The notes under the pieces: model-generated
What the model saw: only the letters and a program-made list of their open reading frames with translations
What the model was told of the DNA's origin: nothing
Databases searched by the model: none
Translations under genes and position numbers: made by a program
Shown here: in pieces, positions 1 through 37,286 of the stretch
Layout: every line of letters starts with the position of its first letter
Numbering within the stretch: position 1 is the first letter of the stretch
Assembly: GCA_028066245.1 (NCBI GenBank)
Contig: JALCBR010000015.1
Location: forward strand, 1 to 37,286
Length of the DNA stretch: 37,286 nucleotides
Reading direction: 5' to 3'
DNA from: Pirellulales bacterium
GTDB taxonomy: Bacteria; Planctomycetota; Planctomycetia; Pirellulales; S012-138

Positions 1-5
1 TCTCA

Positions 6-34
6 TGCGTACGGGCGAAATTGACATTGGTCAA
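6..34 (-). repeat. 29-bp inverted element, left copy
   Basis: This stretch matches the reverse complement of 204-232 at 27 of 29 positions. The core contains the partial palindrome TTGACATTGGTCAA. Read on the minus strand it starts TTGACC and, 17 bases later, has TACGCA, a spacing like a -35/-10 pair pointing out of the window to the left. The match is seen directly; the promoter or operator role is inference. Confidence 0.6.
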
Positions 35-203
35 ATGTGACGGGTGTTTCGGACGTCCACGCGCGCTGCCGAACACCATAGGGGGTTGACGGCTAACATG
101 CTACTCAACGTAACGTCAAGATTGCCGGTGATGTTTGCGGTGCCGTTGCTGGTTAATTGCTGGGCATGAAGCGTTTGCGTCACCTCCTGGAGGCGAGAAA
201 AAC

Positions 204-232
204 TTGACCAATGTTAATTTCGCCTGTACGCA
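204..232 (+). repeat. 29-bp inverted element, right copy
   Basis: This is the rightward copy of the element at 6-34, with two substitutions. It starts TTGACC, has 17 bases, then TACGCA, so it could be a promoter pointing toward hisD, although hisD starts about 350 bases further on. It may instead be an operator for a regulator that binds both copies. Confidence 0.6.
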
Positions 233-518
233 ATAAAGCAGGCGCGCGGGAACGCCGCGGCAATTCAGTCGCGCGTCCGAGAAGTGATGGGAACTGCGGA
301 GGAACGGAACGTCCAACAACGCTCTAACGTGCTGGCGATGGGCTACAGCAATCGAGACAAGATAGACAAGAGCTTGTTGGAATGTCTCGGTTGGTGCTAA
401 GCGTGTTCCGCTTCAATCCAACTGCAAGATTGCCGGGCGGACGCTCTTGGTCAGCTCCTCGCTCCGCGGTTGCAGGCGATATCGAGTGGCATTTTCCGAA
501 GATGACTCTGTTCGGCGA

Positions 519-547
519 TTGAACATTCCTCGCCGACCGCGTAGAAC
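519..547 (+). promoter_or_regulatory. Possible sigma-70-type promoter of hisD
   Basis: TTGAAC (519-524), a 17-base spacer and TAGAAC (542-547) give a moderate match to a housekeeping promoter, with transcription starting about 30 bases before the hisD ATG. A hairpin overlaps it: AACCAACC (545-552) pairs with GGTTAGTT (558-565) around a 5-base loop and is followed by a T-rich stretch. The same spot could therefore be a terminator for an upstream transcript. Only one of the two readings is likely to be right. Confidence 0.3.
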
Positions 548-585
548 CAACCGCTTCGGTTAGTTTTACTCTTTGCTCCGCAAAC

Positions 586-1971
586 ATGGCTCTTCGCATC
601 CGCCGTTTGGATACCCGATCCCCGCAGACGACCGCGGAGCTTGACGCTCTACGGGAGAAATTGAGTCCGCGCGGAGATATTGTTAGTGAAGCTGGCCGCA
701 AGAAGACGATCGAGGTTTTCGGTGAGCCGCTTTCTCCGCAGCAGGTCGTGGAGAAGATCTGTTCCGAAGTCCGCGACCAAGGGATCGATGCGGTACTGGA
801 CTATTCCCGACGCATCGATGGGGCTGACCTATCGGTTGAAACAATCCGCGTTTCCGCGGAGGAGTTGGCGGCGGCCCACAAATCGATCGATCAAGAGTTC
901 CTGACTGCCGTTCGCCGGATTCGCAACAACATCACCCGTTTCCAGGAGGCGTTGCTGCCTCAGGCAACGCGGATCGAACTCGATGGCGGCTGGTTGGCGC
1001 AGCAATATCAACCCTTGGCACGCGTAGGCATTTGTGTTCCCGGCGGCGCGGCCGCGTATCCTTCCACCGTGTTGATGACCGCTGTTCCGGCACAGACTGC
1101 CGGCGTGCAACAGATTGCGGTTTTTGCTCCGCCGACGCCGTTTGGCGCAAACAATCCGCACTTGCTGGCGACATGTTGCGAGTTGGGCGTCAGCGAAGTT
1201 TATCGCCTTGGCGGCGCGCAGGGTGTGGCCACAATGGCGTTTGGCGTTGAAGGCATTCCGCGAGTTGACAAGATTGTGGGCCCTGGCAACCTGTTTGTTG
1301 CTTTGGCAAAGAAGCATGTTTACGGCGAAGTCGATATCGATAGCATTGCCGGCCCCAGCGAAGTTGTCGTGATCGCAGATGCGGCATCACGGACGGACTG
1401 GACGGCGGCTGATTTGATCGCACAGGCCGAACACGCCCCTGGTTCGGCGATTCTGCTCTCGTGGGACGAAGCGTTCGTCGATCAGGTGTATCAAGAACTC
1501 GAACGTTTGTTGGGCACGCTGGATCGTGGCGACCTGGCCCGCGAGAGTTTGGAAGCCTTTGGCGCGTTGGTGCTGGTTAAGGATCGCGATGAGGCATGTC
1601 GTCTGGCCAACGTGTTGGCAACCGAACATCTGCACGTCTCAGCCAGCAACGCAGAATCGATGCTGCCACAGTTGAAGAATGCAGGCGCAGTCTTCGTGGG
1701 CTCTCACTCGCCGGTTGCCGTGGGTGATTATTGGGCAGGACCGTCACACGTGCTGCCCACCGGCGGGACGGCCCGCTTTACATCGGGGCTTTCTGCCACG
1801 GCGTTTCTGCGTTCCCACAGCGTAATCAAGTTTTCTGACCGAGATCTGACAGCGGCGGCCGATGACGTCGCGTTGTTAGCCAGCCTGGAAGGGCTCACCG
1901 CTCATCGCGAGAGTGTTGTGATTCGCAATGCAGAAGCCGCTTCGCCAAAAAAGCATGACGACGAAGCCTAG
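586..1971 (+). CDS. hisD: Histidinol dehydrogenase
   Basis: HisD oxidises L-histidinol to L-histidine in two NAD-dependent steps, the last reactions of histidine synthesis, in the cytoplasm. The protein is 461 residues, slightly longer than the usual 430 or so, with the excess mainly at the N terminus. Family signatures are clear: a glycine-rich GGAQGVATMAFG near 209-220, KIVGPGN near 229-235, DSIAGPSEVVVIAD near 252-265, and DYWAGPSHVLPTGG near 381-394. The expected zinc ligands appear as Gln280, His283, Asp381 and His440, and the catalytic Glu-His pair as Glu347-His348. No good ribosome-binding site precedes the ATG, but the N terminus looks complete. No other his gene is adjacent, so the pathway is scattered in this genome. 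Confidence 0.97.
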   Translation: MALRIRRLDTRSPQTTAELDALREKLSPRGDIVSEAGRKKTIEVFGEPLSPQQVVEKICSEVRDQGIDAVLDYSRRIDGADLSVETIRVSAEELAAAHKSIDQEFLTAVRRIRNNITRFQEALLPQATRIELDGGWLAQQYQPLARVGICVPGGAAAYPSTVLMTAVPAQTAGVQQIAVFAPPTPFGANNPHLLATCCELGVSEVYRLGGAQGVATMAFGVEGIPRVDKIVGPGNLFVALAKKHVYGEVDIDSIAGPSEVVVIADAASRTDWTAADLIAQAEHAPGSAILLSWDEAFVDQVYQELERLLGTLDRGDLARESLEAFGALVLVKDRDEACRLANVLATEHLHVSASNAESMLPQLKNAGAVFVGSHSPVAVGDYWAGPSHVLPTGGTARFTSGLSATAFLRSHSVIKFSDRDLTAAADDVALLASLEGLTAHRESVVIRNAEAASPKKHDDEA

Positions 1972-2180
1972 GAGAACTGGTAAGCCCCCCGTTCTTGTGC
2001 CGACACTGACGCAGAGATATGGCGCGGAAAGATCTTGTGAGTCAGCACACGAATACGATGGTGCGACTGGAGTAGCATGGCAGCAGATGGAAATGCGATG
2101 GTCGAACCAGCGAATTGACGAAGCTGGAGCCAAGAGACGATTGTGTCGCATGGAACGAAACCCTGGATGTTGAGAAGCGG

Positions 2181-3122
2181 ATGACCTTTCCTTTCAAAGT
2201 TCGTAGCGGATTGTGCCTACTGTTGGCGGCGATTTTCGCATGGGGATTCGTCCAGATGGCCGCCGCGCAAGATAGAAGCGGGCTCCCCATCGCCGATGTG
2301 TCGGACGCGGTGAGCTGGGCTCGGCAAAGCTACTCCGTCAGGGACTACAAAACCGCGGTGAACTACTTTGAGATCGTTGTTAGCGCCACGCCGAATGACG
2401 CTGAGTCTTGGTTCTTTCTAGGGCGTTCGTTTCACCAGATGCGAATGTTTCCTCAGGCTCTCGAAGCTTACCAGGAAGCCGCACGTGCTCTCAGATATAA
2501 ACCACTGGCGCTCTATCAGATGGCGCGCGTTTACTCGCTGGAGAATGATGCACAGAAAGCTCTCGACCGTTTACGCTCAGCCATCAAGGCTGGTTATCGC
2601 GCCAGCGATCCGCGCGAAGACGAAGAGCTTGTCTCCCTCAGGGATGCTGCGGAATTTGCTGATCTGGCGTTGGCTGCGCGGCCCGCCGGCAAACGCCCGG
2701 AGTATCGTCAGCTTGATTTTTGGCGCGGCGATTGGACGATTCACGATTTCAATTCAGGCGAGCAACTGGCCGAGAGTTCCACGGAGGCAACCTCGGGTAC
2801 GTTCTTGATGCTGGAATCTTGGCAGTCAGCAGGTGCGGAATACGGCCGGCGGATTTGTTACTACAACGCCAATGAGACCCAATGGGTGATGTCTGTGGTT
2901 TGTCCGGATCGACAAATGGAATTGTCAGGCGGCATCGAAGATGGCGTGCTCGCCATGAAAGGGCGGATGCGGAAAACGGGCGCTGATGAAATCGTTCCCG
3001 TTGTGCTGACTGTTGTGCCGAACGACGGGTCGCTGGAGTACTTGGTCAAGTCAGTACCGGCGGACGGCCAACAAGCGAAAATCTTCACGCACTGGCAGTA
3101 CCGCCGTGCAGAGAATGAGTGA
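2181..3122 (+). CDS. Exported TPR protein with DUF1579-like C-terminal domain
   Basis: A 313-residue protein of unknown role, probably periplasmic. Residues 1-30 form a signal peptide: basic start, long hydrophobic core, and an AAAQ cleavage region. Residues about 46-140 look like tetratricopeptide repeats, with patterns such as AESWFFLGRSFHQM and ALYQMARVYSLENDAQKAL. Residues about 178-310 begin LDFWRGDWTIHD and resemble DUF1579-like beta-barrel proteins, which often share a FWxGxW opening. The frame is open further left to a TTG at 2115, but ATG 2181 is preferred because the signal peptide starts there and GAGAAG lies just upstream. It follows hisD after about 210 bases and converges on the kinase gene. 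The fusion suggests binding of a partner protein and a small ligand, which is inference. Confidence 0.8.
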   Translation: MTFPFKVRSGLCLLLAAIFAWGFVQMAAAQDRSGLPIADVSDAVSWARQSYSVRDYKTAVNYFEIVVSATPNDAESWFFLGRSFHQMRMFPQALEAYQEAARALRYKPLALYQMARVYSLENDAQKALDRLRSAIKAGYRASDPREDEELVSLRDAAEFADLALAARPAGKRPEYRQLDFWRGDWTIHDFNSGEQLAESSTEATSGTFLMLESWQSAGAEYGRRICYYNANETQWVMSVVCPDRQMELSGGIEDGVLAMKGRMRKTGADEIVPVVLTVVPNDGSLEYLVKSVPADGQQAKIFTHWQYRRAENE

Positions 3123-3135
3123 GGCGAGCCACGGC

Positions 3136-5343
3136 TCAGCCGGTTTTCGTATTGTTGGCGGCATCTGGTCCGCGTAGTGGGATCCGAAGTGCCACGTCTT
3201 CTTGTTCCGGGATCTCCACCACGACCAGCGTTCCGACGCCGCGTTTTGAGTGAATGGCCGCGTTGCCTCCCATTAATCGAGCGCGTTCACGAATACCCCG
3301 CAGCCCGTGGGCTTTGTTGGAGACGGCGGTGTTGTCAAAACCAGCGCCCCAATCGCGAATTTCCAGGTGAATGCAGCCATCGTCCTTGTGCAGGCTGATC
3401 ATCGTTTTGGCGTCGGGGCCGGCATGCCTTTCGATGTTGTTGAGCGCCTCTTGAACAATGCGAAACAGCGTGCTTTCCAACAGTGGCGAAAGGCGCGCGA
3501 AGGGCTCAACGATCTCCAGATTGATCGTGCCGGAGATTTCCGTGTGCTCATTAATGAGGTATTCAATCGCGGCCACGATTCCCTGCTCATCAAGAATTGG
3601 AGGACGCAGGCCGGAAATCAGCCGCCGAGCTTCATCAATTGTTCTTCGCAACAATTGCAAGCCGTGTTCAAACTGTTCGTCAGTGCCGCTGCCGTCCTCG
3701 TCCCCATCACGCGACGCGGCCTCAAAGTGCATTAAAGCCCCGGCCACGTATTGGGCTAATCCATCATGGATTTCGTAGGCGGTCAGTCGGCGGTCTGCCT
3801 CATGCTGGTCCAGCGTTTTCTTGAGGAACTGCTTTTCATTGTGAAGTGCGGCCTCCATCTTGCGTCGCACGCCAACTTCGGAAAGTAACAACTCATTAGC
3901 GGCACGCAGTTCCTCTGTCCGCTCATCAACGCTTTTTTCCAAACCGTGGTGCGCGGCGCGAAGCGCTTCCTCAGCCACCTTACGGTCGGTAATGTCAAAC
4001 ACGGCTCCTTCCAAGTAGAGGAGCTGCCCTTCCTCGGAAAAGACGCCTTGGCCGTGTTCTTCCACCCAGCGCCATTGATCCTTGGCCCGCTTGAGGCGGT
4101 ACTGAAGATGAAACGGCCGGCGATTGGCGAGCGCTGCGTTGACTTCTTCCCGAATAAACCCGGCATCTTCCGGGTGGTACAATTCCTGGAAGGAAATCTC
4201 GTTCTTGATGAACGCTTCGGGGGGATAGCCAGTCAATTCCTCCACGGCGCGATTGAGGTACAGCATCGTGAAGCGAGCATCATTGCGGCACATGTAGACA
4301 GCGCCAGGGACATTCTGCGCCAACGTGCGGAAGCGCTCTTCGCTTTGTCGTAGTGCGCGTTCTTTGGCTTTGCGTTCACTGAAATCCAAGACAAAGCCCA
4401 CGCCAGCCCCGTCATCGCTCAACCGCGCGCCCCCCATTACCACCGGCACGCGCGAACCATCAGCCCGCAGCAGTTCCTTTTCCCGGTTGGGCGCTTGTCC
4501 GTTCTCAGTGACTTGCTCGAAGTATTTTTGATCGCCAGCGTGATATTCCGCAGGCGTTGTGTTTTTCAGCGTCAGCCGCGCGCTGCCCACGTCAGCTTCC
4601 GAAAATCCCAACAGATCTAGCCAGGCGCGGTTGGCGGAAACAATCTTTCCTGCTGCGTCCCAGAAAAAGACTCCAATCATGTCAGAATCGACGACGCTGC
4701 GCAGGCGCTCCTGCTCGCCGCGCTCTGCCTGTTCTGCCCTTTGCCGGTCGATTGCGTTGGCGAAGATCTGCGACGTGACACGCAAGACCGACAGCATATC
4801 GCCGGTGAAATCCATCCGCTCGCGTTTGTGAGTGACCGCCAAGAAGCCAACCAACGTGTCACCGCTGACCAGCGGCAAGAAGACACCCGAATGCAATCCA
4901 CAGGACTGCCAAAGCTCTCGCTCCGCTTTCGCGTGTTGAGGAAGCGCCGTGGGTGTTCGATAGCTCAAGACCTGGTGCGTGCCGAGTTGTTTTCCCAGGT
5001 GCGAGAACTGCTTAAGCGGATGCTCCGAGATCAAGGCACACAGCGATTCTGCTCCTGGAGCGAGCCACTCGAATGTACCTTCAGCGGATTCACCCTCTGC
5101 CGAGAAGCGGCAAAGCACGGAGTGGTCCGCATCACAGTACCGACCAATCGTTCCCAGAGCACGCTGAATGCCATCCTCGATCTGATCCGATGTCAACCGG
5201 ACAAAATCCGAGGCGATCGTGGAAACGACCCACTCAAAACTCGAAGGCTGCTCGGCCTCGGTCGAAGCAATGCTGGTAACAATCGCTGACATCGATTCCG
5301 GAACGGTTGGCAAAGCCGAGTCTCGCGCTTCAAATTGACTCAT
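3136..5343 (-). CDS. GAF-PAS-PAS sensor histidine kinase (NarL/DegS type)
   Basis: A 735-residue sensor kinase with no obvious membrane segment, so probably cytoplasmic. Domains in order: a GAF domain at about 45-200, a PAS domain at about 213-325 (FFWDAAGKIVSANRAWLDLLGF), a second PAS with PAC at about 335-455 (ending EGAVFDITDRK), a coiled-coil linker at about 456-520, and a HisKA_3-type dimerisation domain with the probable phospho-acceptor His526 in EIHDGLAQ. The ATPase domain follows, with QEALNNIERHA (N box near 631-641), DWGAGFD (664-670) and HGLRGIRERA (679-688). Kinases of this class normally phosphorylate NarL-type response regulators; none is encoded in the window, so its partner is elsewhere. 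The gene is divergent from the SpoIIE-type phosphatase. The ATG is clear but has no evident ribosome-binding site. Confidence 0.93.
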   Translation of the reverse strand: MSQFEARDSALPTVPESMSAIVTSIASTEAEQPSSFEWVVSTIASDFVRLTSDQIEDGIQRALGTIGRYCDADHSVLCRFSAEGESAEGTFEWLAPGAESLCALISEHPLKQFSHLGKQLGTHQVLSYRTPTALPQHAKAERELWQSCGLHSGVFLPLVSGDTLVGFLAVTHKRERMDFTGDMLSVLRVTSQIFANAIDRQRAEQAERGEQERLRSVVDSDMIGVFFWDAAGKIVSANRAWLDLLGFSEADVGSARLTLKNTTPAEYHAGDQKYFEQVTENGQAPNREKELLRADGSRVPVVMGGARLSDDGAGVGFVLDFSERKAKERALRQSEERFRTLAQNVPGAVYMCRNDARFTMLYLNRAVEELTGYPPEAFIKNEISFQELYHPEDAGFIREEVNAALANRRPFHLQYRLKRAKDQWRWVEEHGQGVFSEEGQLLYLEGAVFDITDRKVAEEALRAAHHGLEKSVDERTEELRAANELLLSEVGVRRKMEAALHNEKQFLKKTLDQHEADRRLTAYEIHDGLAQYVAGALMHFEAASRDGDEDGSGTDEQFEHGLQLLRRTIDEARRLISGLRPPILDEQGIVAAIEYLINEHTEISGTINLEIVEPFARLSPLLESTLFRIVQEALNNIERHAGPDAKTMISLHKDDGCIHLEIRDWGAGFDNTAVSNKAHGLRGIRERARLMGGNAAIHSKRGVGTLVVVEIPEQEDVALRIPLRGPDAANNTKTG

Positions 5344-5512
5344 CGAGACGCCCGATTCGTCGCATCAAACAATCCCCAGGGGTGACAGTACATCTTCCGG
5401 CGAGCTTCGGTTCTTATTGCTGCATGTTCTTTATTATTCCATGCAAGACCGGCTCTGCCACAGTGCATTCTCGTTGTTGACTCCGGAATCTGACGTCAAA
5501 TTCGCCGCTGGC

Positions 5513-5541
5513 ATGCCAAAACTTAGGCCGCATGCTATTCT
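5513..5541 (+). promoter_or_regulatory. Possible promoter of the SpoIIE-type phosphatase gene
   Basis: ATGCCA (5513-5518), 17 bases, then TATTCT (5536-5541) resembles a sigma-70 promoter. The TATTCT -10 element is the same as the one proposed for glmS. Transcription would begin about 70 bases before the start codon at 5617. The match is modest. Confidence 0.3.
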
Positions 5542-5616
5542 GGCGACCTCGCATTTTTAGCATTCCGTATTCAGCACGGACCGCAGGACCCGCAGAATCC
5601 GCGCCCGATATCATTT

Positions 5617-6687
5617 ATGGCCATTAAGATTGTGCTTGGGGGGGCGTTTGTCTTGCAGCTCGCAGCGGCGGTTATTGCGCTGTTGCTCAATCGGCGCTAT
5701 CGCCAGCGCTCCGCTTGGTCCCTGATCTCTGCCGCCGCCATCGTGATGGCGGTCCGTCCGTTTGTTTCCCTAGTCATCCTGCTGGTCGAGCCGTCTGTTC
5801 AACCGGCACAAAACTTGATCTGGACGGAGAGCCTGGCGACGCTTTTGATCTCGGTTTTGTTTCTGGCGGGCATTGCCATGATCGAGCCGCTGTTCAAAGA
5901 TCTCGCCCAAGCGGAGGAGGTGTTGCGTAGGGAAAAGCATGACTTGGAGGTCTCCGTCGCCGCCACAGAACAAGAGATGTCCGTGGCGCGGGCAATTCAA
6001 AAATCGTTGCTGCCGGAGGGGTCACCGGAACTAGCCGGCATGGAAATCGCTGGGAGTTCAGAACCGGCGGAATGGACCAGTGGGGATTATTTTGACTACT
6101 TTAAGGTTTCCGAAGACTCCCTTTTGGCCGTGGTGGCTGATGTCAGCGGGCATGGGACCGGCCCGGCCTTGTTGATGACCGAAACCCGGGCCTATGTGCG
6201 GGCATTGGCCCAAACTCACACCGATGTGGGCGAAGTGCTCACGCTCACAAACCGGGCTCTGGCTCACGACATCGCTTATGGGCAGTTCGTCACCATGTTC
6301 GCGGCGTGGATCAACGCTGAAACTCGGCAACTTTGCTATGCGTCAGCAGGTCACGATGCCTACCTGCTGCGGGCTGATGGCACGCGGCAGGTGCTGGAAT
6401 CTTCCAGCCCTCCTTTGGGTGTGGTGGAAGATCTGAAGATTCCCACGTCACCACCAATTGACCTGAAAGCGGGCGATTTGCTGCTGTTGGTGACAGATGG
6501 GCTCAACGAAACGCGGAACCCGGCCAAGACGCAATGGGGAGTGGAAAGTGTCTTGAACAATGCGGCCTTGCATCGCGATCAGCCGGCTTCGACTATTGTG
6601 GAAAACCTTTTCCTGGAAGCTCGGGAATTCCGCGAAGACACAGCCCAAGAGGACGATAACACGGCCGTGGTTATCAAGATCGGATAG
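5617..6687 (+). CDS. Membrane-anchored SpoIIE/RsbU-type PP2C serine phosphatase
   Basis: A 356-residue protein with about three N-terminal membrane segments (near 5-25, 35-57 and 72-92), a coiled-coil linker (95-125) and a PPM/SpoIIE phosphatase domain (about 125-355). The metal-binding acidic residues are visible: Asp157 in SGDYFDYF, Asp175 in VADVSGHGTGPA, Asp294 in LVTDGLNE, and Asp346-Asp347 in QEDDNTAVV. Such enzymes remove phosphate from serine or threonine on anti-sigma-factor antagonists in partner-switching pathways. No antagonist or anti-sigma gene is nearby. The linker carries the motif AxxIQKSLLP typical of RsbU/RsbP-like proteins. Divergent transcription from the sensor kinase, 273 bases apart, suggests but does not prove joint regulation. 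Confidence 0.92.
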   Translation: MAIKIVLGGAFVLQLAAAVIALLLNRRYRQRSAWSLISAAAIVMAVRPFVSLVILLVEPSVQPAQNLIWTESLATLLISVLFLAGIAMIEPLFKDLAQAEEVLRREKHDLEVSVAATEQEMSVARAIQKSLLPEGSPELAGMEIAGSSEPAEWTSGDYFDYFKVSEDSLLAVVADVSGHGTGPALLMTETRAYVRALAQTHTDVGEVLTLTNRALAHDIAYGQFVTMFAAWINAETRQLCYASAGHDAYLLRADGTRQVLESSSPPLGVVEDLKIPTSPPIDLKAGDLLLLVTDGLNETRNPAKTQWGVESVLNNAALHRDQPASTIVENLFLEAREFREDTAQEDDNTAVVIKIG

Positions 6688-7051
6688 GTGCCATAGGCAG
6701 CGTTTCCTTGACTTTTTCTTGCTGGATCGGTGAAATGGAAGTGTACGGTTCCAGTCGATCGGCGGTTAGTCAGTCATATCCGGGCCAGTCAATCACATCG
6801 CCCGAGAGCCGCCGCCGTTTGACGGTAATGTGTCGGGGGACTTGCGATCAGGCCGATCGCTCCATTGGGACAACTGGAGCCGCCTCGCACAAATTGTGCG
6901 GTTTCGCCAGGTTTTCCGCAGCTTTGCTTGCCTGCGGGTCGCTTTGTGACGAAAATCGTTTGCAGCTGATGCGAGGAGCGAAAGATAGGTAAACTGTCCG
7001 CCGCACCTCGTCTCGACAGGGGATTGTCCGATTCCGTCGGAGTCGAAATTC
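6688..7051. other. Intergenic region with a hairpin cluster
   Basis: No gene is supported in this 364-base gap. Open frames crossing it on the minus strand are extensions of antisense frames of the pseudopilin gene. The middle part contains several adjacent stem-loops (see 6844-6900). GGAG at 7039-7042 is the likely ribosome-binding site for the downstream pseudopilin. Confidence 0.5.
6844..6900. ncRNA. Cluster of three adjacent stem-loops, possible structured RNA
   Basis: Three hairpins follow each other. GCGATC pairs with GATCGC (6844-6860). GCTCCATTG pairs with CAA-C-TGGAGC around a 3-base loop with one bulged C (6859-6880). CGCACAA and TTGTGCG form a perfect 15-base odd palindrome (6886-6900). 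The first two share two bases (6859-6860), so their last base pairs compete. A small fourth stem lies at 6815-6825. They could be the 3' end of the phosphatase mRNA, part of the pseudopilin leader, a small RNA, or protein-binding palindromes. No long T-run follows, so a classical terminator is unlikely. The strand cannot be decided. Confidence 0.25.
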
Positions 7052-8779
7052 ATGTCCGTTTCGGTAGGAAGAGTGGCCCGCCAGATTGGTCGGCGCGGTT
7101 TTACGCTCATAGAAGTCTTGATCGCCACGGCGTTGACACTGCTGTTGATGGCTGCGGTAGTCCGATTGCTGGCTTCGGTGACCACAAGCGTTGCGGATTC
7201 GCGCGCGGTCATTGAGATCACGCAACAACTCCAGTCCGCCCAGGTTCAGCTGCAGAATGATCTGCGATACGCCACCGCGCGCGGCGCTCCGCCATTTGGT
7301 CCGGCCGATCAAAAGGGCTACTTGGAAATCATTGAAGGTCCCGGTCCCTTTGCGATCACCGGCCTCGGGACTAAGCCAATCAAGCTTGGCGAAACCAACG
7401 CACTCGGTGCCCCGCTGCTCGACACGTCTGTCGGCGATATGGACGACATCTTGATGATGACCGTCCGCAGCTTTGGCGAACCGTTCTATGGTCGTTGGGT
7501 TGATCCCAGCACCAATGTTTCCGTGATGATCCAATCACAAGATGCCGAGATCGCCTGGTTTGTGCGGGGAAACAAGCTCCACCGCCGTGTACGGCTGATC
7601 GCGCCGGGTCGACAGATGCAAAGTGCAAGGCTGGCTGGGCAGGCTTCGGTGGGCGATCTGATTGGTTTTGACTCCACCGCCCGGACAACGTATGCCCGCA
7701 ACAACGATGTGGCCGCTCGCTTGGATTTGTCCTATGGCGACCGAAGATTGGGGCTCGGTCCTGCTTTTGGGCCCTCATTCAATGTGTTTACAGCGAGTTC
7801 CCTGGGCGACTTGACCAAGCGAGAGAACCGTTTTGGTCATGACCCCTTCGCTTATCCGCATGACGTCCGTTTTTGGGGCGCGGCCGGATTGCCAACGCAC
7901 GGTGACACGTCGCACGTGGGAGATCCTTCTGCGACTACGCCGGTCCCCCAAGCCGGTCCCTGGACCGAGCCACTGCCGTGGGGATTTTTCGGCGATGATC
8001 CTTTGGGCGTGCCGGGAAGTCCAGATTTCCATGGCTACCACATCGCGACCGATTATTGGCGAGCCCCCTTTCAAAACCTGGATCTCAGCGGCAACCTGCT
8101 CGCTTCGCCCATCATCGACTCAACTACCGGCGCCCTGGTGGAGTACCAGTCGACCTCTCCCAACAATACCAGCCGTACATTGACGGGCGCCATCTATATA
8201 AATTCCGACTCGACATCCCTCGATGCTCAGTTTAGCCGGTTCGGCGAAGATGTGATCCTGGACAACGTGATTGGATTTGACATCAAGGTTTGGGACCCCG
8301 GCGCGCCGGTCTTTGTGGAAGATGGCCGAGTGGTCAAGCCAGGTGATCCGGGTTGCCTGGGTGTTCTGAATTCCTGGATCACAGCAGGAGAGAATCAGAA
8401 TGCGGCGAACTTTGCTCGCTTTGGAGCCTATGTGGATCTTTACTACACGCGTGGCAGCGCCGTACCCTCACAATCGCATTTTGCTGGACCTGGAATTGGT
8501 GCGCTGCGTGCTGGTGCCCCTGGCATTGCAGCTATCTACGACACCGGTTCAAACCACTACGAGTCTGATGGGATCGACCAATTCGGCGATGGCCTCCTCG
8601 ACCTGGCATTTGACGGACTCGACAACGACAATGACGGCGTCATTGACGACATCAGCGAGCGCGAAACATTCGTGCCGTATCCCGTGCCGCTCCGCTCGTT
8701 GCAAATCAAGATTCGCGTTTTTGAAGGCGATAGCCAGCAAGTGCGTGAGGTGACTGTCTCGCACGACTTGGTTGATTAG
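7052..8779 (+). CDS. Large pseudopilin-like protein with prepilin N-terminal signal
   Basis: A 575-residue protein with a type IV prepilin/type II secretion signal: basic residues then RRG|FTLIEVLIATALTL. Cleavage is expected after Gly16, with the conserved Glu at +5 (Glu21) and a hydrophobic helix to about residue 40, as in GspJ/PulJ-like minor pseudopilins. Those are usually 200-250 residues, so this one has a very large extra domain of unknown fold. Residues 505-533 are an Asp/Asn/Gly-rich segment (DGLDNDNDGVIDD) resembling calcium-binding thrombospondin type 3 loops. The ATG at 7052 has GGAG nine bases upstream. No secretion or pilus machinery gene is adjacent. It probably forms a unit with the small gene at 8822. 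Confidence 0.85.
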   Translation: MSVSVGRVARQIGRRGFTLIEVLIATALTLLLMAAVVRLLASVTTSVADSRAVIEITQQLQSAQVQLQNDLRYATARGAPPFGPADQKGYLEIIEGPGPFAITGLGTKPIKLGETNALGAPLLDTSVGDMDDILMMTVRSFGEPFYGRWVDPSTNVSVMIQSQDAEIAWFVRGNKLHRRVRLIAPGRQMQSARLAGQASVGDLIGFDSTARTTYARNNDVAARLDLSYGDRRLGLGPAFGPSFNVFTASSLGDLTKRENRFGHDPFAYPHDVRFWGAAGLPTHGDTSHVGDPSATTPVPQAGPWTEPLPWGFFGDDPLGVPGSPDFHGYHIATDYWRAPFQNLDLSGNLLASPIIDSTTGALVEYQSTSPNNTSRTLTGAIYINSDSTSLDAQFSRFGEDVILDNVIGFDIKVWDPGAPVFVEDGRVVKPGDPGCLGVLNSWITAGENQNAANFARFGAYVDLYYTRGSAVPSQSHFAGPGIGALRAGAPGIAAIYDTGSNHYESDGIDQFGDGLLDLAFDGLDNDNDGVIDDISERETFVPYPVPLRSLQIKIRVFEGDSQQVREVTVSHDLVD

Positions 8780-8821
8780 TACGCCGATCAATGACAGACC
8801 TGGCGCGGGTTGATCATTTCA

Positions 8822-9304
8822 ATGCCCCATCAGATTCGCCTCCGCGGTCCTTGGAATGTCCGCGATGGCGCAGAGCTTGCGTCCGATCACACACCGCAAC
8901 GGATGACAATGCCCTGCCGCGTCTCTGACGTGCGGCGAGCTTTTCCGCGCGTCGGCAGTTTGATTTTTGAACGGCGTTTCCAATCACCCACTGGCTTGAG
9001 CCCCCGCTCTCAGGTCGATTTGGTTTTGAGCGGACTCAGCGGGGCGGCAGATGCCCTGCGGCTTGAGCCGGCATCGATCACGCTGAATGAGACTCTGCTT
9101 GTTCAGCCGAAAGAACACGAACCCGACTCGGGGCGAGATGCCAACCGGTTCGGTTGTCCGGTGCTGCCGCTATTGCAGCCATCGAACACGTTGGCCGTGC
9201 GTTTTGATGTGGTGGATGTCGAGAAGCTTGATGCCGGCACTGTTGCCGATCAAACGGAAGCCAACCCAGAGATCTTCGACGTGTGGCTGGAGATCACGGA
9301 CTGA
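8822..9304 (+). CDS. Hypothetical protein, probable beta-rich domain
   Basis: A 160-residue protein I cannot assign to a named family. It opens MPHQIRLRGPW and has alternating hydrophobic strands, for example QVDLVLSGL and EPASITLNETLLV, followed by NTLAVRFDVVDVEKLD. The pattern suggests a beta-sandwich like the non-catalytic domains of glycoside hydrolases, but that is only an impression. The frame extends to a TTG at 8810; ATG 8822 is preferred. It starts 42 bases after the pseudopilin gene on the same strand, so co-transcription is likely. No signal peptide is seen. Confidence 0.6.
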   Translation: MPHQIRLRGPWNVRDGAELASDHTPQRMTMPCRVSDVRRAFPRVGSLIFERRFQSPTGLSPRSQVDLVLSGLSGAADALRLEPASITLNETLLVQPKEHEPDSGRDANRFGCPVLPLLQPSNTLAVRFDVVDVEKLDAGTVADQTEANPEIFDVWLEITD

Positions 9305-9327
9305 TTTCGCACACCCACAGCCACGAG

Positions 9328-9870
9328 TCAGAGATCCCGTGGATGTTGAATGATCTTCGCTTGGATGGCGGCCAGCAGCCCTGGGACATCATCAGTTCCC
9401 AATCGAATGGTGCTGCCGTTGAGCATCTGCAGGGTGACGCAATCTCGTCCGGCAATGTTCAACGTCCAGCCGCGGAAGGGAATCCAATGATACCCAAGCC
9501 CATCGATCAATGCTGTTTGGCCGGCTTCCGCGGACGATATTTGTTCAAACGCGATTCGCCTGCGGAACAGCCGCCAGGGACCAAAGCAGACTAGTAGGTG
9601 ACTGCCCTGGTCTTGAATTGTCAACGTGCGAAACGTCAGCGACACCAGGACGAGGATCCCCCCGACGATGAACATCACAAGTTGTTCCATGAAGCGGTCG
9701 TTGGGGAGAAACCAAATCGCGATCAACAAGAAGATGGCGATGATCTCCATCAGCACATGAATCCATCCCCGTTGTGTGTGTGCGTACGGCTCGGAAGGCG
9801 TTTCGCTCTCGGCGAGGTTAGCGTCAGCGTCGTTCACGGTGTGGGATCGCGTGGCGTCTCTGGGAAGCAA
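9328..9870 (-). CDS. Small membrane protein with PH-like tail
   Basis: A hypothetical protein of up to 180 residues. A polar N-terminal stretch of about 38 residues is followed by two hydrophobic segments (about 38-56 and 62-81) that look like a membrane hairpin. The soluble tail contains RTLTIQDQGSHLLVCFGPWRLFRRRIAF, here split as RTLTIQDQGSHLLV and CFGPWRLFRRRIAF, a strand pattern reminiscent of bacterial PH-like domains (residues about 85-175). The start is uncertain: the longest frame begins with TTG at 9870, while a GTG at 9837 or an ATG just before the first membrane segment are possible. It converges on the gene ending at 9304. Function is unknown. Confidence 0.6.
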   Translation of the reverse strand: MLPRDATRSHTVNDADANLAESETPSEPYAHTQRGWIHVLMEIIAIFLLIAIWFLPNDRFMEQLVMFIVGGILVLVSLTFRTLTIQDQGSHLLVCFGPWRLFRRRIAFEQISSAEAGQTALIDGLGYHWIPFRGWTLNIAGRDCVTLQMLNGSTIRLGTDDVPGLLAAIQAKIIQHPRDL

Positions 9871-9967
9871 TCACTTGTTCGTCAGCGATCATACTCCTCC
9901 CATGCCGATACGCCTACGCGCTGGCCGGCGGAAATGGCTGTGCTGTCATTTCTCGTCCAGCGAAACG

Positions 9968-10276
9968 CTACAGGTGCATCGGCAAGAAACGCTCGCTGGC
10001 ATTCTGCGGAAGGGCCGGTGGATCACGCCAGGGAATTTCCTCCCCGGCGGAAAGATGGGCGCTGATTCGCTCTTTGAAAGCAGCCACAATCTGTCGCAGT
10101 GCGGACCGCTCATTTTCTGCCGTGACCATGATGCCTGCCAGGTTAGCCACTTCCGCGCGCAACCGCCCATCATCCTGAGGGGCAAGATATACATGGCAAC
10201 TGAACGTTGGCGGGGGCGGACTGGTCTGCGGCAGGTTTAGCGGATTGGATGCCGAGGGATTCTCATCCGTTGTCAT
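9968..10276 (-). CDS. HicB-like small protein
   Basis: A 102-residue protein. After a proline-rich leader (about 1-25), residues 26-75 follow the HicB-like/UPF0150 plan: a strand CHVYLAPQDDGRLRAEV, then ANLAGIMVTAENERSAL and a helix RQIVAAFKERISAHL. In HicAB systems this fold is the antitoxin that blocks the HicA RNase, but no hicA-like gene is adjacent, and orphan HicB-fold proteins are common. The ATG at 10276 is preferred over a longer frame reaching 10363, because the extra residues have no family character. Role unknown; DNA binding or toxin neutralisation would be inference. Confidence 0.6.
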   Translation of the reverse strand: MTTDENPSASNPLNLPQTSPPPPTFSCHVYLAPQDDGRLRAEVANLAGIMVTAENERSALRQIVAAFKERISAHLSAGEEIPWRDPPALPQNASERFLPMHL

Positions 10277-10404
10277 GGTGATTTTCCCTTCGCATCGCTG
10301 TCTACAATCGCTTGTTAGGCGGCGCCCCGTGAGGCTCAATCTGCGCCAAGCATCTCTCGGCACGAGTCACCAGACATAATGAGCAGGCGATTCCACGCCA
10401 GCGG

Positions 10405-11760
10405 CTATTGTTCGACAGCCAAGCTCGCGCAGACGATCTCTTTATCATTCCGGGCAAAGATGCAGCGATTGGCGAAGGCTGGATGCGACCAAACCACGCC
10501 GCCTCGACGCCGGAGTTGATCCATTGTCGGGTCGATCAGGTGGGCACGATCGATTTCTTTGTATCCCTGCGGTGACAGCTCGGCGATGATCAGATCGCCG
10601 CGCTCCGTCAGCATCCACGTTTGGTTTCCATGCTGGACGAAATGAATTGTGGACCAGCGACCAGGCCGCTTGTCATCAGCCATCTGGAACGGCTTATTTG
10701 TCGACCAGACGCGATCTCCTGTGGCAGCTTCCAGGCAGCGCAGTTCTCCGTAGCTATCAGCACCATAGACATGATCACCCAGGAAGACCGGTGTGGAGAT
10801 GATGGAATGCAAGGCATCTGTCCGCTGCTCATTGGGGCCCGCTCTCCGCCACATGTCCTCCGCAGCTGGAGCATCTGCGGAAAGCCGCAACATGAAGGCG
10901 CCATCATAGAAAGACGTGAGAAACATCCGATTGTTGTCGATGATCGGCGTGGCGATGTTGATCACCATCTGCCGGGGTTTGAATTCCTGGCTCCAAAGCG
11001 TGGTTCCGTTCTCCGGGTTCAAGCCGACGATTCCGCCGCCTGTCCAGCAGATCAGCACGTTTTGGTCGCCCTGCTTGTGAATGATCGGCGAAGAATACGA
11101 AGCTTCGTGGTCCAAGGCTTGCCATTTTTCCTCGCCGGTTTTTTTATCGAAGGCGACAAGGCATACATCTTCGCCGCCGATCTGGACAATCACGAGATCT
11201 CCATAAACAAGGGGACTCGCGGCAATTCCCCAGATCGGCATGCGGATACTGTAAGCGGCATTGAGATCATGACTCCACAGCACGTCTCCGTTTGCCGCAT
11301 CCAGGCAATGGAAGTGCCCCATGGTCCCCAACGCGAACGCACGTCCATCATCGATAGTGACCGATGCGCGCGGTCCGGCCGTATAGCCAACACGCTCGTA
11401 TTCGCACGCGTAGTCAAGCTTCCAAAGTTCCTCGCCCGTCTCAGCATTCAAGCACAAGACGCGCTCCCGCTGCTGGGGTTCAGCCAGGCGATCCATGACA
11501 TACACACGACCGTCAGAGACTGTTGGTCCGCTGTACCCGCTGCTAATAGGCGTCCGCCATTTGGGAACAAGCTTGTCTGTGTTGAAGCTGCTGACGATGC
11601 CATCTTCTCGCCAGAAACCATCACGGTTTGTTCCACGCCATTGCGGCCAATCTTCGGCGGTCACCGCTTGTGCGAGACACAGGATGACACCAATGGCCAG
11701 GAAGAAAACTCGGCCAACTTGGTGATATGGGGATTTACCAGTCCGAAAATGATTCCGCAT
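10405..11760 (-). CDS. Exported PQQ-like beta-propeller protein
   Basis: A 451-residue protein with a signal peptide (about 1-36, ending QAVTA|ED) followed by DWPQWRGTNRDGFW, an opening common in planctomycete PQQ/WD40-like proteins. The rest is a beta-propeller of repeated blades such as VLCLNAETGEELWKLDY, HCLDAANGDVLWSHDL and VGLNPENGTTLWSQEF, the pattern shared with PQQ-dependent dehydrogenases and BamB. The catalytic residues of a quinoprotein dehydrogenase are not evident, so binding or scaffolding in the periplasm is more likely than redox catalysis. ATG 11760 is chosen over a longer frame because it starts the signal peptide and GGAGG lies about eight bases upstream. A TACAAT (11794-11799, minus strand) could be its -10 element. 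Confidence 0.88.
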   Translation of the reverse strand: MRNHFRTGKSPYHQVGRVFFLAIGVILCLAQAVTAEDWPQWRGTNRDGFWREDGIVSSFNTDKLVPKWRTPISSGYSGPTVSDGRVYVMDRLAEPQQRERVLCLNAETGEELWKLDYACEYERVGYTAGPRASVTIDDGRAFALGTMGHFHCLDAANGDVLWSHDLNAAYSIRMPIWGIAASPLVYGDLVIVQIGGEDVCLVAFDKKTGEEKWQALDHEASYSSPIIHKQGDQNVLICWTGGGIVGLNPENGTTLWSQEFKPRQMVINIATPIIDNNRMFLTSFYDGAFMLRLSADAPAAEDMWRRAGPNEQRTDALHSIISTPVFLGDHVYGADSYGELRCLEAATGDRVWSTNKPFQMADDKRPGRWSTIHFVQHGNQTWMLTERGDLIIAELSPQGYKEIDRAHLIDPTMDQLRRRGGVVWSHPAFANRCIFARNDKEIVCASLAVEQ

Positions 11761-11866
11761 TTGCGCGCCTCCAGAGGAAGTAGGGTTGCGCATATTGTAC
11801 ACGCGGAACCGGCGTCTGCACGGAGGTGCGCGGTGCGGAAAGTGAGATCGCTCACCATCCCCAAGA

Positions 11867-12541
11867 TCAAGCGTCCTGGTGGACGAAGCACTCTTCATCC
11901 AGGCATTTTCGCATTCGCCCGGATGCCTGTTGGTCAATGTATTCGCAGCCAATCAGGTGGAGCGCGGCAGGCACGTTTTCGATGAGCCAACACACTCGAA
12001 GCATGGAGGTCTGCGATCCATTGGGTGTCTCGACCACGAGCTGGATTTTGCGGCCCAACTGTTCAATCTCGGCAACTTCCAGGCAAACTCCGCCGTAGGA
12101 ATAGTCAACGATGGTTGCTGGCAGTAAGTCCTGTTTTGATTCGTGGCGAACGTTGGCGGCCGCCTGTGTGGGCGTTCTTCCCGATCCGCGGCGATCGATG
12201 TACTGCATGTCGGCCAGGGCATCGAGGAGTTGCTCTGGCAATTCGGGAGAGAATGCACAGCCGAGAATCCACTCCCCGTCGAACAACGGTCGAGCCCAGG
12301 CAACACGCGCGTCCACGAAGGTCTCAAATTCCAACTCGCGGAAGGCAATCTTCATGCAGAGATTGCTTTCTAGTCGAAGCGTCTGCCTGGTGAGTAAGCG
12401 GGCACCGCCGAAAGAAATCTGCTTCAGTCGAGCCGGAATGGGCGCAGCTTCTTCACCATCTTGCGTTGGCTGAAGGAAAACATTGATTCCCTCATCTCGC
12501 AAGATTTCGTAGCGCGGCGATCTTGAACGCCATTGCGTCAT
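11867..12541 (-). CDS. PilZ-like protein with two tandem domains
   Basis: A 224-residue cytoplasmic protein with two similar halves. The first (about 8-110) contains RSPRYE and, later, LKQISFGGARLL; the second (about 120-215) contains IVDYSYGGVCLEV. These match the D/NxSxxG part of the PilZ cyclic-di-GMP-binding signature, and each is followed by a strand pattern ending in CxF or CEY (LGCAFS, IGCEYID). The arginine motif that completes nucleotide binding is only weakly visible in half one (RSPR) and not clear in half two, so one or both halves may not bind cyclic-di-GMP. It lies upstream of the PQQ-repeat gene on the same strand, 106 bases apart. Confidence 0.72.
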   Translation of the reverse strand: MTQWRSRSPRYEILRDEGINVFLQPTQDGEEAAPIPARLKQISFGGARLLTRQTLRLESNLCMKIAFRELEFETFVDARVAWARPLFDGEWILGCAFSPELPEQLLDALADMQYIDRRGSGRTPTQAAANVRHESKQDLLPATIVDYSYGGVCLEVAEIEQLGRKIQLVVETPNGSQTSMLRVCWLIENVPAALHLIGCEYIDQQASGRMRKCLDEECFVHQDA

Positions 12542-12907
12542 AACTCACTCGGCGATTTTGCTTCAGGCCATGCCCCTGAGGCCGATTGCAGTTAATCAAC
12601 AGTGTGAAAAGTTGTGTTTGGGGCGCGTATGTACTGCGCCGACACCTGTCCAGCCGCGCGATGTTCGTCAAAGTCAATGGTGCATGCAAATCGTAGCTCG
12701 CAATACACGCCTGTACCGGCAAATCGAGAATTCGTCTGCGAATCACTCACTTGCTGGGCAGGGTTGGACTTCCTAGAATGACCTTACGGAACGGAACTGC
12801 TTGCCAGTGAATGGATTACGTCAATTGCATGAGGCGGGCCCCCGGCTTTGGCACCCCAGGGTTGAAAAGACCTCTGCAACAACTTGCCCATTGCTCTTCA
12901 ACAGCCG
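12542..12907. other. Divergent intergenic region between the PilZ-like gene and dxr
   Basis: No gene is supported in these 366 bases. It contains the proposed dxr promoter (12751-12779) and a hairpin of GGCGC (12622-12626) with GCGCC (12636-12640). A TTG at 12884 is in frame with dxr but is unlikely to be the start. Confidence 0.5.
12751..12779 (+). promoter_or_regulatory. Sigma-70-type promoter of dxr-rseP
   Basis: TTGCTG (12751-12756), exactly 17 bases, then TAGAAT (12774-12779). This is one of the best promoter matches in the window and would give a leader of about 120 bases before the dxr ATG at 12908. Confidence 0.5.
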
Positions 12908-14071
12908 ATGGCAGCCGCAACATCCACGCCCATTGTTGTGCTCGGATCAACCGGCAGCATCGGGCGAAATGTCTTGGACGTCGTGTCGGCGTCGCCTGAA
13001 GACTTCACGATTGAAGCACTTTCGGCTCATTCTCAGGTCAAGCTGCTGGCCGAACAGGCCCGGCGGTTTCGTCCCCAACGGATTGTCGTCACGGATGAAG
13101 CGGCCGATCTCACACCGCTCAACGATCTGGCCGCTGAAATGGAAATCTTTCAGGGGGGTGACAACCTCTGTCGAATCGCATCCGGCGGAGAAGCCAAGGT
13201 TGTTGTCGCGGCCATTATGGGCTCCGCCGGGTTACGAGCCGCCCTGGCTGCACTTGAGGCTGGGAAGACGCTCGCACTGGCCAACAAAGAAACGCTTGTT
13301 GCCGCGGGCGGTCACGTGCTGCGACTGCTAGCTGAAGGCAATGGCAGCCTGATTCCTATTGATAGTGAACATAGCGCGATCTTTCAGGCGTTACAGGCGG
13401 GAAATCGCGAGGATGTGGTGCAGGTCATCCTCACTGCTAGTGGGGGGCCGTTTCGAGACCGCCCAGCAAGCCAAATGGCCCATGTGACCGTAGACGAGGC
13501 GCTCAATCACCCCAACTGGGACATGGGGACTAAGATCACCATCGACTCGGCAACGATGATGAATAAGGCTCTGGAAGTGATCGAAGCCCGTTGGCTGTTT
13601 GATCTGCGCCCTGATCAGATCGAGGTGGTGATTCACCCGCAATCGATCATTCATTCCATGGTGGAATTTGTGGACGGGTCGATTATGGCTCAAATGGGAG
13701 CGCCCGACATGCGAATTCCGATACAATACGCACTAACCTACCCCCGGCGGCAGCCCTGTCCGGGGGAAAAGCTAAGCTGGAAAGATTCCTGGGAATTGTC
13801 ATTCCAGCCGGCAGACCGCGAACGGTTTCCCGCTCTGGACCTGGGATTTCAGGTTGCCAGGGACGGTGGGACCGCTGGCGTCGTTCTGAACGCCGCCAAT
13901 GAGTGTGCGGTTGCCGCATTCTTAGCTGGAGAGATTTCCTTTATCGACATTGTCCCCGCATGCCGCGGGGTTCTCGAACAACACAACTATTGCCCGGAGC
14001 CCTCGCTGGACGAGTTGCTGGCGTTAGATGGATGGGCCCGACGGGAGGTAAGACGGTGGGTTTGCGAATAA
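12908..14071 (+). CDS. dxr: 1-deoxy-D-xylulose 5-phosphate reductoisomerase
   Basis: Dxr converts 1-deoxy-D-xylulose 5-phosphate to 2-C-methyl-D-erythritol 4-phosphate with NADPH, the committed step of the MEP isoprenoid pathway in the cytoplasm. The 387-residue length is typical. Motifs: NADPH-binding VLGSTGSIGRN near the N terminus, ALANKETLVAAG, the metal and substrate site PIDSEHSAIFQ, SGGPFRDR in the flexible loop, then NHPNWDMG with KITIDSATMMNKALE, VIHPQSIIHSMVEF and MGAPDMRIPIQYALTYP. ATG 12908 puts the nucleotide-binding strand at the usual distance from the start; an upstream in-frame TTG is not supported. The last 16 bases overlap the start of rseP, so the two are co-transcribed and probably translationally coupled. 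Confidence 0.97.
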   Translation: MAAATSTPIVVLGSTGSIGRNVLDVVSASPEDFTIEALSAHSQVKLLAEQARRFRPQRIVVTDEAADLTPLNDLAAEMEIFQGGDNLCRIASGGEAKVVVAAIMGSAGLRAALAALEAGKTLALANKETLVAAGGHVLRLLAEGNGSLIPIDSEHSAIFQALQAGNREDVVQVILTASGGPFRDRPASQMAHVTVDEALNHPNWDMGTKITIDSATMMNKALEVIEARWLFDLRPDQIEVVIHPQSIIHSMVEFVDGSIMAQMGAPDMRIPIQYALTYPRRQPCPGEKLSWKDSWELSFQPADRERFPALDLGFQVARDGGTAGVVLNAANECAVAAFLAGEISFIDIVPACRGVLEQHNYCPEPSLDELLALDGWARREVRRWVCE

Positions 14072-16167
14072 ATCGTTGGTTGAATCGCCACCCTGTGCTG
14101 TGCGTTTCGTTGCTGGCCATTCCGGTGTTGGCAGCTAGCGGCGGGTTCCTCGCGTCAGTCTGGGTTTGGACCCAGGTTGTACTAGCCCTTTGCTTGGTGA
14201 TCTTCGTCCATGAACTTGGCCACTTTATGGTTGCCAAGTGGTGTGGGGTGCAATGCGACAAGTTTTACATTGGTTTTGACATCTATGGACTGAAGCTGTT
14301 CTCCAAGAAATGGGGCGAGACAGAATACGGAATCGGCCTTTTGCCATTGGGCGGATACGTCAAGATGCTCGGCCAGGAGGACAACCCGGCTAAAATCACG
14401 GAAGAAATCGAGCGTGCCAAAGCTACGGGCGAAGAATACAAGGTTGATCCGCGCAGTTATTTGGCCAAGAGCGTGCCGCAGCGAATGGCGATTATCTCCG
14501 CCGGCGTGATCATGAATGTGATTTTCGCTTGGGTCGTGTCGAGCATTGCCTATGGACTGGGCGTGAAATACACGCCGGGAGACATCGGCGGAATCAGTGC
14601 TGGCGGCGCCGCGTGGCAAGTGGGGATTGAACCTGGCGATAAGGCGCTCACCATCGCCGATGTTGACAACCCTGATTTCAAAGATTTGCGAATTGCCGCT
14701 ACGTTTGACAATGAAGGCGGAGTTCCGCTGATCGTCAAACGCGATGGCGAAACAAAAGAGTTTCAGATTGATCCATCGAAGGGATCGGATGGCCGTGGGA
14801 TTTTGGGGGTTGAACCCAACTACCGGTTGAAACTTCTCGACGAGAATTTCGTGCAGCCAGGAACGCCTGCGGCGGAAGCCACGCCGGCGTTCCGAGCTGG
14901 CGACCGTTTTGTGGCCATTGGAGCGGAGTCCGATTCCGTAACGCTGGAAACCTATCAAGACTGGAACCGGTTTCTTGTTGCACATCAGGATAAGAACCTG
15001 GTCTTTACCGTTGAGCGTGACGGCGACAATGGGAAAGCTCAACAGCTTGACATCACCGTCCGGCCTCGCCGCATGCGATCCGTTGGCGTCGTCATGACAA
15101 TGGGCAAGATTGTGGGGGTGAGGGCGAGTTCCGTTGCTGAGGGCGTTGGCCTGCAGGCAGGCGATATCTTGCGGTCAATCACGCCGGTTACCGATACAGC
15201 CGAGGCAAACTCTCCGGAGACCGTGCTGGATCCCATGCGGGTTCCCCAACAGACACGCCAGTGGGCTCACCAGGGCCGACCGGTCAATATCACGGTTGAG
15301 CGTGATGGCAACGAGGTTTCATTTGAGAATGTCGTGTTGACGCCTCCTGAATGGACAGAGCGCTCGCTCGATGAAAAGTCCACGGTCTCGGTTCCCGCAT
15401 TGGGGGTCGCCTACCGGGTTACGAATCGGATTAAGCGAGTCAACTCCGATGCTGCCGCGGAAAAAATTGAAGCCGGAGCGGAAGTTGTCGCTGTGACCAT
15501 TGTGCAACCCGATCTCGGAGAGAATGAAAAGGAACATGGCCTTGCCGATACTGAGGCAGAGTTTGATCTCACGGAAGACTACAGTTGGCCATATTTGATG
15601 GGGCACATGATGCAATATGCGCGTCCGGGCAGCTCAGTGAAGCTGCACGTTGTCTCGCCGGGGGCTGAGAAAGGGACAGAGCCGGCAATTGTCGAACTGC
15701 CAGCAGAAGAAGTGGATGATTGGACGATTGCCAACCGTGGCTTTTATCTGGAGCCCGTCATTGAGACGCAGTATGCGCAATCCTTCGTAGATGCATTGAG
15801 TTTGGGCCTCGCTGAGACAGGCGAATCACTGACCTTGATTTACCGGTTCTTGGGGAAGATCCCGGAACTATGGCGAGGCATGGGCGGGCCGATCACGATC
15901 GTCCGCATCGCCGGCAGCTCTGCGGAGCGTGGATTGCCGGAGTTGTTGATCTTCATTGCTATGCTCAGCGCCAACCTCGCTGTGATCAACTTCCTACCCA
16001 TCCCAGTACTTGATGGCGGCCACTTTGTTTTCCTCACGCTGGAAGGTATCCGTGGCAAGCCGGTCAGCGAACGCGTCTTTCTGATGTTCACCTATCTTGG
16101 GTTCTTGTTCCTGCTGGCAATCATGGTGTTCACGATCGGATTGGATATCACCCGCCTGGCGTCTTAG
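14056..16167 (+). CDS. rseP: Site-2 zinc metalloprotease RseP, enlarged
   Basis: An inner-membrane site-2 protease that cuts transmembrane segments, classically anti-sigma factors. The active-site HELGH (His52, Glu53, His56) lies in the second hydrophobic segment, and the C-terminal NFLPIPVLDGGHF supplies the third zinc ligand (Asp653). Between them are PDZ-like modules near 165-235, 255-335 and 350-450, and perhaps a further one. At 703 residues it is much longer than the usual 420-450, owing to the extended extracytoplasmic region. The start is GTG 14056: GGGAGGT (14043-14049) sits six bases upstream and the frame overlaps dxr by 16 bases. A longer frame to 13903 lies wholly inside dxr and lacks family character. 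Pairing with dxr is a widespread bacterial arrangement. Confidence 0.93.
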   Translation: MGLRINRWLNRHPVLCVSLLAIPVLAASGGFLASVWVWTQVVLALCLVIFVHELGHFMVAKWCGVQCDKFYIGFDIYGLKLFSKKWGETEYGIGLLPLGGYVKMLGQEDNPAKITEEIERAKATGEEYKVDPRSYLAKSVPQRMAIISAGVIMNVIFAWVVSSIAYGLGVKYTPGDIGGISAGGAAWQVGIEPGDKALTIADVDNPDFKDLRIAATFDNEGGVPLIVKRDGETKEFQIDPSKGSDGRGILGVEPNYRLKLLDENFVQPGTPAAEATPAFRAGDRFVAIGAESDSVTLETYQDWNRFLVAHQDKNLVFTVERDGDNGKAQQLDITVRPRRMRSVGVVMTMGKIVGVRASSVAEGVGLQAGDILRSITPVTDTAEANSPETVLDPMRVPQQTRQWAHQGRPVNITVERDGNEVSFENVVLTPPEWTERSLDEKSTVSVPALGVAYRVTNRIKRVNSDAAAEKIEAGAEVVAVTIVQPDLGENEKEHGLADTEAEFDLTEDYSWPYLMGHMMQYARPGSSVKLHVVSPGAEKGTEPAIVELPAEEVDDWTIANRGFYLEPVIETQYAQSFVDALSLGLAETGESLTLIYRFLGKIPELWRGMGGPITIVRIAGSSAERGLPELLIFIAMLSANLAVINFLPIPVLDGGHFVFLTLEGIRGKPVSERVFLMFTYLGFLFLLAIMVFTIGLDITRLAS

Positions 16168-16536
16168 CTTGGCAGGCTCGCTCCTGGCTCAGTCTCAGTC
16201 GGAGTTAGTCTCTGAATGCGCCTGGCCCAAGGTCTTCGCCATAGGTAGACACTTTTGGACCGGTTTCTGGCCACCTGGTGCTTTCGGAAACGCGTCCTGA
16301 AATCCCCTCCAATGGGTAGTTTTGACAAGAGTTCTAACAGGCGCGCCAAGAGGTGGTGCCACCAGGCGCGCCGACAGAGTGCCTGACGAGCGCGCCCAAC
16401 CGGTCGGATAGAAATTGGTGAAATTTGTCTACCAAAAACAGCTGTAAAAAACTTCGTTTCTGGGGTCGTGACGCCAAGATTTCAAATTGACGAGAGTGGC
16501 TATCGTCGCTCGCTACCTTTTTAACCCGCCCATTCT
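16168..16536. other. Intergenic region between convergent genes
   Basis: No gene is supported in these 369 bases, which lie between the 3' ends of rseP and the PH-domain gene. The notable content is the GC-rich stem-loop at 16340-16372. Confidence 0.5.
16340..16372. repeat. Very stable GC stem-loop made from two GGCGCGCC palindromes
   Basis: Two identical 10-base repeats CAGGCGCGCC (16338-16347 and 16363-16372) each contain the self-complementary GGCGCGCC, so they can pair with one another as an 8-bp stem. Inside, GGTG (16352-16355) pairs with CACC (16360-16363) around a 4-base loop. There is no T-run on either side. It could act as a transcript-end stabiliser or a bidirectional barrier between convergent genes; that role is inference. 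Confidence 0.45.
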
Positions 16537-17067
16537 CTAACCGGCTGCGGTCAGTTCCTTCTCGTGAGCTTCCAGTGCTTCTTGCACGCCCGTAAAGGCG
16601 ACGTGTGCCTTAAGGAGCGTATGACGGAATGATTCAGGATGCGGCACGCCAAGCAGCCGCAGGCATTCAACAGGGCCATGGTAGAGCACGAGATCTCCTG
16701 CGGGATACCATTCCTGTCCCGGCTGCACATTGATTTCGACGCGGTCAAATTGGTCTAATGCCACGCCAGCATCCTCAGCTTGGCGAGTCCCCTTTTGAAT
16801 TACAATCCGGCGATTGGTAAGCCGGTAGCGTTTCACGGCCCATGGCCTCAGGCTCCAAAAAAATAGCCCGAGCGCGGCGGGAATGCTAGCGAGGGCGACC
16901 AGGTTTCCCACAGAGAATGCGCCGCCGCCACCGGCCCGGCAGCCGCGACCAATCATCTGGCCGAGCTTGAACTCAGCGATAGATGGGCTGACCGTCATAA
17001 TCGTGACTTCGGCCGCCTCAGGCGGGGCGACTCCGGAGATCGCGGTGTTCGTCATAAAGTGAGCCAT
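16537..17067 (-). CDS. PH-domain (bPH2/DUF304-type) membrane protein
   Basis: A 176-residue protein with one or two hydrophobic segments (about 50-72) followed by a bacterial PH domain (about 78-155). The domain opens with KRYRLTNRRIVIQKG, the classic YxLTxxRI(V)xxxG opening of the family, and continues with VALDQFDRVEINVQPGQEWY and then GDLVLYHGPVECLRLLGV. Members are membrane-associated scaffolds with no known catalysis. The N-terminal 50 residues include a Gly-rich stretch. The ATG at 17067 is used; an ATG four codons inside is an alternative. It converges on rseP. Confidence 0.75.
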   Translation of the reverse strand: MAHFMTNTAISGVAPPEAAEVTIMTVSPSIAEFKLGQMIGRGCRAGGGGAFSVGNLVALASIPAALGLFFWSLRPWAVKRYRLTNRRIVIQKGTRQAEDAGVALDQFDRVEINVQPGQEWYPAGDLVLYHGPVECLRLLGVPHPESFRHTLLKAHVAFTGVQEALEAHEKELTAAG

Positions 17068-17100
17068 GCGAGAAGCCTAATCGATTCCCAACAGAGGACG

Positions 17101-17153
17101 TGCTCTTCCTCAGATGCTATAGCCCATTACGCCAAGAGCAGGTCGAGGAAGAG
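17101..17153. repeat. Inverted repeat with two alternative pairings
   Basis: CTCTTCCTC (17103-17111) is the exact complement of GAGGAAGAG (17145-17153). The overlapping TGCTCTT (17101-17107) can instead pair with AAGAGCA (17134-17140). The two helices exclude each other. The stretch lies about 200 bases upstream of the glycosyltransferase gene, within a 282-base gap with no other recognised content. Confidence 0.25.
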
Positions 17154-17349
17154 GGTTAAGGCTACCAATCTGGTCGCAGAATTTGAAGACGCGCCGACCG
17201 CGAAATGGACGGGAGTAAAGCTCGACCACGATTGGAGTTTTCCCACTTCCTTGCCGCGGCTACGATCTCTCTCGGGCAGCCGACGCCATTTTCTGTCGTT
17301 TGGCCGCTCGTTGATGCCGTAACTTCATCATTTCGGTAGATGTCCGCCG

Positions 17350-18465
17350 ATGGCCGATCGCATCCCACTTGATTCTCTCCATCCCAAGCGAATCTGCCTG
17401 ATCAAACCCAGTGCCTTTGGCGATATCATCCAGACGTTGCCGGTGCTGGGAATGCTGCGGGCACGGTTTCCGGCAGCCTATATTGCCTGGGTTGCCAAGG
17501 CTCCATTGGCTGAGCTGCTCCGTGGGCATCCGCAACTTGATGATGTGATCCCGCTCCCATATCCCCACGGGCTACGGGCGAAAATCGCCGCCTTTCGTCA
17601 AACATTGGGTCGACTGCGCAAAGAAAACTTTGATTTGGCTCTCGATTTTCAAGGGCTGTTGCGGAGTGGTTTGATGACGTGGTCCACACGCGCGGCTCGC
17701 CGTGTGGGCTCTTCACTCTCCCGCGAATTCTCCCATCTGGCTTACACAGACCGGGTTGATGTCGGTCCGTGGCATCAGCCGGCGCTGGAGACTTTTGTGC
17801 CAATCGCCCGTGCTTTGGGTTGTACGGGCCCCCCACCCCCGGCCTTCGTGCATGTCGCCGTCGATGCCGTCGTTTGGTCGAACGCGCGATTGTCACGCCT
17901 CCCCCGACCCGTTCTTGCGGTTAATCCCGGCGCTCAATGGATCACCAAGCGCTGGCCGGCAAAGTCGTTTGCTGCGTTGGCTCGACTGGCTGTCCGGCAC
18001 CATTCTGCCAGTATTGTTATCGTTGGCGGGCCCGGTGAGCGCGAACTCGGGATGCGGGTTGAGCAAGCCATTCGTAGCCAGAAGGGCGATTCGGCACAGC
18101 GTGCGGACGCGACAATCGAAAACTTAGCTGGTGAAACGAGCCTGCCGCAACTGGCCGCCGTTTGCCAATATGCCGATGTTTTCCTCTCCGGTGATTCCGG
18201 TCCCATGCATTTGGCGGCAGCTTTGAAGACTCCAACTGTGGGAATCTTCACCTGCACAGACGAAGTCCGGTCGGGCCCTCGCGGAGATTTGCCAGATCAG
18301 CCACATCGATGTGTTTCTACGAAGGTGGCTTGTGCGGCCAGCTACGTGACCCGCTGCCGGAAACTGGACTGCATGAATGAACTGACCCCAGCCCGCGTAT
18401 GGCCGGAATTGGATGAGATGCTCCGTGATGTCACATCGCATGGGAATTCTCGGATTGCGGGATAA
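17350..18465 (+). CDS. Glycosyltransferase family 9 (heptosyltransferase-like)
   Basis: A 371-residue enzyme of the ADP-heptose:LPS heptosyltransferase family, which transfers heptose to the lipopolysaccharide inner core at the cytoplasmic face of the inner membrane. The N terminus has RICLIKPSAFGDIIQTLPVL, the typical acceptor-side opening with the GD motif, and the C-terminal half has LAVNPGAQWITKRWP and FLSGDSGPMHLAAAL, the donor-binding signature. Length fits the family (about 330-370). Sequence alone does not distinguish WaaC, WaaF or WaaQ types, so no symbol is given. The ATG at 17350 has no clear ribosome-binding site. It is followed after 110 bases by the M28-family gene on the same strand. 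Confidence 0.9.
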   Translation: MADRIPLDSLHPKRICLIKPSAFGDIIQTLPVLGMLRARFPAAYIAWVAKAPLAELLRGHPQLDDVIPLPYPHGLRAKIAAFRQTLGRLRKENFDLALDFQGLLRSGLMTWSTRAARRVGSSLSREFSHLAYTDRVDVGPWHQPALETFVPIARALGCTGPPPPAFVHVAVDAVVWSNARLSRLPRPVLAVNPGAQWITKRWPAKSFAALARLAVRHHSASIVIVGGPGERELGMRVEQAIRSQKGDSAQRADATIENLAGETSLPQLAAVCQYADVFLSGDSGPMHLAAALKTPTVGIFTCTDEVRSGPRGDLPDQPHRCVSTKVACAASYVTRCRKLDCMNELTPARVWPELDEMLRDVTSHGNSRIAG

Positions 18466-18575
18466 GCATGAAAAAGCCGGGCAATGGCCACTGTGCGCCA
18501 GATTCGCATTTCCGCGGCGCGGCGTGATGGCATAGAATGCGGAAAAGCCTGCCGAGGCGCTGTTAGCGGTTTACC

Positions 18576-19676
18576 ATGACTGCGGCGGCGTTTTGGCCGG
18601 AGAATGCCATTCCCATCGAGGCTCCCATGTCCAACAGTTCAGCCAGGAAGACTCCGCCCACGTTGACATCTCCTCAAGGGGCGGGCCTGCGAGATCACCG
18701 TCTGCTAATCGTACTGGCAGCGGTGTTACTTCTCGCTGGTTTGGGTACGGCCTTGTACGCGTATTTCTCCGGGGAGAGTTCAACGGACAACGCGCAGCGG
18801 TTCGCCATCGATTTCGATGGCGAGCAGACCTACAAATACTTGAAAGAGATCTGCGACATCGGGCCTCGCCGCTCTGGCAGTGAAGGCATGAAGAAGCAGC
18901 AAAAGTACATCACAGACTACTTCAAGGGCATTGGACTGGAAGTTATCCGGCAGGAGTTTACGGATCGGCATCCTTTGACAGGCGAGCCCGTTGAATTCGC
19001 GAACCTGATTGTTGAACTGCATCCCGAAAAAAAAGATCGCGTCTTGTTGTGTTGCCATTACGACACACGACCATTTCCGGATGAAGATCTGCGCAACCCA
19101 CAGGGCACATTCATCGGCGCTAATGACGGCGCAAGCGGCGTCGCCCTGCTCATGCAAATGGCTGTCGAACTGAAGAACATCGACACGGCGTACGGTGTGG
19201 ACCTTATTATGTTTGACGGAGAAGAATTGATTTTCCGTCCGTCAATCGATCGCTACTTCCTGGGCTCGGAGTATTTCGCCAGTGTCTACGCCAAGACCCC
19301 TCCGAAGCACAAGTATCACTATGGCATTCTCCTGGACATGATTGGTGATGCCGAGTTACAGATCTACCAAGAACGCAACAGCTTGGCGTATCAGGAGACT
19401 GCTCCACTGGTAAATTCTATCTGGCGGACGGCCCGCAGCCTGCGTGTGCTTGAATTCATCAATAAGCCGAAGTATGAGATTCGCGACGACCACTTAGCTC
19501 TCAACAACACGGCCAAGATCCCCACGTGTGACCTGATCGACTTTGACTACATCTATTGGCATACCGAAGGAGATGTTCCCTCGCGTTGCTCTGCGGAAAG
19601 TTTGGCCAAGGTGGGTTATGTGCTCAAGGTTTGGCTACAGCGGGCCGCGCCAGGTCAACGATTGCCAGGAATCTGA
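18576..19676 (+). CDS. Membrane-anchored M28 family metalloenzyme, glutaminyl-cyclase-like
   Basis: A 366-residue protein with one N-terminal membrane segment (about 42-64) and an extracytoplasmic M28-type alpha/beta domain (about 78-360). Zinc-site residues are recognisable: His161 in LLCCHYDTRP, Asp184 in GANDGASGVALL, Glu216/Glu217 in MFDGEEL, Asp254 in LDMIGD, and His329 in IYWHTEGD. The GANDGASGVA and DFDYIYWHT elements fit the branch containing glutaminyl-peptide cyclotransferases, which form N-terminal pyroglutamate, and related aminopeptidases; which activity applies cannot be told here. ATG 18576 is used, while ATG 18627 (17 codons inside) is equally plausible and would leave a shorter cytoplasmic tail. 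Confidence 0.85.
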   Translation: MTAAAFWPENAIPIEAPMSNSSARKTPPTLTSPQGAGLRDHRLLIVLAAVLLLAGLGTALYAYFSGESSTDNAQRFAIDFDGEQTYKYLKEICDIGPRRSGSEGMKKQQKYITDYFKGIGLEVIRQEFTDRHPLTGEPVEFANLIVELHPEKKDRVLLCCHYDTRPFPDEDLRNPQGTFIGANDGASGVALLMQMAVELKNIDTAYGVDLIMFDGEELIFRPSIDRYFLGSEYFASVYAKTPPKHKYHYGILLDMIGDAELQIYQERNSLAYQETAPLVNSIWRTARSLRVLEFINKPKYEIRDDHLALNNTAKIPTCDLIDFDYIYWHTEGDVPSRCSAESLAKVGYVLKVWLQRAAPGQRLPGI

Positions 19677-19746
19677 GCAACCGCATCATCGGCTCAGGAG
19701 ATGCAATCTCTCGCGACATTGACTTGCCCCCTCGGATTCCGAAGCG

Positions 19747-20211
19747 TTGACGTCCGTACCCATCGCGATCTTCTCCGCCGTGTTGCTGCTAATCTCGACG
19801 GTGCTGGTAGCGTTTGACGTGCGCGGCTACAAGCGGCGGCGCATTACGGCGGAAAAGGACGATGGCCGAAAGTCCGCCTGGAAGCGATTCCGCCGTCGCG
19901 TGCAAGCGAGCGCTGGAATTGGCGTTGTTGGAATTGTGTTAATGGTCAGCGCGTTTATCAATGTGAGAGAGCATCCGTTGGCGTCTGCGATGTTGTGGTT
20001 GTCTGCCATCGTGCTCACGTTTTGGGTGGCCGTGATTGCATTGGTTGACTTGATGGGCAGCCGGCAACAATTGGCCGAACTTCGCCATCAAGAGATGATT
20101 CAGACAGCGATCCTGAAGTCAGAGCTCAAGCGAGCACAAGAAGAAGTTCGCGAGCACTCCGAACTGCAAGTCAACGGCAAGCCCACCGCCAATGACGATG
20201 CCAGAGAATAA
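19747..20211 (+). CDS. Small membrane protein with C-terminal coiled coil
   Basis: A 154-residue hypothetical protein. Hydrophobic segments lie near 5-24, 53-70 and 80-103, separated by a strongly basic loop (YKRRR and KRFRRRVQ), and the tail (105-145) is a charged helix likely to form a coiled coil. The start is TTG 19747; the frame has a stop at 19720 and no ATG before the first membrane segment. The end overlaps the next gene by 20 bases, which supports a co-translated pair. Function is unknown. Confidence 0.6.
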   Translation: MTSVPIAIFSAVLLLISTVLVAFDVRGYKRRRITAEKDDGRKSAWKRFRRRVQASAGIGVVGIVLMVSAFINVREHPLASAMLWLSAIVLTFWVAVIALVDLMGSRQQLAELRHQEMIQTAILKSELKRAQEEVREHSELQVNGKPTANDDARE

Positions 20212-21442
20212 GCCGAATGAAGGTCCGGACAACCGAGCGACCGAAACCATCGAGCTATCGGCGCGGCGTCTCGTGTCGGACTTCGGAACCAGCTCCACAG
20301 GGACCTGGGGCGATTTTGATCCCTTTCCAAGCCAGGCGCTGAGCGCTTTTGCTCCGGCGGCTGTGGGGTTTTGCGCGTTAGGACTCCTGGCTTCGGTCTT
20401 TGCGTTCTGGTGGCCTGTGTTGGTTATCGCCCCCTTGGCTTTTGGTCCGGGACTGAGCTTTGCCTATCTGTCTTTCTATGATGCTCGCAAACACAATCGG
20501 GCCGGCGGTAAGCCCGCTATTATAGCCTGGGTGATGGGGTACTCTGCTGCATTTGTCTGGCATCTGTTCCTTTTCGAGGCGTTGCGGCCTGCTCTGGATC
20601 TCTCCTGGCATATCGCAGGCTTTGATCTCGATACCATCTGGCTATTGATTCTATTGGCGATTGGGCTACTGCATGGGCTGTGTCTGCGCACACAATCAGG
20701 GGCAAAGATCGCAGTGATCGTGCTGTTGCACTTGGTTGCATTGACCATTACTGCCGTGCTGCTTGCGGAATCCCACCGGCGAGCCAATGCGACCGTTCAC
20801 GAGAAACGCGCCGGCAGTTTGGCGTTAGGCATTCAGCATTGGCTGAACACCAACCAAGATTTGCGATCTTCCATCCAAACGGGTGGGCTCCAGCATGAAT
20901 TGCCTGCCAACGCTCACGGTCCGGCCGATCATAATGACGGTGCTTTGTCTCAAGGAAACGCCGCCTGGTCGGCAGTTTGGACGATCATTGGCTTGACCCT
21001 GGCAGGGGGAGGCAGCTTGGCGTTTCTCAGTTGGCTTTCTCGGCAGGGGCCACGCGAGTTGTTCCGAGACGCGACCATGGTCGACTGCGGTGCTCACCGC
21101 AACTGTATATCTAGCCGAGCCACGGAACGCGAGAAACAGATCGATCCAATCTCTTTCTCGTGTTCGCTTGAGGAAGCTTGTCAGCGTTTGGTGTTGGCTG
21201 TCTCTTCGCAGCCTGGATGCAAGATCGAATACCAGCAACCGGGCTATCTCTATGCGACGTTCCGTTCTCGAGTGTTTCGTTTCATCGACGACACGGAATT
21301 TCGCATTGATCCACAGGATTGCGTCATCCATTGCCGCAGCGCTTCACGGGTCGGCCGTTCAGATTTCGGAGCCAATCGCCGCCGGATCGAGGCCATCCGG
21401 AAAGACTTCGTGGCGAAGTATATGATGCTTGAGCGTTCCTGA
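20192..21442 (+). CDS. Polytopic membrane protein with C-terminal DUF1499 domain
   Basis: A 416-residue protein. After a polar N terminus (about 45 residues) come several hydrophobic segments (about five by 195, and one near 268-288). The C terminus (about 320-410) has the DUF1499 hallmarks: ATFRSRVFRFIDDTEFRID, then HCRSASRVGRSDFGANRRRIEAIR. DUF1499 has no established function. Its fusion to a membrane domain is seen in planctomycete-like genomes, as far as I can recall. ATG 20192 overlaps the upstream gene; a second ATG two codons later is possible. Together with the gene at 19747 it may be a small membrane complex. Confidence 0.75.
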   Translation: MTMPENKPNEGPDNRATETIELSARRLVSDFGTSSTGTWGDFDPFPSQALSAFAPAAVGFCALGLLASVFAFWWPVLVIAPLAFGPGLSFAYLSFYDARKHNRAGGKPAIIAWVMGYSAAFVWHLFLFEALRPALDLSWHIAGFDLDTIWLLILLAIGLLHGLCLRTQSGAKIAVIVLLHLVALTITAVLLAESHRRANATVHEKRAGSLALGIQHWLNTNQDLRSSIQTGGLQHELPANAHGPADHNDGALSQGNAAWSAVWTIIGLTLAGGGSLAFLSWLSRQGPRELFRDATMVDCGAHRNCISSRATEREKQIDPISFSCSLEEACQRLVLAVSSQPGCKIEYQQPGYLYATFRSRVFRFIDDTEFRIDPQDCVIHCRSASRVGRSDFGANRRRIEAIRKDFVAKYMMLERS

Positions 21443-21451
21443 TCTATGGAA

Positions 21452-21483
21452 GAAAAACGGGTCGCCATAATGATGGCGACCCG
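21452..21483 (-). terminator. Rho-independent terminator of the small basic protein gene
   Basis: On the minus strand an 11-bp perfect stem (CGGGTCGCCAT with ATGGCGACCCG, 21458-21483) encloses a 4-base loop and is followed directly by five T (21453-21457). It lies about 50 bases after the stop codon at 21536, and also at the 3' end of the convergent gene ending at 21442. Confidence 0.85.
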
Positions 21484-21535
21484 GCTGAATCTAACGGTCC
21501 CAAACGAAACTTTCGCGGTCCTGCAAACACACTCG

Positions 21536-21772
21536 CTAGGAAGCGGATGTTTCTTCTTTGGCGTCGGTTTCAGTGGTTTCTTCCTCTTCCTTCTTCTTTT
21601 TCTTCTTCTTCATTGCCAGCTTCGGAACGGCGACCTTGGGCAGGCCAAATGGGCTGTCACCTTCTTCAAAACGATCCATCGTCTTGAGACGAGCGATCCG
21701 CTCGCCGCGGGTGAGGACGCTGCGCGATCGAGCCAGTCCGGCACGAATCTTTAAGCTCTTGTCAATCGTCAT
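21536..21772 (-). CDS. Small basic protein (TIGR04137-type, Planctomycetes/Verrucomicrobia/Chlamydiae)
   Basis: A 78-residue, highly basic protein. The start MTIDKSLKIRAGLARSRSVL and the following TRGERIARLK match what I remember of a short family restricted to the Planctomycetes-Verrucomicrobia-Chlamydiae group (TIGR04137 type), whose function is not established. The middle FEEGDSPFGLPKVAVPKL is followed by a run of seven Lys and then an acidic Glu/Thr tail (residues about 54-78), so the protein has a charge-segregated, probably disordered C terminus. The DNA here (21578-21611) is a near-pure CTT/TTC repeat on the plus strand, prone to length change. It has its own promoter and terminator, suggesting strong, independent expression. 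Confidence 0.85.
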   Translation of the reverse strand: MTIDKSLKIRAGLARSRSVLTRGERIARLKTMDRFEEGDSPFGLPKVAVPKLAMKKKKKKKEEEETTETDAKEETSAS

Positions 21773-21835
21773 GACGCAACCAACGATCAGGAATTGAAGG
21801 TTTTCCCACGAAACTCCCGGGTGGGGGAATCGCCC

Positions 21836-21863
21836 ATTTTACGAAGATTGGCCTGGACGACAA
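21836..21863 (-). promoter_or_regulatory. Promoter of the small basic protein gene
   Basis: On the minus strand TTGTCG (21858-21863), 16 bases, and TAAAAT (21836-21841) form a good sigma-70-type promoter, with a leader of roughly 57 bases to the ATG at 21772. Confidence 0.45.
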
Positions 21864-21912
21864 GACGGGCAGGCGGCCAAAAGCGGGCTGCAAACGCTTC
21901 TGAGTGTGCGGT

Positions 21913-23178
21913 TTACGCTGACCGGCTCATTTCAAAGCTGTTGGCCAGTCGTAGATAGATCTTCACCGCATCATTGAGCTGAGCCACAGAAATCCATTCG
22001 TCGCATGTGTGAGCTTGTGAAATGGAGCCGGGCCCAAAGACAACCGAAGGAACACCGGTCGCCCCGATGACAGCGCCGTCTGTTCCAAAGGAGACTCCCA
22101 TGATCTGGGATTCTCCGTGCACTGTGGCTGCATGACTGCGGACGAACTCCGCCAAATTTTCATTTCCCACATTTTCCAAGGGCCAACCAATCAAGTGTGG
22201 CTTCGCATGCGAAAGACCTCCATCCAGCAAGATTGGAGCATGCTGACTTACTTGATCGTTCTCGGATTTTCTTCGAAGAAAATCGTCAACGTAGGCGATG
22301 ACTTCGTCACGAGCTTCGACCGGGGTTTCGCCGGGAGTGACGCGACGGTCAACCTCAATCACGCATTGATCCGGGACGGTGTTGACGCTTACTCCACCGG
22401 AAATCAGTCCCACGCTCGTTGTCGGACGACCGCAGAAGGGATGATTGCGGCCCGTTTGTTGGATGTCCGCATGGTAAGACTCAAGGGCTTCCAACACCGG
22501 TCCCATCAGGTAGATCGCGTTTCGTCCGCTGCCGGGGTTTGAACTATGACATGCCTTGCCGTGAGTTGTTATCCTCCATCGAATGGCCCCTTTGTGCGCG
22601 ACGACGACGTTCATCTCCGTCGGTTCGGCAATAATCGCCACATCCGGTTTCCTGTCGAGCAGATTTGTGAACTCGTTGACTTGCGGAGCATTTGGCTCCC
22701 ACAACTCAACAAGTTTCCTCGCCCCGCTGTAGCCATACTCTTCATTAACCGTACAGGCGATCACGATGTTGACGGGACGCCGCGACACTTTGACTAACTC
22801 GGAGAGCGCCGCCAGCATCGCGGCCATCGATCCCTTGACGTCACAGGCGCCGCGGCCAGAGATACGCTCTGACGTGGCTTGTGGATGAAACGGTTCGATT
22901 GTCATCCCGTCCACCGGCACCGTGTCTTGGTGGACTTCCCACAACATGATGGGTGCCTGATCCGGAGCTTCTGTGGCATCCAGTCGGGCGACGATGTTCT
23001 CGCGTGAAGGAGCAACAAACTGCCGGGCGAACCGCAGCCCCATGCGTTCAAATTGCTGCTGCAAATAGTCGGTAACGCGATGTTCGAAGAAGATATCTCC
23101 GTCTACCGCGCGACCCATTGGATTCACGCTGGGAATGCTCACAAGCTCTCGCAGCGTATCGGTAGCCTGGAGTTTCAT
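21913..23178 (-). CDS. M20 family metallopeptidase/deacylase (ArgE/DapE-like)
   Basis: A 421-residue cytoplasmic zinc enzyme of the M20 family, which contains acetylornithine deacetylase (ArgE), succinyl-diaminopimelate desuccinylase (DapE) and peptidases. Metal and catalytic residues are present: His83 and Asp85 in EVHQDTVPVDG, Asp113 in GRGACDVKGSMAA, Glu146-Glu147 in TVNEEYG, Glu185 in IIAEPTEMN, and a C-terminal His in SQAHTCDEW. The dimerisation domain lies between (about 195-310). Substrate cannot be decided from sequence and no arginine or lysine genes flank it, so no symbol is given. The ATG at 23178 gives a full-length family N terminus. Confidence 0.9.
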   Translation of the reverse strand: MKLQATDTLRELVSIPSVNPMGRAVDGDIFFEHRVTDYLQQQFERMGLRFARQFVAPSRENIVARLDATEAPDQAPIMLWEVHQDTVPVDGMTIEPFHPQATSERISGRGACDVKGSMAAMLAALSELVKVSRRPVNIVIACTVNEEYGYSGARKLVELWEPNAPQVNEFTNLLDRKPDVAIIAEPTEMNVVVAHKGAIRWRITTHGKACHSSNPGSGRNAIYLMGPVLEALESYHADIQQTGRNHPFCGRPTTSVGLISGGVSVNTVPDQCVIEVDRRVTPGETPVEARDEVIAYVDDFLRRKSENDQVSQHAPILLDGGLSHAKPHLIGWPLENVGNENLAEFVRSHAATVHGESQIMGVSFGTDGAVIGATGVPSVVFGPGSISQAHTCDEWISVAQLNDAVKIYLRLANSFEMSRSA

Positions 23179-23249
23179 GCAGAGTCTCTTCAGCAGGCGG
23201 GTTGCTCGGAAGTCCCACGGCGGGTTTGACAGAACGCCATGCGAGGATC

Positions 23250-23277
23250 ATTGTATCGTGACAGCTTGAATTGGCGA
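23250..23277 (-). promoter_or_regulatory. Promoter of the M20 gene
   Basis: On the minus strand TCGCCA (23272-23277), 16 bases, then TACAAT (23250-23255). The -10 is strong and the -35 moderate. Transcription would start about 65 bases before the ATG at 23178. Confidence 0.4.
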
Positions 23278-23344
23278 TCCATGGTGGCTGGCAAATGCCC
23301 GGCTATCTCACTCGCTTTCCTCAATCCCATTCAGCCTGCGGTTT

Positions 23345-24145
23345 ATGTCTGCGATCGACGAAACGTTCCAAAGCCTGCGGCAAGCCGATCGTAAGGCATT
23401 CATTCCGTTTGTGACCGCAGGCGATCCTGATTTGGAATTCACGGCCGATATCTTGCCGCGACTGGCGGACGCTGGAGCTGCGATTTGTGAGGTGGGCATC
23501 CCTTACAGCGATCCCATTGCCGACGGTCCGGTGATTCAGGCGTCTTACACGCGGGCGCTTGATCGCAAGATCAAGCTGAATGAGATCATCGACATGTTGG
23601 CCCGTGCCACGCCGCGAACATCGTGCCCGGTGGTCACCATGGTCAGTTATGCCATTGTCCATCGCTACGGAGCAAGGCAGTTTGTGGCTGATGTCAAATC
23701 CGCCGGGGTTGCCGGTGCGATTGTTCCTGACCTGCTTGTTGATGAAGCAGAAGAGTTTAAGCAGATTTGCGATGCTGCGGATTTCAGTTTGATTCAACTT
23801 GTTTCTCCGGCAACTCCGCGGGATCGCGCAGTCCGTATTGCCGCTAACTCCAGTGGATTTCTGTACTATGTCAGTGTGATGGGCATCACCGGCGAACGCC
23901 GCGAACTGCCACCGCAACTGCTAGAAGATGTCTCCTGGTTGCGGAGCAGAGCGCAACTGCCGGTTTGTATCGGTTTTGGAATCAGCACGGCCGAACATGT
24001 GCGCCAACTTGCGCCCGTTGCAGATGGGTTGATCGTGGGATCGGCAATTGTGCGCCGCGTTGAGGCGTTGGCGGATCGCCCGCGCGAAGAGTGCTTAGGC
24101 CAGCTCTCAGATTACGTTCGGGAGATGGTTGCAGCGTTCGGCTAA
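23345..24145 (+). CDS. trpA: Tryptophan synthase alpha chain
   Basis: TrpA cleaves indole-3-glycerol phosphate to indole and glyceraldehyde 3-phosphate and passes indole to TrpB in the last steps of tryptophan synthesis. The 266-residue length is normal. Catalytic Glu49 (in ICEVGIPYSDPIADGP) and Asp60 occupy the same positions as in the E. coli enzyme. Other signatures are FIPFVTAGDPD, VVTMVSYAIVHRYG, LIQLVSPATPRDR, GFLYYVSVMGITGER (the phosphate loop region) and the C-terminal VGSAIVRRVE. No trpB or other trp gene lies beside it. The ATG 23345 has no evident ribosome-binding site but the N terminus is standard. Confidence 0.97.
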   Translation: MSAIDETFQSLRQADRKAFIPFVTAGDPDLEFTADILPRLADAGAAICEVGIPYSDPIADGPVIQASYTRALDRKIKLNEIIDMLARATPRTSCPVVTMVSYAIVHRYGARQFVADVKSAGVAGAIVPDLLVDEAEEFKQICDAADFSLIQLVSPATPRDRAVRIAANSSGFLYYVSVMGITGERRELPPQLLEDVSWLRSRAQLPVCIGFGISTAEHVRQLAPVADGLIVGSAIVRRVEALADRPREECLGQLSDYVREMVAAFG

Positions 24146-24206
24146 GGGAATGACCGTTATTCATTCGTGCGATTCGTTGTTTTCCGCGTCTTAGTCGTGA
24201 GCAGTC

Positions 24207-24668
24207 ATGGCTTCCCCAGCCGACAACCCGTTTACGCCAACGGATGTTCCGACCACGGTCCCGATTGAGGTGATCGAAGAGGAAGAACGTAAGTTTGACG
24301 AGGTGTCAGCCGACGCCTTGGCGAAATGCTGGTTTTACGCGGGCATCGCCGGAATCCTGCTGTTGGCCGTTTCCGCCGCCATCGCAGTTGGCACATACTT
24401 CAAGCTACCATTTCCGCATTTTCTCCCTCGACTGGCAAGCGCGGCGACTGTGGGCGGTTTTGTGGGGGCACCTGCTGTGGCGGCTTTGATGTTCGCTACT
24501 GCCGCGTTGAGGCTACGCACGATTCGAGATCAGGAGCAATTTGTGCTGGTGCTTGCCCGGCAGCGCCGAGCCCTAGCTACTACGGCGATTGCTATTATCG
24601 CCTGCGTGGCGATCCTGTTTTTTTTGGTGATGCTCAACGTGCACGATGCCCTGCGCGATCTGTGGTGA
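24207..24668 (+). CDS. Hypothetical membrane protein
   Basis: A 153-residue protein with a polar, acidic N terminus (about 40 residues, NPFTPTDVP and EVIEEEERKFDEV) and three hydrophobic segments (about 43-64, 78-100 and 122-144). I do not recognise a family. It starts 61 bases after trpA on the same strand and might be co-transcribed. A run of eight T at 24618-24625 inside the last segment encodes Phe residues and keeps the frame open. Confidence 0.65.
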   Translation: MASPADNPFTPTDVPTTVPIEVIEEEERKFDEVSADALAKCWFYAGIAGILLLAVSAAIAVGTYFKLPFPHFLPRLASAATVGGFVGAPAVAALMFATAALRLRTIRDQEQFVLVLARQRRALATTAIAIIACVAILFFLVMLNVHDALRDLW

Positions 24669-24986
24669 GGCGTTCGGCGGACTCTGTCGGGATGAAATCA
24701 TCGCATCGCCGGGAAGTTCTACCGATTAGCGAAACCTCTCCGGCGATGATATCAGTATAATTGCGTAAGATCTCCTCCGGTGATGAAGTGAGAACATTGG
24801 CGATTCCGACCTTCTCCCATGGGGATTTGCCGTTTGTTCGCGCCTGCGAGACCGCGGTGTTGCGGAATGCAAATTTCGCGCACTGTGGAAATTCCAACCG
24901 GCATTCCCCGGTCGTCTTGTGTTTTCACTGTCCGAGGGATTCGCTGTTCCGCGTGGCCTTCACGGCGCGTTTGAGGGAGAATCGCC
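24669..24986 (+). promoter_or_regulatory. Promoter and long structured leader of the DUF1571 gene
   Basis: No gene is supported in these 318 bases. A TATAAT at 24756-24761 is a plausible -10, though the -35 is weak. It is flanked by near-identical 12-mers (CTCCGGCGATGA at 24738-24749 and CTCCGGTGATGA at 24775-24786), and the inverse CATCGCCGG is at 24704-24712, so the motif occurs three times. Further on, GGAATGC (24864-24870) pairs with GCATTCC (24901-24907) around an inner AATTTC/GAAATT stem (24872-24893). If TATAAT is used, the leader is about 220 bases. GAGGGAG is the ribosome-binding site ahead of ATG 24987. Confidence 0.35.
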
Positions 24987-25877
24987 ATGCAGATCATGGG
25001 ATTGAGGTTTTTGAAACCTGTCATGTTTTGTTGTTCATCGAAACGGCGTTTTCTTTGCACGATGCTGCTGATCGGCGCAGTGTCGGTCACGGGCTATGTT
25101 CTCTGGCCGCGCGCAGACGCGCCGTCAGGCGTGACAATTTCCTCGGGAGACTCAGTCAATGCGTCGCCGGAGATGACATCTGCTGAGGCTTTGGCCGAAG
25201 GTTTGAAAATGGTGCAGGCGGCACATGATTCGTTTGATTCTCGCATCAGTGATTACACGGCGACGTTTCACAAGCAAGAACGGGTCGGTGGTGTACTGCT
25301 TCCGCAAGAGACTATCTTCGTCAAAATTCGCCAGCAGCCGTTCTCCGTCTATTTACGGCACAGCGCGCCGGAGAATAAGGCAGGCCAAGAAGCCATTTAT
25401 GTCGATGGCAAGCACGACGGAAAACTCGTCGCCCACGACGGAAACTCCCTGTTAGGCTTGATGACAGTGACGCTTCCGCCCAAGGGGTTTTTGGCCATGC
25501 GTGGCAACCGGCATGACATCACCTCCGCCGGTATGAAAAACTTGCTCAGCCAATTGCTCAAGCTGGCCAAAGAGCAGGATGCCAATCTGGCACGTTGTGA
25601 GATTCGTTGGATTGAAGATCAATTTGTCGATGACCGGCCGTGCCGATGCTTGGAGATCAACAGTCCGGAACGCTTACGGGGATTTCCCATGGCGATCGCC
25701 CGGATTTACTTTGATGAAGAGTACGGTGCGCCTGTCCGGTATGAAGCTTTTGAGTGGCCTGAGGGTGAAGGAGAGCCGCACCTTGTTGAGTTCTATCAGT
25801 ACACAAATGTGAAGCGCAACGCCGGGCTGAGCGATCTCGATTTTGATCCGGACAACGAAGAATACGATTACAGATGA
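24987..25877 (+). CDS. DUF1571 family exported protein
   Basis: A 296-residue protein with an N-terminal hydrophobic segment (about 21-40) that is a signal anchor or signal peptide, then a DUF1571-type domain (about 70-290). Recognisable parts are SFDSRISDYTATFHKQERV, LPQETIFVKIRQQPFSVYLR, EAIYVDGKHDGKLVAHDG and ARIYFDEEYGAPVRYEAFEW. The alternating strands resemble the lipoprotein-carrier LolA/LolB fold, and a periplasmic lipid- or ligand-handling role is a reasonable guess, not established. The ATG has GAGGGAG about seven bases upstream. The gene lies 151 bases before glmS but glmS has its own promoter. Confidence 0.82.
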   Translation: MQIMGLRFLKPVMFCCSSKRRFLCTMLLIGAVSVTGYVLWPRADAPSGVTISSGDSVNASPEMTSAEALAEGLKMVQAAHDSFDSRISDYTATFHKQERVGGVLLPQETIFVKIRQQPFSVYLRHSAPENKAGQEAIYVDGKHDGKLVAHDGNSLLGLMTVTLPPKGFLAMRGNRHDITSAGMKNLLSQLLKLAKEQDANLARCEIRWIEDQFVDDRPCRCLEINSPERLRGFPMAIARIYFDEEYGAPVRYEAFEWPEGEGEPHLVEFYQYTNVKRNAGLSDLDFDPDNEEYDYR

Positions 25878-25932
25878 CCGGATATTGGCCCGGCCCGCTG
25901 GCGATGATGGCATGCTGGCGGGGTGAGATCGG

Positions 25933-25961
25933 TTGGAGTTGGATAACTCATCTGCTATTCT
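25933..25961 (+). promoter_or_regulatory. Promoter of glmS
   Basis: TTGGAG (25933-25938), exactly 17 bases, and TATTCT (25956-25961) form a good promoter match with a leader of about 60 bases to the ATG at 26029. No sequence resembling the glmS ribozyme of Firmicutes is visible in that short leader. Confidence 0.5.
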
Positions 25962-26028
25962 TCGCGCATGCCGGCGCGCTGCTTTGCTGGCAGTTTCTCT
26001 TGGGACATCTCAGCGAAAGCCGGGCTCC

Positions 26029-27906
26029 ATGTGTGGCATCATCGGATATATCGGACCACGGGATGCCACAGACATCCTGGTAGAGGGTTTGCGCAAGTTG
26101 GAGTATCGCGGCTATGACAGCGCGGGGCTAGCCACGCTAGATGAATCCAGCGACCTGCGAATCACCAAAGCCGCCGGCAAGATCAACCAATTGGTCTCCC
26201 GGCTTCAGCACGAGCCCACTCCAGGACAGATAGGCGTTGGGCACACTCGCTGGGCGACGCACGGCCCGGCAACGGATATCAACGCACACCCGCATATTGG
26301 CGGAGACCAGATTCTGGCCGTTGTTCATAACGGGGTGATTGAGAACTATCGACCGTTGAAGGAACGTCTTGAATCGCAGGGTTACACATTCCATTCGGAC
26401 ACAGACACAGAGACCATTGCCCACCAGATTGCCGCCTGCTTGGAAGAACAATTGCTGACCCGTGCGGCACAAGGTGATGAACCGGACGAGCAGGAGGCGC
26501 TGGCAGCGGCCGTGCAAGAAGCGGTGGCCAAGTTTCGCGGCACCTTTGGCCTGGCGGTGCTGTTCCGCGGTCATACGGATACAATCATTGCTGCCCGTCG
26601 CGGCAGCCCGCTGGTTGTGGGCGTTGGCGAGGATGAGCATTTTCTGGCATCGGATGCGGCACCTCTGGTGGGGCACACCAAGCAAATTGTCTATCTGGCC
26701 GATCATGAGATCGCTGTGATCACTGCGGACTCTCTAAGGGTGATCCACCGTGACCAAGGGCTGATCCAGCACGATGTCGAAGAACTGGAGATCTCAGCTA
26801 GCGATGTGGATCGTGGTGGCTATGACCACTACATGCTCAAAGAAATCTTTGAGCAGCCAGAGTCGCTGGAGAACACCATGCGAGGCCGGCTTGATGAAGA
26901 ACAGGCCACGGCGCACTTTGGCGGTCTCAATCTGACGCCACGGCAACTGCAGACCATCCGCCGGATCTTGATGACGGCTTGTGGCACAAGCTGGCATGCC
27001 GGGCTGGTGGGCGAATACTTGCTGGAGGAGTTCGCGCGCATGCCGGTGGAGGTAGAGTACGCCAGCGAATTGCGATATCGGAATCCCCCGCTTGATGATC
27101 GAACGCTGTTGTTCGCGATCACGCAGAGTGGCGAGACGGCCGACACACTAGCGGCCCTTAACGAAATCAAACGCAAGGGCCTGCCGACCCTCTCTATCTG
27201 CAATGTCGTAGGAAGCAGCATCGCCCAGGAATCGGACGGCGGCATCTACCTGCATGCAGGCCCGGAGATTGGCGTCGCTTCCACCAAGGCGTTTACTTCG
27301 CAATGCGTAGCGCTGGTGATGCTTGCGTTGTACTTTGGGCGTCTGCGGCATTTGAGCTACACACAAGGGACTCGGATCATCCAGCAGTTGCGCGAGCTGC
27401 CGGACCAAGTTCGGGCAGCTTTGGAATGTAATGAAGCGGTCAAGGACATTGCCGCCAAGTATCACCAATGTGAGAACTTTCTCTATTTGGGGAGACAGTA
27501 CAACTTCCCGGTTGCTTTGGAAGGTGCCCTTAAGCTCAAGGAAATCAGTTACATTCACGCTGAGGGTTATCCCGCCGCGGAAATGAAGCATGGGCCGATT
27601 GCGCTGGTGGATGAAAACACGCCGAGCGTGTTTTTGATTCCGCAAGGTGTGGTCTATGATAAAGTCCTAGCCAACATGGAAGAGATCAAAGCTCGTGGTG
27701 GGCCGATCATTGCGGTTGTGTGTGAGGGTGACACGGAAGCCGTGCATTTGGCCGATGACGTGATTCGCATTCCATCGGTGGCGGATTTCTTGCAGCCGAT
27801 CCTGACAATCGTCCCCCTACAACTGCTGGCGTACCACATCGCCGTCCTTCGCGGATGCGATGTCGATCAGCCGCGCAACTTGGCCAAGAGCGTGACTGTG
27901 GAATAG
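26029..27906 (+). CDS. glmS: Glutamine--fructose-6-phosphate aminotransferase (isomerizing)
   Basis: GlmS makes glucosamine 6-phosphate from fructose 6-phosphate and glutamine, the first step to UDP-GlcNAc for cell-wall and outer-membrane sugars. ATG 26029 is certain because Cys2 of MCGIIGYIG must be exposed as the nucleophile of the Ntn glutaminase domain; a longer frame to 25933 would bury it. The glutaminase domain (2-230) has GHTRWATHG and VHNGVIENY. Two SIS sugar-isomerase domains follow: ACGTSWHAG, ITQSGETADTLAAL and STKAFTSQ in the first; YLGRQYNFPVALEGALKLKE, split here as YLGRQYNFP and EGALKLKE, and HAEGYPAAEMKHGP in the second. The conserved C-terminal end LAKSVTVE is present. At 625 residues the length is normal. 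Confidence 0.98.
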   Translation: MCGIIGYIGPRDATDILVEGLRKLEYRGYDSAGLATLDESSDLRITKAAGKINQLVSRLQHEPTPGQIGVGHTRWATHGPATDINAHPHIGGDQILAVVHNGVIENYRPLKERLESQGYTFHSDTDTETIAHQIAACLEEQLLTRAAQGDEPDEQEALAAAVQEAVAKFRGTFGLAVLFRGHTDTIIAARRGSPLVVGVGEDEHFLASDAAPLVGHTKQIVYLADHEIAVITADSLRVIHRDQGLIQHDVEELEISASDVDRGGYDHYMLKEIFEQPESLENTMRGRLDEEQATAHFGGLNLTPRQLQTIRRILMTACGTSWHAGLVGEYLLEEFARMPVEVEYASELRYRNPPLDDRTLLFAITQSGETADTLAALNEIKRKGLPTLSICNVVGSSIAQESDGGIYLHAGPEIGVASTKAFTSQCVALVMLALYFGRLRHLSYTQGTRIIQQLRELPDQVRAALECNEAVKDIAAKYHQCENFLYLGRQYNFPVALEGALKLKEISYIHAEGYPAAEMKHGPIALVDENTPSVFLIPQGVVYDKVLANMEEIKARGGPIIAVVCEGDTEAVHLADDVIRIPSVADFLQPILTIVPLQLLAYHIAVLRGCDVDQPRNLAKSVTVE

Positions 27907-27921
27907 TCACTCGCGCTTCAT

Positions 27922-27949
27922 GGGGAATGCCCCGCCCGCCTGCCGGCGG
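27922..27949 (+). terminator. GC hairpins after glmS, possible transcript end
   Basis: Two small hairpins follow the glmS stop: GGGG/CCCC around AATG (27922-27933) and CCGCC/GGCGG around TGCC (27936-27949). No T-run follows, so factor-independent termination is uncertain. Confidence 0.25.
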
Positions 27950-28093
27950 TGCGCAGTGGGATCTTTGGGCAAGAATCGGCTAGACTCTAAGCCGCAAGTT
28001 CATACGCTGCCGTAGGTACATTGCTACGCGCTACACACGTCTTCGCGGCCAGGCTCCTGGCACTTGGTTCCACATATTCTCTTGAGGCACTCT

Positions 28094-29419
28094 ATGAAAA
28101 CCGCAACCCTACTTGTCGATATTCCTCAGTCAATGCGACTGTTACTGGCGATGTCGCTTATCGTGTTCAGCGTGAATGTCAATCATGCCATGGCACAGGC
28201 GGATGCTGAAGATACTGAAACGGTTACTCAGCCTGCTGTGACAACGGCCAATCCGGCCATCTCTGTGGAAGATCTCCAGTTGCGGTTATCTCCGCTGACC
28301 GTGGATGAGCTGGCTGTGGAAGCTGACGCTTGGCAAGCATTGCTCCAGGCCAAGATGGCGGAGATTGTAGAGGTTCGTTTGCCGCAGTCGGACCCTTCGG
28401 GTGCGCCATCCTCCGCGTCTACCGATGACCTAGTGCAGTTGCAAGCGGACAAGACGGCCCTCGCGGACAGATTGAACGTGGTGATTGGCGAGATGGAAGC
28501 CAAAGGCGGTGACGCGGAATCATACAAGAAATACGTGGCAGCATTGCCGGGGCTGGCAGTTGACGTTTTCGACACCGCATCTGTCTGGGCAATGATCAAG
28601 GGCTGGATTGTTTCCGAGCAGGGCGGTCAGCGCTGGGGGTGGAACATCGCCAAGTTTTTGCTGATTTTGATTGTGTTTATGTTCGCGGCCCGGATTGTCG
28701 CGCGGTTTGTTCGGCACGCGGCGTCACGGTTTGAAAAAGCTTCGCAACTTTGGGTCAAATTCCTGGAGAAATTCACCCGGCAGTTGATGCGGATCATTGG
28801 ACTGATTGTGGCCTTGGCCGCCTTGGAGGTGAATATTTCTCCGTTGCTGGCTGCCGTGGGTGCGGCCGGATTTGTGATCGCTTTCGCGCTGCAGGGAACG
28901 CTCAGCAACTTGGCCAGCGGATTGTTGATCCTTGCGTACCGTCCCTTTGACGTAGGTGACGTGATTGAGGCAGCCGGCATCTCGGGAATCGTTGATTCTG
29001 TCTCCTTGTTCACAACTCACGTGCGGACGTTCGACAACAAGGTGATGATTGTGCCCAACAATGATATTTGGGGAGGAACCATCACCAATGCGACAGCCAG
29101 CGATACACGTCGCGTCGATATGACGTTTGGTATCGGCTATGACGATGACATCGAGAAAGCCAAAAACATCTTGGAGAAGCTGATCTCCAATCACGAGTTG
29201 GTGCTCAAAGATCCTGCACCAGTCGTTCATCTGCACGAGCTCGCCGATTCTTCGGTCAATTTCATTTGTCGTCCCTGGACTAAGACCGGCGATTACTGGA
29301 CGGTCTATTGGGACATCACTCGGGCAGTCAAAGAAGAGTTCGACGCTGCCAGCATCTCGATTCCGTACCCGCAACAGGATGTACACATCCACCAAAGCCT
29401 GCCGGCGGCGGAGGGGTAA
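28094..29419 (+). CDS. MscS-type mechanosensitive ion channel
   Basis: A 441-residue channel of the small-conductance mechanosensitive family, which opens under membrane tension to release solutes during osmotic down-shock. An N-terminal signal peptide (about 1-35, ending NHAMAQA) leads an extracytoplasmic part with a helical stretch (about 55-155). Membrane helices follow, ending with the pore helix signature GAAGFVIAFALQGTLSNL, then the cytoplasmic beta domain starting RPFDVGDVIEAAGISG and VMIVPNNDIW. It is longer than E. coli MscS (286) because of the exported N-terminal part. ATG 28094 is preferred (GAGG upstream); an in-frame TTG at 28064 is not. Confidence 0.92.
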   Translation: MKTATLLVDIPQSMRLLLAMSLIVFSVNVNHAMAQADAEDTETVTQPAVTTANPAISVEDLQLRLSPLTVDELAVEADAWQALLQAKMAEIVEVRLPQSDPSGAPSSASTDDLVQLQADKTALADRLNVVIGEMEAKGGDAESYKKYVAALPGLAVDVFDTASVWAMIKGWIVSEQGGQRWGWNIAKFLLILIVFMFAARIVARFVRHAASRFEKASQLWVKFLEKFTRQLMRIIGLIVALAALEVNISPLLAAVGAAGFVIAFALQGTLSNLASGLLILAYRPFDVGDVIEAAGISGIVDSVSLFTTHVRTFDNKVMIVPNNDIWGGTITNATASDTRRVDMTFGIGYDDDIEKAKNILEKLISNHELVLKDPAPVVHLHELADSSVNFICRPWTKTGDYWTVYWDITRAVKEEFDAASISIPYPQQDVHIHQSLPAAEG

Positions 29420-29462
29420 GGTACCGAGTGTGCGCGTCGAGTTATTGGTTATCGACAGCCTG

Positions 29463-31817
29463 CTAACTGGACGGCTTGAAGATCACCACACTCAACGGCG
29501 GCAGCGTGATGCTCATACTGGCGGGGCGACCGTGGTGCGGTTTCCCAATGGCCTCCGCGCCGCCGCTATTTCCCAGGTTGCTGCCGCCATATAGGCCAGC
29601 ATCAGAGTTGAAGACTTCCTGATACCAACCGGCCCTCGGCAGGCCGAGTTGGTAATCTTCCCGGGGTACAGGCGTCAGGTTCAAGCAAACGGCCAAGGCT
29701 TCCTGGCCATCGCCTGTCTGCCGCAGATAGGTGAGCGTGCTGTCTTCGGACGAGTTGCAATCGATCCACTCAAACCCACTGTCGTCAAGATCGTGCTTAT
29801 GCAAGGCGGGCTCCGTGACCAGCAGCCGGTTCAAATCGGCCACCATCTGCTGCAAGCCCTGGTGCGAGTCCCATTGCAACAAGTGCCAGTCAAGCGATTG
29901 ATCGTAGTTCCACTCGTCCCATTGGCCGAACTCGCCTCCCTGAAAGAGCAGCTTCTTGCCGGGATGCGTCCACATGTAAGACAGCAGCAACCGCAAATTG
30001 GCGAATTGCTGCCATCTGTCGCCGGGCATTTTGGACAGCAATGATGCCTTGCCGTGGACGACCTCGTCATGTGAGAACGGAAGCACGAAGTTCTCATGGA
30101 AGGCGTAGATCAAACTGAACGTCAGCTGATTGTGATGAAACTTGCGATGCACGGGCTCATGCTGGAAATATTCCAGGGTGTCGTTCATCCAACCCATATT
30201 CCACTTGAGCGAAAACCCCAGTCCGCCCAAATATGTGGGGCGAGAAACGCCCGGCCACGCGGTTGATTCCTCGGCAATGGTCAGCACGCCTGGGTGGCGA
30301 GTATGAAGCTGCTCATTAAACATCTTGAGGAACTCGATAGCCGCCAGGTTTTCTCTTCCGCCGAGTTCATTGGGGACCCAGTCGCCGTCCTCTCGGCTGT
30401 AATCCAGGTACAGCATACTGGCCACCGCGTCCACGCGCAGACCGTCGATGTGATATTGATCGATCCAGAATAGAGCGTTGGCGATGAGAAAGTTTCGCAC
30501 CTCATGCCGGCTGTAGTTGAAGATCAGCGTGCCCCAATCTTTGTGTTCCGCCTGGCGCGGGTCAGCATGCTCATAGAGACACGTTCCGTCAAACTGGGCC
30601 AGCCCGTGGGCATCGCGGGGAAAGTGGGCCGGGGTCCAATCCAGAATCACGCCAATCCCATGTTGATGGCAATGATCCACCAGATACTTGAAATCTTCCG
30701 GACTGCCGTGCCGTGAGGTAGGGGCAAAGTACCCTACCGTCTGGTAGCCCCAACTTCCTGAGAACGGGTGCTCGCAAACCGGCAAAAGCTCGATATGTGT
30801 GAAACGCAGCCGGGTGACATACTCGACAAGCTGATGGGCAAGCTCGCGATAGGAAAGCCATTGACCGTGCTCGTCACGTCGCCAGCTACCCAAATGCACT
30901 TCATACACGCTGATTGGCTTATCAAGCGCTTGCCGGGCTTCGCGCTCCGCCAGCCAGTATTCATCGTTCCAAGTGTACTGGTTCAAGTCCGCGACCACGG
31001 ACGCCGTTCGCGGCGGCAGTTCGGCGGCAAAACCATACGGGTCGCTCTTCTCCAGGTTTTCACCAACAGATGTGCGAAGTGAGAACTTGTACAGCGCACC
31101 CGCGTCCAACCCCGGCACAAACAACTCCCAAAATCCGGAAGGGATGTGCTTTCGCAGTGGATGCCTGCGCCGATCCCAGCCGTTGAAGTCTCCAATGACG
31201 CTGACCGATTCGGCGTTGGGCGCCCAGGTGGCGAAATTCACACCGTGTACGCCGTCAATCTCGCGGACGTGGGCTCCCAACCGCAGATAGGACTCCCAAT
31301 GTTGCCCTTCACCGAGCAGGTGCAGATCGAAGTCGGTGAGGAGAGGCGGGAAAGCGTAGGGGTCGTGGTGTTCCCTGCGATGCCCGTTAGCGTCTTCTGA
31401 GACAAGGCGATATCGCGGCGTGGAGTTGCCTCTGACTGTTCGTCCAAGCTTGTCTGGCGTGGAGTTGGACATTTGTTGGCCACTTAGGTGGACTGATTCG
31501 AAAACACCTGCAGGATGAATCCGTCGCATCGGCAACATTTGCACACGTGTGCACTCGCCAAGCGAATCCCTATTGCGGTTTGCTCGGTCAACCGTTTCCC
31601 AAAGCTCGCGCCCGGTGGGGTTTTTGTTTGACACGGCATCCACATCGATCCGTTCACTGGTCAGCCACATTCGGGTGGCAGTTGGATCATACGCGGTGAC
31701 CGAGAGGGCGACTTGACCTTTCACGGAAACTGGATGTGGGCCCAAGATCGCCGCGGGATTCTCATGTCGTCCCTGCACCAAGCGTGTGAGATCGGCCAGG
31801 TTGGCATGTGTCCGCAT
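29463..31817 (-). CDS. glgB: 1,4-alpha-glucan branching enzyme
   Basis: GlgB forms alpha-1,6 branches in glycogen. Using ATG 31817 the protein has 784 residues. After an N1 domain comes a CBM48 domain (about 185-290) with [20 protein letters not shown], then the GH13 barrel: the nucleophile Asp463 in [15 protein letters not shown], the acid/base Glu516 in [10 protein letters not shown], and Asp584 in [12 protein letters not shown]. The C-terminal beta domain is complete. It is somewhat longer than usual (about 730) because of inserts in the N1 domain (about 58-94 and 112-142). A GTG at 31871 would add 18 residues. It follows the RNase H-fold gene by about 55-110 bases on the same strand. Confidence 0.96.
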
Positions 31818-31925
31818 TGTCGCGATGTCCGGCTCATTGTGATCGATGCTCGCTACCTCGTCTACCGCCACGCACGGTCAAGCAAGCGAGCTGTACTCCT
31901 GCGGTTGCCAATAGCACGCAGCGTC

Positions 31926-32471
31926 TTATTCGCAGACCAGCCGGCGTTGGCGAGACTTTCCGGCGGCGGCAACATTCCCAATCCAATGTCCGGCCGTTTT
32001 GACTGCGCGACGCCACAACGGCAGGCGGCGGTTGGACTCAGCTTGCCGCAGAGGTTGGTGTTCTTGGTGAGTGTTGCGACGGACGTGACGAATGGCCGCC
32101 GGCGTTCGGCACTCGATCCCGTGGATAGTGGCCGCCCGGTCAAGTCGCTTCCACAAGTCCGCGTTCTTGACCGGCGTCATGCGTCCGTACGACTCCCACA
32201 TCCAACCTTGCGACCGCCATTGCTGTAGCCCGTACGTCAGCCCACGATAGATGTACCGGCTTCGCGTGACCAAGGCGATTTTTGCCGGGCGGTCCAGTGC
32301 TTCAAGGCCACGGACAATGGCCAGCAACTGCAGGCGTTCCCCGCGGATCTCGGGCTCGATCTCATCAGCGTCGATGGCTTGCCGGCCGTCAACGGATCGC
32401 AACACAAAGCGCCAGGCGCCCTGGTCGTCGTCCGTTTCCGACCACAAAACGTAGTCGTAGCGGGTAGACAC
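31926..32471 (-). CDS. RNase HI-like protein lacking most catalytic acids
   Basis: A 181-residue protein clearly related to RNase HI: GERLQLLAIVRGLEAL (44-59) corresponds to the family NRMEL helix, VTRSRYIYRGL (68-78) to the TDSQY strand, and GWMWESYGRMTPVKNADLWKRLD, in pieces GWMWESYGRM and TPVKNADLWKRLD (89-111), to the basic handle and the KPVKN-DLW segment. Of the four metal-binding acids of E. coli RNase HI (Asp10, Glu48, Asp70, Asp134) only the Glu (Glu45) is kept. The Asp70 position is Arg70, the Asp10 position is Trp or Ser, and the Asp134 region is unrecognisable and Arg/His/Gln-rich. It therefore should not cut RNA:DNA hybrids by the usual mechanism. The start is GTG 32471. It probably shares a transcript with glgB. 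Confidence 0.8.
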   Translation of the reverse strand: MSTRYDYVLWSETDDDQGAWRFVLRSVDGRQAIDADEIEPEIRGERLQLLAIVRGLEALDRPAKIALVTRSRYIYRGLTYGLQQWRSQGWMWESYGRMTPVKNADLWKRLDRAATIHGIECRTPAAIRHVRRNTHQEHQPLRQAESNRRLPLWRRAVKTAGHWIGNVAAAGKSRQRRLVCE

Positions 32472-32782
32472 GGTGTTCTCTGGCGAAAGAGGGAGGGAAG
32501 GCTTTCGTCATCACCAAATCGCGATCAAACGACCGCGCGCTTGGCGAACTGACACCGGCAATACTCATCGACTCACAACACAACGGCTCTTCCGTTTCTT
32601 CCCATGGTGAACGAAGGCGCCGAGAGTATCGATTGCGACGGAGCGGACGCTTCCGAACTCGCTGCGCTCCCATAATGCGAGAAATGCGTTAAGCTTGCAG
32701 CTTACTCATCCTCGGACTTGCAGTTTTCACTTGAAAACGGCAAGGTCATGGCCATCCCAAGCTTGAGATCTGCCGCATCATC
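32472..32782. other. Divergent intergenic region upstream of the antiporter
   Basis: No gene is supported in these 311 bases between the leftward RNase H-fold gene and the rightward antiporter. The main feature is the strong stem-loop at 32715-32747; a smaller AAGCT/AGCTT hairpin lies near 32690-32703. Confidence 0.5.
32715..32747 (+). promoter_or_regulatory. Strong stem-loop in the antiporter leader
   Basis: GTTTTC (32723-32728) and GAAAAC (32733-32738) form a perfect stem around the loop ACTT. After one A/G mismatch the stem continues as CTTGC (32717-32721) with GCAAG (32740-32744), and with one bulge as GA with TC. It ends about 35 bases before the GTG start. No T-run follows, so it is a leader structure and not a terminator. 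Control of translation by ions or pH is possible inference. Confidence 0.45.
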
Positions 32783-34648
32783 GTGGAAGACCGCGCTATC
32801 ATTCTTGTCACGTTGTTGGGCTTGGGTATTGTCGCCCAATGGTTCGCCTGGCGTGTGCGGATTCCTTCAATCTTGCCGCTCTTGGTTTTCGGTTTTGGTG
32901 TCGGAAATCTCGGGATTTTGGGGGTCGAGACGGACGACCTCTTTGGGGAAGAGTTGCTGTTTTCCGTCGTGTCACTCTCCGTGGGGGTGATTCTGTTTGA
33001 GGGCGGGCTAAGCCTCAAGTTTAATGAGCTTCACGATACGGCTCAGGCAGTTTTCCGGCTCGTCACGCTTGGTGTATTGGTCACGTGGGGCCTGACAACG
33101 GTTGCCGCTTGGTGGATTCTCAATTTCACCTGGCCGATGGCGGCGCTCTTGGGGGCGATCTTGGTTGTCTCTGGCCCAACCGTGATTGTCCCGATTCTCC
33201 GGCAGGTGCAGCCTACGCGGAGGTTTGGCGGGGCGGCGAAGTGGGAAGGCATTGTCAATGATCCTGTTGGCGCTGTTCTCGCCGTGCTGGTATTTCAGGC
33301 GGTGCTCGCCGGCGAGGCGACGTCTTTTCTGCCTGAGGCCCTTAAGTTACTGGGACTGGCCATCGTGGTCGGTCTGGTGGCAGGCGTGGCGGTCTTTCTG
33401 CTCATCTTGGAACTGCTGAGGCGGCATTGGATCCCGGATTATTTGCAGAATGGATTTATCTTGGCGATGGTCGTCATTTCGTTCGCCATCTCCAACTTAC
33501 TGGCCCACGAAAGCGGTCTGATTGCCGTGACGCTCTTGGGCATCTTGCTGGCTAATCAGAAAACGGTCAGCATCCGCCATATCATTGAATTCAAAGAGAA
33601 CCTAAGGACGCTCTTGATCTCTTCGTTGTTCATTGTGCTGTCTTCTCGATTGTCCTTGGCTGACCTCACGTCCGTTGGCGCCCCAGGTGTTGCATTCCTG
33701 GCCGTGCTGCTTGTTGTCGTTCGACCAGTTACGGTCGCTATCTCGACATTTCGTACCAAGCTCACCGGGCGGGAGCGAATTGTGTTGGGATGGCTGGCTC
33801 CGCGAGGAATTGTGGCCGCGGCCGTGAGTTCGTTGTTCGCAATCGAGCTCATTCAGTCTGCGGATGTTTCCCCAATGACAAAACAACAGGCGGAATTACT
33901 GGCCCCGGTTGTGTTTTTGGTCATTGTGGGAACCGTTGCTGTTTATGGACTGACGGTTGGTCCGCTAGCTCGCTGGCTGCACCTGGCCGCTCCTAATCCC
34001 CAGGGCATCATTTTTGCCGGGGCCGGACCCTTTGTGCGCCAATTGGCGAAAACGGTCCAAGCTGAAGAATTTCCCGTCTTGCTCGTAGATACCAATTATC
34101 GGAATCTCTCGGCTGCGCGGATGCTGGGATTGCCAACTTGTGACGCCAGCATTCTTTCGGAATATGTCTTGGAAGAAGTTGAATTGAGCGGGATTGGTCG
34201 GTTGCTCGCCATGACTCAAAATGATGAAGTTAACTCGTTGGCCGGTCGTGAATTCATCGAACAGTTTGGCCGAGCGGGCGTTTACCAGGTCTCGCCAGAA
34301 GCCAGCAACACAGAGCGGCGCGAGAAGATTTCACAACACCACCAGGCGCGCCTGCTTTTTGCCCCAGACATCACAGTCAATGAGCTGAATGCTTGCGTTG
34401 CTGAGGGAGGGACGATCAAGAAGACCAAGTTGACCGAAGAGTTTGGCCTAGATGATTTTCGTGAGATGTATGGCAAGCAGGCGTTGATGCTATGCGTGTT
34501 AGACGGAAATTCACTGCTGATCAACACCATCGATCAACCGTTGAAGCCAAAGGTGGGGCAAACGCTGATCTGTCTCGTTCAGAGCAAGCCGGAAGTTAAC
34601 GAAGCTGCACAATCAGAAGTAAACAACAAGGACCAGCCCGCAACCTGA
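32783..34648 (+). CDS. CPA1-type Na+/H+ (or K+/H+) antiporter with C-terminal RCK domain
   Basis: A 621-residue inner-membrane cation:proton antiporter. About twelve membrane helices fill residues 5-395, with the family core WEGIVNDPVGAVLAVLV, where the ND pair corresponds to the ion-binding motif of CPA1 exchangers, and ILVVSGPTVIVPIL in the preceding helix. Residues about 405-530 form an RCK/TrkA-N domain (GIIFAGAGPFVRQLA with the GxGxxxR nucleotide-binding loop, LLVDTNYRNLSAARMLG), and a further C-terminal part (540-605) resembles TrkA-C. RCK domains gate transport by nucleotide or ion binding. The start is GTG 32783; the frame has no earlier start. The ion specificity is not readable. Confidence 0.92.
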   Translation: MEDRAIILVTLLGLGIVAQWFAWRVRIPSILPLLVFGFGVGNLGILGVETDDLFGEELLFSVVSLSVGVILFEGGLSLKFNELHDTAQAVFRLVTLGVLVTWGLTTVAAWWILNFTWPMAALLGAILVVSGPTVIVPILRQVQPTRRFGGAAKWEGIVNDPVGAVLAVLVFQAVLAGEATSFLPEALKLLGLAIVVGLVAGVAVFLLILELLRRHWIPDYLQNGFILAMVVISFAISNLLAHESGLIAVTLLGILLANQKTVSIRHIIEFKENLRTLLISSLFIVLSSRLSLADLTSVGAPGVAFLAVLLVVVRPVTVAISTFRTKLTGRERIVLGWLAPRGIVAAAVSSLFAIELIQSADVSPMTKQQAELLAPVVFLVIVGTVAVYGLTVGPLARWLHLAAPNPQGIIFAGAGPFVRQLAKTVQAEEFPVLLVDTNYRNLSAARMLGLPTCDASILSEYVLEEVELSGIGRLLAMTQNDEVNSLAGREFIEQFGRAGVYQVSPEASNTERREKISQHHQARLLFAPDITVNELNACVAEGGTIKKTKLTEEFGLDDFREMYGKQALMLCVLDGNSLLINTIDQPLKPKVGQTLICLVQSKPEVNEAAQSEVNNKDQPAT

Positions 34649-34750
34649 ACAGCGCTGCAATTGGCATCGATCTCTTGCGGCGGCATAGAACCTCCGTGTT
34701 TCATTTCTGCCAAGGCACACAGCATCCTTAATGATTTAGGAGCGTTGAAT

Positions 34751-35749
34751 TTGTCCCACGCCTTTCCGTGTTATTTGATTGAGAAATCCGAGGCAGGCGT
34801 TTCTGCGAGTCTGACTGAACGCACCATTGATGATTTGCCGCCAGGCGACACGTTGATTCAGGTTGGGTATTCCTCATTGAACTATAAGGATGCGCTTGCG
34901 GTCCAGGGTCACCCCGGCGTGGTCAGCAAGTTTCCCCATGTGCCAGGAATTGACGCGGCCGGTGTTGTCGAGTCGTGCTCGTCCGGCATTTTTCAACCAG
35001 GTGATGAAGTTATTGTCACTGGCTATGGATTGGGTGATGAAGATTGGGGCGGTTACGCCGGCTACATCCGCGTTCCGGCGGAATGGGTGGTTTCATTGCC
35101 GGTTGGGCTTTCTCTCTTTGAGTCCATGATCTATGGCACGGCAGGGTTCACCGCTGCCCGCGGAGTGGATCACCTACGGCACAACGGTGTAATGCCAGAT
35201 TGCGGAGAGATTGTCGTCACCGGTGCAACTGGTGGTGTTGGATCGCTCGCCGTGACCATCCTGGCGCACCTGGGATATGACGTGGTTGCTGTCACCGGGA
35301 AGACCGAATCGCACGATTTCTTGCGGGAATTGGGCGCAAAGCGAATCATCAGCCGCGAGGAAGTTAATGACACTTCTAACTCTCTCCTGTTGAAAGGGAA
35401 GTGGGCTGGCGCAGTGGATACGGTAGGCGGGAATATCTTGGCAACCATCATTCGTTCCGCAAAACAGCATGCGACGGTTACCTGCTGCGGATTGGTGGCC
35501 GGCGCGGAGTTTGCCGCCACTGTGTACCCGTTCATTCTTCGTGGAGTTCGCCTGGTGGGTATTGATTCCGATCAATGCCCGATGCTCAAACGGCGAGAAC
35601 TGTGGTCGCACATGGCGTCCGACTGGCGACCACCACAGCTAGAATCGTTGGCGCGAACCGTGACGCTAGACGGCTTGCCTGCGGAAGTTCAACGCATACT
35701 CAAAGGTGGCATCACGGGGCGGGTTGTGGTCCAGCCAGTCCGGGACTGA
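34751..35749 (+). CDS. YhdH/AcuI-type quinone oxidoreductase (acrylyl-CoA reductase family)
   Basis: A zinc-independent medium-chain oxidoreductase of 332 residues, close to the 324-330 usual for YhdH/AcuI. AcuI reduces acrylyl-CoA to propionyl-CoA with NADPH, and other members reduce quinones or small enones. Signatures: VGYSSLNYKDALAVQG, FPHVPGIDAAGVVESC, GGYAGYIRVPAEWVVSLP and the NADPH loop VVTGATGGVGSLAV. The expected length and AGGAG (34738-34742) eight bases upstream point to TTG 34751 as the start; a longer frame to 34661 adds 30 residues without family character. It ends four bases before the convergent FecR-like gene. Confidence 0.92.
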   Translation: MSHAFPCYLIEKSEAGVSASLTERTIDDLPPGDTLIQVGYSSLNYKDALAVQGHPGVVSKFPHVPGIDAAGVVESCSSGIFQPGDEVIVTGYGLGDEDWGGYAGYIRVPAEWVVSLPVGLSLFESMIYGTAGFTAARGVDHLRHNGVMPDCGEIVVTGATGGVGSLAVTILAHLGYDVVAVTGKTESHDFLRELGAKRIISREEVNDTSNSLLLKGKWAGAVDTVGGNILATIIRSAKQHATVTCCGLVAGAEFAATVYPFILRGVRLVGIDSDQCPMLKRRELWSHMASDWRPPQLESLARTVTLDGLPAEVQRILKGGITGRVVVQPVRD

Positions 35750-35753
35750 TGGC

Positions 35754-37286
35754 TCATCCGCCAGGGACAATCTCGCCGGCTTCCAGCTTGAGCTTCCATT
35801 GCTGGGCTCCCCGCATTCGTGCGCTGCGCACGGCTTCTGGACGATAGTTGATGTTGGTAATCCCCGTGATCTCACGGAGGTTCCAAGCTGCCAAAACCCG
35901 GAAATCGAGATCGTCGTGCGACAAGTATTCGACCAACTTTGCCGCATGTCCGCCGTCTTGCAATTCTGTCGCCGTATATCCCCAAAGCATTCGATACAGT
36001 TCCGGAGCGTATTCCCGCCGTTGCGATTCCAGAGCGATATTGACCAGTGCGGCGGACTGCGGGTTACGGACGACAGCCTGTCGCAAACTGGGGATTTGTT
36101 GATTCCAAAATGCCCGAAATTCCGTGTCGTTGAGCGCGGCGAGGATCGCGCCAAAGTCATCGGCGGCTGCCAGTGAGCGTGTCGCCAAAGCGCGAACTTC
36201 AATGCGGTTGCTCGTCAGTTGTTCCAGTAACGCCTGGCGAATTCTCGTCGCCAATTCACCGCGGAGATACTCGTCCACGCGACCAGCTGCTTGGGCCGCC
36301 AACGGCGTCAAGCTCAGCGACGTAGCCCATTCCGGCGGTACAGTGTTGATGACAATGGCATCCGTCGCATTTGCCGGTTGAGCCCAGCGGGTTCCGGTGG
36401 CCAGTTCCCAGCGACCGCCGCGGGCGAATGACTCCCAGATGGTCTGGCCGGAAGTGGCATCGACAACCAACTCGACTGGACACGCGGACTCATGCGGCAA
36501 AGCGCCGTCACTACGGATCTTGCGGGCATCAACGGCAAGCGTCGAGCCCGGCTCGAGAAATGTGAGGGCATACTCCAATTCACCGGTTCGCAGCCGTATC
36601 CGCGTGCCAACTGCGCCGACCGTGCCAATCAACAATCGTCCCTGCTTCAAGTGAATCCGCGGCAACTCCGTTTCGGATTGCGTGGTTTCAAATTCAAAAT
36701 GCGTTTCACCGACTGCTTGAACGGTGACGCCTTCGCCCAGGCTGATCACATTGCGGAAATCCGGCAGCGAGATCAATGGTTCGCCTGTGGAAACGTTGTC
36801 GAGTTGGGCCAGTCGACTAAGGGACGGCGGCTCTCCGCCAAACCGCAGCAGAACGGAGTCGGTCGACGTCAGTTGGCCGACAACCTGGGGTGATGCAACT
36901 GGCGGCGTCACATCAGGAGGCAAGTTGGGATCAACACCATCACCCATCCCCGTATTGGCGTTCGGGGGAAGATCGCTCGCCGTTTTGCCTTCGTCTGAAG
37001 CGTTTCCAGCAGCAGCGTCCCCTGTATTATCCGCAACAAGATTGTCTGTTTCATTGCCAGCGGTTGTGCCACCGTCAGAACCGATATCCGTGTCCGTAGA
37101 ATCGCCTTGATCTGGCAGCGGCGGCATTGCTGCGTCGGTTTCATCATTGGCATCGACTGCTGTTTCTCGGTTTCCCAGCGTATTTGCATCAGCGGGCTGT
37201 TTCAGCTCTCCGGCTGTATTTCCTGGACTGGAGTTGTCAATGGCTCCCTTTGCCACGTCCTCTGCGGGCGTTTGGTCGGTGTTCTT
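35754..37286 (-). CDS. FecR-like protein, N terminus beyond the window (partial)
   Basis: The frame is open to the right edge, so the gene continues outside. At least 510 residues are visible. The first 130 or so are a low-complexity linker rich in Asp, Asn, Thr, Gly and Pro. Residues about 135-290 have the layered strand pattern of FecR-like domains (HLKQGRLLIGTVGAVGTRIRL and nearby, here HLKQGRLLIG and TVGAVGTRIRL). The C-terminal part (about 330-500) is helical and HEAT-like (LATRSLAAADDFGAILAALN, VLAAWNLREITGI). A planctomycete protein of this build might start with a membrane segment or kinase domain outside the window; that is inference. A GTG at 37256 is in frame but is not assumed to be the start. 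Confidence 0.75.
   Translation of the reverse strand, partial: KNTDQTPAEDVAKGAIDNSSPGNTAGELKQPADANTLGNRETAVDANDETDAAMPPLPDQGDSTDTDIGSDGGTTAGNETDNLVADNTGDAAAGNASDEGKTASDLPPNANTGMGDGVDPNLPPDVTPPVASPQVVGQLTSTDSVLLRFGGEPPSLSRLAQLDNVSTGEPLISLPDFRNVISLGEGVTVQAVGETHFEFETTQSETELPRIHLKQGRLLIGTVGAVGTRIRLRTGELEYALTFLEPGSTLAVDARKIRSDGALPHESACPVELVVDATSGQTIWESFARGGRWELATGTRWAQPANATDAIVINTVPPEWATSLSLTPLAAQAAGRVDEYLRGELATRIRQALLEQLTSNRIEVRALATRSLAAADDFGAILAALNDTEFRAFWNQQIPSLRQAVVRNPQSAALVNIALESQRREYAPELYRMLWGYTATELQDGGHAAKLVEYLSHDDLDFRVLAAWNLREITGITNINYRPEAVRSARMRGAQQWKLKLEAGEIVPGG

Follow-up and report, generated by a model that had tools for sequence, protein, structure and literature searches.

An RNase HI-like gene next to glgB

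The locus described here raises the question of what an RNase HI-like protein is doing directly upstream of glgB, the gene for the 1,4-alpha-glucan branching enzyme, in a bacterium of the order Pirellulales. The window, by which we mean the whole stretch of 37,286 nucleotides that was analyzed, carries on its minus strand (31926..32471) an open reading frame that starts with GTG and encodes a protein of 181 amino acids. A preliminary description had assigned this protein the RNase HI fold, and the assignment was borne out. Pfam RNase_H matched residues 41–120 with 35.9 bits (cut-off 25.8), and RNase H models were the only matches in Pfam and NCBIfam. With the NCBIfam RNase HI equivalog (NF001236) the protein scored 66.7 bits, below the cut-off of 160, compared with 197.8 bits for the normal RNase HI of the same genome (C105:17768-18196; 148.7 bits with Pfam). 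Because the genome holds this normal copy, the window gene is a second, divergent RNase HI gene. An AlphaFold2 model of the protein, made with 18 sequences, had a mean pLDDT of 81, with values of 94–97 in the blocks spanning residues 11–120. The strands and helices of the model are in RNase H order and its closest PDB matches were RNases H1/HI, the best being 3h08_B (Z 16.1, 116 residues, 1.8 Å); the modeled protein has the RNase H fold. On the basis of pLDDT and conserved columns, the RNase H-fold core was assigned to residues 1–122 (32106..32471, minus strand). No N-terminal hybrid-binding domain (dsRHbd) was found, as the core runs from residue 7 and Pfam at E<=1 gave RNase_H alone.

The nuclease site is lost throughout the family

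Residues were compared in an alignment of 61 members of this pseudo-RNase HI family, 17 normal RNase HI proteins (L112, L114, and L117 being of unproven Pirellulales origin and L111 a repeat of the L080 protein), and E. coli RNase HI. The 61 comprised the window copy, 45 further copies from the order, and 15 of the 17 named copies; L102 (truncated), L105 (identical in sequence to L064), and the copies of genus g3 (L092/L216, L214, and L215, too divergent) were left out. Active type 1 RNase HI has the catalytic set D10/E48/D70/D134, and the window protein does not: the corresponding residues are Glu12 (32436..32438), Gln48 (32328..32330), and Arg70 (32262..32264), all on the minus strand, and none for Asp134, where the letter beneath the position belongs to an unalignable tail. 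The preliminary description had three of the four catalytic acids missing, which is the right count with the wrong residues, as D-E-D-D reads E, Q, R, none. Its Trp or Ser at the Asp10 position was a register slip, because the structural alignment is offset by about +2 at the N-terminus; sequence and structural alignment both place Glu12 there. Similarly, the helix said to retain the conserved Glu has Gln48 (GERLQLL versus NNRMELM), and Glu45 aligns with Asn45 of the E. coli protein. Arg at the Asp70 position was found as described, as were the PVKN-x-DLW segment and the loss of the last Asp region, where the Asp134 helix is absent and a basic tail stands instead.

Across the 61 family members, position 10 was Glu in 32 and Asp in 5, and position 48 was Glu in 45, Ala in 7, Gln in 4, Asp in 3, and Ser in 2. 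Position 70 was Pro in 23, Ser in 8, Gly in 6, Arg in 5, and Asp in 3, with other residues in the remainder, so that Arg70 is no conserved replacement. The three proteins with Asp70 carry Arg, Ser, or Gln at position 10, and homologues with an intact site were not found among the 61, none of which combined D10, E48, and D70.

A handle without its charge and a variable basic tail

The handle is present in the family and its basic charge is lost: the mean net charge was −1.0 (range −5 to 5) compared with +4.7 (3 to 6) for the 17 normal RNase HI proteins, and the median core pI was 6.1 compared with 9.1. The basic protrusion of E. coli RNase HI takes part in substrate binding (PMC1950709). In the window model the handle consists of a helix (72–87) followed by predicted strands 91–94 and 97–100 that form a hairpin. 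This rebuilt hairpin, residues 91–100 (32172..32201, minus strand), was delimited by the model strands and by conservation of Trp92 and Glu93, which occur in 98% and 95% of the 61 family members, respectively, and in none of the 17 normal proteins. Further family-specific residues include G44, L47, G81, and R86, with Trp81 of normal RNase HI lost in the family. The aromatic W-x-W-E hairpin of the model could be a binding face, or it could simply repack the space left by Trp81.

Thr43 and Asn44 of the phosphate pocket and Cys13 and Asn16 of the turn, all present in 17/17 normal RNase HI proteins, are Arg43, Gly44, a gap, and Asp in the window protein, respectively. Arg residues are common at three positions of the family: R46 (58/61), R72 (39/61), and R76 (40/61). 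The Asp134 helix is replaced by a basic, poorly conserved tail, residues 123–181 (31929..32105, minus strand), assigned from low pLDDT and charge; beyond residue ∼130 the mean pLDDT was 48–56 per block. The net charge of the tail is +10 in the window protein and averages +4.1 over the family, where many tails are rich in Arg. By the pattern used, 16 of the 61 proteins (among them L034, L037, L039, L044, L045, L047, L054, and L059) share a C-terminal motif (..GT-LLP-PWLE) past a variable linker; the window copy does not have it.

The preliminary description favored a nucleic-acid-binding pseudoenzyme, for example one whose target would be the glgB mRNA or RNA/DNA hybrids and which would thereby control the operon. 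The retained RNase H fold, the three common Arg residues, and the positive tail are consistent with such a protein; however, the phosphate pocket, the turn residues, Trp81, and the basic handle are gone, the core pI has fallen to the extent given above, and the tails are poorly conserved, with dN/dS values of 0.22–0.56 in the pairs of relatives described below. We consider nucleic acid binding improbable.

The family is seen only in Pirellulales

A protein search matched 57/57 Pirellulales genomes with the two paralogues mixed, and relatives were recovered by an alignment-based search of contigs, a single-protein query of the contigs having given none. With a family profile, built from the same 46 rows that it then scored as positive, one clear copy per genome (at least 156 bits) was found in 46 of the 57, and the next best match (134) was a normal RNase HI. 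Of the other genomes, the three of genus g3 carry a low-scoring, degenerate copy ahead of glgB, G029 has a fragment of the gene at a contig edge, the four of family f8 (G011, G028, G042, and G050) have no family gene by profile and keep glgB, and the assemblies of G033, G037, and G056 contain neither the family gene nor a full-scoring glgB. The gene is kept in nearly all sampled families of the order, and conservation in relatives, left as a check by the preliminary description, extends across it; the named matches fall within Pirellulales and include Adhaeretor mobilis and Mariniblastus. Among 294 genomes of the phylum, none outside the order exceeded normal RNase HI scores, a threshold that a very diverged copy could escape. 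When 124 rows of RNase HI were placed in a tree, calculated from few columns, a single branch (SH-aLRT 100) set the 61 members apart from the rest, and this branch joins beside normal Pirellulales RNase HI. Judged by these sequence comparisons, the pseudo-RNase HI is a separate family seen only in Pirellulales. As the tree was rooted at its midpoint, we infer that the gene was duplicated close to the origin of the order.

Other RNases H of the order were also recorded. RNase HII/HIII (PF01351) was detected in 1/57 Pirellulales genomes, as a partial match at a contig edge in G006, and in 14/14 control genomes. The single planctomycete in Table 2 of PMC1950709 is classed with the organisms whose only RNase H is RNase HI. 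In two genomes of family f11 (G014 and G030; loci L050 and L055), whose fragmented assemblies may have gaps, the dead RNase HI was the only copy found, with no normal RNase HI and no RNase HII. Two others (L090 and L091; G053:C151 and G008:C39) encode, beside the normal and dead copies, an extra protein of RNase HI type whose motifs look intact and whose C-terminal region is rich in Cys.

The gene is tied to the main glgB

In the window, glgB (29463..31871, minus strand) follows the pseudoenzyme gene after a gap of 54 bases (31872..31925, minus strand). The encoded GlgB has the GlgB_N, CBM_48, Alpha-amylase, and Alpha-amylase_C domains and matched TIGR01515 with 934.1 bits. The position directly upstream of glgB had been noted in the preliminary description, and the tie proved far stronger than could be seen there. 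The branching enzyme gene is the next gene downstream, on the same strand, in 45/46 fetched loci of the order, the exception (L055) ending 42 bases past the gene at a contig end, and likewise in 15/17 named loci (L093–L109), with both exceptions at contig ends. Outside the order the family gene was found within ∼1.5 kb of glgB in 0/28 planctomycete loci. These came from a phylum-wide sampling that gave glgB matches in 54/149 genomes; 30 loci were fetched, and the two that proved to be in the order both carry the family gene. The gap to glgB, estimated in 39 loci, ranged from a slight overlap to ∼700 bases with a median of ∼90, and because it often exceeds 100 bases, co-transcription is uncertain.

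In a tree of 70 GlgB proteins (omitting frames of <400 residues, L033 and L042 or others, as well as L105, L092, and L213), the nine without a family gene fall in two clades: six rows are a second copy of GlgB, and three belong to family f8. Upstream of several second-copy genes is a gene that resembles maltokinase or malQ, as assigned from sequence. In the f8 loci L203 and L205 a peptidase C26-like gene stands directly before glgB, an arrangement that looks like the usual neighborhood minus the family gene. A link to the N1 domain of GlgB was considered and rejected: the GlgBs of L068, L081, L093, and L097 have a short N-terminus and still have the gene.

Neighboring bacterial genes may differ in pathway, and a function unrelated to glycogen, with only a common promoter or an old neighborhood joining the gene to glgB, would agree with the varying gaps and with the recurrence nearby of the C26-like and DJ-1/PfpI-like genes (18 loci each, assigned from sequence). 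Against this explanation, the upstream genes change between loci while glgB stays, and no other neighbor approaches 45/46. We regard it as unlikely.

The core is under purifying selection

Ten pairs of relatives were used for dN/dS analysis, one of which (L068–L071) was saturated for both the core and glgB. In the nine unsaturated pairs the core gave values of 0.07–0.17 compared with 0.07–0.11 for glgB, and eight residues were invariant across 46 rows. The g3 copies (L214, L215, and L216) have lost the handle and show relaxed constraint, their closest pair having a dN of 0.39, a dS of 0.87, and a dN/dS of ∼0.45, a state that is possibly a step toward gene loss. With values low for the core and high in g3 alone, we conclude that constraint is real almost everywhere and has loosened in one genus. 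That the protein is a pseudoenzyme rather than a decaying gene, as first proposed, is supported by this selection together with the order-wide presence and the missing catalytic set. Gene decay, or an upstream reading frame that serves only to couple glgB translation or transcription, would fit the degenerate g3 copies and the four f8 genomes but is contradicted outside g3 by the core values and the invariant residues, and we give it very little credence. Equally remote is retained cleavage of RNA/DNA hybrids through a displaced or altered active site, where the frequent Glu at positions 10 and 48 is outweighed by the rarity of Asp70, the absent Asp134 helix, the lost handle charge, and Gln48 and Arg70 in the window protein.

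A possible role in glycogen branching

The comparisons above show a Pirellulales-specific RNase HI paralogue whose nuclease site and handle charge have gone, whose predicted core fold has stayed, and whose gene stands first in a pair with the main glgB. The role that we prefer for it, and hold tentatively at a little under an even chance, is that of an accessory protein without catalysis of its own in glycogen branching. Its retention beside glgB across the order suggests that a new job was taken on. The core and rebuilt handle may act in an accessory or regulatory capacity, and the most likely route would be contact with GlgB or its glucan, by which branching activity might be tuned or placed. 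The tie to branching is genomic and evolutionary, and the contact with GlgB or glucan is predicted from it. Against an accessory role stand the four genomes of family f8, where glgB is present and the gene is not, the degenerate, handle-less copy of genus g3 (3 genomes), and the uncertain co-transcription with glgB. As f8 lives without the gene, the protein would be an aid, not a necessity. A more specific version, which we consider rather doubtful, is that the handle, which once held RNA/DNA hybrids, has been remodeled to hold GlgB or alpha-glucan, with W85, W90, W92, and F/Y95 beside E93. The protein would then be an RNase H-fold subunit dedicated to branching and fixed in one order.

Comparison with known systems

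Type 1 RNase HI (E. coli RnhA, NF001236, PF00075) shares with the family a fold of ∼120 residues, the core helices, and the W85, W90, W104, and H114 positions, whereas the family lacks the catalytic set, the phosphate-pocket residues, the basic handle, and the C-terminal helix. The open-access literature that was searched contained no description of an RNase HI pseudoenzyme paired with glgB or of an inactive planctomycete RNase H; passages in PMC3985635 mention RNase H-like proteins that have lost metal-binding residues, none of them of the Pirellulales kind. The nearest bacterial precedent is an RNase HI of B. subtilis that lacks activity (PMC1950709) and belongs to Group A of the Firmicutes, where the basic protrusion is wholly absent. 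Both are RNase HI relatives without RNase H activity (here predicted) in genomes with other RNases H; unlike Group A, the Pirellulales family keeps a handle, altered in charge, and is tied to glgB. With no earlier description found and the nearest precedent lacking the handle, what appears new is the unexpected gene with which this RNase HI pseudoenzyme is paired. In the genomes sampled, the family is a pseudoenzyme found across the order, held under strong constraint, and linked to an enzyme of carbohydrate storage; it is a clean example of an enzyme fold apparently reused, with natural loss (f8) and natural decay (g3) available for comparison. It also calls for caution, as a Pirellulales protein that matches RNase H models may be something other than an RNase H. 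An RNase H fold without catalysis is familiar from the reverse-transcriptase connection domain and a domain of Prp8, both parts of nucleic-acid machines. The Pirellulales family has such a fold in common with them, but as a separate, small protein encoded in a glycogen locus.
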